NCBI RefSeq assembly: GCF_028009165.1
Contig: NC_079241.1
Location: forward strand, 310,001 to 374,000
From: Akanthomyces muscarius
Taxonomy: Eukaryota; Ascomycota; Sordariomycetes; Hypocreales; Cordycipitaceae
Direction: 5' to 3'
Length of the DNA stretch: 64,000 bases
Position numbers and translations under genes: made by a program. The notes beneath the pieces were generated by a model. That model was given only the letters and a program-made list of their open reading frames with translations, was not told the origin of the DNA and did not search any database. Below are positions 1 through 64,000 of this stretch, in pieces. How positions within the stretch are numbered: the first letter of the stretch is position 1; every line of letters begins with the position of its first letter.

Positions 1-1343
1 AAATCCGGGGGCGCGACACAGTATCGTGGGGTGGGATTCCATTATATCTAAACCTGTACGCATGCTCGGTTGTCGAGGCAGCACTCGACACACCGCTCTC
101 GGAAAGGCCATTTACGAGTAGAGTTTAATAGCCCAGATGATGAGCATGGGGTGGGCATAACGCACAATGATGAGACAAGCAGTGACAAGGCACGGATTGG
201 TACTAGGTCTCCATTCCAGATCTGTCGCGCCATTCGGCATGGCAGTGTGCACAATTTCAATTTCCTGGACAATTACCTCCGGTGTCGAAGTTTGTTAGCA
301 CCCGGACGGGATGGGGCTGCTGGAAGCATTCCAGTCGAGCAGGGGGAGTGGGTGTTGCGTTCACCTGGGCTGACGAAGTGTCCACAGTCGTACGTGATGG
401 GGTGCCATGCTATGAAAAAAGAACTGAGACATATCCGTTAGTTGATGATTAGGCTTTGTTGGTGAAGAAAGGTTGTTTGTTCAGTAGTCGGCAGCTGGAC
501 CATGAACCAGATCGACACTTCACATACCCTGATGCAATGTAAATGAGCCCGTTAGAGGTAGGCCCACAACAGTACAAAGTCTGTTGTGCGGCAAGCATAA
601 CTCAAGAATTTTAGAGGCACCTATTATGTTTTCGTTCCTAGTCGGAATTATACACTGCCATGTGAGCGATGTCTTGCTTCGCTAAAATCCGTCGACCATC
701 ACCAGTCTAAATCAGTGCCATTGGGCCGCCAGCTTTGGAATGCGTCGACCGGGGAGGCGCGCCACCATCGGACCGGACCAGTGCCTGAACAGGCCTTGTC
801 TCAGGCGTCCGTCGGGCAACTAAGTTATATACAACGGCATTTCCACCAGCAACGGCCTCGTTTCCGAGCCCTGCGCTCTGCGCCACTTGACCCCCGTCGG
901 TCGGGGTATGTAAGCTGTAAGCGAAAATTCCTAACCCGTATTATTCCCCTTCCTCCCGAGCGCATGGGCTTTGGCTATTTTCAGGGTCCTCGTGAAGCAT
1001 ACCGTGGAAGCAAGCAAGTAATGGGATGGTGTGTTGACGAAAGGCGCAGGGAATAAGCGAGATGATGATGTGCTTTGGAGGTGGTGTGCAACGTCGGCAG
1101 CAGCAATGCCTCACTTTTAGGTAGGGTCTAAAACAGTCGGAAATTATACTGGAACTAGAAAAGCTCCCCCCTAGCGGTACCTAGCACAGTGTCGCACAAG
1201 AACCCCAAATGATGACAATTGACTCAAGTCACCTCGTTGCTGACTCACTACTCAACTTTCACCCATGGAATTTCGATCTAGCATTTGTCGCATGGACGCC
1301 CCTCAGTCACCTGAGTTCAACCCGCCCAGCTTGCCGCTCACGC
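1..1343. other. No supported gene (left edge)
   Basis: Short open frames exist on both strands, the longest about 120 codons, but none has a recognisable domain or a convincing start. Some peptide fragments around 100-440 on the minus strand could be pieces of a small spliced gene, because a GCTAAC branch-like site lies near 282. I could not build a consistent model. Confidence 0.5.
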
Positions 1344-1754
1344 TCATCGTACCGGTCGATTTTCCGTTACACCATGTCCCATTTCTATGGCTTCCAAGAC
1401 TTGTTTCCTCATGGCTCTGCACCGCAAGAGTCCCCGTCCAGCCGCTTCCTCCTCCCATGACTTAGAGCCGTCGCCCTTCGCCACAAGGTAGCACTCGACA
1501 GCCTCGGCGGTGGAAAAGATGGCCTGGCTCCAACACCCCAGCGCGACGTCCTCTTTGGCGAAGCTCTCGTTGCATAACCCTCGATAAATGCTAATGATGG
1601 CTCGGGTGGGGAACATGCCACGGCATTGCTCCCAGGCGCGGATGGCGCACATCATGGCCAGGATGTAATTGTGTTCCGACGGCTCTTTCTGCCGGAGGTG
1701 ATTGTCTGCGGCCGTGAGCCAGCGCTCGACTACGCACTGGGGTACCTCGGGCAT
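1344..1754 (-). CDS. Small helical protein, TPR-like, unknown function
   Basis: Single-exon frame of 136 residues starting at a true ATG. The protein is rich in Ala, Glu and aromatic residues, with alternating small and large hydrophobics (for example residues 29-60 and 75-95), the texture of paired helices seen in tetratricopeptide-like proteins. No signal peptide or membrane segment is visible and I do not recognise a named family. It resembles in size and composition the small proteins at 2077-2529, 7682-8128, 9086-9451 and 10467-10820, so these may be diverged members of one local family; that is an inference from composition, not an alignment. The frame on the opposite strand is shorter and less protein-like. 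Confidence 0.5.
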   Translation of the reverse strand: MPEVPQCVVERWLTAADNHLRQKEPSEHNYILAMMCAIRAWEQCRGMFPTRAIISIYRGLCNESFAKEDVALGCWSQAIFSTAEAVECYLVAKGDGSKSWEEEAAGRGLLRCRAMRKQVLEAIEMGHGVTENRPVR

Positions 1755-2076
1755 GTCAGGCTGAGATTGTTTGTGGCAGTACGGTTTCCAAAGCTCGTCG
1801 AATGCAGATCTATGGTGGCAGGACTGTCATGCTCGGATTGCTTGACTGATTTATAGCATGAGACCTTTCTGCAGGTGTTGTTTGCCCGTGTTTTAAGTTG
1901 ATTAAATGATGTTCTTTTGTGTCACCATTCGTCAGGTATACTAATTGATAATGTTGCTGATATGACTACAACATCGCGCGTAAGTCCCTAATTTGTTAGC
2001 GAAACTGGTAGCAGGACGTACCTAGAGATAAAAGATTAACGCCAACCAAAGGAAGAGACACGACGACGACATTGGC
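1755..2076. other. Intergenic, nothing recognised
   Basis: A/T-rich spacer between two small minus-strand genes. It presumably holds the promoter of the 1344-1754 gene. I see no RNA gene or repeat. Confidence 0.5.
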
Positions 2077-2529
2077 TCATGAGACAGAAGCAGAACATTG
2101 TCGCCCCATCTCCTCCCATGAGGAAGAGCCAGAACACTCCCGCTCCTTCTCCTTCCGCTCCTCCTGAGCCTCAGCCTCGGCGTCAGCTGCTTCTGCGATC
2201 ATGTGCCTGCTATACCATAGCATGATGTCATGCTGGTAGTTCCAGATGTCATCACGATCCAACGCCTCAGCTTCCTCCAGCGCTTTCTTGGCCTCTTCTC
2301 ACATCTGAAAAATACAGTAGTGTGCGCCCATCTGGGTGAGACTCGTAACTTGGCACTCCGCGCCAAGGTTGGCGATGGCGAGCTCGGCCTGGGCGTCTAT
2401 GAGGGGTTGCTCGTCTCCCTGGGCCTCCTCCCCCTGGCTCAGTTCCCATTTAGCGCTCTTGGCAATCAACCACTTGAGAAACCGCTCCCGCTTGGCTTCG
2501 TCCGGCTTCAAGGGTCCAGGATTTGACAT
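2077..2529 (-). pseudogene. Small helical (TPR-like) gene broken by an in-frame TGA
   Basis: The reading frame starts at ATG 2529 and runs 76 codons to a TGA at about 2299-2301. It then continues in the same frame without a shift for a further 70-odd codons to 2077. Both halves have the same character: Glu/Ala-rich helix with Trp and Tyr, and a charged EEAKKALEEAEAL stretch directly after the stop. The simplest reading is one protein of about 150 residues interrupted by a single CGA-to-TGA change. The whole frame is colinear, so no intron is needed. Alternatives are stop-codon readthrough (the TGA-GAA context is not a known leaky context) or a sequencing error. The original function is unknown; it looks like its neighbours at 1344 and 7682. 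Confidence 0.5.
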
Positions 2530-3005
2530 TGTTTGCGGCTAGTGGAAAGCTCCAGATCCGTGTAGTTCTTGTAGCGTTGGACAGGAAGCCGCTGGGTAAT
2601 ACGAATGATGGTTATATGGACGATTTTTCTCACAGTCGAATCGCTGGGCCAATGGCATTTTATGCTGCGGGCCTCGTATAAATACATCGGGTAAAAGACT
2701 TTCTTGTTGTCGGAAAAGCTCAGTAACACCTTTGTTGCGCGAGTGGTGAGGTCAATCAATGAATCAAGCTCAGGCATGCGCGCAGCGGCAACGAAAACAA
2801 AGGCTACTGGGCACGATGAAAAGAAATCGAACCGGTCTTTATAGTAAGAAGCATCAAGATGAAAGAAGGAGACAAAGTAATGCACAAAGAAAAACGGTGT
2901 CATTTGTTTCCGGTCCCCGGTCGAGTCACTAGCTGCTCGCAAAGACAAGGTCAACAAAGGCGACAGTAAGAATAAGCACAAGATTGCGCAAAAGAAGAAC
3001 CCCAT
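2508..3005 (-). CDS. Hypothetical membrane or secreted ORF
   Basis: Frame of 165 residues from ATG 3005. The N-terminus (about 22 residues) is strongly hydrophobic and could be a signal peptide or membrane anchor; the rest is mixed, with several aromatic and basic residues, and no family is recognised. Just upstream on the same strand another frame encodes a hydrophobic stretch (about 3060-3115) followed by a GTACAC donor-like site, and GAGCAG at about 2936 could serve as acceptor. This ORF may therefore be the last exon of a longer, possibly damaged gene reaching toward 3.6-4.0 kb. It overlaps the first codons of the gene at 2077-2529 by 22 bp, which makes one of the two models suspect. Confidence 0.25.
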   Translation of the reverse strand: MGFFFCAILCLFLLSPLLTLSLRAASDSTGDRKQMTPFFFVHYFVSFFHLDASYYKDRFDFFSSCPVAFVFVAAARMPELDSLIDLTTRATKVLLSFSDNKKVFYPMYLYEARSIKCHWPSDSTVRKIVHITIIRITQRLPVQRYKNYTDLELSTSRKQCQILDP

Positions 3006-3175
3006 ATTTGAAAAGCGTCTAATATATCTCTCCACTGCGACTGCGTTTGGAGAATTGTGTACCTGCGTGGAACGCCAACACGGCCACCACCATCATAACG
3101 AGAAAGACCATCATGCGCCCCAGGAAAGCCCAGACCTGGCGCGAGCGTGTGCCTTGTGGCCGTTTCTTTGAGGTC

Positions 3176-4012
3176 CTAGATAGTATATAGCGTGCGAAAG
3201 TAAAAGACGATGAAGCTGTTCATATTGCCGTCTTGCCAGTACCCTTGGTCGGGTATGTCGGGCTGCACTACCTTGAGGCGATTTGGTTGGGAGATGGTCA
3301 TCTGTTGGACCTTGCTGCCTGTGAATAGGCTCCCTGCGAAGATGAACTCGCGGATAAGCCCACTGGAAATGAGTTGGAAACTTTTTTCTTCTTTCGTGAT
3401 TTCTGTATGTTGCAGATTGCGATTAGAGCATACCTCGGGGTCAGGAGATAAAAAGGGCACGACTTATTGCTGAAAACACCAGTGTACTGCGTGGACCACT
3501 TGAGGTTCCTGCGCGTAGTCGGCGACGACGTTGAAGCATGTAGCCCAACTCAATTCGAGATGAGGAGCACGACAACTCATGGGAAAAATAGGGACGGTAT
3601 GGGGCAACGGTTGGTTTTGAGTATGCTCGTCCTCGGGGCACTCTGTGATGGTCTCGAGCATGGAACTGTCGCGATCGGCCTAGCTCAGATCCAGTCTCCT
3701 TTTCTCGAGTCTGTCATCTCCTGCACATGCTCAGTTTTTGAGATGCGTCTCTTGCTTCGCTTCATCGTGACTTCGCACGGGATGGACGTTGACCATGTCG
3801 GCCGGGTCCCGACAAACGCAAGCAGCACACGCACGACCAATTGCCGTATCAGGGAGTTCGATGCAGGCATTCTTTACACCAAGTCGACTTGCAGCGCTTG
3901 AATCAAATCGCTGGTGACTGCTCCTGGCAAAGGTCCAACGAGGTTGCTGATGGTTTCTGCAGGAAACTAAATCGTGGACGGCGTTTGTTGCTGCCGAGCG
4001 CTGGCAAGGCAA
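3176..4012 (-). pseudogene. Degraded coding region with several in-frame stops
   Basis: One minus-strand frame from 4012 to 3176 is open for about 279 codons except for three internal stops: TGA near 3731, TAG near 3680 and TAA at 3464-3466. It ends at a TAG at 3176. A random frame of this length would carry about a dozen stops. The TAA could come from CAA. The segment around 3350-3430 also carries GTATGC and TTTCCAG sites that could bound an intron. Protein pieces are not recognisable, apart from a Cys-rich piece at the N-terminal end (about 3790-3880). I read it as the remains of a gene, with low certainty. Confidence 0.25.
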
Positions 4013-4531
4013 TGAGTCTATTTGCAGTTCACCATGCGCGTAAACGAGCGGGCTCTAGGTTTGTAGTTTGTTTCACCGACATGCAAAGTCACACTGAATT
4101 GTTCTGCCATTAATCATACAAAGTTTTACCAAAAGCGAGCAATGAGTATTATGTAAGTCCACCGTCATTGCTCACACACGCATACAATTTCGCCAGACTT
4201 TCTTACAGCTATAACCGCACCGCAAAACTGCCCTAGTCACTTCAACGTGATCAGAAGATAGTATTCTGAGCGTGGCACGTAGTGTCGATGAACTCGTAGT
4301 ATTAGTACATGGATGAAAATAATTCATACTACCTAGGATACTATTTCCTAATCATTAATAAATACTTCAAGTTCAATAGGAGACAAGGTGAAGTGCCTTC
4401 ACTTTCCTAAAAGAAAGTCAAAGTCAGGGCAGCAATAAGCGACTCGCCCGAACTGGCCCAAAAACTAGCAGCTGACGCAGATACCATACTAGACTAACAG
4501 TTCGTTGTCTTTCCGGACTGGCCATTCAGCC
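4013..4531. other. AT-rich intergenic region
   Basis: No frame, RNA gene or clear repeat. The part from about 4300 to 4400 is AT-rich and may include the 3' flank of the metzincin gene. Confidence 0.5.
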
Positions 4532-5317
4532 TTAGTTGTCAGGAGTGTAGTCAACGATCAGGGGATGCTTGTAGAAGTCTCGGGTGTCCTGAATGTCGGA
4601 CTCTTGCAGCTCGGGTGGAAAGACATAGCTCATGACGGACTCGATATTGGCAGATCCCAAAACGATGGCACCCCCTTCATAGGTGTCTGGTTTCATAGCA
4701 AATTCATGTCTCAAGCCTAAGACATGGCCCAGCTCGTGCAGGAAGACATTTTTCATGATCCCGTAGTTGCTGTACTTGCCTTTCTTAGAGGTCCGTTCGG
4801 TCTTGTCGAAACCGTGCTGGTACACGGACATATGTTCTAGATCGCTGTTGCTCGGGAAGAAGGCGCTGGCGAGGACGGTGCCCAACTGGCCACCATAGCC
4901 AAGGACGAATGCCGCATCGTCGACATTGGGCACCCACTTGAACGTGACTCCGACTCTTGCGGAGTTCCATATCTCGGCCGCCTCAATGAGGCAGTTCGCC
5001 GCGTAAATAGCATCGCCAGGCGCCGGATAGCCATCGGCGTAGGTGGCGAAGTTGATGACAGAGCCATTTTTCCAGCGTGGAATCTCTTCCCACAGACCAA
5101 CCATGATGGCGGCTGGAGAAGAACGTGGAGGGTTGCGTTCGGTCACGCATGTATAGGAGGGTTCTCCATCGGATGGAGCATCTGAAGCCTTCTGTGGAAG
5201 ATCCTTTCTGAGGTCTGCCTCGGTCAAAGTAGCTGGGACTTTACCCCCAGCGAGGTTGATGACCTCAAGTTTCTGCTTCGTGGTGGATGGGACCGTCAGT
5301 CTGCTTTGAGATGCCAT
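4532..5317 (-). CDS. Metzincin-type zinc metallopeptidase
   Basis: Intronless, 261 residues from ATG 5317; the longer open frame upstream begins with GTG and is probably leader. The zinc site HELGHVLGLRHE lies at residues 194-205 (His194, Glu195, His198, His204), the HExxHxxGxxH signature of metzincins. A Met-turn (SVMSY, Met229) follows 25 residues after the third His. The region at residues 70-140, with a Trp-rich segment and the sequence FATYADGYP, resembles the N-terminal part of M10/M12-like catalytic domains. No signal peptide is visible, so secretion is not supported; it may act inside the cell or leave by another route. Fungal relatives of this type are usually annotated as catalytic-domain-only metallopeptidases, and substrates are unknown. 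The gene stands alone between a degraded ORF and a repeat array. Confidence 0.85.
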   Translation of the reverse strand: MASQSRLTVPSTTKQKLEVINLAGGKVPATLTEADLRKDLPQKASDAPSDGEPSYTCVTERNPPRSSPAAIMVGLWEEIPRWKNGSVINFATYADGYPAPGDAIYAANCLIEAAEIWNSARVGVTFKWVPNVDDAAFVLGYGGQLGTVLASAFFPSNSDLEHMSVYQHGFDKTERTSKKGKYSNYGIMKNVFLHELGHVLGLRHEFAMKPDTYEGGAIVLGSANIESVMSYVFPPELQESDIQDTRDFYKHPLIVDYTPDN

Positions 5318-5712
5318 GGTTGGAGAAGTAGACAAATAGGTCAACGTTTTGATAGTCTTGGCGGTTGGGGACGTAATTGAGCCTGGACTTGGTCTTGGTC
5401 TTGCAATAGTACCACACCACTTTGGGGGGAAGTTGGTATCCACGGTGTAAAAAAAGACAGAGGGCCGTAGTAAAGAGATCTTTAGAATGGAGGGAAAGTA
5501 CGAGTGATGTTGACCAAAGCTCTATTTATTTGGGGGGGGAGAGGGAGATATAAATATTCAAGACCTGCTAGAACAATGTTCAGCTACCAAGCTTAACAAG
5601 ATGTAACAGTGTATTGAGCGACGTATGTGAGAATATCCGATCGTGTATTTTCTCTGCAAACAGCCAAGCCATAGAGCTACTTTGAATCATTCTATAAACT
5701 ACACCTAATCTA
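5318..5712. other. Upstream region of the metzincin gene
   Basis: Contains the presumed minus-strand promoter. There is a run of eight G at 5532-5539 and pyrimidine-rich leader sequence when read on the minus strand. No certain TATA box. Confidence 0.4.
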
Positions 5713-6190
5713 AAACGAATGTTTACCGTCAATCGTTAGCAGAAGAAGGCTTACAGCCGCACCTTGGCATAGTCTTGGACTTCAGCCGGTCCATAAACCA
5801 TCTAGAGTTAGGGTGTGACTGTAAGCCTTCTTCTACTGACGAAGGATAGTAAATGTTCGTTTTCAGATCAGGTGCGGTTTATAGAGGGCTGAAGTCTAGA
5901 ACTATTTAGAGCCAGGGTGTGGCTGTAAGCCTTCTTCTACTGCCGAATAAAAGTAAATGTCCGCTTTCAGAGCAGGCGCGGTTTGTAAAACGGCCGAAGT
6001 CTAGAACTATCTAGAGCCAGGGTGCGGCTGTAAGCCTTCTTCTACTGATGAATGATAGTAAAAATTCGTTTTCAGATCAGGTGCGGTTTATAGAAAGGCC
6101 GAAGTCTAGAACTATCTGGAGGCAGGGTGCGGCTGTACGCCTTCTTTAACCAGCGAATGACAGTGGACGTTCGGGCTCAGAGACCTGGTC
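5713..6190. repeat. Array of about 105-bp direct repeats with an inverted copy at its left end
   Basis: A unit recognisable by GTAAGCCTTCTTCTACTG begins at 5821, 5925 and 6030, with a decayed copy at 6135, giving a period of 104-105 bp. Each unit also carries the blocks TTTTCAGATCAGGTGCGGTT and GAAGTCTAGAACTAT. To the left, 5713-5800 holds a copy in inverted orientation (AGAAGAAGGCTTAC at 5741-5754), so the left edge forms a large imperfect palindrome. Units differ at several positions. No coding potential. It may be a minisatellite or part of a non-autonomous element. Confidence 0.8.
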
Positions 6191-6714
6191 GCTCTGGGAG
6201 GAAAGAGAATACTATATTGAATGGCAGGCTATGGTGGCGAAAGTCCAAGGGTTGCCCAGCAGCTGAAAGTCGAGGCTAACACAAGGCTTGTGTATTGAGG
6301 ATCGTGGCGCTTTCTTTTAGCTCGTATAGAGGAATACTATCTGGTAAATTCATTGCAGAAGGTTTATTGATAGAAAATCGAGAGCTTATTTTTATTACCA
6401 GTCGTATCTTGGCGAAATACTTCCCGTGCTTGGCTTTTTTTGTATCGCCTACAAGGTCACAGGGTCCTCCTCACTTTTCCTGACCTACTACTAGCGTACT
6501 TCCACGCCTCAGCTGAACTAACTCCTTTCCAAGCCACTAAATGAATGAAATCTCAACGGGCGCCTCCACTTTTTGTACTAGATTCCATTTGACAGAACAA
6601 AAATAGTGATATTTATATTCGCTAGTCTGTCTGCAACTCAAGCGTCTATAGAATTACTTATTTGAAACAAAAAAGATTAAATCACTGTATTATAGTCTTC
6701 TTACAACAAGCAAA
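6191..6714. other. Intergenic, promoter of the CYTH gene
   Basis: No gene is seen. An A-rich leader lies directly before the ATG at 6715. A 62-codon plus-strand frame at 6295-6483 has no features that support it. Confidence 0.45.
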
Positions 6715-7506
6715 ATGGCGTCCTCTCCAGCGCAGTCTGCGTTTAACATGGTGCCAAAGTATGAAATTAAGCTTCTGATGGATCCCAAAATTGTTCTCGA
6801 CATGAATAACAGACCTGAGTCGGCGGTCCTGGAAATTTTCATGATTTCCACACCCGCCATGAAGATGAACGTCCAATTCCTTGATACGAATAAAAAAGAC
6901 ATGTACGAGAACGGATGGAGTCTGCGTATCCGCAAAGTGCAAGGCAAGGCCGGCGGTGAACTCACGTACAAGAGGCGTTACAAAATTGTCAACTGCGACA
7001 TTGACGCAACTTTGACGACTGCAAGCAAGGATGGCTTCGACTCGACTACCACCAACTATGAAGCTGAAGTCGACTGGGGATACAAGAATCAAACACTTTC
7101 CATCAACCGCGACAAGTCGTATTCCGACTCTGACAGCCATGCTCTGGAGCTTCCCAGTGAGAAGCACTCGCGCAATGTGCTTATCGAAAAAGCTCCGGAC
7201 AAATTCATCAACTCAGTGAAGCCTAATTGGGGCATAGACAAGCTCAAAGAATCGCGCATCTACGGACCAGTTCTTGTGGATCGCTACACTGGAGCTTGGA
7301 GTGATGAGAAGCTAAACATTGAAGTGTGGCCGATCAAGGATGCTGCTGGTACCGGAACAGAATACATTGTTGAAGCATCGTTCAAAGTCAAGGAACTTAC
7401 CGATGCCTGGGAGAAACGTGATCAGCTAATGACTCTCTTAAAAGAGAAGGGTTGGCTCGTGGCACTAGATTCCTTGAGGACATCAATTATCATGGAGCGT
7501 TACTAA
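6715..7506 (+). CDS. CYTH-domain protein (triphosphate tunnel phosphatase-like)
   Basis: Single exon, 263 residues. The order of motifs fits the CYTH fold: an EIKLL strand at residues 17-21 in place of the ExExK signature, WSLRIRK at 68-74, TYKRRY at 84-89, EAEVDWG at 116-122, and a late EASFKVKEL followed by KRDQL near the C-terminus. CYTH enzymes bind the triphosphate of small substrates inside a beta-tunnel using paired acidic and basic residues and include thiamine triphosphatases, inorganic triphosphatases and class IV adenylyl cyclases. The first glutamate pair is incomplete here (EIK rather than ExExK), so activity is uncertain. No signal peptide is seen and a cytosolic location is likely. 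The actual substrate cannot be told from sequence. It stands alone, between a repeat array and a small helical gene. Confidence 0.7.
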   Translation: MASSPAQSAFNMVPKYEIKLLMDPKIVLDMNNRPESAVLEIFMISTPAMKMNVQFLDTNKKDMYENGWSLRIRKVQGKAGGELTYKRRYKIVNCDIDATLTTASKDGFDSTTTNYEAEVDWGYKNQTLSINRDKSYSDSDSHALELPSEKHSRNVLIEKAPDKFINSVKPNWGIDKLKESRIYGPVLVDRYTGAWSDEKLNIEVWPIKDAAGTGTEYIVEASFKVKELTDAWEKRDQLMTLLKEKGWLVALDSLRTSIIMERY

Positions 7507-7681
7507 GTATTGTGCTATAAAGTGCATTTTATTTTATTTCTTATTTTTAAAGATAGCTTTTTTTGCTGAGAGAGAGACTGTGGTGTAATTTGCACTCTTC
7601 CGTCAACGGTGCCCTTGGCAGTGATGCATTAACAACGCAATTGCTTCTCTCGCCATCCAGAAACTGCTTCCACGCTCATCT

Positions 7682-8128
7682 TCACTTCTTAGGGTGCGTC
7701 TTGCGGTAGCAGAACATCAGTCTGTGCTCCAGGCTCTCCGACCAGCGCGCTCCAGCCTGGTCCTTGGCAGCCCTGTACTCGTACCACGCCGTGTTGTGCT
7801 TGTCCTGGAGCTCGTGGCACTTGGCGCTCTGGATGTTGGCGTACGCCTGGATCGTCTTGTCGTTATCCACTAGTCGAAGCGCCGTACTGGCTTGCGCCTC
7901 GGCCTCGGCGATGAACTCGGACTTTTGGTGGTCGGGGACGCTCGTGGGCGCTGCCTTGTTGAACGCCGCCTTGGCCGCGTCCAGGTGCTGGTAGGCCTGG
8001 GATTTGTTGTCCGCAGGCAGTATCTGTTCCGTCATTTCAACGTCCTCCATTTCGAGAATGAGCAGGGTCATTCGAGTTGGGGTCGCTGCGCGATCGTCAG
8101 AGGCTGTGGTGGGAGGTGTAGTCGTCAT
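7682..8128 (-). CDS. Small helical protein, TPR-like, unknown function
   Basis: Single exon of 148 residues from ATG 8128. The first 40 residues are Thr/Ala-rich and probably disordered. Residues 41-145 are helical and contain Ala-rich pairs with aromatic positions (AYANIQSAKCHEL, AWYEYRAAKDQAG), typical of a tetratricopeptide-like hairpin. By eye it pairs best with the protein at 10467-10820: both have a ladder of Ala/Leu, a central KxHEL/KAHEG block, a Trp-x-x-x-x-Tyr block, and a closing RL-x-x-C-Y/E segment. No enzymatic motif is seen. Possible roles include protein binding, but none is supported directly. Confidence 0.55.
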   Translation of the reverse strand: MTTTPPTTASDDRAATPTRMTLLILEMEDVEMTEQILPADNKSQAYQHLDAAKAAFNKAAPTSVPDHQKSEFIAEAEAQASTALRLVDNDKTIQAYANIQSAKCHELQDKHNTAWYEYRAAKDQAGARWSESLEHRLMFCYRKTHPKK

Positions 8129-9085
8129 GTTAGCTTATTGTTAAAGGTTGAATGTTGACTGTGGGCTGTGATACTGGGCTGGGGTACTTCATACTACTGA
8201 GTTGACTTCGAAACCAGTTTATTTATCTTTTTTTGGTAACAAAGAGGGCTGATGTGCTTGCGAATTGCAGCATCACGGTGCGTGATGGTCTTTGTGCGAC
8301 CGAACCCGCTCGAAGACTTGCACTGACCTGCTTTGTGATACCGGTCACGCGCAAGTGTAACTCTTCCAAGCTAGAGCTTGTATTGTAGAAATAAGTATGA
8401 TGGGGGTTGCGTGCTTCAAAGCCACATTGAGGTAGCTGCTAGCAGCTCGGTCCACGAGGTACAAAGCCCGGAGACCAACATGACTTCTCGCGGCGATTTT
8501 ATTATTTCTGAACATTTCTTTCCCTTAGTAACTCTGTTTGTGACTTGATTTGTTCACTAAATTCTTCAAAGAGTTCTTTCTGTCCTCTTTCATTGTACTT
8601 TATTGCGTGTTGCTGCAGAATATGTTTGCTCCGTGCTGTTGCTCTCCTTTGTCTGGCAGTCCACCTCTGCTGTTGGCCCAAATTGTCACGAGCTCGCCTG
8701 CAGCAAACCCGTACGAACGTTTAGGCGCCGGGTCCAAGCTATGCGAGACAAAAGGGCCGAGATGTTTGCCGCAGAGTAATAAGGCTGGACAATGGATATC
8801 CCATAAATGGTGCTTAGTAGATTGGTAGCCTGATTGACAAACCCTAGTGTGCGTTGTTGTGTGAAGCCGGCACTGTTGTGTGATGCCGCGCAAGGGATGG
8901 GGGCAAGCTTTTATACGAAATGTCTTGATTAACTGAAAACTATATAAGTACCTGACCAGTAGGTACTCCTCACGAAAATATGAAAAACCCCAAACCCCCT
9001 ACTTTAGATTCATACCGCCTCTAACTCGACCATGACTTAGGACTCAAACCAATTCCCCCTTCTACATCTTCTAAATGCTGTTGTG
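8129..9085. other. Intergenic, no gene supported
   Basis: Contains the minus-strand promoter of the 7682-8128 gene. Open frames of 90-97 codons occur on both strands around 8550-8893 but they lack domains and good starts. Nothing else is recognised. Confidence 0.5.
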
Positions 9086-9451
9086 ATGCTCGCAAAGTCT
9101 CCGCAGCGACACGATATCGCCCTGGGTCACGTACAAGCTGCGCGCGTCGGCTTGTTCATTGCCGACGGTGAGAGCCCCCTCGGCGAGGCGTTCGGGAAGC
9201 TCTTCGACGCCTTAATATTCAAAATAATGATCTACATGCCCGATGAATATTATAAGACGTCGGCGGCGGCAAACGTCGCCGCCGCGGCCGATATGTACCG
9301 CCAGGTCGAGGAACTCGGCCAGAAAACCTGGGTCGAGTCTATGGCGAAGGTCGGCGTGCATCGGTGCAAAGTCAAGGCCGAGACACTCGAGATGTCTGAG
9401 AGATTGAGGACAAAAGTTAAGGATTTCGCGTATTGCTCGCGAGGCACATAA
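9086..9451 (+). CDS. Small Ala-rich helical ORF, possibly a decayed family member
   Basis: Single frame of 121 residues from ATG 9086. The middle (about residues 58-80) is an Ala/Val run interrupted by Tyr and Met, and the C-terminal third is a charged helix. Size and texture agree with the small TPR-like genes on both sides, but similarity is weak and the protein could be an eroded copy. The DNA at 9256-9290 is a GC-rich near-palindrome that also opens a competing minus-strand frame. No function can be given. Confidence 0.35.
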   Translation: MLAKSPQRHDIALGHVQAARVGLFIADGESPLGEAFGKLFDALIFKIMIYMPDEYYKTSAAANVAAAADMYRQVEELGQKTWVESMAKVGVHRCKVKAETLEMSERLRTKVKDFAYCSRGT

Positions 9452-9726
9452 TGTCTGTGCGGTGCTCATCACTTCGCCTTTGTCGGTGTGATGGGCGACC
9501 GAGAGCGGCGTGATGAGGCAGAATACAGATCGCTGCAAAAAAAAATTTTTAGGCAGAAATGGAAAGCATACCGCTAGACTCCTGGCGTTATAGATCACAT
9601 AAACTACTTGATATTACGTCTTTGGTGTTTTGGGGCGTGGCGCCGGCCAGACATCACCAAGGCTGTAAGTCACCGGAATTGACATACATTCTTCTAACGA
9701 AATATCTCGGCTCAAAACAACGATAA

Positions 9727-9860
9727 GACAACGTGTCCGAGTGGTTGTAAGTAAAGAATCTTGCTCCACCATGTGTGAAGCTTACTAACCCCATAACAGA
9801 AGGAGTGTGACTAGAAATCACATGCGTTCGCGCGCGTAGGTTCGAGTCCTGCCGTTGTCG
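9727..9860 (+). tRNA. tRNA-Ser (anticodon AGA) interrupted in the D-loop
   Basis: The acceptor arms GACAACG (9727-9733) and CGTTGTC (9853-9859) pair over all seven bases, followed by discriminator G at 9860. The anticodon stem TGTGA/TCACA (9806-9810, 9818-9822) closes the loop CTAGAAA (9811-9817), which reads AGA, so the tRNA decodes UCU and, by inosine, UCC. A long variable arm typical of serine tRNAs follows, then the T-arm GTAGG-TTCGAGT-CCTGC at 9836-9852. The Pol III A box is intact at 9734-9744 and the B box at 9839-9849. There is no intron at the usual 37/38 site. Instead 53 bases (9747-9799) sit in the D-loop. Removing them leaves an 81-nt tRNA with the standard serine sequence GTGGTT-AAGG. 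Confidence 0.92.
9747..9799 (+). other. Intron-like insert inside the tRNA D-loop
   Basis: The insert begins GTAAGT, contains TACTAAC at 9783-9789 with the branch A at 9788, and ends ACAG at 9799, 11 nt after the branch A. These are the strongest fungal forms of 5' splice site, branch site and 3' splice site, and 53 nt is a normal fungal intron length. Only the GT-AG boundaries restore the expected TTAAGG junction of the D-arm; shifting the ends by one base does not. tRNA introns of eukaryotic nuclei normally lie at position 37/38 and are cut by the tRNA splicing endonuclease, so this would need the spliceosome. Confidence 0.8.
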
Positions 9861-9866
9861 GTTGAA

Positions 9867-9872
9867 TTTTTT
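9867..9872 (+). terminator. Pol III terminator of the tRNA gene
   Basis: A run of six T on the sense strand, six bases after the discriminator base. Confidence 0.85.
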
Positions 9873-10466
9873 GGACGATATCTTTTTTTCGGCGCGGGGC
9901 AGGTGGCACAGAACTGCCCTGTTTTTTTTGTCTTGCATGGAGACATCGCGGGATCGAAATCGGTGGAGCGACAGGGTCCAGTGGGGCGATAGGAAGCCAG
10001 GCCAGGCAACCAGGGTCATTTTGGTGGCGGCTCATTGATGAGATGAAACTTTAATAGCAGAAAGCTAATGTATTCTTTTTCTCCTCTTCGTTCTCTCTCT
10101 TCTTTATTTTTCCTAAAGCATCTGAAAGGGAGTGCTGGGAAATGGATCTCTTTGTCGTGAAATTGAAAACGCCAGACGTCAATGGGCTTACCCAATGTGA
10201 TGAAATCTAGGTGTGATTGCGTGCCGAAGCAAGCAGCGGTTTTGTGATGAACAAAAAAAAGAAAAGGTGCCGCTTTCAAATCCTTTTTCCCCGTTGTTTT
10301 TGTACTTGATTATAGCAATACGCATTGTTTCATGAAAGAAGGCTTTCATTCATACAGCATGCGTCTCCAGACCTCCAAACCCGCATCTAGACAAACGTAT
10401 AAGATGGAAGCTTTCAGTCTCATGTATGTTGTTCTCCACTGCACTCAAGCACTTACGTCCATCACG
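9873..10466. other. Intergenic, no gene supported
   Basis: Minus-strand frames of 60-121 codons overlap the tRNA and its flank; these are translations of tRNA sequence and not genes. The rest holds the promoter of the gene at 10467. Confidence 0.6.
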
Positions 10467-10820
10467 ATGACCATAATCACCGACCCTCAGAAAATCGCTC
10501 TCGACCTCGTCTGGGATGCCCAGCACGAGCTCTGGCAGCCCGCGCCAGACTATCGCAAGGCTCGCGACATTGGGCTCAAGGCCCTGCACAAGCTCGAGCA
10601 CCCGCGCCACCGCGCTAATGCCTGCCTGGTCCTGGCCAAGGCCCACGAGGGCCTGCGCAACTGGTTCATCGCGGTCGTGTACTGGAAGGACTGCCGCGAC
10701 CTCTACCCTGCCGGCTTCAACAAGGACATGCAGAGCCGTCTGGACATTTGCCGCGAGTACAGGGACGAGCAGGAGCGACGCCTGAACAGATCTACCCCTG
10801 GAAAATCAAATCGCTCTTAG
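10467..10820 (+). CDS. Small TPR-like helical protein
   Basis: Single exon, 117 residues from the ATG at 10467; the frame is open further upstream to 10332 but that part is not protein-like and the 10467 start follows a good A-rich context. The protein shows three to four amphipathic helices with a TPR-like spacing: ALDLVWDAQHELW, RANACLVLAKAHEGL, and NWFIAVVYWKDCRDLYP are clear examples of small/large residue alternation. It ends in a charged, probably disordered tail. It is the clearest member of the local group of small helical genes and is most like 7682-8128. No catalytic residues are seen. Confidence 0.6.
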   Translation: MTIITDPQKIALDLVWDAQHELWQPAPDYRKARDIGLKALHKLEHPRHRANACLVLAKAHEGLRNWFIAVVYWKDCRDLYPAGFNKDMQSRLDICREYRDEQERRLNRSTPGKSNRS

Positions 10821-11489
10821 TGCAACGTGCAGATTTAGGTTGCGCTTTTTCTAGCTTGCGTACATAAATAACTAAATAATCTTTAAAATTGCGCACATTA
10901 AATCGTTCGCGTGAGCGCAGCTCAACGCTCTTAGTGTGACAGGTAGATCAGGCTCATTCTTCTTTTCGTCTTCGAAACCGCGTATGGAAATAATAAAATG
11001 AGTTTAAAATGGTATGGATAAAATCTCCTCATGATTATTGCCCTACTAGCTAAGTTTTATATACTCTCCAAAAATAAAAAAGTATCGGTTGCATGTGTAG
11101 ATGTGGTGGCGCTGTGGGCGCACCGCCATCAAAGGCACTTCTGCGCCTGAACCTTGACACAATTAAATTTGTCTGTGCATATACATATACATACGGCTGC
11201 CACGCGCCTACATGTCCAGCATGAGATCTGCTTCACTCAAAGCACACTCCGACCAGATTTACAAACGTCAAATACATAAAGTCTCAAATATGCGAGTCCC
11301 ACCGACCAACACAATGCCTCCTTCGTTCGAAAGCAATTACACAACTAAAGCAGTGCCGTCGCTCAAAGGCGAAAGCCTGCCTCAAATGTCAACGCAAGCT
11401 ATTCTAGAACAACCAAACGTGAAAGAAATTGCACGGCCCCTGCATTAGCGTCGCTCATCAGTACCAAAGCAACCTCGACTCTCAACTCA
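10821..11489. other. Intergenic, AT-rich
   Basis: The 3' flank of the preceding gene and the promoter of the next. A 78-codon frame at 11212-11448 has neither recognisable features nor a clear splice link to the following gene. It may be leader sequence. Confidence 0.45.
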
Positions 11490-12371
11490 ATGAACTCTCG
11501 CACAATCAAGCATGAAGGTAGCTACACAACCGCTGTATCAAATTCACTATTTTGCAGTGTCACTAACGCATCTAATTCAGTGCCTCGAATTATGTCCATG
11601 CAGTGCACCGAGCTTAAGCTCGTTGCCAAACCGGGTACCCATCTAGTTCTGGAAGACCGTAAGAAGGACAAACCCAAGACGCCACACCGACCAAGCAACC
11701 AGAATGTCGTCGTTTTCTTCAAATACATGGCCGTATACAACCAGCTCAGGCCGTCTTTGATACCGCCCGACGACGCCCCCGGCCGCGTCCATCCGTGGCT
11801 CGTGGAGCCCGGCCTGCACTCGATGGAAGTTTACCTCGACATCCTCAAGCCCTGGCCTGCGCAGCCGCTGCGCCGCTACATGTGCCGGGTCAGGCACGTC
11901 CTGCGCATGAAGGATCCTGAGTACAACACAGTCGGACCCCGCCCCCGCCGGGTGGATTGCACCCGGTGGGAGCCGCGCGACGTGTGCTTCACGCTGCTGT
12001 CGTACGCGGAGCACCACGCCGTGAGCAGCGAGTTTCGGCTGCTCGGCCTGCAGCCAGGTGCAACCCACCTCGCGGTGACGCCGGTCGGGATGCTCAACAT
12101 GGCCACGGCAGACGGACTGGCGCGCATCGCAGCTTGCGGCCACCTCAGGGTGGTGGGTGGCGAGGACGAGCCGTGCAAGGCCAAGTATCAAGGAAGCGCC
12201 CTGCCCCCAGGCGTGAAGCGGATCGGGTCCGGAGGCATAGAGAAGTGGGCGCTGCCATCCACGTCGCCAGGTGCAAAGAAGGGGGGACTGTCGCTGGACG
12301 ATACTGGCTTTGTAAGGTTGCCGTGGGAGTGTGAAGGTCAGTCACTAGCCGACGCCAGCTTGATGGAATAG
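11490..12371 (+). CDS. Hypothetical protein with one in-frame intron
   Basis: Proposed exons are 11490-11517 and 11581-12371, giving 272 residues. The intron (63 nt, GTAGCT donor, CACTAAC branch site near 11561, TTCAG acceptor) is a multiple of three and free of stops, so the unspliced reading also gives an open frame of 293 residues. The protein is basic in the first third, then contains a Pro/Arg-rich central part and a Gly-rich end; it has no membrane segment or signal peptide and no family I recognise. G+C content is clearly higher after about 11740. It neighbours the small helical genes but does not share their texture. Confidence 0.5.
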   Translation: MNSRTIKHEGSYTTAVSNSLFCSVTNASNSVPRIMSMQCTELKLVAKPGTHLVLEDRKKDKPKTPHRPSNQNVVVFFKYMAVYNQLRPSLIPPDDAPGRVHPWLVEPGLHSMEVYLDILKPWPAQPLRRYMCRVRHVLRMKDPEYNTVGPRPRRVDCTRWEPRDVCFTLLSYAEHHAVSSEFRLLGLQPGATHLAVTPVGMLNMATADGLARIAACGHLRVVGGEDEPCKAKYQGSALPPGVKRIGSGGIEKWALPSTSPGAKKGGLSLDDTGFVRLPWECEGQSLADASLME

Positions 12372-13866
12372 CATGGCTGGCATGCATTTCAGCGAGCATT
12401 TGGCTAAAGCCGCGTCGATGGCTTGAAGTTCTTACTTCTCATTATCGGTTGTATTGCTTTGTTTGGTCTGGTTTGGTTTGGTCTGGTTGGTTTGTTTGGT
12501 TTTGTATCTGACCGCGTGGGAATTCTCATCTACAGGCAATAGGGTTGGAATTTGGCATAGCGCCAGTAACTAATTATAATTTTATTTTACCCGTTATATC
12601 AGCTGAGCTTTTCACTCACAGAGCATCTGCCGTGACTCAGGATGGTTACTATGAATGAGTTCGGAAATCTGTAGCTAAAATCGAGACGTTTGCTATGTCA
12701 TGGCCAGGAACAAGGGGCGGAGGTTTGATCGTGGCAGAAAGTAGGGCTAAGCGTAAAGATGATCCAACGATTCATTCCCATGGAGATGGTAACTTGCAGA
12801 AAAATGTAGAAAGCCACCCAATGCAATGCATGAGAGAGGGGAGATCCGGAAGGGGCGGCCTTGTACACATCCATACACCGAAGTTTGACGGGTTGACTGT
12901 GTAATAAACTGGCCAAGCAGACGGATGCCCCCCCGCCAACCCCAAAGCGGAAAGCCGCGAACAGCAAGGTCGGAGCGGGCGGCGCTAGAGGGGACCTGTG
13001 CGAGACTGGCAGAGCGTGGTATCTACGTTTGCCGTGTGTGCCGAGGAATGTATTCTTATTGATTCGATGCGCCTTTCTTGTCTCTTTCTGGAAATCTGTC
13101 AATAGGTGGTTTGTTGTACAATAGATGGCGTAGATTGTGGTGAGATTTAGTCATGGCGTGTGCGGGCGCTGCAAGTCATGGCGAGGGGTAGGGGAGTGGA
13201 GGGGTGTGCGCCATGGTGGGGGGTCGTTCAGTGACAGTTGGGAGGGCGCTGAGTGGATGGATGTGCTGATAAGGATAAGCTGGAAAAAAAAAAAGAGTAC
13301 CCAGTAGCAACAGTTCCTCGGAATTTCGACGGCAAATACAGCTAACCCAGTAGGATGGTTGGATGGAATAAAAAGAGTTGCAAGGAGGAGCTTTCGAGTC
13401 AGAGGACCCACCATAGCTTCAGCTGTCGACCCCACCAGAACGAATCAAAGTAGCAGAGCAGCGAAAGGTACATGCTCGTCCCAGTACGTTACCTACCAGT
13501 ACTGGCAGCTATTCGTAGCCGGTTGGCAAGCTCTGCTGGGCGGCTGCGAGGCTGTGAGGGTTGCCGTCGGCAGCGGCTTGACTCGTCGAGGTGCAGGACA
13601 ACGGGTGCACCGGCCACGCCGAACAGCGCATCGAGTCAGCAGCCAGCCTTGTCGTCTTGACGATTTTTTTTTTTTCCACGGCTTGGCTTTGGATCACTAT
13701 TGTTTTTGATTATTTTCTAAATTCGTGAGAAGAGAAGTAAGTGCAGCGCAATTTTTCACGGCAGTGGCAAGCTTTTCTTGGCCCATCAATTTCAAGCCCC
13801 ATGTATCGATGCGGAGAGAGCTACCTTGGACCCTTGGGGCGCCACCACAAAATATGAGCAGGGAAC

Positions 13867-14788
13867 AGGTACCTACGACTTTGGGCAGGTACTTGTCAAC
13901 CAAAGACAGGGTTGTGCCAGGTGTCTGTGGAGGTCAGCCAGGCTGTGGAGGGGTCTCATCCGTTTGAGCAGAGGAACGAACGGACACAGACGCTGGGAGG
14001 AGCCGTAGGAGCAGGATGCAGGAATCTAAAAGGAATGAAATCACCAAAAAAAAAGATGATGCAACGAACCAAAACAGGAGCACTTCAAAAGTCACAGATT
14101 GCATTCATGCAAAGGCGGTCTGGTGATAGATATCAAGGGGCCTCGGCGGCCAACTTGAGACGCCACACGCCCCAGAAGCTCGTCCACCAGGTCCCGGCGA
14201 TCGCCAGTGAGCTTCCAGGCACTCTCCCAGGCACTGTTCCCTCCCAGTGCCTCCCAACGGGGCCAACTTACAGGGCGTGCTATAGGCGCTGGGGGGGGCT
14301 GCAGGGGAAGCTCCAGCTCTGAGAGCTCGGCGGTGGGTGGCAAATCTGTACCTCTGTTGCTTGCTCTGGTGCTCTGGCAGCTCCGAGGTACCGTCATACC
14401 TATACCTGGGTGTTTTAAGCTCTCCCGGGCGTACAGGAGCTTATTCAACCAGCCAGCCAGACAGCCAGCCAGCCACAAACACGCAAAACTTTCGAGAAAA
14501 ATAAACATGTAGCCCTTGATGTGATTCCAACTTGCTAACCGTCATCACGGTTCATGGTGCAGCGCCCAGCTGGGCTGGCTGGCTGGCTGGCTCGCTCGCT
14601 CCAGAGCAGGTCACCCGGGCACTGCTCCGCCTCGGCGCGAACAACCTAGCCAAGCACCAAGGTAGCTCAGGTCCTTGAGGTACTTTGCCCGCCCGCCCAC
14701 CCTCTCGAGGTTCCGCCCCGCGCTGCTCCGGAGCTCGCTGGAGCTTCCTCTTTGGTTCGGCTGCTTGGACGAGCACGTCAAAGTACCT
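13867..14788. promoter_or_regulatory. Cluster of AGGTAC motifs
   Basis: AGGTAC or its complement GTACCT occurs at 13867, 13887, 14348, 14386, 14679 and 14783, six times in about 920 bp against roughly 0.5 expected by chance. The same motif is clustered upstream of the gene at 54905. It is a candidate binding site of an unidentified factor. Confidence 0.35.
14449..14590. repeat. Complementary simple repeats
   Basis: A tract of CCAG/CCAGA units at 14449-14474 is followed about 100 nt later by GGCT units at 14573-14590. The two tracts are complementary over nearly 20 bases and could pair in a transcript or extrude as a hairpin. Confidence 0.6.
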
Positions 14789-15673
14789 CGTGGGCGGCCG
14801 GTACTTCTATCCGCCTTCTGCCAGCTGCCAGCTGCAGCTGCCAGCCAGTGACAAACAGGCCAATTCGGCTTTGCCAGCTGCCGGAACAGCTCTCTCTTTC
14901 CCATTCTTTTTGTTCTTTTTCTCTTCCATTTGCTACAGCCTTAGCTTTTCCTTGGCCTGTTTTATTTCCCCCCAACTGACATACTTTGAATGGCCGGACA
15001 CTGATAGCCCAGCCCTGGTTTCCTCTCCATCGCCGCCATCGCCGTCACCACCACCGTCACCTCAAACAACTTCCCTCGGGACTGCCGTCCACCTCTTCCC
15101 TCTCTTGGTCCCGGGCCCAATCCACCCACACCAAAACTCACACATAGCTCTCTCTCTCTTCCTCTCTCTCCCTCTGCCTTTTTTTTACTCTCCATTACCA
15201 ACATCGATTGCTTGGCTGCTCGCATATTGCTACTTGAATCTCTGCGACGCTTGCCCCAGACTAAACTTTTTTCTTTGCTCGTAACCTCTCTCCAATCGGC
15301 CGCCAAAACAAAACTACCACCGCCGCCACCAAACTCTGCTTCGCCTCGGTTCGCTTTTTATTTTTACTCCTGCCATATATATTCTTTTCAATCTCAGCTG
15401 GAATCTCTTCGAAAAGCTTTCCCTCACCTACCACAAGCTCTGCGACGACACCGTTATCTCGTTCAGCCTGCCTATGCTGTGATACGCCGCATTACACTCT
15501 CAATTGAGCTTTTGCCCGTATCAACGCCCTCTCAGCTGCGCCCGCTCAGCACGCTCATCCTTGGTCGTTCTTCTTCTTCGCGATACCTTCAGCTTCCACG
15601 AGCCTTCAAGCTCTTGAACAAAATCCAGCGCCCCGTCACCGCACCGCATTGAGCTGCGCATGGTGGGGTCAAG

Positions 15674-17407
15674 ATGCCGCCTCGCTCATCACTGACTTCG
15701 TCTTTTTCCATAACTGATGCCAACAATGAGGTCATTTGCCCTCTGAGCAATCAGGATGGTTCCAACTGCCGCAAAAGGTGCCTCGGCGTGAGTCTCCATC
15801 CTCCCGCTCCCGCCCGTCCGACGCTTAGGCCAATACCCCATGACCAAAAATATGTGTTCAATCGCCAGAAATAACAGAAGCTCATGTTTGTCTTGCGCAT
15901 ACCGCTAATCGTCTTGCCCCGCAGGAAAAACGTTATCGCTCTATGCAGGAGCATATCCGTCGAGCTCATCCCGAGCACTACATCTCGAAGCTGCCCGCCA
16001 CCGAAGAGAGCTTCCTGCTAATGGTCAATACGCCGCCTTCCGAACGCCCACCCACCGATTCAAGTCCAGCTTCTTCTGCCCAAGGTGCGTACTATCCCAC
16101 AATCTGATTTTCCCCTCTCTCTTCTTTCCTTGAATGTAGAGTTCCTTGAAAGAGGGCAGCAAGAAACTATCGCAAAAGAAGAGCATCCCAAGCTGACAAC
16201 CCTAGGCTTCCGTCAACGCCAAACCGACTATCGACACAATTCCGCTGGCCCGGTCACCCCCAGACATTCCGATGAATTCTCAAACGGCCCGACAAACCAT
16301 ATGCTCGGGGCGGCCACAGCTGCCGCTGTCCTCGCCGAGCTTCACGGCGTCAAGTCCGAGCGAGAAATGGACATGGACGGAGTAAGTTGCACACCACACA
16401 GCTCCCAAGCTACAGCTCCCTCCCACCCTAGTTGCCCCGCGCCATATCGATAGCACCCCAGCATCGATACTTATCAAACATTTGGCATTATGTCGCAATA
16501 ATTCGATTCTGCATCAATTCAGCATTATCGTACATCAATTCTGATTTTTTTTCCTCAGGGCTATCACTCGGACTTGGATGGCCGCCGCATCCCTCAAACT
16601 TCCATCGAGCTGCCGCCGCTCCACCACCTTTCCAACCATGATGTCACCAGCGACCCCTACTCCAACCGCCACCTCCCCTCGCTTCTGTCCGGCTCACCAC
16701 CCGGTCGCTCCTCGACCCTGCCGCCGTTGCAGCGCCCCATGGGGCCCAACCGCCCTCGCAAGCAGTCTGTCACTAAACGCGGCAAAGACGGCCACACCAA
16801 AAAGAATTCCCGCGGCTCCGCCGCTGAATGGCTGAGGCGCATCCAAAACGATGACCGCGTCAGACCTGGCGACCGTAAGGCGTTGTCCGTCGAGCCCTCA
16901 ATGGACTTTGGCAAGCGCTGGGAAGACCTCATTGATGCCGCCGACCAGGCAGCCTCTGCCGCCGGCGACCTTGATGAGGACCGCACTCCCATGCCGCAGT
17001 CGCCCGTCTCTATCCACCGATCGTCCATGCCGCCCTTTACCCAGCAGAACCTGCAGCAGAACAACTACCAGGCCTCGCCTCTGCAGCAGGCCTTGACACC
17101 GCCATCGCACAACCAGGACATCATCGACCCCTTCCCTAGCGTTGAAAGCGGCGAGAACTTTCACATGGGCACCAGCGGCCTCTCCGACTCGTCCCCAAGC
17201 TACTCGTCTCAGAATATTCAAATCTACTGCGCTGCCTGTCAAGGGATCTCGGCGCTCAGGGGGTCTTATGCCTGTACCGAGTGCATCTGCGGCCTCTGCG
17301 CTACCTGCGTCGAGGTCCTCATGGCTGAACACGGAGCAAGAAGGAAGTGCCCCCGCTGTGCCACCATCGGCGGCCGGTTCAAGCCTTTTCAGCTCGACAT
17401 CCGTTGA
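15674..17407 (+). CDS. Conserved fungal protein with N-terminal C2H2-like and C-terminal RING-like zinc sites
   Basis: Four exons: 15674-15787, 15925-16084, 16140-16381 and 16559-17407, joining to 454 residues. All junctions keep frame and use GTGAGT, GTGCGT and GTAAGT donors. Residues 22-59 hold Cys22, Cys32, then two His in QEHIRRAHPEH, a C2H2-like finger interrupted by intron 1. The C-terminus (about 394-445) has paired Cys motifs CAAC, CTEC, CGLC, CPRC in RING-like spacing. The middle is Pro/Ser/Gln-rich and basic, so probably disordered. RING-type sites often serve in ubiquitin transfer or protein contacts, but a DNA- or RNA-binding regulator is equally possible. A leader of up to 1.5 kb with pyrimidine tracts and upstream AUGs suggests translational control. 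Confidence 0.85.
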
Positions 17408-18330
17408 ACGTACGCACGCGACATGCGACACGTGCCACGCGCCACGCTTTCTTGATGACCTCTGGTGACACTTTTCATGACGCTCCTTTCATGGCTTAGA
17501 CTGCTTTCTCTTGACTGCCTCTTTTCTACTCGGCTACATCTCCTTGTGTCTAGACGTACAGGGCAACGGCTACTAAATGATTTATACCGGCGCATTTGGA
17601 ACCACGATACAACGATATACTATTCTTCTTCTGGGGCCAGTCCCTGCTCTTGGATTCTCCCGTTCCTTTGGGTTCACGGACCGAGCTTTTCTTTTTTCTT
17701 CTTTGACGCGAGCTGAGCGCTGCGTCCTCACACCTGTGATTTCTTGTTTTTCTCCCCTGTTGTGACTACACTGTCCTTTACAACCTATTTTACCCTTTTT
17801 TTCTTCCTTTATATGGCTGCCTCTTGCTCGGGCACTTCTTACAGATTTCTTTTTTATTCGGCCTTTCTTATTTGGGTCATCAGGAAGCGCATTCCTTTTT
17901 TTATTGGGCTAGGTATTTGGGTATTTCCTTGGACGCGGCTTGGTCGGGTTGATTTTTGGGTGTCGGGCTCTTTGGTGGTTGGCGTTTTTCCTTGCTCTCT
18001 CTCGTAGTGACTGCTCACTTTTGACTTTATAATTGGAGGCCTTGTCCCCCCTGTTTGCTTTTTGTCTTGAGCTTTCGGCTCAAGTTGTTTTTGAATTGGA
18101 GATGGTAGCTGCACAGCGTAACAAGCTATTGCTAGCTCATCGTCCAAATGAACGAGATTGATTCACTCCTTTGCTTTCCTCTTTGCATGCATTTCACCGT
18201 CATGTGTGAAATTGAATCTTGGATGCAATCAACAAAGTACAAAATTCCATTGCTGTAACCCTAGAACAACGCCATTCCTTATAAAGAGTACAAAAAAGTG
18301 AATTCCTTTTTAACAGTGTGAGTTGTGCTC
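17408..18330. other. Region between convergent genes
   Basis: T/C-rich sequence, probably the 3' untranslated region of the zinc-finger gene and the 3' end of the minus-strand gene beyond. Minor frames here are T-run artefacts. No gene is supported. Confidence 0.6.
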
Positions 18331-19552
18331 TCACTTCTTCTTGCCCAGCTCCTGCTGCTGCAGCAGCTTGTCCCGCACCGCCGCCCTCGCGTTGCGGCTC
18401 CCGCCCAGCTTCGGCCCTTTGAGGACCTCGCCCGCCGCGACGGCCTGCTGGTGCGCCGCCTGCTTCTGCGTCACGCGCGGCTGGTTGATGGCCGGCCGCT
18501 TGCGCTGCCGCCGCGCGGCCACCTCCTCCATGTACTGCTGGCGGAAGTTTTCCGCGAGCACGTCGTCGGCAGACCGGGTGGCGTCGACCACCGCGGAAGA
18601 GGATCCAGCGGATGACACGTCGTAGACGTCGACTGCATTTTCCAACGTTAGTCTTGATTTGGAATGAGGAGCCGGTGACGGACGAGGACGTACGCTTGTT
18701 TTCGGAGAGGAACGCTTCGACCATGGCGTCGCGTTTAATGTCGTCGCTGCCTCTGCGGTTACGACGTCGTCGCGGCGGGGGCTTGGCGTCGACGCCGTCC
18801 CGTCCGCGCTTCTTGCCGCTCTGTACCGCAGACGGTCCTGTGCCGGTGTTTCTGCGCAGGTCGGCGGGGACTTCGACCTCGACGAGCTTGGTCCAGCTCG
18901 TCGTCGACGTGCCCGTCTGCATCGTGCCAGGCGCGCGCATCTGCCGCTGCTGTTGTTCTCGTGCCTGCCTGCTTTCAGGTGCAGCAGCAGCGGGCTCGGC
19001 GCTCGCGGCGTCGGCGGCGCGGGAAGAGAGGCGCGATTCTACATAGGCCATCCTGAATGATTAGCTCCGTCCTTCACCGCCCGCCTATCTTTTGGAAAAT
19101 CCGCTGCGAGAGGGGACTCGGGGGAGGAAAGGGACGTACATGTGCTTGTCGTCGGCGTCGGCGACGAAGCCCGTTTGGTGCATGAACCGGTCCGGGAGGC
19201 CCTGCGGCGGCGCCGCGTCGCGCAGCACCAGGCCGCCGCCCGGCTCTGCGCCGCCGGCGTCGGCGTCGAGCGCGGCGGGCTCGTCGCGGCCAAAGGGGAC
19301 ACCACCCCGGAAGCGGTTCCTGCTGCGCGCCTGGCGCAGCTTAAGGGCCGCGTGCACGGTGCTGCCGTTGGCAGCGTCGTTGCTGTCGTCGTCGTCGTCG
19401 TCTGCGGGCGTGGGCGTGTCTTGCGCGGCGGCGGCGGCGGCGGCGGCGGCTGTGGAGGTGCTAGCTTCGGGGGAGGCGGCGCGGTCGCGCTGGCGGAGCG
19501 TCTTGGTGCGCTTCTTGGCTTTGAAGCGGATGCCGGGCTCGTCCGACTCCAT
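18331..19552 (-). CDS. HCA59 / C9orf78 / Tls1-like splicing-associated protein
   Basis: Three exons: 19552-19140, 19052-18694 and 18632-18331, joining to 357 residues. Introns use GTACGT donors, and the second has a GACTAACG branch site. Splicing of intron 1 rebuilds the block FMHQTGFVADADDKHMMAYV, the core of the Hep_59 domain, followed by a run of charged helix and a Lys-rich C-terminus (ELGKKK). The N-terminal 100 residues are acidic and Ala-rich. In fission yeast Tls1 and in humans C9orf78 the family associates with the spliceosome (Brr2 or late complexes) and affects selected introns; a nuclear location is expected from the KR-rich stretches. Alanine and aspartate homopolymers near residues 35-58 are low complexity and may vary among strains. 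Confidence 0.85.
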
Positions 19553-20142
19553 GGTTGCGACGCGAGGAGGCTTGGCTGGTCGGAGTGGGAGTGGTGAGAG
19601 GACGAAGGTGTTGGCGCAAGGTGGTGGTGGCCCGTTGTTTGATAGCAGGGCTGCTGGTTTAGCGTGGCAACGCTAGTCATGAACCCAGAGCCATAAAACT
19701 TACAGCTGATTAATATACTTGGTACTTGGTAAGAAGCTTTTTAAATAGACCTGTAAATGATTTTCCATTAAACTAATATTTTTATACATTGTTACTTAGA
19801 ATAGCTTATATTAAAGCATGCAGTAGAAGCTCTGCTTGGGTAAAGTAATCTTCATTAATGTTTATCCGACGTGCCGACCTACTGGAGAGGATCACGTTCC
19901 ACGGAGCTTTCCGCGTCAACAGCCAGAGTGCTTATTTCCGCCAAAAGAGATCGTCACCTCCCGGCAGGTTAGAATGAACTTGCTGTCCAGCAATCACTCA
20001 TTCCCTCTCCATCCTAAGATAATATTGCCAAGACAAAAGGTTCACCACCTTGTGCTATTCTAGCCGCCGCTCGAAATCCCAGCTTAGGCCAAGTAAATTT
20101 TGTCGCCGTCGACCACGACCATAGATCAGCGTAGAGCTAGCA
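19553..20142. other. Intergenic, AT-rich
   Basis: Promoter side of the HCA59-like gene and 3' flank of the dehydrogenase gene. No frame or RNA gene is convincing. Confidence 0.55.
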
Positions 20143-21214
20143 TTATTGGACATTGTCTCTGTTCTTGATGAGATTGGTGGCGAAATCCAGGCCGGCCTCT
20201 TCTCTGAGCACGCCATACATGGAAGAAGAGTCCAGCGGCCTGTCCCTCGTCCTCGCTTCGTTGAGGTGCCTGATAGCTACCTCACCCACGTGCAGCCTCA
20301 CACCCGTCGCAGAGGCAGCACTAATTCCATGCCCGACGTCTTTGATTGCGAGATTGAGATCTGACCATGGCCTCTCCCCTGGTGGGGGCATGTACGCCCC
20401 AGTCGTGAGGCGGCGGGACATGGAGTATGCCAGAGGGCCGTATTGCTGCTCCAGCAGCGCCTCCATGGCTTCATTTCCGAGACCAGTCTTTTCGGCAAAA
20501 ACATGAGCCTCGGCAACTACTTCCATCATACCTGCTGTCACAAAATTGCTAGGCAAAGTCAGAACGAGGACGACTTGGCTCTGGAAAAAATAAACCTCCG
20601 CTCACCCGGCTGTCTTCAGGAGGCTGGACTTGGTCACATCTTCGCCCAGACGAATGGCACTTCGAGCCATGACACCAACAAGAAACGGTTCAAGAGCCTG
20701 TACCGCATCATCAGGGCCAGCGAGAATGAAGAGCAACTGCCCCTCGGCGGCCACAGGACTAGCGCCGAAGACAGGCGCAGCAACGAATTTGGCGCCGACA
20801 TTGGTCAGACGCTGATGCGCCGCGGCCGTAGTGTCTGGGTGGACAGTGGACGTGTCGACGACGATTTTGCCGGACATGTCCGCCGCGCACCCAGGACCAG
20901 ACAGAGAACTGATCACTGAGTCGAGGGCACTGTCGTCGCTGAGGGACAGGAAGATGATGTCTGCGTTGCTGGCAAGATCGGCCACAGAAGCAGACGGATT
21001 GGCCCCCAAATCTTGCAGAGCGTCGCCGCGTGACATGGTGCGGTTGTGGTAGACGAGGCTGGGCGAAGATGTTTTGCTGAGGTGCTTTTGGAGATTTGTA
21101 GCCATGGCCATGCCCATTGACCCAAGGCCTGGGCTTTTGTCAGTCTCGGCTCAAGGCGCTGATTGATCCATATTCACCTATCCAACCCAGGCGAAGTCGG
21201 TTCGGGGATGTCAT
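20143..21214 (-). CDS. Beta-hydroxyacid dehydrogenase (3-hydroxyisobutyrate / 6-phosphogluconate dehydrogenase family)
   Basis: Three exons: 21214-21178 (37 nt), 21128-20606 and 20548-20143, giving 321 residues. Exon 1 is tiny but supplies the first strand, and splicing creates GWIGLGSMGMAMA at residues 10-22, the dinucleotide-binding motif. DTSTVHPDT is the family signature loop. The sequence LLKTAGNFVTAG places the catalytic Lys at 184, and IKDVGHG supplies the second conserved Lys (256). The family oxidises 3-hydroxy acids such as 3-hydroxyisobutyrate with NAD(P); many fungal copies have unknown substrates. No clear mitochondrial presequence is seen, so a cytosolic role is more likely than valine breakdown in mitochondria. 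Confidence 0.88.
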
Positions 21215-22459
21215 TCTTATACGGGAGCGATCTGGCCGTGATCTCGTGGAGTGAGGAAACGAGTGTTGGTGAACCTGGATGCGATGCAGAAGCAACCACG
21301 TCACCAGCCGTTGACTATTGAAGACGATGGCGTGCAGACCCGGGCAATCCCCACATAGCCTTCAAGGATGTAAGCTAGTAAGCTTTAAGAAGGGAATATT
21401 CACATATGGAGGAGTAATTAATATAATACCCATTAGTTTCTAAGTAATTATGGTCAAGTACACACCTACATGCGAGTATTGCTCATTGATAGTTTGCAGC
21501 TCTGTAGTGGTAGGTTTACAGCTTGTTACCACGCAACCGAGACGCACGCGCACTGCCGCATGATACAAATGTTCCTCCATGACACGGTGCGGAGTGTGTT
21601 GCCCGAGGGCCCGATGGCTATGCCAGTGAGACGGATTTTAAGCTGACGGTGTCTTTAAGAGGCGGCTTCAAGTGCGTAGGCCATCGGCGACGGGGGAATG
21701 CTCTCAGCGTGCCAAATTGGCATTTCGTTGCGTAGCGTTTTACAGCAGGCCGTCACGAGCAGACTTCACCACCCAGCGACGTATTTTACCACAGAATGGT
21801 AAGCCGCGGATAGCGGCGTCGATATGGCCGCCGATTTTTTATGACGCTCTATTTTTCCCGCTCGAAATAATCTCTGCGTGGGACGCATGAAAGTGGACGT
21901 CTATGTAGAAGCCTATGTGTGTGACCCAAGACAACAACACTCCCGGTAGCGGCGGTGGCGTCGGCGTTCACTAACCTCGCGGAGAGGATATTGAAGGAAA
22001 GAAATGACGGAAAGGATTCATAGTGAGCAATCAGGCAATAGCAAGAAAGTCATATCTACGTCCAGCTCAGCCGGTAGAGCGGGCTGTCACTATTGATCGG
22101 AGCCTGTGTAGCAAGCAGGCTAGTCACTTCCTGTTGATTATGACACCATTGAGCCATCTGCGGCAGCCCTCATATTTTGGCTGAATGAAACAAGCCACTC
22201 GGTTTGCCTTTTCAAGAAGAAAAAAGGCCGAATCATCCTTTACCTATAAAATTCCGTCGCTTCCTGGCCCACCCCAGTAACGCATGTCTTGACAAGATGA
22301 AAAAGGTGAGATGACTTCGGCGCGAAGTGATGGAGGCGCGATAAGGTGGAGCACGTGACCCACTATGATCTTGCCATGACAGAATACACATCGCAGCCGC
22401 GACAAGCACGGCACAAGTCCAACTGTCACGAAGAATTAGAATTGGTCCCTTGAGAAAAA
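21215..22459. other. Divergent promoter region
   Basis: About 1.2 kb between the divergent dehydrogenase and acylphosphatase genes. No gene is supported. At 22066-22090 there is a tRNA A-box-like string (AGCTCAGCCGGTAGAGC) without a matching B box. Confidence 0.5.
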
Positions 22460-22955
22460 ATGACGAGGAGGGTAACTGCAGATCCTCCACGCCAAGATAC
22501 GGGAATATTCCACTGACGCTTGCGCAGGTCTACTTTGCTGCCCACGGTGGCACAGTACAGGGTATGTACCAGTCGCGCCGCTCAACAGCAGCACTGACAG
22601 TGTTCCGCCGCAGGAGTTGGGTTTCGGTACGTTCGTCTTGACTGCGCCTTTGAATAATCCATGCTCATGAAGCATTCCAGGTACTTTACGCGCAAGAGAG
22701 CTCAGGCATATGGCCTCACCGGCTGGTGCCGCAACACGCCCGACAACAAGGTAACCCCCCCCCCAGTGTTACGTCACAAAACGCATGTGCTGACCAGAAA
22801 TGCAGGTCGAGGGTGAAGTGCAAGGCGAAGACGCCTCTGTGGACAAGCTCCTAAAGGACGTCGATCAGGGCCCCAGCGGCGCCACCGTCGTCAAGCTCAC
22901 CCAAGAAGCGCGGGACGTTGTTGTCGACGAGGCAGAGTTCGCCGTACGACACTGA
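22460..22955 (+). CDS. Acylphosphatase, five exons including very short ones
   Basis: Exons are 22460-22471 (12 nt), 22528-22561 (34 nt), 22614-22626 (13 nt), 22681-22750 (70 nt) and 22806-22955, joining to 92 residues, the normal length for the family. The joined protein has the acylphosphatase order: VYFAAHGGTVQGVGFRYF with catalytic Arg20, then GLTGWCRNT with Asn38, the same 18-residue spacing as in known enzymes, and a C-terminal VVKLTQEARD and EFAV strand. The enzyme hydrolyses carboxyl-phosphate bonds such as 1,3-bisphosphoglycerate or acetyl phosphate in the cytosol. Introns are 49-56 nt with ordinary GT-AG signals. The gene converges with Prp16, with 138 bp between the stops. Confidence 0.9.
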
Positions 22956-23093
22956 CTGCAACTTGCAAACACCAACCAATACCCCAAATAGAGGATAAAA
23001 GCAATGAAATTATATCTTATGAGCCCAAGCCTGGAAAACGCCACGACGCTAAATGCTATGGAAAAATCAACACGTCTCTCCAGTGACGACCGT

Positions 23094-26030
23094 CTAGAAG
23101 CCTCGTCCCCTCCGCTTCACCACTGGCTTCTTGACCGCGCCCTGCGTCACAAACTTCTTGCCATCCATGCTGCTCGTCTTCTTCTTGGTCGCGCTCGCGC
23201 GCTCCGCCTCTGCCTGGAGCCTCTCCTCCTCGCGGCGCTTGTCGTCCGCCATTTTCGTCTCAATTTCCATCTTACGATTAAACTCCGTCTCCGTGATTCT
23301 CTTCTCCCGTGCCGAATAACCCTTTTCCTTGACCGAATAAAACACGCCGCCCAGATCCGCCAGCCAGTGCGGGTCGACCGCCGTCACCGTCGACACGTAC
23401 ACCTTCGACGTCAGCACCAGCTCGTGGTACACGACATAGTCGGGCGGGTGGCCCGCGTACAGCGCCGACGTCGGGTGCAGCTGCACAGGCAAGTTGGTGC
23501 GCAGGTTGACGTACTCGCCGGACCCCTTGTACTTGGCCGCCTGGTGGTAGTAGCCGGAGCAGATGCACTTGCGGATCATGTCCCAGTCCATGCCGCAGCT
23601 GACCAGCTGCATCTTTTGCATCCTTGCAATGTCCAGCAGCTGCTCGCGAATCTCTTTTGCGCGGCGCAGCGACTTCGAGTGCAGAAAGTGCTTGATGCAC
23701 CAGCCGTCCGAAAAGCCGTTGGATTTCCACGCCTGGTACACCTGTAGGTACGTCAGGTGGTCCGACTCATGCACCCAAAACTTCTCGCGCTGCGTGTCGG
23801 CCTCGTCTTGGCGCTCCTTGGGGCGGTAAAAGACGTTGGGAACCGACAGCATTGAAACAATGGTAATCATCTCCTCGCTGCAGCCGTACTGCTCCGCCAT
23901 GATGAGCAGCTTAGCCAGCGACGGGTCCATCGGATACGCGCTCATCTTGCGGCCGATTTCTGTCAGCTCGCCGAGGTTGTCGAGCGCGCCGAGCGCCCAG
24001 AGGTCAAACATAGAGGTGGAGATGGTGTCCTGCGGTGGAGGGTCCATAAAGTCAAACTCGAGCAGGTCCTTGACACCGAGCGACTTGAGCATCAGCACTG
24101 TGTTGGCGAGGTTTGTGCGCTGGATTTCGGGAATTGTCTGCATGTAGAGCTCCTCCTTGAACGCCTTTTCGGTAAAGAGCCGGAATGCCTTGCCCGGGCC
24201 GGTACGGCCAGCACGACCGGATCGTTGCGACGCGTTGGCTTGCGAGATGGGGGTGATTTGCAACGTGTCCATGCCCATCTTGGGATTGTATACCTTCATT
24301 TTGCTGTAGCCCGCGTCCACCACGTACTTGATGCCGTCGACGGTCAAACTTGTTTCCGCAATATTGGTTGCAACGACGCATTTGCGCACTCCAGCCTCAG
24401 CACGGTCGAAGATTTTGGACTGCAGATCGGCAGGCATCTGGCTGTAAATGGGTAGAATGCTTAGCTTGGGCGGGTCATTCAGAGCGTCCAATCGCCTCTG
24501 GATCAGTTCGCAAGTAATCTCAATGTCTTCCTGACCAGTCATAAAGACTAAGATGTCGCCGGGGTCCATGGAGACGTGAATAGCGAGAACCTGCTGCACA
24601 GCCTGGTCGACGTAGTCCTCAACTGGCGAGCGGTGGAACATGACATCGACGGGGAATGTGCGTCCGGGAATCGTGAACTCGGGCGCATTGCCAAAGAACT
24701 CAGAGAAGCGTTTGGCATTCATGGTAGCAGATGTGACGATGAGCTTCAAGTCGCGCCGGCGCGACAGAATCTTCTTGAATAGACCAAAAAGAATGTCCGT
24801 ATTGAGAGCACGCTCGTGAGCTTCGTCCATGATGATGCATGAATAGCGGTCCAGATCGGGTTCGGTTAGAGAATGCTGCAGCAGGATACCCTCCGTCATG
24901 TACTTGATTTCGGTGTCCTTGCTAGTGACATCCTCGAAACGAATGGAGTACCCAACAGTGGTTCCCAGTTCAACTTCCATCTCCTCCGCCACACGCTTCG
25001 CAACACTCATGGCTGCAACACGGCGAGGTTGTGTGCACGCAATCATGCCCGTCTTGGCGTAGCCATCATCGTACAGAAACTGCGTCAGCTGTGTCGTCTT
25101 TCCCGAGCCCGTCTCTCCGATAACAATGGTGACTTGGTTTTCGCGAATGACACGCAACAGCTCCTCTCGAACCGCAAAAGCGGGCAAGTATTCACGTTGC
25201 TCTCTTAGCGTCTTGCTTCGACTGAAATCACTCGCGCCTTCAGCCTTTTTCATATGTGAGCTAAATTTGTTGCCCTTGCGGTCGTTGCTCGGGGCATCCG
25301 CCTCTACTGGGGCAGGCAAAGCACTGTCCCCGTCATCTTCTTTGGCGCCCATAATGTTTCCCAGCGCCGTACCAGCCAAGCTCGTCGCCTGCTGAGCTTG
25401 TTTCTGTCGCTCGCGCTGCTGTCTCGCCTCCTTGACCGCCTTGCTGCCCTTTCGACTGAACACAGCCATGTCGCTCTGGTAGTCGCGGACAGCTGGCACT
25501 GGATCGAGCTGCTTGGTAAAGATGGTGCGACCGTCCAGGAACGGCGGCCGCAGCTCGTGGACAAGCAGGTGCACACGAGTCGCCTCTTGGTCGTCAAAGT
25601 CCGAAGCCATGTCGCGGCGCTGCGCGACGCCCGATACCAGCATTCGATTCGTTTCCCAGGCGTCATTCTCCTTGCGCCGTTGTTCCTGTCGCGCATCGTA
25701 TCGGCTGGTCATCTTTTCGGCTCGGGCAGACTCGAGCTGCAGAGCCTCTGCGGTCGAGGTCTCGTACGATGCGAAGGGATTGTGCGTCTCATCGCCAAAG
25801 GCATGCCCGCCAAACTCATCCTGCATGTACCAGTCGCGATCTAGCGCCTTCCAATCTTCGTCAGGCGGTTGCTGCTGGTCCTCCTGCTGGCGAGGTGGCG
25901 TGGGCGCATAGCGAGACTGGGCGCGTGGTGTGGAGCCGCGGGAGTCATTACGAAATCGGCTGTTCGAGTGCGCGCCTTCCAAGCGGCGCCGCTTGGGGTT
26001 ATACCCATCGTATTCTCGCTCTTCTCCCAT
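23094..26030 (-). CDS. prp16: Pre-mRNA splicing DEAH-box helicase Prp16
   Basis: Uninterrupted frame of 978 residues. The N-terminal 280 residues are charged and largely disordered, as in other Prp16 proteins. Motif I GETGSGKT lies at 305-312, DEAH at 402-405, SAT at 434-436, and the motif VI block [12 protein letters not shown] near 640; the helicase-associated and OB-fold region follows to about 930, and a basic tail closes the protein. Prp16 remodels the spliceosome after the first transesterification, moving the branch helix for exon ligation. The sequence of the helicase core, including [19 protein letters not shown], favours Prp16 over Prp2, Prp22 or Prp43. Absence of introns in a gene this long is notable but not rare. 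It shares a 216-bp divergent promoter with the Pwp1 gene. Confidence 0.93.
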
Positions 26031-26246
26031 TGTGAAACAGCGATTCCTCCCAAGAAGATGGTGTTGATGGAAGCTTCAACGGTGTCGGTCGCGGCGTGAA
26101 GCTCACTCGGCGAAGTTTTGCCGCGTCCACTATCGATAAGTAGCAGCCCCGCTGAAATTTTTAGAAGTCGGACCCCACGTCTGGATTGAAATCTTGGGCT
26201 TCAATTTGCAGAAGACATTTTCTTTCAAGATACCCAATCGCCCAAG
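26031..26246. promoter_or_regulatory. Bidirectional promoter of Prp16 and Pwp1
   Basis: Only 216 bp separate the two start codons, so both genes must share control sequence. No TATA box is evident, which fits housekeeping expression. Pairing of a splicing factor with a ribosome-biogenesis factor suggests growth-linked co-expression (inference). Confidence 0.6.
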
Positions 26247-27955
26247 ATGTCGATGATCACGGCCGCTCAGTGGGTCCCCAGGGGATTCGCCGCGCCATTT
26301 CCTCAAAAATACACACTCGACGAGGCCGAATATGAGAGAATAGCCGAGCTCGCCCAGCTCCAGCTCGACGACGCCGAGGAGGACCTGAAGGAAGCGCAAG
26401 ACGACGAGGGTGATGATGACGCCATGGTCGATGACGCACCCGCCAAGGGTAGCAAGAAAAATTCCAAGTCGGAAACCAAGTATGTACCAGCGATTTCGGT
26501 GTGCGTGACATGCGCTAACTGTGCAGGTATAATGACGACGAGGACCTGAAGGAATACAACCTAGACGACTACGACGATGAGGAGGAAAAGCCTGTCGAGG
26601 AGGTTCAAGGGCTTAGCATGTTTGGCAACATGAAGTCTCTCAGCTACTACGGAGACAACAAAGACGATCCTTATATCACGCTCAAGGACGAGGACGACGA
26701 GGAAAAGGAAGACGTGCAGATTTTGGCCACCGATAACCTGATTCTTTCCGCCAAGGTCGAGGACGAGATGGCGCACCTAGAAGTCTACGTGTACGAAGAT
26801 GCCAGCGACAATCTCTACGTCCACCACGACATCATGCTCCCAGCCATCCCTCTAGCCGTTGAGTGGATCGACATGCGCGTCAGCAACCATGGCACCGAAG
26901 GCAGCGACGCCCGCGGCAACTCGGTGGCCGTCGCGACCATGGATCCCGATATTGAAATTTGGGACCTCGACACTATCGACTGCATGTATCCCAACGCCAT
27001 CTTGGGTCCCAGTGCGGAGTCCAACCCCAGCATCGTTAAGCCCAAGAAGAAGTCCAAGAGCAAGAAGACCAACGACAGCTACCACGTCGACGCAGTCCTG
27101 GCACTGGCCGCCAACCGCAAGCACCGCAACTTGCTCGCGTCTGCCTCGGCCGACAAGACGGTTAAGCTATGGGATCTCAACACGGCCAAGTGCGCCAAAT
27201 CGTACTCACACCACACGGACAAGGTTTGCTCGCTGGCGTGGCACACGGTCGAGCCGACTGTTCTTCTGAGCGGCAGTTATGATCGCACCATTGTCGCTGC
27301 CGACATGCGCGCACCGGACGCCAAGGCGCCTCGCTGGGGTGTTGAGAGCGATGTCGAGAACGTCAAGTGGAACACGCACGACCAAAACTACTTTTTCGTC
27401 TCGACCGAGGGCGGCGCCGTCCATTACTTTGATGTGCGAAATGCGCCCTCAAGCCCTGCCGCCAGCAAGTCTGTGTGGACGCTGCAGGCGCACGACGAAT
27501 CCGTATCGTCATTCGACATCAACCCTATTATCCCTGGCTTCATGGCCACCGGCTCCACCGACAGAACGGTCAAGCTGTGGAACATCCAAGCGAGCGGTCC
27601 CTCGATGGTCGTCTCGCGCAACCTGGATGTTGGCAAGGTCTTTGCGACGACGTTCGCACCCGATGCCGAGGTCGGCTTCCGCCTGGCCGTCGCTGGCAGC
27701 TCAGGCAGCATGCACGTCTGGGACACGAGCACCAACGCCGCCGTCCGCAAGGTCTTTGCCGAGCGTGTGCCTGAGCAGACGGGAGACGTCGAGGACCGCC
27801 TCGTCGGCGTGGACGATGACGAGAGCAGCTCCAGCGAAGAAGAGGACGAGGGTGGTGTTCCCGCCCAGGCCGGGGCCGAAGATGACGAAGACGATGACGA
27901 GGATGAGGATGAAGATGAAGATGATGAGGACGATGAAGATATGGAAGAAGCGTAA
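26247..27955 (+). CDS. pwp1: Periodic tryptophan protein 1 (WD-repeat ribosome biogenesis factor)
   Basis: Two exons, 26247-26479 and 26527-27955, giving 553 residues; the intron (47 nt) uses GTATGT and a GCTAAC branch site. The N-terminal third is acidic and contains the family blocks TAAQWVPRG and LSMFGNMKSLSYYG. WD repeats run from about residue 190 to 480, for example LLASASADKTVKLWDLN, TVLLSGSYDRTIVAADM and FMATGSTDRTVKLWNIQ. The C-terminal 50 residues are a Glu/Asp/Ser tail. In yeast Pwp1 acts in the nucleolus in early 60S assembly around 5.8S/25S rRNA folding, and this length and layout match. Confidence 0.92.
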
Positions 27956-28623
27956 CGCCGCGATATCTAGTGCATGATTTTTCCTTCGGTCATAGGGGTG
28001 TTTGGAACATTAAAAAGTGAATTAGCATTCTGAATAGACGAAACTTGGCTACCTATTGCACGGCTTGACAAGGAAATAATTTAAAAAAAAATTGGTATAT
28101 TATAGACAGGGCTGTTCTGCTGTATCTTGTAATGAGTGCATGTCACCACCGGCTGGTTGAAAATTATGCCAACCGCGTTTGCGCCGATATTGACTGCCCA
28201 ATCTGTTAATGTCAGGCAAGGCAGATTGCTTATGCCAGATCACACGATTATAGCATATAGCGAGAACGCACTTTCGGAAGCCAATTACGTAGCTTGACAT
28301 TCTGAGAGGTTGCGGTGTGCTGATGGCCAACTTACTTCATTCACAAGGCGTACTATCCTGCAGAGGTGGTCGCCTTAGATCAGCAGTCGCCTACATGGTC
28401 GCTAAAGATCCATGTTACGAACTGCGGCACGGTTTGTGCGTGAAATACTCTGGAACGACAGAGCGACTACCACAGCGGCATATATGAGACTGCGAAGCTC
28501 GCTATTGGCTGGCGAGGTTCGCGCATACTGCGCGCAATTGGCGCGTGCTGGCTTCTGGACTTTCATCCTGACCACAAAGTTCACACCGTTTTTCCCTAGT
28601 TTCATGGACACACACATCTAGGT
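27956..28623. other. Region between convergent genes
   Basis: Presumed 3' ends of the Pwp1 and TRP-like genes. Poly-A-like tract at 28080-28090. No gene is supported. Confidence 0.55.
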
Positions 28624-31340
28624 TCAAGGCAATGCACTGCCGTGTCCACGTATATCGGTAGGCACATCATCGCGAGGTGCGTCGCTGTTCTCGGCCTCAA
28701 TGTGGCCCAGGCGAATTCCCTGTGCTTGTGCTTGCGCTCGCGCCTGTGCCTGCTGCATCCTAGCCATTCGCAGCGCTGCATTGCCTGGTCGAACCACCTG
28801 GAACCCTTCTTCTTTCTGTTGAGGCTGTGCCAGCGCAGACGACAACTTTGTCCATGTTGCAGAAAAGACAGAACGCCACGATTGCGGCTTCTTTCCCGCT
28901 GCCGCGCGCACTTCTGTATCCGATCTTGGCAAGGATTCGCATGATGTGTGGCCGACGCTGACGGAGTGCAGGGCATCCTGTGTCGAGTCGTCATTTGCAG
29001 GCGTGCCGTAGAAGAGGTCTGCCTCTCTGAAAGAGTAGTCCACCTGGGGCCGGATCTCGGAGAGTGCATCAAGCCCATGTAATGGTAATTGCGTTAGCAG
29101 CTGTGGCGCGTACAATCGCTGCTCAGACTCTGATGCTGCCGATTGCAAGGGCGAAGGCATTGTGTCGCAGCCGCCTGAGCTCAAACTGGGACTGGCGGAC
29201 GATGAGCTGTGCGGAGCTTCCGGGGTGCTGACTCTGGATCGTGGTCTTCGATAGAAGTCACGTCTTTGGTCAATGTGCTGACCCTCTGGGGTTGTTGATG
29301 GCCCCGCTATGAAATGAGAGTAGCTCTGAGATTGGTAACGAAGGTTGAGAGATTCGCCCGGTGAGGCTCGGCGCGAATGTATTGGAGTCCCGCTTCTGCC
29401 TATGGATGGCTGACATCTCTGTCCTAGTCTCCCATATGTTCTATCACGTATCGCAACAGAGGTACTCAAATCGTCGAGGTTTATGCGCTGCTTGTTTCAG
29501 CAATGACATGAAACAAAGATCCAGAGGGAGCACTTACCGATGGGCTATCGTTTTGTTCGTCGCTGCGCCCCCGCGATGATATTCCGCTCCCGTAGCGAGC
29601 TCTCCTAGTGACAAGGTACAGCCTCCAAGTGGACGTGGCAAGAAAGCCGGGGATAATCACGATACCATGTAAACAAAGTATCACATATCCGATCGACTGT
29701 TTTGGTGCCTCGTCTATGAGAAGCGCCAATGGAATGAGCATAGAAATAGTTATGAGGCGGAATGCACAAAGGAAAACCGTGTGGGAGCGGGAAAACCTGA
29801 AAGGCGCCTTCTTGCTCATGGCCGCATGTACAAGGATAGCAGCCTCGGCGGCGAAAAGTACAATTGTCTGCACATAGCCCCAGCTCTGCAGAGCACCGAC
29901 GGCAATGGCCTGAAGAAGGGGCATAAAGTGAGGTATGTATGATAAGAGAGACTTCAGTGCTCCTCGGATGCTAATTGTTTGCTTAGATGTGTATTGAAAT
30001 TCGTTGGAGAGTTCGGTTGAACGCTGGGAATGGAGGAATGGCCTCGTGATGATGTAATGAACGTAAAGAAGCACCAGTATCGTCAGAGCGACTAAACCGA
30101 CACGGTACTTGGGCAGGTACCCCATCAGCATCAGATCATTGCTCATGTATGCCAGAAGTGGCATGCTGAAGAGTGACAAGCACACTTCTGCACTCATATA
30201 AGCCAATTTTGGAGTGTGCACGCCTCTCGACGACATCTCTGGGTTCCACCTTGATGCGAGCATATGGACAGCGCCAAGAATAGCCAGCAATGCTCCCATG
30301 AGTATGACGAGGTTCAGAAATGCATCAAACATGAAATCCATTATGCGGGGAAATCCAAGCATCCGGACCATGTAATCCATTCCAAACGTCGCATTGCTGA
30401 CGTAGATGCCTTGTTCCACCCCGGGCCATGTAAGGCCTCCATCGTACGGGCCTCTCCAAAACATGAGCGAAGACCAGGCGAGGTTGCTGGCGATCGGCGG
30501 CAGGAAGCCTGGGTATTCGATGGAGAGTGACGACGATAGAAATGCGAATTGGAGATAGCGCAGGTAGACACCTATGTCCATTATGGTGTCCCAGACTGGG
30601 CCTTGGTGGCTGACCAAGGCGGAAGAAAAGTCCACAAAGTGGTCGACTCCTAGTTCGGCGGCATGTGTTTGCCAGGCGGCTGCTCCAACAAGAGCCATGA
30701 CTCCGGCAGGAACCAGATTGAATGCAACAGCGTACGGAGTGCCGATGTATGGTGTAACTTTTGCAGCGGCACAGTCAAGCTCCTGCCCATTTACTTTGCG
30801 GAAGTCGTATTCTGCAGCGAGAGTCTGGAGCTTGTGGCCGTGCTCTAGCTGGTAGTCAACCTGAAAAGTAGAGAAGCGATGCCCCTCTACGTGTCTGTGG
30901 GTGGTATCGTAAGCATCCGCCGTGGTTGGTGACGAGACAAATAGGAAAAAGGACACTAACGGAGTAAGGTCGGGGGTGATTGGCAACGGACATGTGCTCT
31001 TAAGACGCACGATCTGCCCAGTATATTTGCCCAGAACCTTGAGTTGCAGGGAGCGCTCAAGAGCCGTCAGATCCAGCTCATCGCAACCAAACAGTGCCGT
31101 GTCGTGCACCGCCAATATCGACAATGAAAGTTGGGTTGAGCCGTTGACGGTGTCAAGTTGACCGCGCAAGCTGTCGATCCAGAAAGGCGTGGTACCGAAC
31201 GTTACGTGCGTCCAAGAGTGGCCGTCGCATCGGTATTTCCTAATCCAGGCATTTCGCACCCATTGGCCATTTGCCTGACGGGGGAGGCAGAGCAAGAGGC
31301 CGCTCAGCAGCCATAGCCATGACGCTACTCGTAGGAACAT
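28624..31340 (-). CDS. TRP-like ion channel family membrane protein with ML-like domain
   Basis: Two exons, 31340-29538 and 29487-28624, joined by a 50-nt intron (GTAAGT donor, CTGAAAC branch site, AGCAG acceptor), giving 888 residues. Start chosen at ATG 31340, which opens a signal peptide (about residues 1-26); the frame is open 65 codons further upstream, without signal. Residues 27-190 form the luminal ML-like domain, with Cys pairs and several N-glycosylation sites. From about 205 to 580 at least eight hydrophobic segments follow, then a 290-residue cytosolic tail rich in Ser, Pro and Gln. Fungal members of this family act in calcium entry, heme/FAD transport or wall stress; which applies here is unknown. 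The tail is poorly conserved-looking and contains a short QA repeat (AQARAQAQAQG). Confidence 0.85.
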
Positions 31341-32941
31341 GATGCATCTAATACATTTGACGGCATCCCAACAATGAACGGTGATGCTTGGCGCGCCAAT
31401 TGAACGTTGACGAGGATGCAATACGGAGAATTTTCGACAACGGCAGTTGGCGCCGTTGGCGGCCTTGAAGACCCTGACGGGGGGCGCTAATAATAACTGA
31501 CGACGCTGCACAGCCTTGCTTTCCGCTGTGCCCAATGAGTCTCATGAGTGGTCAGTTTGACTTCGAGGTGGGCTGTAAAAGGACAATGTGGGCCGGGAAT
31601 GTGTTTTGGGAATCGTCGAGGGGGTTGAGGTGCAGTATTGACGTTACCAACCTGGATGAAGATACAAATAACTGGGCTTCGTGTTCGGGGCTTCCGGGGA
31701 CTTGCCTACTAGGGGCATGAGAAAACTCAACAAAGATACGAGCATGCGAACCTTCCTGGCCCGGTTTTTTACAGTCAGATACCACTGTGATTTCAGCTAA
31801 CACTCTCGGCGCTCGTTCAGTAACTACTGACTCGTGTACTTCGAGAACCAACACCTCGACGACGTTGTCGCACCGAGTGCTAGGGCGCATGACCAACGGC
31901 CACGGACCCAGAGTTTCGAACCAAAAGAAACAACAGTCATAGTGGCCAGCCAGTATGTGCAGGGGTTGTAAAAAAAAAAGCCGATCGATGTGAGGCAGCA
32001 GTCGCAGCTTGCCGCTGGCATATGGCTCTCATGGCTTACAGCCTTCAGATTTCGCCCACTGCCATGGCTTAATGCATTCAACACAACGACTTCTCGATAG
32101 TGTCGATTTCTGAACCAGCGACAGGATATTCTTGTTCCTGGGCAAGGCTGCTAGAGAAATCCACTCCTTTAGAGCTACCCTGGACAAGAAAGACCTCAAA
32201 GAAACCCAAGCAATGGCACAATAACAATGATCCTCACGGAGTCAGCACACGCAGAGGTGAGTTTAGCCCTGATCAGGGACTGCTGTCAGTCTGACTTGGC
32301 TACTACACAGAAAGGACGCCGTAAAGATGCAATAATTTGTCTAGGAGAAGTATATTGGGGTGGAGCCGTCTCAGAGCAAAAGGCAAATTTCCAAAGCGCT
32401 ATGGTACGCGTTGCTCATTTCCACAAGGTACCACGCTTTGTGGCTCGAGGCTTCAACTAGATGCCTAAGGGAAGCTTTGACATGAATGATCCTTTCATAT
32501 TGTCAGTAGAACCGGCTTCATGCGCCCTGTAATAAACCTCTAGAGCTGTCGAACGCACATGTAAAAAGTAGGTTCGCAGCGCCAATACAAATACAGTAGT
32601 TTATTGCTCGCCCTGTCAGGCCTGTCTAGACCATAACTGGAGGCTGTCAGCGTGGCACCAGTGCTGGGCTAGTTTAGACTTGCGCTGGGACGGTGGTCTC
32701 GGCTCACCTGCCATGTGCCGAGCCCCTGTGGCCAGAGGCTCATCGAGAACCAAGAAGATTCACCTGCATCTGGGACCGGGGCAGAACTCCGCAGCGAGGG
32801 CAAAGCTAATAGAACCTCGAACAAAGCTTCGGTTTCTTCGAAGTTTTATAGTTTGTCAAGTCAGCTGCCAAATCCCGACCGTGACAAAGTTGGTGATAAC
32901 GAGAGCACCGGATCGCTAGGCCCGAACCACTACCCGAACCA
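31341..32941. other. Divergent intergenic region
   Basis: About 1.6 kb between the TRP-like and bZIP genes. Weak frames exist on both strands. At 32227-32460 a short frame could splice (GTGAGT at about 32256 to CACAG at 32310), but it encodes no known domain and is not proposed as a gene. Confidence 0.45.
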
Positions 32942-33994
32942 ATGCCCTCAGTCGAGAAAAAGAGAGCAAGAGACCGGCGCTCACAGCAAAGACTCCGGGA
33001 CAAAAAAGAAGCCCGGATAGCCGAGTTGGAGAAACTTGTCGCTCACTGCAAGGAAAACCACCTGGCATACAACACACAAGATGCATACTCGCGTGAAGTC
33101 AATGCACTACGACACCAGAATAAGTCCCTTCTCCAGCGACAGGATATGTTGAGGTCAATGGTCATGTCATGGCATGAGCCTGATCTCGACGTGTCACCAG
33201 AGTACAAGCCAGCGAGGGCGGCCTTCTCTGTACCCTTCAACGGCACAGAGAGCAACAACGCATCTCCCATCGCTACTCCAGACAAAGACGCTGCGACAAG
33301 CGACACACGTGTGTGGTCACAATCAACTGAACCGGAGTCTGTCCAGTCCAACAAACCTCCGGCATGGAGTCTCATCCCGCCCCACGACGACGATTTTTCC
33401 AATCTCGAGACAGCGGTTGGCTGTATCTGGTTTAACTACCCAGACATGATCAAAGACTGTCCGGATACACCACACTCACCGCTCGATCTCCTGTACGGCA
33501 GCAAGCTAAATCCACTGGCAGACATGATTTATAGCATGGGCAAACGACGGCCACTGCGGGAGCCTGAGCGCCTCGCGACAGGCTGGATTGCGTACCACCT
33601 GACGCGATGGATTTGCGCTCCGAGCCCAGCCACTTACGGCAATATGCCGCTCTTTTTGAGGCCGGTTGGGGAGCAACTAGAGCTGCCACACCCCGTGGCG
33701 CTGAATTTAGTGCCGTGGCCAAAGGTCCGGTGCGCGCTCATACGTCAGTGGCCAAAGTATCGAGACAACTATCCAAATTTCTTTGGACTCTTTGCGTGCT
33801 GTATACGAGTAAGATGGCCGTGGGGGGAGGATACACTGGAAAGAAGTTCAGATAATTCGCTGGTGATTAGGGAGGAGTTTTACAAGACTTTCACGAGTGA
33901 GAGTGGATGGACGATCACGAGGGAGTTTGTAGATGAGTATCCGGATATTTTCGCTGGTGTTCATCTAGACTCTATACTCTATAAGTTTATCTAA
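32942..33994 (+). CDS. bZIP transcription factor with DUF3425 domain
   Basis: Single exon, 350 residues. The basic region KKRARDRRSQQRLRDKKEAR occupies residues 6-25 and is followed by a short zipper (Leu29, Leu32 and later positions). Residues 150-350 match the DUF3425 layout, with the WSLIPP start, GWIAYHL, a PHPVALNLVPWPKVR core and a C-terminal WTITREF block. Proteins of this kind in hypocrealean and eurotialean fungi often sit beside transporters or metabolite genes, and bind DNA as dimers in the nucleus. This gene converges with the MFS exporter, their stops being only 113 bp apart, so regulation of the transporter is a reasonable guess, not shown by sequence. Confidence 0.9.
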   Translation: MPSVEKKRARDRRSQQRLRDKKEARIAELEKLVAHCKENHLAYNTQDAYSREVNALRHQNKSLLQRQDMLRSMVMSWHEPDLDVSPEYKPARAAFSVPFNGTESNNASPIATPDKDAATSDTRVWSQSTEPESVQSNKPPAWSLIPPHDDDFSNLETAVGCIWFNYPDMIKDCPDTPHSPLDLLYGSKLNPLADMIYSMGKRRPLREPERLATGWIAYHLTRWICAPSPATYGNMPLFLRPVGEQLELPHPVALNLVPWPKVRCALIRQWPKYRDNYPNFFGLFACCIRVRWPWGEDTLERSSDNSLVIREEFYKTFTSESGWTITREFVDEYPDIFAGVHLDSILYKFI

Positions 33995-34107
33995 TGTAGT
34001 TTTGCGTAATATGTGTGAAAGACCGCGCACATGAATAATGACAAAGCCCCAGCCTGTGTCGAAAGCTTTTACGGTCTGGCCGCGAGGCACGTTTCTCTGG
34101 GTTACGC

Positions 34108-35790
34108 CTAGTCAAAGTTGACTGGCCATCTCTCACGGATGACCTTGCCGTAACGAATGAAGACCAATGGCAGAGGCACAAACGCCAAAGCTAAGAAACC
34201 TAGCAGCGAGTTTCCCCATCCTAGGCCGAGGGACTTGAACATGGCCGGTCCCGCTAGCGGCAGAAGCGCACCAAGCAGCGAACGCGTAGCCGTCAAGGCT
34301 GCGTTGCCAGAGGCAGCATACGCAGGGTAGCAGTCGATGACATATGTCTGAATGGGCATAAATACACCCATCATGCCGACGCCAAACGGGAACATACCAA
34401 TGATGGGAACAATCCAGTGGACGTGCTTTTCGGCCGTCCAGCCGTACCAAAAGAAGCTAATGGGAAGTATACACGCAGAAAAAGCCATTATAGGCAATCG
34501 CATCTCGGGCTCATGCTTGCCACCGTTGCGATTGGCGAGTTTTATAGCCATCTTGTCGTTTGTCAGACCAATGATCAAGAGGCCGACAAGGAAGCCAATG
34601 CCAATGCCAAGATAGGCGAGGCCTGCGAGACCGGTTGAGAAGCCGTACTGGGTAGTCATGACGGATGTAATGGTTGTAAAAAAGAGGTAAAGAAGGCCGT
34701 AGACGAGAGACTGGTGGGGATTTGTTAGTGTACCCTGAAACTCTGTTGCAAGTGTTGGGGAGACGTACCATGTACACTGATAAGAGGAGCACGATGACCG
34801 AGCGGGAAAGTAGCAAGAACGGGCGAAGCATTGCCTTTCGGATTGTATCTGCCACCGAGATGTCCTTGTTACTCGAACCAAGTGCGCTACGCAAATCATC
34901 GCGGCCTAGTTCCTTGGACAGCGCGGCGGCCTTCCTGCGAAGGAGGACAGGTGCATACGTCTCTTGGTTCACCACGTCCACGAAAAGAGACAGCGCGCCG
35001 CCCGCAATAAGCAGCAACCAAAACACCCACCGCCAGCCAGCCGCCTCGCCGAGAAACCCGCCAGCAATGGGGCCAGCGACGGGTCCGATTAGAGGACCCA
35101 TGGCCCAGAGCGCAGTCGCCTTGCCGCGCTGCTGCACGCTAAACAAGTCGGCAATGACGCCCGCGCCGAGGGTCAGGCACGCGGAGCCGCCAATGCCGGC
35201 AAAGAGGCGGCAGACGATGAGGGTCTCGATGTTGGGTGCGAGGGCACATCCGATTTGCCAGACGACAAAGAACCAGTTTCCAGCGGAGAGGATGATTCGA
35301 CGACCGTAAATCTCGCTCAACGGTGCGAGTAAAAGAGGCCCAACCTGTAGAGAGAGGCGGCTCGCGTTAGTCTATCGACGAGCAGATACAGTGTGTGCCT
35401 TGAAGAGAGTAAACATACAGTGTACCCAAGAAGGTATATGCTAACAGAAAGAGAAATGACTGTCGCATTCGTCTCGTGAAATTCCCTAGCCATGTATTCA
35501 ACCGCCGGCGCAAACATGCTCGACGCCAGCGGCGAAATAATCGTCATGGCACTAATCAGCGCTAGAATGGTCCATTTCTTGCGCTGCGTGTAGTTTTGCG
35601 GGTTCTTGGGGTCTTCTTGGCTGTCCCAGCCCACGATACCGGCGTCGAGATCTGTGACGGGGAACTGCAATCGGCTGCGTTCAGAGTTTGCAGTGGCTTC
35701 CTTTTCCAACTGCGCCTCCAGATCCGGCTTCGGGGTGACGGCGCCCACCTGCTCTACTGTCGTCGAACTTGTATTCGAATGGCTCGTCAT
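34108..35790 (-). CDS. MFS drug/polyamine:H+ antiporter (DHA1 type)
   Basis: Three exons: 35790-35419, 35344-34769 and 34710-34108, all phase 0, giving 516 residues. The N-terminal 75 residues are polar, with NPQNYTQRKKW directly before TM1, typical for the DHA1 group. Splicing joins YLLGYT to VGPLLLAPLSEIYGRR, the TM2 / loop 2-3 motif A. Twelve transmembrane segments can be counted; the central loop lies around residues 250-310. Members export drugs, polyamines or fungal metabolites across the plasma membrane using the proton gradient. The substrate cannot be inferred. The start of TM7 lies right after intron 2. Confidence 0.9.
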
Positions 35791-37410
35791 GGTGAATAAC
35801 GTGCATGGGTATGTGCTGCGTTGATTGACAAAGAACAGAGAATGGTGAGACAGACTGATGGCAGGTCTGGCCGCCCCTTTGTCTAAGGTGGAATTTCGGA
35901 TGTCATACTCTGTCTGGCGAGCACCATCAAGACCTTGATGCTAGTACAAGGGACTTGAGGGGTCCGTGGAAATCGACAGTTAGGCTCCATGGAGAAGACG
36001 GATAGTGCCACTTTTCCCATCCTTCTGTCCAAATGGAGCGGCGATGAATCAGTGGTGAGGAACCAGCCAGGCTGCGTGGGCCAATTAACGTAGTCTGACG
36101 CGCACCAGCTGAATCATCGCATCCGCGGAGTGGAGAGCTAAGATTGATAATACGGGGTAAACAATAAACTTGTTCAATTGCGGGCAAATTAGCACCATAA
36201 AAATTACATTTTCCTGCATCTTGTAGGAACTATGCATGTTGCGCAAAGTCTGCAGACACAAATCGATGACTACTTTGCCAACCAATAGCAGAACTGCGCA
36301 GCAGTCGACACCTCATAGGCAACAAGCTGTGCCTGTCACCTGCTATGCAACGCTGTGTTTAGGGGATGACTTTTTAGGGCAATACCTTGGGGTGGGCTGC
36401 CCCAGCTGGGCTGACGACGCCACCAAGGCTGATCAATCTCCGGACGTAAAGCAGTCGCCGTACCCGTGGACTTGTCGGCTTGTCTACGGGGCCGCAATCC
36501 GAGAGGCCGGCCGGAGATAAGAGTCTGTCTGCCCCGAAAGAGGGAAAGAGAGAACAAAACCGTGCGTGACAAAGCCAACAGCATCCGCGGCGGCTGCGCA
36601 GTCGAGCCACCGGATGAGCCTGCGTGCCTCTTATGCGAGGAGCTAGAGGCTAATAGCGGCGTAGCCCGTTTGTGTCCCACGGCCGACCGTCTCTCACGGC
36701 CGCTGCAAGGCCTCTCTCCCCTCTCAACATTTTTGCCATGAAAAACCTCAGCAACACGGACGAGGTCGAGCCCTTCTCCAAGCCAGACGCTAGTGGCCGC
36801 GACGGGGGACTGACACGAAGTCGCGTCAACATATTTCACTGCACCCCGGTTCTTGAGGCTCATGCAGCGTCTAACTTCGACGCCGGCTAAGTCATATATG
36901 TAGACTTTGACCACTAACATTGGCCGAGCCTGACGAGGATGACAACTGTGAGGCTGATTCGTACGCCGAGCCCATCTTAAACTTTTTCGGTCAACATCTC
37001 TCCGTTATGAGGCGGACACTCTAAATAAAAGGTTTGCCATCTGTTGGGGACGACTTTGCTGCTGAGCGTGACAATGTGGTGTTGTGATGTAAGGAGGTAT
37101 AACTGTAGCGTGCCAAACTTCTGAAAGCCGGACAACTTAATACTAGGCCTGCATTGAGAGCAAGGACTAGAACTTGTCTCACTAGCTGATGTGTATTCTG
37201 AGGTCCTGAATGCTACACCGTATGTCCTTCGCAGCCTAAGCGCAACTACAATAGCTATAAAGTACAGTACGCTAGCAAGAAAATTCCAGGAAAATTCTCA
37301 CCACCCTCAACTAAGATTCTCAACTCTCTTCTCCTAAATTTGCAACGACAAGCCACCAGCTTCACTACCAGGCCCAAGTTGTCAGGCGCGGAGCTGTTTG
37401 TGCTGGCAAA
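35791..37410. other. Divergent intergenic region before the Cry-like gene
   Basis: About 1.6 kb with promoters of the MFS (minus) and Cry-like (plus) genes. A stretch at 36330-36900 is GC-richer and open on both strands, up to 194 codons, but shows no domain. Confidence 0.5.
37256..37262 (+). promoter_or_regulatory. TATA box of the Cry-like gene
   Basis: TATAAAG 149 bp before the start codon, at a distance seen for other genes here. Confidence 0.5.
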
Positions 37411-39060
37411 ATGGAAGCCAACGTCAATAGAATCAACAGAAAGGCTGTCGAGGCTATCTCGAACACGCTCATCGGTGCTAGAGAAATCGAAATCAAGGAC
37501 AAGCAAGAAATTGGCTCACTAGTCTTTGCTCTCTTGGCTCTTGGCTCCAGTGCTGTCCCGGTCGCCTCGGGCTTTATATCCCATTTCTTCCTCTTCCTGG
37601 GTGAAGTGCTCTTCGGAATAAACATGAAGGATATCTGGGATGCGCTGCGCAAACCAATCGAGCACCTGATTGAACAAAAGATTGACGCATATCATCTGGA
37701 AGTTTTGGAAACTAAGATCAAAGGCTTCCAAACAAACATGCAGGCCTTTACAGGCGCTTGGCGTCTATGGCATAATGCGACCGCGGCCACCAGGGAGCAA
37801 GAGGCACAGAATCTTAAAGATCATTACACGGCGTTTCTCACCGTTTTGCGAGGCTCAATTCCCGAATTCCAGATCAACAGCTCAGCCGTGGCGGCCCTCC
37901 CTTGGTTTGTAATGGCCGCCAACATACACATCGGCTTGCTTGCCAACGGCATCAATTACGGTGCATCATGGGGCTACACAGAAGAGTTCATTGAAGGGAT
38001 ACTGCGGCCAGAATTCAACAGATTGACGGTCCCAAGCATGACGGGCTCTGATATGACGGCTCGCACCGTCATCTCGAACGAGTGCTCGTCTAACATCACA
38101 TCTGCGTGCCCGGGTGACTACGGCAAAAAGACCGAGTTAGAGCTCCTTTCAAACTCAATCCAAGCAGGCGAGGCTCATGGTTGGTCTGAAGAATTGCTCG
38201 ATACCTGGAGGACCGCCTACTCCGCGATGACCGTCCAACGGCGGGACCTCTTGGCCGAGCCCAAAGATGTGAAGCGGGACTATCGATACTACATCGAAAG
38301 CCAGTACATCCTGGGCCGCTCCAAGGTTCGGCCTTACCCGCCGAGGTCGTCGAAAGAGAAGCTCTACCGCTTCCTCGCGACGGCGAGGAAGTTTCGGGCT
38401 TACGCAGACTATGACGCCGAAATGATCGCGAACGTGCTCGCATATACCGAATTCTGGCCGTATCTTCTGAACGGTCACGACATGCCTGTCTCGGTCCTAA
38501 ATAGACTGGACCGCGAGATCTTCTCGGGACCGTACGGGAACTACACTGACAAGGTGACCGAGGGCATGTCGACGCTGCAAGTACCCTGGACCGATTCGAC
38601 GCTGCCGCCTGTGGTGCCGCGCGCTGCTGGAAACTTTACCTCGTTCATTGTACGCGCCGACGAGTTTGTTGAAGGCTTCCAGCAGAGATGGGGCGACGAT
38701 TGGTCCGTACAGTACGGCTCCGGGGATAGAGGTGTGGCCCACCAGGTTGACCTAGAGCCGGACGAGGTTGTGGAATGCATTCACATTGAATATGGCCAAA
38801 AGATTGGTTCGCTGCGCTTCACAACGAACAAGCGCGTGCACGGACCGTATGGCAAAGACCCATGGATACCGGGTTCCCTCGGCAGCCTTGATGACACCGT
38901 CAATCGCACTGGCTATATCATGTCAAGCGCTCACGTTGTCAAATGGCCAGGAGACAAATTCGCTGGCTGCGAGGGTATCTACTTTGGATTCCGGCCGTTG
39001 CTCATGAACGGAGACGGACCGGCCTATAATGCGTCAATTGAGCCAGTACGTACGGTCTAA
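37411..39060 (+). CDS. Delta-endotoxin N-domain protein with jacalin-like C-terminal domain
   Basis: Single exon, 549 residues, start in a good context (AAAATGG). Residues 45-215 fit the helical pore-forming domain I of Cry delta-endotoxins: a hydrophobic helix near 40-72, a Trp-containing helix after it (IWDALRKPI), a Gln/Phe-rich central helix, and the block around 160-190 (IPEF, then LPWFVMAANIH, then GASWG), which is the most conserved part of the family. The Cry domain II and III sheets are not recognisable. Instead residues 430-530 resemble a jacalin-like lectin: a repeated I-x-I-x-Y-G strand pattern and a GPYG turn. There is no signal peptide. Such genes in fungi are thought to come from bacteria and are rare outside insect- or nematode-associated species. 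Activity and target are unknown. Confidence 0.75.
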   Translation: MEANVNRINRKAVEAISNTLIGAREIEIKDKQEIGSLVFALLALGSSAVPVASGFISHFFLFLGEVLFGINMKDIWDALRKPIEHLIEQKIDAYHLEVLETKIKGFQTNMQAFTGAWRLWHNATAATREQEAQNLKDHYTAFLTVLRGSIPEFQINSSAVAALPWFVMAANIHIGLLANGINYGASWGYTEEFIEGILRPEFNRLTVPSMTGSDMTARTVISNECSSNITSACPGDYGKKTELELLSNSIQAGEAHGWSEELLDTWRTAYSAMTVQRRDLLAEPKDVKRDYRYYIESQYILGRSKVRPYPPRSSKEKLYRFLATARKFRAYADYDAEMIANVLAYTEFWPYLLNGHDMPVSVLNRLDREIFSGPYGNYTDKVTEGMSTLQVPWTDSTLPPVVPRAAGNFTSFIVRADEFVEGFQQRWGDDWSVQYGSGDRGVAHQVDLEPDEVVECIHIEYGQKIGSLRFTTNKRVHGPYGKDPWIPGSLGSLDDTVNRTGYIMSSAHVVKWPGDKFAGCEGIYFGFRPLLMNGDGPAYNASIEPVRTV

Positions 39061-39123
39061 GATAAATAATGCTTAATACGGATATTAGCCGAGACGAAAC
39101 AAAGTACATGGAAATTCTACGTT

Positions 39124-39274
39124 GGTTTCCCTTCTCATCTCACACTGTCCTAGTCCGCTGTCAACAGGTTTTCCGAGCCGTTCAATTTCTGGCCACCCAT
39201 GTTAGCACAAGCTAAAAAAAAAAAGTCGCATCACGCGATAAAGATTTGGTGGCGAGCATCCGTGCTTCAGGTAC
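39124..39274 (+). repeat. Dispersed direct repeat, copy A
   Basis: About 150 bp, roughly 80 percent identical by eye to 41854-42001 in the same orientation. It begins near CCCTTCTCATCTCAC and ends at AGGTAC. It lies just after the stop of the Cry-like gene. Confidence 0.8.
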
Positions 39275-39293
39275 CTTCTTAAAATCTAGCGAG

Positions 39294-39390
39294 ACCTTGG
39301 AGTTCGGAAATCGTTGCAATTGGCTCCAAAGTCCCGGGGAGAACCTTGAGTTCGGGAATCGTTGCAAGTGGCTCCAAATTCCCGCTAGTG
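39294..39390 (+). repeat. Two tandem units of about 48 bp
   Basis: The units begin ACCTTGGAGTTCGG and ACCTTGAGTTCGGG and continue through CGTTGCAA and TGGCTCCAAA. They lie directly after repeat copy A, in the leader of the esterase gene. Confidence 0.7.
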
Positions 39391-39732
39391 TTAATGGCGA
39401 GATTGGCGACCCGTGCAGCATCACAGTGCGGCAAGAGAATCCCAGCCGGATCAGGTAACTTACGAGAGGCTACACACGGGGCCGGAGCCACGCTTTTGCC
39501 GTCCAAAGGCGTCTTCGGCAGCGAAGACCGCCATCCCGTACAGGGACTCCGTGTCATGGCGTGCTACAAATCAGCAACGAAGCCCAGCGTGGGAAGAACA
39601 CTGCTTATGAGACTCCGGTTAACTGCCAGGAAGAAAAACCCAAAGTCGCGTTATGGTAATTGTTTTCCTCGATGTGTATATATCACTACGACTTGTTCTT
39701 TACTGACCAACGTGACTCTGCAGTTGAGGATT

Positions 39733-41418
39733 ATGTTTTTCTGCACCTCGCCACTGCTGCTAATCGCGCTTGCATTCAACCTCTTACCGGCGCAGGCAGA
39801 GCTGGTACAGGTGCGGCTTCAGTCAGGCCCTACCGTAGACGGGCGGTCAGTCTCCGGTATCGAGACTTTTAACGGAATTCCATATGCGGTACCGCCGATT
39901 GGCTCTTTGCGTCTACGACCACCGCAACGACTGCCAAGCGACCAGATTGACCGAGTCGATGCTACGGGCACAGCTGCTGCTTGTCCGCAGCTCCTGCTTT
40001 CGCCGGCCGACGACACCATCGTCGGCCAAATTGGCGGTAAACTATTGCAAGCCCACTTTCTCAGCAACCTGACGGGCCAAGAAGACTGCCTAACGGTTTC
40101 TGTACAGCGCCCTGCCAACACCAAGGCGGACGCAAAGCTTCCTGTACTGTTTTGGATCTTTGGCGGGGGCTACGCATTTGGCACAACGACAACGTACGAT
40201 GCGTCTTCCATGGTTGCCGAGGGAGTGGCGAATAGTCAACCATTCATCTATGTCGCTGTCAACTATCGCTTAAATGGCTTTGGGTTTCTCCCTGGCGCCG
40301 AGGTGCTTGAAGAAGGCAGTGCTAACGTTGGCCTGCTCGATCAGCGCCTGGCGCTGGAGTGGGTTGCTGACAATATCGAGCAGCTTGGCGGCGACCCGGA
40401 CAAGGTCACCATTTGGGGCGAGTCGGCGGGCGCGCATTCGGTATTTTACCAAATGGCACTATTTGACGGAAATGCGACATACAAAGGCAAGCCGCTGTTT
40501 CGTGCGGGAATCCTCAACTCCGGCGTTGGGGTTCCAGCTGAGCCAATGGATGGTCCTAAAGGCCAAGCAGTCTACGACAAGGTCGTCGCAGAAGCTGGTT
40601 GCGGCAAAGCTGCCGATACTCTGGCCTGCCTCCGAAATTTGGACTATGAAACCTATTACAAAGCCGTCACGGAAAATTTCAATAGCGCAATCTCCTTCTA
40701 TGGAACCAAAATCTCGTTTTTGCCGCGGCCAGACGGCAGAACCCTACTGTTGAGTCCAGAAGAAGCAGCCGTCACTGGCCGCTATTTCGCGGTGCCGATC
40801 ATTGTGGGCAACCAAGAAGATGAGGGAACATTGTTTTCCCTTTTTCAGCGGAGCATTGAATCCGACGCTGAGCTAGTCGATTACTTTGCAGATAATTACT
40901 TTGCAAATCTCTCCAAGGCACATCTCACCGACTGGGTCACGTCCTATTCCGCCAGCAACATGGGAAGCCCCTTCCGAAGTCCGAAAATAAATGGGCTTTA
41001 CCCCATGTTCAAGCAGATTGCTGCCACCATTGGCGATCAATCGTTTATCCTAGCACGGCGGAAGTTTCTGGAGAGCCACAGTGCTGCATACCCTGACGTG
41101 CCTGCATGGTCATATCTCGCTTCCTACGCCCATTACTTGCCAATTCTCGGCACGACCCATGCAACTGACCTTGCACAGGTATTTTTCGGCTTGCCGCCAA
41201 CCTTTACGACCAAAAGTACGCGACAATACTATCGTAACTTCCTCTACAACCTGGACCCCAATTCAGGCGCAGATGACAATCTGTCCTGGCCGCTTTGGAG
41301 GGAAAACCGAACGCTTTTGTGGTTCGAGACGCTGTTCAAAAACAGCCATCTCACGGACGATTTCCGAAGCCGGCAGTATGCGGCACTTTTGAAGCTTGTG
41401 GACGGCGCACGGCAGTGA
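39733..41418 (+). CDS. Secreted type-B carboxylesterase/lipase
   Basis: 561 residues from ATG 39733; the same frame is open 129 codons upstream but the ATG at 39733 gives a clear signal peptide (residues 1-22, LLLIALAFNLLPAQA). Features of the alpha/beta-hydrolase fold: EDCL at 117-120, oxyanion loop GGG at 144-146, nucleophile elbow GESAG at 229-233 (Ser231), an acidic residue in GNQEDEG and a His in the GTTHATDL segment. No intron is needed. These enzymes hydrolyse short-chain esters or lipids outside the cell. The gene is bracketed by direct repeats A and B and follows the Cry-like gene. Confidence 0.9.
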   Translation: MFFCTSPLLLIALAFNLLPAQAELVQVRLQSGPTVDGRSVSGIETFNGIPYAVPPIGSLRLRPPQRLPSDQIDRVDATGTAAACPQLLLSPADDTIVGQIGGKLLQAHFLSNLTGQEDCLTVSVQRPANTKADAKLPVLFWIFGGGYAFGTTTTYDASSMVAEGVANSQPFIYVAVNYRLNGFGFLPGAEVLEEGSANVGLLDQRLALEWVADNIEQLGGDPDKVTIWGESAGAHSVFYQMALFDGNATYKGKPLFRAGILNSGVGVPAEPMDGPKGQAVYDKVVAEAGCGKAADTLACLRNLDYETYYKAVTENFNSAISFYGTKISFLPRPDGRTLLLSPEEAAVTGRYFAVPIIVGNQEDEGTLFSLFQRSIESDAELVDYFADNYFANLSKAHLTDWVTSYSASNMGSPFRSPKINGLYPMFKQIAATIGDQSFILARRKFLESHSAAYPDVPAWSYLASYAHYLPILGTTHATDLAQVFFGLPPTFTTKSTRQYYRNFLYNLDPNSGADDNLSWPLWRENRTLLWFETLFKNSHLTDDFRSRQYAALLKLVDGARQ

Positions 41419-41853
41419 AATGGCTACTGTGAAGTAATCTTGGTCGGATCTACATGGCGCCACATTGTCCTTGGCGTAGAGTCAAAAACTGTAGGCAGCA
41501 AACGGTGCCAAGTTTGTAATCTGCCTGGTAGATGTGTTAGTCGCCTTCTCGTCGAAACTGCGGTTTGTGTTTGAATGCGCACAGGGACGTTCGTGCCTCT
41601 CGCAACTTACTGCTTCACAATTTCTAGTCGAGCTCAAATGAAAATATGTCCTCCTGAAGTTCAGAATTGTGCTGCAAATCGACGTGATTTCCGCCGGTTC
41701 TCGTCTCTTAAGGCAGTTGGAGCGTAGATTATTGCTGCGCCATAGACCAAGTGTTGCTTTGGGAGTATCGACCTAATCAAAACAATGTTGCACACCTGTA
41801 AACAAACCGTCAGATAGCATTTAGACAAATGCTTCTGAGTTCAAATCTATTAG
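41419..41853. other. Intergenic, nothing recognised
   Basis: The 3' flank of the esterase gene. No gene or clear repeat before copy B. Confidence 0.5.
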
Positions 41854-42001
41854 GTTCCCTTCTCATCTCACTGTCCTGTTTGGCTGTCTACACGTTTTGC
41901 GAGCCGTTTAATAATTTCTGGCTACTTATGTCAGCACAAGCTAAAAGAATGTCGCATTGCGCGATGAATACTTGGTGACGAGCATCCGTATTTGAGGTAC
42001 G
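41854..42001 (+). repeat. Dispersed direct repeat, copy B
   Basis: Partner of 39124-39274. Shared landmarks are CGAGCCGTT, TCAGCACAAGCTAAAA, a GTCGCAT/CGCGAT block, GAGCATCCGT and the terminal GGTAC. Minus-strand frames in both copies end with a similar peptide (ATFF). Confidence 0.8.
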
Positions 42002-42798
42002 GTGACCCTATAGCTGGCCACGCTCAGGCGCAAAGGAAGGAACGCCTTTCTCCTTGGGATTCTTTCCGGCACGGTGGAGGACAATCCGCCATCTCGCTCG
42101 ATGCATCTTTGGAAGCCCTTAGCGTCGACATTCTCTTCCATACCAGGAAATAACCGCTGTGCCCCAGTAATTAGCTCTTGTAACTGTGTCAGCGCTTTGT
42201 CACTCTATGTCGTGCCAGCAACAACGCACAGTCGGAGTCCGTGGTCACCGGGCCACGGAGCGGAGCCCGGTAAACAGTCAGATAGCGGATTGACTACAGT
42301 ATAGTACAATAGTATAGTAAATTACCATAAAAGATTTGGTATTGTAAGCAGCAGTCTTGCCCCGGATGCGGACTGTATCGGCACCAGTAATGTGATCGCT
42401 GCCAAGGTACTGAATGTCGGCATTTCGACCGCCGATTGTCCGTAGCACCAGCAGTTGTGTTAGCCGCAGTCTGTGGAAAAAGCGAGGGCAAGACCACGAT
42501 ACCCGGGCCTTCGGACATCCGAGAGCATTCCCGCATTTCCCCCTAGCCGTTTTCGGTGAGTTCTTAGCTATTACTACAGTATCACTCCTCGCTACAACAT
42601 AGACAGCTATATTAAGTGCCTGTCTAGCCACAGATTTGCCGGTATAAGTCGCGAGAGGTGCAGCTGCTGGTTTACAGGACTTGGTCAAGGCAAACATAGT
42701 TGAGAAACGTGAAAAAGTTGAAACCACAGAAGCTAGTCCATAATATTTGATAAACCTACCGTGCCATCGCCCTCGTCTATCTTACAAGATGATGGTTG
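42002..42798. other. Intergenic, nothing recognised
   Basis: A 149-codon minus-strand frame at 42278-42727 has no domain. No RNA gene is seen. Confidence 0.45.
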
Positions 42799-43080
42799 CT
42801 ACCTACGGCGGCTAACATGGGCTTGGGCAAAGTCTACGATACTAAAGTACGCGCCACCTGGATCCGGTGTCGGACTATAACCATACAGCCAGCCCGACAG
42901 GTTCCATGGCTTGACAATAACGCCTGCTAATTAGGTAAAGCACCGCGCACATAGGCAGTAACAGGCCAGTCTGGGTGCGCCTTCTTGATGGCTTTCACGT
43001 ACGGAACTTGATTCATCAGGTAAGCATAGCTTTTGGTCGAAATGCTCATGAACGTACCACCGACGACGCCAGATGTCCCA
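42799..43080 (-). pseudogene. Remnant of an NAD-dependent epimerase/dehydratase-like gene
   Basis: Reading from 43080 downward, one frame gives a Rossmann-like start (GTSGVVGGT) and a second strand (AHPDWPVTAYVRG) before a TAG. A neighbouring frame continues with VIVKPWNLSGWLYGYSPTP and FSIVDFAQAHV, which resembles the later GYSPTP and DxAxAHV part of extended SDR/NAD-epimerase proteins. The about 100 residues that should lie between these blocks are missing. The segment is thus a deleted, frame-broken copy. Neither start nor end of the original gene is present. Assignment is by pattern only. Confidence 0.4.
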
Positions 43081-43346
43081 AAAAAATAATTGAGCGCATG
43101 ATTATTTCGAGTCTATGATGACTCGAGATGGGATTGGCAGAACACGTTCCTGGGTCTGCGGTTTAAAGGGGGGTTTTTTTTTTCTCGTGCTGAATTTTAC
43201 TGTGTGGTAATCTAATATTTTATGATGTCAATACCATTCTGCTTTTGTATAATATTGCTCTATGTAGACGGTAATTGAATATGAATGGCTTTATTTGAGT
43301 GACCAGTCCTGATAAATTAGCGTAAGTGATTTCAAAGCTCCAGCTA

Positions 43347-44146
43347 ACGTCGGCCACCCACTTTCGGGTCCCCCCCCCTTTCGGGTCGGCCTTTTACACC
43401 AAAAAGTCGGTTTTTTGACCTATAATAGAGCTAGACTATAGGCAGATAAAATTATTTTAAAAATATAATAATTTTAATTTCTATATTGCTTATAAGAAAA
43501 TAAGTTTATATTCTTAAAGCTATTTTTTAGATTTAGTTAGATTTTACTAAAGTAGTCTACATATAAACTACATACTAATTTTAAAAAAGTCTAGTACTCT
43601 CTATAATCTAGCTTAAAGAATAAAAAATATATAGTTAAAATATTTAAAATTTAAAGACTCTAATAATACTAAGTTTACTTCTTAAAAAAATTCTTTAAAG
43701 GAGATATAAAGAAAACTAGAAAAGTGGGGATAGTTTTTTAGAGACTTTCTTTATTTTATTTATTAAATATTATTTAAGAAATAATTTTAGACTTTAAAAT
43801 ATTATAATAAGAATTTCTATTAGATTTTACTAATTATAGATATTTTAGTAGATGTATAGCTAATTTTAAGAATTAGTTAATAATAAAAATATATTTACTA
43901 GTAAAATATATGTGTTTTTTTTTCTTTAACTTTATAGAATTAAGAGAATTAAGTAAAATTATATTTAGGTCTAAAACAAATCTGATAATTAAGAGACATC
44001 TAATTATAAGATTACTATATTTAATTTATAATATTATCTACTATAATAGTACTACTATTGTCCTTTAAAAAGTGTATCTTTTAGCGTTTTTTGGTGTAAA
44101 ACGCTGACCCGAAAGCGGGGGGGACCCGAAAGTGGGTGGCCGACGT
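43347..44146. mobile_element. 800-bp non-autonomous inverted-repeat element, AT-rich
   Basis: Terminal inverted repeats of about 59 bp at 43347-43405 and 44088-44146 begin ACGTCGGCCACCCACTTTCG and are flanked on both sides by TA, so TA is the likely target duplication, as for Tc1/mariner-like elements. Each end contains the block TTTCGGGTC twice, next to a run of C, and the inner end TTTTACACCAAAAA. The interior (about 43430-44070) is extremely AT-rich with no frame, consistent with heavy C-to-T change by repeat-induced point mutation. No transposase remains. Confidence 0.85.
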
Positions 44147-44149
44147 TAG

Positions 44150-44446
44150 TGATTGTAATGACGCAGCTCTTGTCTGTGTTGGATTATCATCTTTGGTCCA
44201 CTAGTCACAACACGGATGCCTGGTTCCCAAGCGATCCGAGTTCGGCCGAACTCGGTCCCGCTAATCAGTTTGTAAACCTGTTGCTCCACCTTTATCTGTA
44301 AAGCAGCTACTCAGTAGCCACTGTCCTTTTTAGCACGAATTAACAATCTGGACCGAGATAAGGCGTCTCAGCGTGAATTACTGACCAATTTGCTATGATA
44401 GAAGATCCTAAAAGCAGACTTCGATTGCGAGAGATGGCAAATAATG
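44150..44446. other. Upstream region of the SDR gene
   Basis: Between the inverted-repeat element and the TATA box. No gene is seen. Confidence 0.5.
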
Positions 44447-44454
44447 TATATATA
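44447..44454 (+). promoter_or_regulatory. TATA box of the SDR gene
   Basis: TATATATA, 131 bp before the ATG and followed by a typical A/C-rich leader. It is 301 bp from the inverted-repeat element. Confidence 0.6.
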
Positions 44455-44584
44455 GAACCGCAAGAACAGCGATTCAATCTATAACAGCATTCGATAGAGG
44501 CAGCTAAGCATCCATACTAGCTACAACACACCAACCGGCTTAATACCTGCACACCTTTTTCTCATCAATAAAAATCAGTGCATT

Positions 44585-45416
44585 ATGGCTCGAGATCAGG
44601 TTTTGGAAGGCAAGACAGCAATTGTCACTGGTGCTTCAAAGCCTAATGGTATTGGCGCTGCGACAGCTTTGTTGCTGGCTGAGCAGGGGGCGAACGTGTG
44701 AGTCTTTGCCATGCATGACGTCACGCTGTTAAATCCACATTTGCTAACAACTAGCCGGCTAGATCCTTATTCAATATAATTCGAACAAAGCAGCCGCCGA
44801 AAAGGTGGTCAAACTCATCACAGAGCGAGGTGTCAAGGCTACTGCTGCTGAGGCTGACGCATCGTCCGCGACCTTTGGAGCAGACCTTGTTCGCGTTGCG
44901 CTGGACAAGCTCAGCAGCAGCAGTATCGACATCATCGTGAACAACGCTGGAATTGCCATCCCTCACCCCGATGCTGCTGCTGTCGATTTAGAGTCATGGG
45001 ACAAGACCATGCATGCGAACGTTCGAGGCCCATTCCTACTTATCCAAGCAGCACTCCCTCACATGCCTCGCGGGGGACGCATTATCAATGTCGGAAGTAT
45101 TGCCGGAAAGTTTGGCATTTCTATGCTGACCGTGTATGGAGCATCAAAGGCAGCCCTAATGTACCTTTCGACGTCTATGAAGGATGAGCTCGCTGCCAAG
45201 GGCATCACCATCAACATGGTTGCGCCAGGGCCAATCGCCACCGATCTGAGCATGGAGGGCACACCGGTTGGCGACAAGCTCCTGGCCGCCCAGGCCATCA
45301 AGAGGGAAGGCCTGCCGGGCGAAGTCGCCGAAGCAATCTCATTCCTGGCAAGCCCCGGTTCGAGCTTCATCACAGGCCAGCTGCTTGCCGTGGACGGAGG
45401 CATCCAGAATCCTTAG
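44585..45416 (+). CDS. Short-chain dehydrogenase/reductase (classical SDR)
   Basis: Exons 44585-44695 and 44763-45416, giving 254 residues. The intron starts GTGTGA, two bases before a better-looking GTGAGT, because only that donor keeps frame; it has a TTGCTAAC branch site and CTAG acceptor. Splicing gives EQGANILIQYNSN, a standard SDR beta-2 segment. Motifs are TGASKPNGIG (residues 15-24), NNAG near 95, catalytic Ser in VGSIAGKFG and Tyr/Lys in YGASKAAL. The C-terminal PGSSFITGQLLAVDGG is typical. It reduces or oxidises a carbonyl/alcohol with NADP(H), with unknown substrate. A cytosolic protein is expected. Confidence 0.9.
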
Positions 45417-46480
45417 ATAACTATTAGTTGCACATTCGACTCACTACAATTTAAAATTGGTATCGTGAACCTGCACCACTATTAAATTGCTTACCATCTG
45501 TGACTCCTCTATGCCGAACACCCTGCCAAGAGACGAGGTCCAGAAGCTACCAAGGATTGGTAAAACGACAATTCATAGAATATAGCAAATGTTATAAAAA
45601 AAAAAGACAGCAGACCAGTCCAAGGACGAGGAAAAAGCCACAATGAATCTGCTTTTAAGAAAGCTAAATAATGAAGATAGTGGAAGAAGAAGCATTACGA
45701 GGCTATTCATATTCGAACGGGCAGAGTACGATGAAAATGAATCGTGGACATAAAGAGATAACCACAAAGGTAAGAATACGCAGATTCCAAAGAAACGGCC
45801 GAGTTTTTAGATGCGGCTTCCACATTTCTTTGCAAATATCGATGAATGCACTAACTTACACAGCACACTAGAACAGTTTGGTACAATAGTGGAATGATGC
45901 CTGTAGTGCTGAAAGCACCTTCTGCGTGGTTGCCCTGGCATTAGAATTTACTTGGAGCACATTGTTGTCCGATAGTGGTTACATGTCAGATAGTTCCTCA
46001 CGATACCCTTTTCGTGCTTCGTTGTGCCTTATTCTGCGCCGTGTGGTGACGTAGCGGCGCCTGTTGCCGGGGTTTGTAACTTCTAGTACGCAAGGTCGTG
46101 CTACAGTGCAATTAAATTGCTATTATTTGGGCATTCAACTTTTCCCAATTCGCAAGTAAAACATTATATACCAAGCGGACTAGCGGTAAGCAGCTGTCGT
46201 ACTCTCTCGTTCTCACCAACAATTGACCGCCTTGGCCTGAAGATTTCCCAATTGGCTCTGTTCCCCCTCTTCCGCGTCAACATCAGTTACATTCTCCACT
46301 CGCTAACGAGCTTTAGGCATTCTTTGCACTCAGTAAGTTTGGCTTAGGCTAAGATCGTCTCGATACAAGACTAGTTCTACGCTCTCAAACGCGCGTCATT
46401 CACCAACGCCGCCTACGTTATGTAGCGGACGAGCTTAAGCAGTGGTCTCACGCCCTCTACTGCTTCTGAATCCACCTCTG
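45417..46480. other. Region between convergent SDR and Zn2Cys6 genes
   Basis: About 1 kb. No gene supported. An A-run occurs at 45596-45605. Confidence 0.5.
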
Positions 46481-48210
46481 CTAGTCAAGTTTAAACAAAT
46501 TCTCGTTTGACGCCCATGGCATAGCCCTCTCCCTAATTCCAGCAAAGATGCCTCTGAGCCACAGCATATAGGGTAGCGCGATGTGAACGTCGGCTTCGGA
46601 TAGAGCCCGAAACGCAACCCGCAGAGGGAAAAGAAGATAGAAGTTGCGAGGCCCACAATCGCTCGCCATAGATCTAGACGCAGCAAGCGTAAAGGGAAGG
46701 TGATAATCCACACTCTTCAGTATGTCCAACGCCGAACGAAACACTGCCTCGGAAGTTTGCTTCTCGACAAAGGCGTCGCGGTCCACTTGAGGGAGGAGGT
46801 GTTGCACAGAGAGAATAAACTGGCTCACGAGAATCAAAATACAGTGGTAGAAACTAAAAGCATTCGCCGCCCGCAAATTTGAAAAGTTTGTGACTGTCTG
46901 AAACGGACATGGTTGCGCAGGGTCGCCCGACGCCGAGCTGGGGAGGCTGGAAAATGCTTCGGCGGGATGTCGGGCATCCCACTGAGCTCGATTCGCTTTA
47001 ATGTCACTGAGCAAGCAAAATGATTTGCGTAGAAGTAAGCGTACACGCGAAGCTGGATAGGGGCTGAGCATTCCATCGGCCTCTACCGAGGTTTGAGCAG
47101 AGGTCAAGGCATCTCGCTCTTGGTACAGAGAAGGAAGTTGGGCTAGCGCGTCGAGAAGATATGGAATAGGGCTTTCGGGCGTAATTGCGGTACCATCTCC
47201 GCCAAGTGCTTTCCAGTGCGGGTGTGCCATGAGGGACGGGCGGCGAGAATGCAACGACGCGGTAACAAGGGGCAGACGCATAGCCTCCGTCACGATTTTG
47301 ACAAGAGGATCGCTCGTCTCTGAAACAGGGCCGTGAATGGCCAGGAGCTTCTCAAGACCCTGGATGTGCTGCAGCCATGTGTGGCTGTTGGCGTTTGTCG
47401 GGGCAATAGCCTGCAGGATATGTCAGCAACCATGTTTCGAGAAGCTTGGTAGCAAAAGGGCGGCTGCCGCACTTCATGTAGAGCCAACGCGACTACAGCA
47501 CCGATTACAGGTGTGATTCCATTTTGGGACTTGTAGGAGCGTTGCATCGTGTTGTTCAACAAGCTCAGCGATTGACAGTAGAGGCGTCTGCCGCTGTTGG
47601 CGATGTGTTCGTGTGAGTGGCCAATGCCGTACACGGTAGTGGCCAGGGCCAAGAAGCAATGCCTGGTGACTGTCCATTGCGCTGAGCTTCCTTCGAAGCC
47701 CGGAGTGACTATTTTCTCGTACAGCGTGCCTAGTTGACCGAGGCTCGCAGCGAGGTAGGACGAGGTGGTTTGCTCGTCGCCCGCCACTGGCGCAACACCG
47801 CGGGGTAGATATGTCTGCTGATGATGCAAGGCAAGCATGCAAGGCCGCGGACTTGCTTGAGCAGGAACAGCTATATTGCTGGCAACCTCATCGGGAGCTT
47901 GGTGTTGCTGTGGCTTTTGCCATGACAGCGCTTCCGGCTTCTGCTTAGGCCCAGCCAATGCTTGGCCACGGAGCCGCGTCTGCAGCTGCGCGCCGCCGTC
48001 GACGAACTTGGCCCCTCTATATCCGCGACACAAAAATCTTCCCGAGGAGCATCGGCGGCAAACTGGGTGAGTTTCGTCTGGGAGACGGGGATTAAGAGTC
48101 GTCAGCGGCGACTGCGTGCGAGGCGGCTAGCTAGCCTGGGACTCACCACATTTGACACGCCGCTCAAGACACGTCCTGCAACCACTTGATCGACCCTTGT
48201 TGTTGCCCAT
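46481..48210 (-). CDS. Zn2Cys6 transcription factor
   Basis: Three exons: 48210-48147, 48077-47473 and 47410-46481, joining to 532 residues. The binuclear zinc cluster is at residues 11-38 with Cys11, 14, 21, 28, 31 and 38 and is split by intron 1 (GTGAGT donor). Intron 2 uses GTGCGG and a GCTGAC branch site. The rest is helical and matches the fungal-specific factor type with an ALHE / TWLQHIQGLEKLLAIHGP block, close to the PF11951 group. It would bind CGG-containing DNA sites in the nucleus. It is divergent from the esterase gene at 48755 with 544 bp between starts, so that gene is the most likely local target (inference). Confidence 0.9.
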
Positions 48211-48754
48211 GTTGTTGGAAATTCACCCATCGACAATCAACAACGGGAAAGAAAAGTGCGTTTTATGTCTTCTTCCACGGCGCGCGCGATCGAGAAAGAT
48301 GCGTCGCGGTTTGAGATTGTGCTGCAGTGGGCAGTCAGCATCTGACCGCGCCATCCCGATGATGATGTTCGACTGTCAGCCCGTCACTGGCGCGCCGGGA
48401 GGGCGGCCATTTCTAGTGTCGGTTTCCCTGCTCCGCCCTGGAGAGCGGAGAAAAAACAAGGCTGGCTAGTGGTGTTGATCTCGCGAACAAGGGCCACATC
48501 GAGATTAGGCCAAAAAAGCTTCAAGAGGCCCGCAAAAGCCGGTGCGCGGACCAGACAGGTCAGGCTTACAGAAACTCGAATTTGGGCCATGTTCGCGAGC
48601 ATTTGGATAGATATATATATTTGTGTATACTTGCGAGGCAACGCATTGCAATTTGAAGAACGCAACTGCTTCACCCACGTATATACAAGAAGCAAGGCAG
48701 ACACATCTTGTACATTTCTCAACCACATCCAAATCTCTTGACATCACTATCAAC
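48211..48754. promoter_or_regulatory. Shared promoter of the Zn2Cys6 and esterase genes
   Basis: 544 bp between divergent starts. On the plus side an AT-dinucleotide TATA region at 48611-48620 lies 135 bp before the esterase ATG. The region also contains GC-rich patches around 48340-48420 but no clear paired CGG site was identified by eye. Confidence 0.6.
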
Positions 48755-50275
48755 ATGTCTCTCCTCATCATGTTTAGTCATATTTATTCAGCCACTCTCA
48801 TCTTGGCTTCATTGTCGCCTACACACGCCGCATCTTGTCCTGCACCTGATCCGTCGGCGCCGCTTCAAATCAACACCAGCAGCGGTCTCCTCGCCGGAAC
48901 CATCCCCCTCTGGTCTCCCCGCGTCCGCACATTTCTCGGCGTTCCCTTCGCGCAGCCACCCACAGGAATTAGACGATGGCTGCCCCCTGCCAAGCTCGAA
49001 TCAGCCGCGCGCTTCACCGCGAGCGCCATTGGACCTGCTTGCCCGCAGCAGCCCCTCAGCAAAACGAAGGGACTCTTCATGTACAGCCCGACGGGGGGCA
49101 ACCAGACCCAATTCTTCCCTCCCGAAGACGACCGTTCCTTCAGCGAGGACTGCTTGACTCTGAATGTGTGGGCCCCCGTGGCAAGCAAGGAGAAGCTGCC
49201 CGTCATTGTCTGGTTCTTTGGGGGTGGCTTCCTACGGGGAGGTACAAACTCGGCGTACTATAACCCAGAGTCGTGGGTTGAGCGGACGCAGGGGCATATT
49301 GTTGTTACCGTGAACTTCCGATCCAATATTTTTGGCTTTCCAAATGCCGACGGCCTCGAGGACCAAAACCTTGGGCTCCTGGACCAGCGTCTCGCGCTTG
49401 AATGGGTTCGGGACAACATTGCAAAGTTTGGAGGCGATCCCTCTAAAATCGTGGGTTGGGGCCAGAGCGCGGGTGCTATTGCCGTGGACTATCTCAACTT
49501 TGCCTTTCCCGCAGACCCCATCTTCAGCGGCCTCATCTTGGAGTCCGGTACCGCGAGTTATCCCGCCAAGCTGTGTCAAAGTTTCGACACCACCCAAGCC
49601 AATTTCTCGACAGTAGCCAAAGCCATGGGCTGCGAGACAGCGTCTTCCCCTCTAGACTGCCTCAGAGAAGCTCCCTGGCAGGAAATTCAGGCTTCCATCG
49701 ATGAGCTTGGCCTGGCGTCTTCCTTCCTACCCATCGCCGACGAACGCCGCGTCTTTTCCAACTACACCGATCGATCCACCAAGGGCGCCTTTTCCTCCGC
49801 ACCAGCCATCATTGGCACAAATCAACACGAAGTCAATGCACTGATCGCGCCCACCTCGGCCGAGGCGGCGAATCAAACATACGTCGATAGTCTGACCAAC
49901 AGCACTTTTCTCTGCACAGCAGCCACGGCAGCGCAGCACAGAGAGAGGGCTGGCCGCAAGACGTACCGATTCAGGTACGATGGGGACTTTGCCAATCTCT
50001 CGATTCCTGGCGTCCCGGGGGCATACCATTGCGCCGACTTGCCGCTAGTATTCGGCACTGCTGGCGATTACCATGGTGCCTCTACTCCCTATGAAGTTGA
50101 AGTGGGTAAAGTGATGCAGGATCTGTGGGTTCAATTTGCCAACGATCCTCATAATGGCCTTGAACACGCCGGGTGGGATTCGTACACGGAAGAGAAAGCT
50201 GTCTTACTCGGTCCAGAAGAGGCAGCAGTTTTCGAAATCACAATTTCGCAGCTCGAAGCGGTCTGTCCGAAGTGA
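48755..50275 (+). CDS. Secreted type-B carboxylesterase with GQSAG elbow
   Basis: 506 residues from ATG 48755, chosen because it opens a signal peptide (about residues 1-26, ending THAA); the same frame is open upstream to 48623. Hydrolase motifs are EDCLTLNVW at 131-139, oxyanion loop FGGGF at 155-159, and nucleophile elbow GWGQSAGA with Ser238. The usual Glu before the nucleophile is Gln (GQSAG), a variant found in some fungal esterases. The acidic residue is probably in GTNQHEVNAL and the His in AYHCADLP. Six or more N-glycosylation sites support secretion. It is only distantly like the first esterase in the window, so this is not a recent duplication. Confidence 0.88.
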   Translation: MSLLIMFSHIYSATLILASLSPTHAASCPAPDPSAPLQINTSSGLLAGTIPLWSPRVRTFLGVPFAQPPTGIRRWLPPAKLESAARFTASAIGPACPQQPLSKTKGLFMYSPTGGNQTQFFPPEDDRSFSEDCLTLNVWAPVASKEKLPVIVWFFGGGFLRGGTNSAYYNPESWVERTQGHIVVTVNFRSNIFGFPNADGLEDQNLGLLDQRLALEWVRDNIAKFGGDPSKIVGWGQSAGAIAVDYLNFAFPADPIFSGLILESGTASYPAKLCQSFDTTQANFSTVAKAMGCETASSPLDCLREAPWQEIQASIDELGLASSFLPIADERRVFSNYTDRSTKGAFSSAPAIIGTNQHEVNALIAPTSAEAANQTYVDSLTNSTFLCTAATAAQHRERAGRKTYRFRYDGDFANLSIPGVPGAYHCADLPLVFGTAGDYHGASTPYEVEVGKVMQDLWVQFANDPHNGLEHAGWDSYTEEKAVLLGPEEAAVFEITISQLEAVCPK

Positions 50276-53200
50276 TGGTCATGTATAGAGCACATGCTTT
50301 GGCCGTTTGCTATCCTAGCAATGCAGATGTCGCTATTCTCTAGGCTCTAATTAGACTTGATAATTTCGGTTCCGCCTCATGATACATTTTACATGGTATT
50401 CAATTATTTGCTTCGTTTGTCACCCGCTCAGAACCTAGTGTTTCGTTTCCTAGGTTTCATTCTCTAATTGCTCTTCACTCATACAGTCAAAAACTCCACA
50501 GCTCCGGGCTCGTGGCGTAATTTCCCTTGAAGGATTATGCAGAATGAAAATAAAACACGGTTGGCGCTGCTGTCAGCCCAGTGGGCTTGTTTCGCAACGA
50601 TATGTGCGATTTGGAAACGATAGCTGAGAGGGGCCTATCATAGCAGCTGAGCTGATATAGGTGGCAGGCAAGGCGGTGCGGCGAATATTAATTAATTAAA
50701 TCGAGGCAGGCTGATCAGTTGGCTAGCCCGTGGTGCGACAACGATATCAATGGTGCTATATACATGCAAGAGCAAGGGCATGTGATCCCCACCTCTGGAC
50801 TCAACTGCAGATAATGGCCGCCGACTGATGCCAATACTCTTCTCACGTGTAAGCTCGTGATCCAGGACGTCGATACGCGCCCACGTCAATTTCCAGTTGA
50901 GCGCGCTCGGAATACTTTTCTTTTCTGGGGAAATTAGACTTAAAGAAAAAATTAGAACCCGCCATCCCGCGTGCTTGGGATTTGGCTGTCTCTGTTTGCT
51001 TTTTTTCCTCTGCCGGCCGTGTTGGCCAACGAGATGACGCTATGCAAGGGCTGAACGCGTGGTGAGAAGCGGCAAGTGTCTTGAACGCGATTCGCGTCGA
51101 GGCAAGCGAAATGAGTGTTTACTTTTTGAAAAAGAAACTTGAGATGGAAGCGAAATAAAACGGCGTTTTTTCTTCTTCTCTTCGGTGGTGAATTACAATC
51201 TCAGTCTAGATGCAAGGTGCGATACGCCTCCATGGTGGGGGGCAAGACCATTCGGCAGAGACCTTTGCACGGTTCACTTTTGCTGGGGAAAAAGCGTTGG
51301 CGGATGAAATCCTTATCAATCAAGCTGGAGGAAATGGCAAGACGTTTCACTGCGGATACAAGAGTTGAATACGATTTGCCGGACAATACTAACCATGCTG
51401 CTGCCAGGGCACCAAGGTAGACGGCATCAAAGCCACAAGGGTGTTGACCCTGGCAATAGAGTCCAAGCAGACACTTGAGACGCCAATATCCCCGTCGTTA
51501 ATCCGAGGCGGGAGATGTGTGGAGTATCACGCCTCTCGAGTGGCTCGGATGTCATGTCCATCAGAGAGGGGATAGCCGCCGAGGCTGTCTTGGCCTCTGT
51601 CCTGGGATGCCTTGTCGTCTCAGCAGCATGTCGGCAGGCCCCTTCATATCATGGGATAACATGACCGCCTACCGCTTCAGGAGCCGATTGTCCAACGCTG
51701 TAGAAAAATCCGCATCGCATCGCATCACAGCAGCAAATGTCCCTGACTCGTCGGCATGGATTGTTTGTCTGTATAACTTGAGTGCCTGCATGGTACCGAG
51801 ACAGGGTCCCCAAACTCGCTACCAGTACGGATGCTCCGTACAGATTACGCACAGCAACCTTGGGGAATCTTGGTTCTTCGGTCGTTGTGCACGGTTTCGA
51901 TGCGCAGGGAGGGGCAAGCAAGAAATCTGGGCGATGAGAGGGACTGAGCGCTGAACGTGAGGAGATAGAGTTTGAATGGTTCGAGATGCCGTGAAGCTGG
52001 CCACTGCTTCAGTGGTCTTTCGTACTTTTTCAGTGGATGGTGAGGGACTTTCAGGGAGAGGGGCGGGCACCGGGTTAGTGGGCAGAGGTGGTGTGCGGCG
52101 ACATGAGACGATTGGCTCCTGTGCTGGCTCGGTGGGCGCTTGCGCAGGCACAGATGGGCCGAGAGGGGAAGCATGTATCGTCGTCGCGAGTTTCACATAC
52201 AAAAGGTACAAAGCCACACTCGTACTAAGCTAGCTGGTACCTGAAACCATCGATGGGCAGGGGCATGTTTTGGGCTGCGCGCCGGTCCAGGGCATCATTG
52301 GACGACGACGACGAAGACAGTCGGCACCAAGCAAAAAGGGCCCAACAACAGGTTGTATCACACCGTCGATGGCAAAGAGGCCAAGCAAGGCAAGGCAGAA
52401 AGCAGCATGAAGAGGGGGGAGCGGGAACGGCGACGAGGCGATGCGACACGTCAACACACAGGAACAGAGTTTGATGTGCGCGGGAACCTGGGCGCGACCG
52501 AGATCAAAGCATGCGGGCATTTTGTCAAGTTTTTGGTTTGCGAGCGCTGCACACATGTAAACAATGGAAAGTTTCTGTTCCCTCGATCCCTCCATCCATC
52601 CAAAAGAGGGCGGACGGCTATAGTCCGGCCCCGGTAGGTACCGGTACTGATAGTCGAGCATGTCATTGACTCTCAGCTGTTTAATTGATTTTTCAGTCAG
52701 CATGTGAGAAAAAAAGAAGAGCAGAGACCACATCCTGGCTCTTCCCCCACGGACAGGGGGGCATCCAGGCCCTTGCTCCCCAGCGAGCCGGCTCGGCGGG
52801 CACGGGCGAAGCGAGACATTTGCTACTTTTATTGGTGCTAGTTTTGCTGGGAACCACAACAAATCGAGTTTTCTGGCTCGGTCGATCACCAAATAAATAC
52901 TGATAGCGCACAGTCTAGAAGGTCTTTGAGTTTGCCATTACGAGTGAGAAAAGGCCGCGCAGCAGGTGAAAAACAGCGTGGAGGGAGGGATACAGCGGAG
53001 CGAGGTCCGCCAGAACTGCTGGGGACCAGCACGCCATTGGCAGCTCGGCAGAGCTTGAGGCGCCCGGCCAGGGGAGTGGGCACGCTGATGGCGCCCAGCC
53101 GGTGCAGCACCATTGGGCGGGCGTCGCCTGTGATTGGCGGATCGCCGGTCCGGACGGGGCGCACCTCTGCTTTTCTTTCTGCTTTTCCACTCGCTGACAG

Positions 53201-54904
53201 GAACAGACCATGCATCCATGGCCTTTTGCCAGGGATGAATCGGCCAGGAACTTATTCATGAAGTGGGCGTTGTGGCTCCATTGTCGGGTGCCTGGGCCCT
53301 GGCGCTGCCTTTGATGGGTGCTGATAGGCTGCGCACAGGGCCCAGACGGTGGATCGGCCGTCAGGCTTCTGGGATTTTTCTAGCGAGCGAGGACGCCCAG
53401 GTACCAGCGGCCTGGTGGCGTTGCTGCGCCGGCAGGGGCTGTCAAAGGCTGTTCTGAGGGCCAGAGGTACCTAGATCCTTGCGCTGCCTCCCTGCCGTTG
53501 AGCCTGTACCTGCACAAGCCCGTCGGTGTGCGTCCGCGCGCGACGACGAACCAGACCCAAACCTTTGAATGTATCTTTTTCTTTCTTTTCTCGTCGTTTC
53601 TCTCTCGGTACCCTTTTTTTCCCCCTCCCACAGTGGTGTGCATCTTGCGTGGTCCTGCATCTCTCTTCCCACCCCATCCTCTCTTCCCCCCATCGCCAAA
53701 CGTTTTTCCTTCCTTCATATTCTTTGCAAGAATACACAGTCCTTTTTCGGTTTTTTTTTTCTGCTCCTTTTCCGCAAACGCTGGTCTCGTCCTGCGCAAT
53801 TCACGATCCGTTTCTCTCCTTTGACGACGTGATATCTCTCCTTCCTCTTAGTCTGCGACTAAACGTTACGCTCTACGCTACACTGCACCACTACGCACAA
53901 CGCCTAGCACAACGCAAACCGTTCAACAACAACGTCGAATACTGTTTGCGCCCCGACCATTACAGCATCTACGCACACTTTCAAACTTGCAAATAAAATC
54001 GCCATCCGCTTTGAATTCACTCCTTGATTCAAGCCCATCGAATTTCTCATCGTCTCTCGTCAAAAGGTTTCCTCCGTCAGCCGGCAAAATCCGACAAACG
54101 CTCAGCAAACGGACAACAACACTAGCCTCGCACCTGCCAGGTACCAACACAGCGCCCTCACCAAAAAGGGAACCCCGAAAAAAGACCCACAGCGCACCGC
54201 ACGCTACTCGCTCGCGACTCTGACCAAAAAAAAAGGCTTTCGGAGCGCCCAGTTTCGTTTGGTTGAATTACTGAACAGCTTGGCCTTTTATCGTTTCTGT
54301 CAGATCTTTAGACATTATCCAGGATTCAGGATTTCCAGAACCGCCAATACGCAGCCTCGCCCGCTTCCTTTGCCAATCCTGCTCGGCCCTTTTCCCCGCA
54401 ACACGCTGTGCTGACCACCGCACCTGCTCAGCACTACCTACACTGTCCGCTAGATAGCCCACCAGTCACCTTCCACGTTGGGAAGCATCAACCATCACCA
54501 CGTCCAGCTGCCACATCCTGTGCCGCATCCCACCGATCCCACCAGCGCTGCCCTGCACGACGCCTCGTTTCGCACTGCTCCACGCTCTGCAACGTTTCTC
54601 GCCAAGCCTATCCAGCACTGTCTGTACCTGCGAGGAACATCGCCGTCTCACCTCTGGGTCACAAGGTCCGACCTACCATCAGTCCAACAGCGCTAACGGC
54701 ACGACAATCCGCGCTACCTCACCTGCCTAAAGGTTTCTCCCTGACGCTATCGCTCCACCACCTGCTGGCCTGACTCTGTACCGGTGCATCCACTCGGCAC
54801 TTGCTACTTCTGAATCTGGTTGTATAATACAATCTGATCGCCCACCGCCGTTCCGGCCACGATTGTCCTCACTCGCAGTTTACACAAATCACAAAAGCTT
54901 CGCC
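50276..54904. other. Gene-poor region and long leader of the next gene
   Basis: 4.6 kb without a supported gene. The last 1.5 kb (from about 53500) is pyrimidine-rich and contains several short upstream frames, as in the leader of the zinc-finger gene. AGGTAC or its complement occurs at 52204, 52237, 52636, 53399, 53465 and 54139. CCAAT-type sequences occur at about 53112 and 53133. Frames of 85-140 codons on both strands between 51960 and 53800 have no domain. Confidence 0.5.
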
Positions 54905-55738
54905 ATGTCTCTGTCGCGAGCTTTCACCACCTCTCGCCGCAGGCTCGGCCTGGACACCGACTCCACTCCCAGCTTCATGAAGCGCAGCAACACCACCAAG
55001 GCTCCCGAATTCCGCCCCAAGATCTCTGGTCCCGTTGAGCTCATTCACACTACCAACATTCTCACCTACAATGCGCCCGACCTGCCCCGTCCTCACCGCA
55101 GCAACTCGGCATCTTCCAAGGCTGCCGAGTCGGACACGGAAACCTTCATGACCGCCGAGTCTACGCCCCCCACCAGCCCTGATGTAGCTCCTGGTGAGCG
55201 CGACTGCTCTTCGCCCACCCCGGAGCCAAACCACCTGTCCTGCTACTTCCAGACCGCTGCCCAGGCCACTCCGGATCCTGCCGCGCCCGCCATTCCCAGA
55301 CGCTCGCCCTCGCACACCAAAAAGGCCAGCTACGAGGCCCTCGCTCGCAAGCGCTCCGTCTCCCGCCAGTCGCGCGACTCCGACATGTCGGCCTCTTCGC
55401 GCCCTGGACTGACCTTTTCCCGCGCCTCGTCCACTTCAACACGTGCCTCGTCCGCGTCCCACTCGTCTATTGCACAAAAATCGACTCCCGTCACCCCACC
55501 AGCCAACCCCAGCAAAGAACCTCATCCTTTTGGCCAGGAGCTCGCTCAGGTTAGCGAGCTCGCCGAAGAGTATGGCGTCGGCAACAAGCTCAAGCCCATC
55601 GACGAGGAAGAGGAGATGTACCTCAACTCCCGTGGCCTCACAAAGTTTAGCGCCGACGACTACCTTGGTATCGTCCACAGCCTCAGCAGCTCGTTTTTCG
55701 CTGAGCACCCTGCGGCGCCTGCTCCTCTCTGGATCTAA
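54905..55738 (+). CDS. Conserved-looking fungal protein of unknown function
   Basis: Single exon, 277 residues from ATG 54905 (context GCCATGTC). The N-terminal 60 residues are basic (RAFTTSRRRLGL) and could be a mitochondrial presequence, though the Ser/Thr content also fits a disordered start. Residues 65-210 are Ser/Pro/Thr-rich with many possible phosphorylation sites. The C-terminal 75 residues are ordered and acidic, with ELAEEYGVG and EEEEMYLNSRGLTKFSADDYL, and look like the conserved core. I do not recognise a named domain. The leader is long and pyrimidine-rich, which points to regulated translation. Confidence 0.75.
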   Translation: MSLSRAFTTSRRRLGLDTDSTPSFMKRSNTTKAPEFRPKISGPVELIHTTNILTYNAPDLPRPHRSNSASSKAAESDTETFMTAESTPPTSPDVAPGERDCSSPTPEPNHLSCYFQTAAQATPDPAAPAIPRRSPSHTKKASYEALARKRSVSRQSRDSDMSASSRPGLTFSRASSTSTRASSASHSSIAQKSTPVTPPANPSKEPHPFGQELAQVSELAEEYGVGNKLKPIDEEEEMYLNSRGLTKFSADDYLGIVHSLSSSFFAEHPAAPAPLWI

Positions 55739-57576
55739 CTTTCCTGGTCCAAAGGACAGACTTGACAATTTTACTTTGCATCTTCGGCTGTACATATTCA
55801 ACCACATACCGCGGGGAGCCCATTTGCCAGGCGAAGGCTCATCTGCACACTCCATATTTCTTTTATTTGCGCAACTACGCGGGACGAACAACTGGGACAC
55901 GGGATTTAACAATGGTCAGCGATTGAGGGACGCCGCGGACGGGCTACAGGCCCTGTCTGCTTCGAGGCGGATTTTTTTACGGTGATTTAGGGCGATGGCG
56001 TTTATAGACACGGTCCATCGACCACTACGGAACAAACTTGACACATGTTTTGACGATTTCTTTGATTTGTATGGTTATTACCAAGAGACGGGGCATAGTT
56101 GATCTTTGCCCACAGCCGCGACGGCATTCAATCCAATTTGCTTTACTTGCTACATATCAGCATGCTTGATGTGCTTCACTTGGTGACTCGAGTTGTCTTG
56201 TGCGATGGCTCTTTTGCCAAGGACACTGCGCTATTTTTGATTCATGATGCATGCCAGTGAAAGACGCAAGCGATCTACACAACGGTCAAGAAAAAATGGC
56301 GGGTATTTTCTGCGACAATACCAATATAGCTGGGGTCTCACCACTTAGCCCCAGTCCTACTTGAGTGATTCGCTTCGAGACACCGCACGACGTTGCCGCC
56401 TGGCTGAAATGTCCCATACCAGTGGCCACCAATGAACCCTGACCGCTCCCGCTGAACACGTTACTAGCCATCATGGGCGTTGCTGCATAGTGGCGTCGAT
56501 GAAGCGTGATCGTGGCCACCACCACACCCCGCACGAGGAGGGGGATGGACACGTACGCCGTCGTCACAAGGATGGCAACCTTCCTCTTTCGGCCGGGCCA
56601 CACGCTGACGTCTGGCCGTTTGCCGCAGCGGATTGGCTGCGCTGATTGTCGGACCACCCCTGCTAGCGCTGGCTAGTTTGGGCAGTTCTACTCCGTGCGG
56701 GTAGAAGGGTTTCAACTTGAAAGTATGGCTTTGATCGACAAGAGGGGTTCTACCTTTTCCAACAAGATAGGCTTCATTTTCGCAAAGTATATATAATGAA
56801 TGGACTTGTAAAACTTGTTAGAAAAAGGCCCTGTCTTCTTATTTGTTCTTTTGTTGGGAATCGCCTTTTCCCGCTAAGCGTCGCGCTGTGACTTTGACAA
56901 AGATGTTGCTGGGTTTACGACGTCATGCATAACAGGGCGTGGTATGTAGATGAGCTCAATCGTACTCACAGACCATTTTTAAGAAAAGAAAACATTCACT
57001 ATTAAAACGTGCAGATGAGGCGGTAAGAAAAATTCATCTTGGGAGAGGAATGTGCGTCATTATATCTGCGACCAAGGTTCCTCTTCCTGTCCAGGCGCGC
57101 CTGACCTACCCTACGGTTCGACCGTGACGGACACTCTCTGCGCTACGGAGCACCTCCAGCGCTGAGGCTTCAGTCGCAGGACGATGACAAGGTGAGGTAG
57201 AGTTGGAATTTGCTAGAGTGTGCAAGACTGACTTTCGACGAGTTGACTGAAGTGGAGGGAAACATTTGCTGACAACGTCTAAGCCGCTGCACGTGGGGGT
57301 TTTGGTCACGACATCTCTCGAGTTGTATGCCAATTTTACAAAGCTGTTTTATCCAGTAATAAATCATATAGTTGACTACTCTTTACGTGTACGTGTAAGC
57401 TTTACCTTTCTGCAGCAGCCACCCTCCTTTCTTGATGAACAGTCTGGTTGCTAGTCGAGGCTTGCTGATGGTCCCTATCAGTGGTTTGATCGGATTACTT
57501 GGTGCCAGAGCGCTCAGCTGCTGAGACAATCATAAAGAAAAGAAGAAAAAGGGAGCGATTCTTCATCTTGTAAGAC
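55739..57576. other. Intergenic, no gene supported
   Basis: The 3' flank of the previous gene and AT-rich spacer. Minus-strand frames at 56286-56715 contain hydrophobic patches but have no recognisable domain. Confidence 0.5.
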
Positions 57577-58240
57577 GTTTTGAATCTGCCCAATCAAGAG
57601 ACGCATCCCGTCTGCGTCACCGCTGGAAGCCCCCTTTACCCTTGCCTCTTCTCGTTCCGTAACGCCGGCTGCGCTGCCTCGTCAATCGAGTTCGTCTCCG
57701 CCGCCTACACACCGACTTTCGCCAAATAGTAGGCTGGGGAATCTCGCGTTGCACAGAGCGACAATGTCGCCGTCTCAAGTCTATGCCGCTGAAGGCCTGC
57801 TGCTCCCTCGACCAGCGCCTCTGCTCCAACCGGGATTGTCACTGGCGAGCGCATCGATGCCCCAAAGTCACACGCCTCTAGACAGCTACAAAATTCGCGC
57901 AATGGCCGCTGAGATCGCCAAAGCCATTGCCTGGCTCGAAAGCATCGGCCTGGTGCATGGCGACCGGCGCCGTCCCAAGATGCTCCTCGATCAGCGCGGC
58001 CACCTCGAGCTGACCGATTTCCGACAGCTCTCGAGTTCCCGCCGCTTGCGGAGGCACCCCTGGAGCGCATGGCGATGAGATGCTGGATGGGTTTGCCTCG
58101 CTGGCAGGATCTGGCGCAGGAGGCGGTGCGGCTGGAGGGGGGACCGGAGCCGCGAAGCAAGGCACGAGGTTCGGGGATGAGTACGTGGACCAGGCGAAAC
58201 GGCATTTTCAGAATCTTCTGGAGTAGGAGCTCGCTGACAA
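57577..58240 (+). pseudogene. Broken protein-kinase fragment
   Basis: An open frame from about 57577 to 58078 contains AEIAKAIAWLESIGLVHGDR followed by LLDQRGHLELTDF, the catalytic-loop and DF(G) part of a fungal Ser/Thr kinase. HGD is present, but the Asn expected five residues later is Lys, and the Gly of DFG is Arg. There is no N-lobe ahead of it, only Ser/Pro-rich sequence, and the frame breaks after LTDF; the next frame ends at 58222. It appears to be a truncated, decayed kinase copy, distinct from the intact kinase at 60005. Confidence 0.45.
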
Positions 58241-58649
58241 GGTGCCTCATGCGGATGTTGTCGCGGGCGAGGGAGCTAATCGCCAACCGAGGTATAGTCA
58301 CAGCAATAATTCCTCGTGTGACGTCAAGCTTACTGCGTAAATCAGGCAATAAAACCCGAAATTGCTATCGTGATTGCAACGGTTTGTTTCCTGAGAGCTA
58401 CTTGTAGTTATAACCGCGCTTCTTACACTGCCTATCAATGTGCCCGTGACAGTAAGAAAATGGCAGAACGCATGGCGGCAACAAAACAGGAGCGGGCGAG
58501 GGAACATCTAAAGAGATCGCTCGTATTATCTCAATATTTACGGAGCCTGCATGAAGACACAGAAACCCAGAGTCCAAGTGCCAGTAGGTCCATTGTGATA
58601 CTACTCTGCCCATGAATACATCTTGGTCATGACTTGGGTTGCCGCTAGC

Positions 58650-58725
58650 CGGCACTGGCAATCGAACCGCAGCCTCACCGGCAACGCGGGTCGATCGCAT
58701 GCCCTCCAAGTGAGAGCCATAGGCA
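58650..58725 (-). other. tRNA-like (A box / B box) sequence, possible SINE head or tRNA relic
   Basis: On the minus strand an A-box-like TGGCTCTCACTTGG lies at 58719-58706 and a B-box-like GGTTCGATTGC at 58668-58658, at tRNA spacing. The stems do not pair well enough for a functional tRNA. Confidence 0.25.
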
Positions 58726-60004
58726 CAATAGTTACTCTACGAAACCTGAACCGTCGCTTCAATTACTCGATTTAGTTCCTTGCATCGTCCCGACGACGTA
58801 CTCCGCACAACTGAGCCCTTTTCATCAAGTGGCCCAGAAAACATTGGCAACAAACCACAGCCAGTGGCATTGCACGAGAAGTTAACAGAGGGTAAAAAAG
58901 AGAGCGCGCATGATGAAAAAAAGATTCGTTGCTTTTTCCTCCTCTTTTCTCTCACATTTTCCAGATGTCGAAAATCTGACGGTAGGCACGAAAAACTCTG
59001 CGACCAACTGGGCTGCAGCCAATCATTTTACACCGTGGGCGCTCACAGGCTTCGTTGGCTTTTGCTCTTCCCTCTGCTAAACTCGTATGCCAAATCCTCC
59101 GCCGGCGCTGGATTTTTGCAGTATTGCGTCGTTTACCTCTCTGGCTGGCCGGTATCGGCCACATGCTCGTCCACTTTCCCTGTGTGAGTTTTGGTACGAG
59201 CTCGCTCACCAGCGACAAGCTCCATGCTCATCAGCAGGATAGGCCGTCGTGTGGTGTACTCGTAGAACCCTAATTATCATGAACAAACATTCAACACTAT
59301 TACCAAATAACGTTATTGCGTAGACCACGTCACCACGAGTCGATAATTTCGACTGTCCAGGCTTACCACAGCGTGAGAGATGTGCTTGGAGCATCGCTGA
59401 GTCTGCAGACAGTGTATAAGTGAGATACGGTGTTTACGTGACCAAGCGCAACAGCTGTGCTCAATATTGCAACTCATCGCTTTTCAAGTTAAAAAAAAAC
59501 TAAGCGCTAAAGGGGAGGCTGCAGATACGAGGCTCTTCGCAGGCAAACATGCACGACCGTTACATTGTGAACCTCGAGCCGACATGCTTTTCACCAGTCA
59601 ATAATGGAGAAAAGCAATATTATGTAGTGATTCATCCCTGGTCGCGGCTCAAGTGGCTAGGAATTGCCCACAACAGAGCCTGCGCAATCGCACCGTGCGA
59701 CCAAACACTCTGCTGTTGTGTATTGTGTAAGGGCTTGTATTCCACACCATGTAGAACCCGGGGAGCATCCAGCGTCGCGCAGAGGCATACCCTGTGGCAG
59801 CGTGACAAGGTTATGTTGAGACTACTGGAACTTGGAGGGGATATAAAACCAGCGCGATGCTGCCTATGGGTAGTTGGTGGACAGGTTCCCTTACCCAACA
59901 GAAAGCTTTCGAAGTTGACAAGATTTCATAAAGATTCACAAAATACAATTTCAAGAAAAGAAACAAGATTTTATAAACCTTCGCAAATTACACTCTGAAA
60001 AGAT
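58726..60004. other. Upstream region of the intact kinase gene
   Basis: No gene supported. A 149-codon frame at 59549-59998 lies in the promoter and leader and lacks features. The last 120 bp are an A-rich leader. Confidence 0.5.
59842..59848 (+). promoter_or_regulatory. TATA box of the kinase gene
   Basis: TATAAAA 157 bp before the start codon, followed by an A-rich leader. Confidence 0.6.
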
Positions 60005-62318
60005 ATGTCTAGAATTATGTCAGCCAACATCAGAGACAAGAAGCGACGCAAGACGGAGGCTCGCACTCCACCTTCTACGAGAAGCTCTGGTGCAAGCAAA
60101 GAAGATTTGCCGTCTCCTCCCAGCGCAGACCGGCCCGCATGGCTTCCCCCTCCCAAGGATTCTCTCGCGTCAGGGGTTCGAACACCGCAGTATCCTTTGT
60201 CTGGCTCCGAGGATTTGAATCCTCCGCCGACTCCAGGGTGTAGTGATTCTCCCTCGCCGAGTGAAGGAGCATCACGACCTGGCACTGGCGAGGTTCTGCG
60301 TCCCGAAAGACCTCAAGATCTAGGTATTAAACCTCCACCTTGTTTCTTTTGCTACAAGGTATGGAAGCAGACCTGGGACCGCGTCGCAGGCTGGGTTCCC
60401 GAACCCTATAGCCCATACATAGAAACCAAATTGTGCAATCAGTTTGGAGAAGGTGTATTGAAGCCTTCCTTCTGTGATTTGACCCCCATAGTCCATTTTA
60501 CGCTGGGCAGAGTCTTACTGTGCAACGTTTGTGGTTGCGCCTTGCCCGCGCCCGAGGCGCAGGCAGGAGCGTTGTCTGATGGGGGAGAAGTAACGCGGCC
60601 TTTACCCCGTGCCGAAACCCCAGTTGTTCTAGAACCACGTTACGACTTGTCGGAATCATTTGCCCGTCTACTGGTAGCTGAGCGCCAACTCAGTCCAGAC
60701 GTACGCATGATAGTACTGCCGCAGCAGGCCGGCACACGGCTGGACGGCCGCTCAGGCTCCTACAACGACCAGGAGCCTTTGCAAAATCTCAAAATGATTA
60801 GACAAACGTCCGAGCGCACGCATTTTGACTTGGACCTGGATTCGAGACGCGGTTGTCGCTTTTACTACGACGTGGGGAGCGATGACCTCATTGCTCTCAA
60901 CGAAGGCAAAGAGAGTATCTGGCTCGTCGCGCTCAATGTAGGAGCCGCCACAGGGCCCAACCAGACCCTGTGCTTGGACCCTGGTGAGAAGAATCCCATC
61001 TCCCCGGGGTACTGGGGCATGATGGCATTTCTCGAAGAGGACGAGTCAGGGCCAGTGACGGCCGAAGAGGACGAGCCAAGGCCACTGATGGCCGAGTGCT
61101 TGCTGCTGCCTCGTCGATGGACTTTTCAGCAGTTTTCAGTACCGCTCGCTGGTCTTGTCACGCCGGGGGAGTCTCCGGCCGACGACGTAGCGTGGACAAC
61201 GCAGGTATGTCTTTGAACTCTTTCCTAAACTGTTTTCTAGTTTAATCTTCAATGCTGACAAACAAGATCATCTGCTCGAACTTTGGGGATGGCGACAACC
61301 CTATGCTGAAAGTTGCACCCGCAACAATGGTGCGGATCAGGTTTCCCACGGCACCCGGCGAGCCAGAATCAACGGAAAATTTCGATATTACGAACATCGC
61401 AAACATTGCGACGCCGACAAGTCGAACGGGCATTCTTCATGCGCTTCACAGCAACATGGGAGAAGTGCACTCGGCTATGAAGATACTTAGAAGACACCCA
61501 GATCAGAAAGATCAGATACCATCCTTGGCGGATGATTACTCTTCGGAAGTGGTGTTCTCCTTGGCGTTGAAGGATCATGTGAGAGAGAAAAGCGCGGTCT
61601 TAAGACTATGCATTAGCTAATCCTTGACTAGCCCGGGTTTGTTACGTGTCTTGGGTTCGATGCTCGCTTCTTCGTGATTTACATGGAGCGCCTGGAAGAA
61701 CATGACCTCGGACTGCACCAGGATAGAAATGGCATGTTTACAGGGTCATTGTCGTTCGCGGAACGAATACTGAAAGACACGGCTCGGAATCTTGCCCATC
61801 TCGAATCGGAAGGTTTTCTGCATAATGACATCAAGCCGCGGAACATGATTTTCCATCCCGAGCGCGGCACCCTGCTGATTGACTTTGGGCTTTGCACCTA
61901 CGCGAACGATGGCCAGCCGGGCGGCGGGATCTACCCATACATTGCGCCAGAGATATACGAAGGAGTAGCTCCCTCCCCGGCAAGCGACATATACTCACTG
62001 GGCGTCACAATGCTGTATCTACTGGGGAAAACAGCCCTGCCCGAAAGCCTCGGGCCAGGCTGGAGAGTAAAAAACCCCGGCCCGCGCTACTACCGTTGGC
62101 GCAGCGAGGTTGAAACGATGCGGAGTAGCCTTCGCGGTACCATGGGGGCAATCGTGAAGCAGATGCTAGGAAGACGTGCAAGAACACGCATAACGGCTCG
62201 TCAGATCCTGGAACAGCTCAGGATAGCAGAAGAAGAGAGACAAGGAGAAGAGGAGAGACGAGCAAAAGACAAGAAGAAGGAAAAAAACAAGAAGCGACCA
62301 GACACTGGACGCAGATAG
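60005..62318 (+). CDS. Divergent protein kinase with a 400-residue N-terminal extension
   Basis: Three exons: 60005-61204, 61267-61578 and 61632-62318, all phase 0, giving 732 residues. The C-terminal half is a kinase: a loose Gly loop (HSNMGEVHSAMKIL, Lys472), Glu494, HNDIKPRN with Asp570, LIDFGL at 587-592 and IAPEIY at 608-613. All catalytic residues are present, so activity is plausible. The tail is Lys/Glu-rich. The N-terminal 400 residues are unusual: a Pro/Ser-rich first 110, then Cys pairs CFFC and CNVCGC about 65 residues apart that could bind zinc, and a region resembling a sensor domain of unknown type. It lies beside a broken kinase fragment and a low-complexity repeat gene, typical of fast-evolving kinase loci. 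I do not recognise the subfamily. Confidence 0.8.
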
Positions 62319-62583
62319 AACAAGAACTCATGAGCTAGATAGCGAGAATTAAACAGATTGTTTTCACTGACCATCTTAAATAATCATTATGAGTTTAAAA
62401 TCCTTTGATGACTACTAATACATAGCCGCAAGCCACGCAGTAAAGTTCGCACCATGCTGTCGAGCACCCACTCTCTAAAGCGCCTTTTCTGTATTATGTT
62501 TTTATTCGCAGCTACCAAAGAATACTAATGTCTGTTCGCAAGCAACACTGTAAAATCCGCAACACACGCTCATACCTGTGATT

Positions 62584-64000
62584 CTAGAGCCGCTCTTCAA
62601 TATTACGCCTCCCTTTGCCGCTATTGAGCGGCTCCGTCGACTGCGTCTCCTCATGCCCATGACTACAGAGCTCCTTGTCCGCTGGCCCGTTATCCCGAAC
62701 CCAGCCGAGTTCCTCGTAATAAATACGCGCAGGTCGGCTGAAACCTTTCCCGCTGAAATCATCTTCATATGGTGCGTGTCCGCTCGCCTGGCTTGAAACC
62801 CGACTCGGAGGTGTCGGGTAACCACCTCGTGTTTTCCACTTGCCAATTACATTCGCATTGCCGTTGTCGTCGCTATCTGACGAGTCATCATCCTCGCCGC
62901 TGCTGGTAGATATTATGGATGAGAGAGCATCCGAGTTGATCGGTTCTTCAGACGGGCTTGCTCGCGGTGAAACAGCTGGGAGCTCCTCCTCGTGGCCACT
63001 TTCGGCGTCTAAATGCCGATGACTACGTTTTCGAGTTTTGTGCTTTCGATCAAAGAGCTTCATTTCGCCGCTGATCTTGCCATTGAAACTGCCGTGGTCG
63101 TCTGAATTATAATCCTCGTCGCTACTGGTAGATATTGCGGATGAGGATGCTCCAGGGTTTGTTGTCCCTTCAGGTAGACTTTCTGGCCGTGGAACGGATA
63201 GGAGCGTCTCCTGTTTGCCACCTTGTGCCTCTGAATCCTGATTATTGCGCTTTCGATTATCGCGCTTTCGATTATTGAGTTTTCGGTCAATGAGCTTTCT
63301 CTTGCTGCTGATTCTCGCATGGAAATTGCTCTGATCGTCTGCATCATAACCCTCGTCGCTAGTGAAAGGTGTTGCGGATGAGGAAACTCGCAGGCTTGCT
63401 GGCTCTTTAAGCGGACTTGCTAGCGATATCACCGCCCGTCGCTTCTCCTCGCGGCCACTTTCGGCCTCTGAATCCTGAGGATCGCGCTTTCTCTTTCGGC
63501 TCCTTGTCGTATTGGAGTCGCTTTCAATGTTTGAAACGTAACCCGCGTCGCTGCTCGTAGATATTGCGGGGGAAGCTCTATGGCTTGTTGCCTTTTCCGG
63601 ACTTGTTCGCGGTGGTCCAGCTCGCCGCTTCACCTCGCGGCCACTTTGGGCCTCTGAATCATGAGAATCGCGCTTTCTCTTTCGGCTGCTGCCTGCATTG
63701 AGAGCACCGTCGTTGATCGAAGTGCTCCCGGCGTTGCTGTTTGGGGACCCTGTTGATGAGGAGGCTTCAAGAACTTTTGGCGTTTCAGACGGGCTTGCTG
63801 ACGGCGTTGTAGCCCTTCGCTTCCTTTTGAAGCCATTCTCAGCGTCTTGCTCTTGATGACTGCGTTTTCTCTTCCCGTCGCCCATGTAGTCCTCGCTTGC
63901 GCGGATCTGGTCGGCTGGCGGCGGTGAGTCATATGATTGGGCTGGGGAAAGCCGCGCCGATATGGCGTCGACTTCGAGACTGAATCTTTCGCGGCGCTCC
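62584..64000 (-). CDS. KR-rich tandem-repeat protein, 5' end beyond the window
   Basis: The stop is at 62584. An ATG at 63885 gives 433 residues, but the frame stays open from there to the window edge (38 more codons, including SARLSPAQSYDSPPPADQ), so the true start probably lies outside. The protein consists of about five diverged repeats of 60-80 residues, each with a KRKR-type basic block, a D-SEA-SG-E block, a Ser/Pro stretch and an acidic S-S-D-E-G-Y element. The last 60 residues (KTRGGYPTPPSRV, then YYEELGW) are non-repeated. Basic clusters suggest a nuclear location. No known domain is seen. Confidence 0.7.
   Translation of the reverse strand, partial: ERRERFSLEVDAISARLSPAQSYDSPPPADQIRASEDYMGDGKRKRSHQEQDAENGFKRKRRATTPSASPSETPKVLEASSSTGSPNSNAGSTSINDGALNAGSSRKRKRDSHDSEAQSGREVKRRAGPPRTSPEKATSHRASPAISTSSDAGYVSNIESDSNTTRSRKRKRDPQDSEAESGREEKRRAVISLASPLKEPASLRVSSSATPFTSDEGYDADDQSNFHARISSKRKLIDRKLNNRKRDNRKRNNQDSEAQGGKQETLLSVPRPESLPEGTTNPGASSSAISTSSDEDYNSDDHGSFNGKISGEMKLFDRKHKTRKRSHRHLDAESGHEEELPAVSPRASPSEEPINSDALSSIISTSSGEDDDSSDSDDNGNANVIGKWKTRGGYPTPPSRVSSQASGHAPYEDDFSGKGFSRPARIYYEELGWVRDNGPADKELCSHGHEETQSTEPLNSGKGRRNIEERL

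Follow-up and report, generated by a model that had tools for sequence, protein, structure and literature searches.

The tRNA-Ser(AGA) gene at 9727–9860 of the window (the whole stretch of 64,000 nucleotides analysed here) is broken in its D-loop by a 53-nt insert that looks like an mRNA intron, and 14 other tRNA genes of the same genome carry inserts of this kind. Very probably these are U2-type spliceosomal introns in working tRNA genes transcribed by RNA polymerase III (Pol III), with decoding of serine and tryptophan codons dependent on the spliceosome. The DNA argues strongly for spliceosomal introns in tRNA genes; Pol III transcription, catalysis by the spliceosome, function of the products and the dependence of serine and tryptophan decoding are what we infer from it. 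The fungus probably needs its mRNA-splicing machinery to make serine, tryptophan and a few other tRNAs.

The original prediction described a tRNA-Ser(AGA) gene with a 53-nt D-loop insert that begins GTAAGT, carries TACTAAC 11 nt before its end and finishes ACAG, and inspection of the sequence agrees with it on each of these points (Table 1). The acceptor stem is paired at 7 of 7 positions (GACAACG/CGTTGTC) and followed by discriminator base G73, the anticodon stem is paired at 5 of 5 (TGTGA/TCACA) around the loop CTAGAAA, and the T stem has one G-U pair. The features expected of a functional nuclear tRNA-Ser(AGA) – cloverleaf, long variable arm, anticodon AGA, G73, A and B boxes, and a T run – come together only once the insert is removed.

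Table 1. Parts of the interrupted tRNA-Ser(AGA) gene, in window coordinates.
Feature	Position	Strand	Basis
5' exon: acceptor 5' strand, D-stem 5' strand, D-loop up to 20a	9727–9746	+	sequence; position number by hand
Presumed A box, TGTCCGAGTGG, entirely upstream (5') of the insert	9734–9744	+	sequence inspection; A-box consensus
53-nt GT-AG insert in the D-loop, between 20a and 21	9747–9799	+	sequence, ARAGORN, other Ser(AGA) copies
GTAAGT, 5' splice-site-like	9747–9752	+	sequence
GCTCCAC, common to the three Ser(AGA) inserts	9763–9769	+	pairwise insert comparison
TACTAAC, branch-site-like; branch A at 9788, 11 nt from the insert end	9783–9789	+	sequence
CAG, 3' splice-site-like	9797–9799	+	sequence; last letters of the insert are ACAG
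3' exon: D-stem 3' strand, anticodon arm (AGA), long variable arm, T arm, acceptor 3' strand, G73	9800–9860	+	sequence, ARAGORN
B box, GGTTCGAGTCC	9839–9849	+	pattern search
T6 run, Pol III terminator-like	9867–9872	+	sequence

With the insert left in, ARAGORN finds no tRNA anywhere in the window; the spliced form that the prediction envisaged is called Ser(AGA), with a score of 114.8. No Rfam family reaches its gathering score in the raw window, tRNA and self-splicing introns alike, and no self-splicing group I or II intron core was found there by Rfam. A length of 53 nt is too short for a self-splicing intron of either group. With the threshold loosened, Rfam places a tRNA-Sec match over 9791–9860 (17.5 bits, gathering score 47), and a second sub-threshold match near the gene is to a lncRNA family. 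The claim that the junction could not be shifted by even one base stands for the conserved D-loop letters and fails structurally: same-length cuts slid by −2 to +2 have an equal or higher ARAGORN score. Counting the GT-AG cut itself, 19 of 527 nearby deletions score at least as high as it does, and it is the sole GT..AG among them. The insert is judged to be beyond chance because two other Ser(AGA) copies have one at the same site and because a blind scan, described below, yields 15 such genes.

The source assembly (G000; 36,193,312 bases in 12 contigs) was searched for uninterrupted serine genes. A DNA search with the Ser(AGA) gene matched three places, with the insert in all three, and a pattern of anticodon loop plus B box matched the same three loci and nothing else. 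Joined Ser(AGA) exons matched only the exon pieces of the same three genes. A pattern for an uninterrupted gene (D-arm plus B box) had four matches in the assembly, three Tyr genes and one Leu gene, with no serine gene among them. Allowing a longer gap gave 20 matches: three Ser(AGA), three Ser(GCT), one Ser(CGA) and 13 copies of two repeats. A GTAAG-CTAA-B-box pattern gave five: the three Ser(AGA) genes, Ser(TGA), and a locus (L073) that could not be established as a tRNA gene.

Ser(CGA) and Ser(TGA) have an insert at the D-loop site used in Ser(AGA) and a short 37/38 intron besides. The insert in the three Ser(GCT) genes splits the anticodon at 35/36 (CTGC/GTACGT...CTAACAGCCTCTCAG/TAA, slashes marking the junctions). 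In each of these genes, no other deletion among the 527 tried nearby equals or exceeds the score of the GT-AG one while giving anticodon GCT. Reading the three by eye as Leu(CAG) was dropped on the evidence of CTGC/TAA, G73 and the anticodon GCT. Abundant intact copies, or an insert that was unconserved junk, would have counted against the original prediction; both were sought in the source assembly, and neither was found. No serine gene without a GT-AG insert was found there at all, in an incomplete census with one degenerate locus set aside. The D-loop insert of Ser(AGA), searched as an exact pattern, had no match in prokaryote genomes or viral contigs, as expected for a fungal feature.

Three other elements met in these searches may be recorded. 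The degenerate locus (L142, C2:3815600–3815950, minus strand) resembles the 3' half of a tRNA-Ser, has no matching 5' half visible and is perhaps a pseudogene; at 22.4 bits it is under the cut-off, its ARAGORN call is a wrap-around one, and it was excluded from the serine count. The GAGTGGTGCTAGATC repeat has nine copies among the longer-gap D-arm/B-box matches, on C1, C2, C3 (two), C4, C5 (two), C6 and C11 (L049, L055, L059–L064 and L067). Most copies lie near the end of a contig or ~9.3 kb from its start, and the repeat is probably subtelomeric. The second repeat, with A-box-like and B-box-like motifs (GAGTGGTTTACC...GGTTCGAATCC), has four copies in the same search, on C1 (two), C2 and C6 (L051, L054, L058 and L066).

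The wider tally of tRNA genes required an ARAGORN score of at least 105 and a span of at most 170, with known inserts removed. It held 96 distinct genes, one Thr gene being counted twice, and so comes to 95 tRNA genes in an incomplete census, in which ARAGORN misnames some genes with 37/38 introns. The census covered 73 regions picked by eye, for tRNA genes with the B boxes of the search patterns. Three pattern searches gave 252, 103 and 47 matches, against 87, 37 and 30 in controls, the first two being used among the matches listed. Of 781 candidates in the Rfam tRNA search, 63 were scored, yielding 54 matches; a single Trp gene is the only one of the 15 insert genes among these.

15 of the 95 tallied genes have GT-AG inserts, in seven isoacceptor groups and at six tRNA positions. 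The positions, all numbered by hand, are 16/18, 18/19, 20a/21, 31/32, 35/36 and 47/48; none is 37/38. Inserts in tRNAs other than Ser(AGA), which the original prediction had left for a genome search, are thus present at five further positions. All eight serine genes are interrupted (AGA three times, CGA and TGA in the D-loop; GCT three times at 35/36), as are both Trp genes in the variable loop, the one Thr(TGT) gene and the one Arg(TCT) gene. One of three Pro(AGG) genes and two of four Leu(AAG) genes have a D-loop insert.

The two Trp genes lie in tandem, each with an insert at 47/48 and a 37/38 intron, and BLAST with the Trp gene found these two places only, both interrupted. The insert is at 35/36 in Thr(TGT), at 31/32 in Arg(TCT), at 16/18 in the Pro(AGG) gene (L097) and at 18/19 in the two Leu(AAG) genes (L122 and L123). 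A 37/38 intron accompanies it in Ser(CGA), Ser(TGA), Leu(AAG) and Pro(AGG) according to ARAGORN, and in Trp and Arg(TCT) by eye. The Trp, Thr, Arg, Pro and Leu insert genes were found through a CTAAY-AG-B-box pattern or by reading fetched regions. This pattern had 32 matches against 34 in a backward control. With no excess in the count itself, it is tRNA structure that carries the argument. Two other loci have introns at the ordinary place. L087 (C2:1940700–1940950, minus strand) is by eye an Ala(CGC) gene with C for T at 33 and a 37/38 intron, and is Arg(GCG) according to ARAGORN. L111 (C4:2650260–2650510, plus strand) has an Ala(TGC) call and a 63-nt intron, the longest such in the tally.

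Removal of the insert restores a tRNA with the right anticodon in 14 of the 15 genes (ARAGORN, 37/38 introns allowed). The fifteenth, Trp_2, has the right anticodon once its 37/38 intron is also taken out; Trp_1 is called Trp(CCA) with just the GT-AG insert out. With both introns out, each Trp gene scores 116.5 and Arg(TCT) 122.4, all with the expected anticodon; the drawn cloverleaf of Trp_1 has an A-C mismatch at 31:39. Left unspliced, most of the insert genes give no ARAGORN call or the wrong tRNA.

In the blind scan, every GT..YTRAY..AG of 42–125 nt (469 deletions) was deleted from 140 distinct B-box stretches of the fetched loci, and cases giving a clearly better ARAGORN gene were kept. 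The 17 resulting rows correspond exactly to the 15 genes, since B-box-like sites occur twice in each Trp gene. When the end letters were changed in four controls, 2, 2, 7 and 2 rows improved; none lay outside these 15 genes, and the cuts were slid or mostly poorer. The best 5' border is off by 2–4 nt from the assigned one in three of the 15 genes (both Trp and Pro). When 527 deletions were compared in each gene, the number scoring equal or better was 2 in Thr and 3 in Arg, each with one GT..AG; 19–26 in the serine D-loop genes; 34 and 37 in Leu; 24 in Pro, with two GT..AG; and 162 in Trp_1, with three GT..AG. The D-loop and variable-loop junctions are not fixed by tRNA structure alone.

All 15 inserts start with GT and end with AG. 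13 of them have the fungal 5' site GTRNGT, the exceptions being Thr (GTTAGT) and Leu_2 (GTAAGC), and 13 end in YAG, with AAG in the same two genes; the splice sites of Thr and Leu_2 are weak. The branch motif is CTAAC in 13 genes, CTAAT in one and TTAAC in one (Leu_2), and the branch A is 10–12 nt from the insert end in all 15. Inserts are 51–60 nt long in 14 genes and 107 nt in Pro. The inserts have the marks of U2-type introns: GT and AG ends, GTRNGT, CTRAY at 6–36 nt, and the length of mRNA introns. They agree with the fungal ranges given in section 3.2 of PMC5832005 (GTRWGT, RCTRAC, branch 6–36 nt from the acceptor).

The mRNA introns of this genome look much the same. Coding-supported introns, with open frames on both sides, fill 12 rows (11 distinct, because L013 and L014 overlap), compared with 6, 4, 4 and 4 rows in four controls; on this showing, at least a third of the 12 could be there by chance. 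The 5' motif of the first control is not an exact reverse. The introns are 49–77 nt long with a branch distance of 10–15 nt in all but one. The raw count of GT..YTRAC..AG in the window is 63, with no excess over ten shuffles (55–81). A stricter count over 190 kb gave 31 against a mean of 19.3, and 19 against 4.5 at a branch distance of 10–15 nt, but these counts include the tRNA inserts, which make up 7 of the 31 and 6 of the 19, and one intron that was entered twice.

Three protein-coding regions of the window may be mentioned here. A 549-aa open frame at 37411–39060 (plus strand) has delta-endotoxin N-terminal and jacalin-like lectin domains (Pfam), a Cry-like protein in a fungus. A DUF3425 protein is encoded at 32942–33994 (plus strand). 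A carboxylesterase is encoded in a 674-aa frame at 39394–41418 (plus strand); among the best 120 of 2398 matches, the closest is 97% identical, and the named relatives are Aphanocladium and Beauveria at 68%, then Cordyceps, Akanthomyces and Lecanicillium, several of them called lipase. This one protein places the fungus in the Hypocreales, near Cordycipitaceae.

The original prediction also held that known nuclear tRNA introns sit at 37/38. This is generally so, and exceptions exist: algal nucleomorphs and Cyanidioschyzon have non-canonical introns, according to a 2014 review (PMC4090602). The present inserts could likewise be non-canonical introns that only happen to look like those of mRNAs; the tRNA endonuclease would cut them out and tRNA ligase would seal the exons, as happens in Cyanidioschyzon and archaea. 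Positions of the 20/21 type are known in archaea and D-arm introns in nucleomorphs (PMC4090602), and, as several insert genes also have 37/38 introns of the ordinary kind, the fungus presumably has the endonuclease. We nevertheless consider this explanation very unlikely. Bulge-helix-bulge structures at the junctions are no better than in shuffled introns in all 15 genes (0.19–1.0 of shuffles as good, in a simplified geometric test). The explanation would leave the GT, the YTAAY at 10–12 nt and the AG of all 15 inserts, and their retention in paralogues, without a cause. A cut at 37/38 in Ser(GCT) would yield the anticodon GCG.

Spliceosomes usually act on Pol II transcripts, and the inserts might be removed by the spliceosome from Pol II transcripts crossing the tRNA genes rather than from Pol III ones. 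There is little chance of this, just as little as for the endonuclease. The B boxes, the downstream T runs and the intact A box of the window gene fit Pol III: B boxes are kept and T runs of at least four lie downstream of all 15 genes. TTTT is absent from all 15 inserts, which goes in the expected direction and is not significant (expected in 1.7 of 15, P=0.14). U6 is a Pol III transcript, and in fission yeast it is reportedly spliced by the pre-mRNA machinery, so Pol II would not be required for spliceosomal splicing.

If the inserts are indeed spliceosomal introns of Pol III transcripts, Pol III would use the A and B boxes inside the Ser(AGA) gene and stop at the T6 run. The nuclear spliceosome would then excise the GT-AG intron from the primary transcript in the manner of an mRNA intron and join the exons. 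The tRNA endonuclease would take out the ordinary 37/38 intron in those insert genes that have one, and end trimming, CCA addition and modification would give the mature tRNA. Since all the Ser and Trp genes found carry GT-AG inserts, decoding of both amino acids would depend on the spliceosome. Folded precursors have no consistent trend in splice-site exposure. For Ser(AGA)_1 and _2, the fold leaves little of the 5' site free (unpaired 0.17, where shuffled versions give 0.47 and 0.51) and keeps most of the branch site open; the spliceosome may therefore have to act before or against the fold.

Paralogous insert genes retain their splice signals, fully in Trp and Ser(GCT) and mostly in Leu, while the intron interior drifts. 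The Trp pair matches at 81 of 84 exon positions and 14 of 14 signal positions, with an interior similarity of 0.41 (shuffled mean 0.46); Ser(GCT)_1 and _2 at 79 of 81 and 14 of 14, with 0.51 (shuffled 0.51); and the Leu pair at 95 of 97 and 10 of 14, with 0.50 (shuffled 0.51), the exon strings including the 37/38 intron for some genes. Closer pairs have more similar interiors: 0.84 for Ser(GCT)_2 and _3, 0.90 for Ser(CGA) and Ser(TGA), and 0.62–0.81 among Ser(AGA). Stems also differ by compensating changes. An acceptor pair is C-G in Ser(AGA)_1 and G-C in _2 and _3, and the variable arm of Ser(AGA)_2 is GGG/CCC where the other copies have GCG/CGC.

The original prediction allowed for two cases, spliceosome-dependent maturation of a Pol III tRNA or inactivation of this copy, and the genome evidence strongly supports the former, with splicing itself deduced: no insert-free serine gene was found, inserts occur at five further positions and splice signals are kept in paralogues. 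That the interrupted genes are pseudogenes or unneeded, other tRNA genes reading Ser and Trp, is the least credible alternative and scarcely to be entertained: the census is incomplete (by-eye regions, among the matches listed, in an assembly that may lack genes) and Pro(AGG) and Leu(AAG) do have copies without a GT-AG insert, but this incomplete census holds no insert-free Ser or Trp gene to make the others dispensable, and the compensating stem changes, the kept B boxes and T runs, and the kept splice signals against a drifting interior all oppose it.

The Ser(AGA) inserts share GCTCCAC, and the Ser(CGA) and Ser(TGA) inserts have the related GCYCCGCCAC (GCYCCGCCACCAT). This likeness suggests common descent of the two sets, on weak statistics (0.032 and 0.130 of shuffles as good, for two pairs). 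Introners were considered as a source; interiors shared beyond the signals occur only in the Ser-UCN inserts and Ser(GCT)_2 and _3 (11 pairs, one of them across amino acids). Sites filled in some genes are empty in others. Two Pro(AGG) genes (L092 and L132) read CTAGT-GGTATG without an insert, where L097 has CTAGT/107 nt/GGTATG, and on C10 (L133) the D-loop site that holds the insert of L122 and L123 is empty in two Leu(AAG) genes.

Several independent gains across tRNA genes are likely, given six positions in seven groups. We think it quite probable that spliceosomal introns colonised Pol III tRNA genes repeatedly in the hypocrealean lineage, at these six positions and in these seven groups, some of them recently to judge from the empty-site paralogues, with all Ser and Trp decoding passing through the spliceosome and several tRNAs needing both machines. 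If so, translation capacity would be coupled to pre-mRNA splicing, and intron gain could be observed on genes without a reading frame. Eukaryotic tRNA introns are usually assigned to the tRNA endonuclease and to no other machine. Here tRNA production could not do without a second one, if the reading holds, and loss or inhibition of the spliceosome would directly halt translation of Ser and Trp codons. The substrates of the spliceosome would widen beyond mRNA, U6 and U3 to tRNA. The genome offers a natural system for intron gain, with short genes of known structure and filled and empty paralogues side by side. Programs that find tRNA genes may miss or misname those interrupted by GT-AG introns.

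A literature search including exact phrases, its scope leaving aside preprints and most subscription papers, found, among the papers listed, no precedent for tRNA genes with spliceosomal introns; one may have been published elsewhere. The parts available of PMC8216456 and PMC6461891 have nothing on such introns, and the word stem 'spliceosom' is absent from the text of PMC4090602. According to that review, most eukaryotic tRNA introns are canonical, with nucleomorphs and Cyanidioschyzon excepted. As of 2017, frequent interruption by an intron was known for no small structured RNAs other than U3 and U6, according to PMC5832005.

Several known systems resemble the one described here in part. Canonical 37/38 tRNA introns occur in the same genome, some beside a GT-AG insert, and differ from the inserts in position, signals and removing machine. 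The tRNA introns of Cyanidioschyzon merolae, nucleomorphs and archaea are alike in occupying the D arm, anticodon arm and other sites away from 37/38, with several per gene; those of archaea and C. merolae depend on a bulge-helix-bulge (PMC4090602), whereas none is apparent here by the simplified test. The mechanism for nucleomorph tRNA introns is not known according to the same review, which gives 3–24 nt for Guillardia; the present inserts, in contrast, are 51–107 nt long and have mRNA-type splice signals. The introns of fungal U6 snRNA and U3 snoRNA are alike in their GT-AG ends, RCTRAC-type branch and location in short structured non-coding RNA genes; their hosts are snRNA and snoRNA genes, whereas here they are tRNA genes. 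U3 introns are present in some paralogues and absent from others in eight genomes (PMC5832005, section 3.2). The short mRNA introns of filamentous ascomycetes, as seen in this genome, match the inserts in 5' site, branch motif, branch-to-AG distance and length, and differ in interrupting protein-coding genes, which Pol II transcribes. Introns of this kind are already known; the tRNA host is new.
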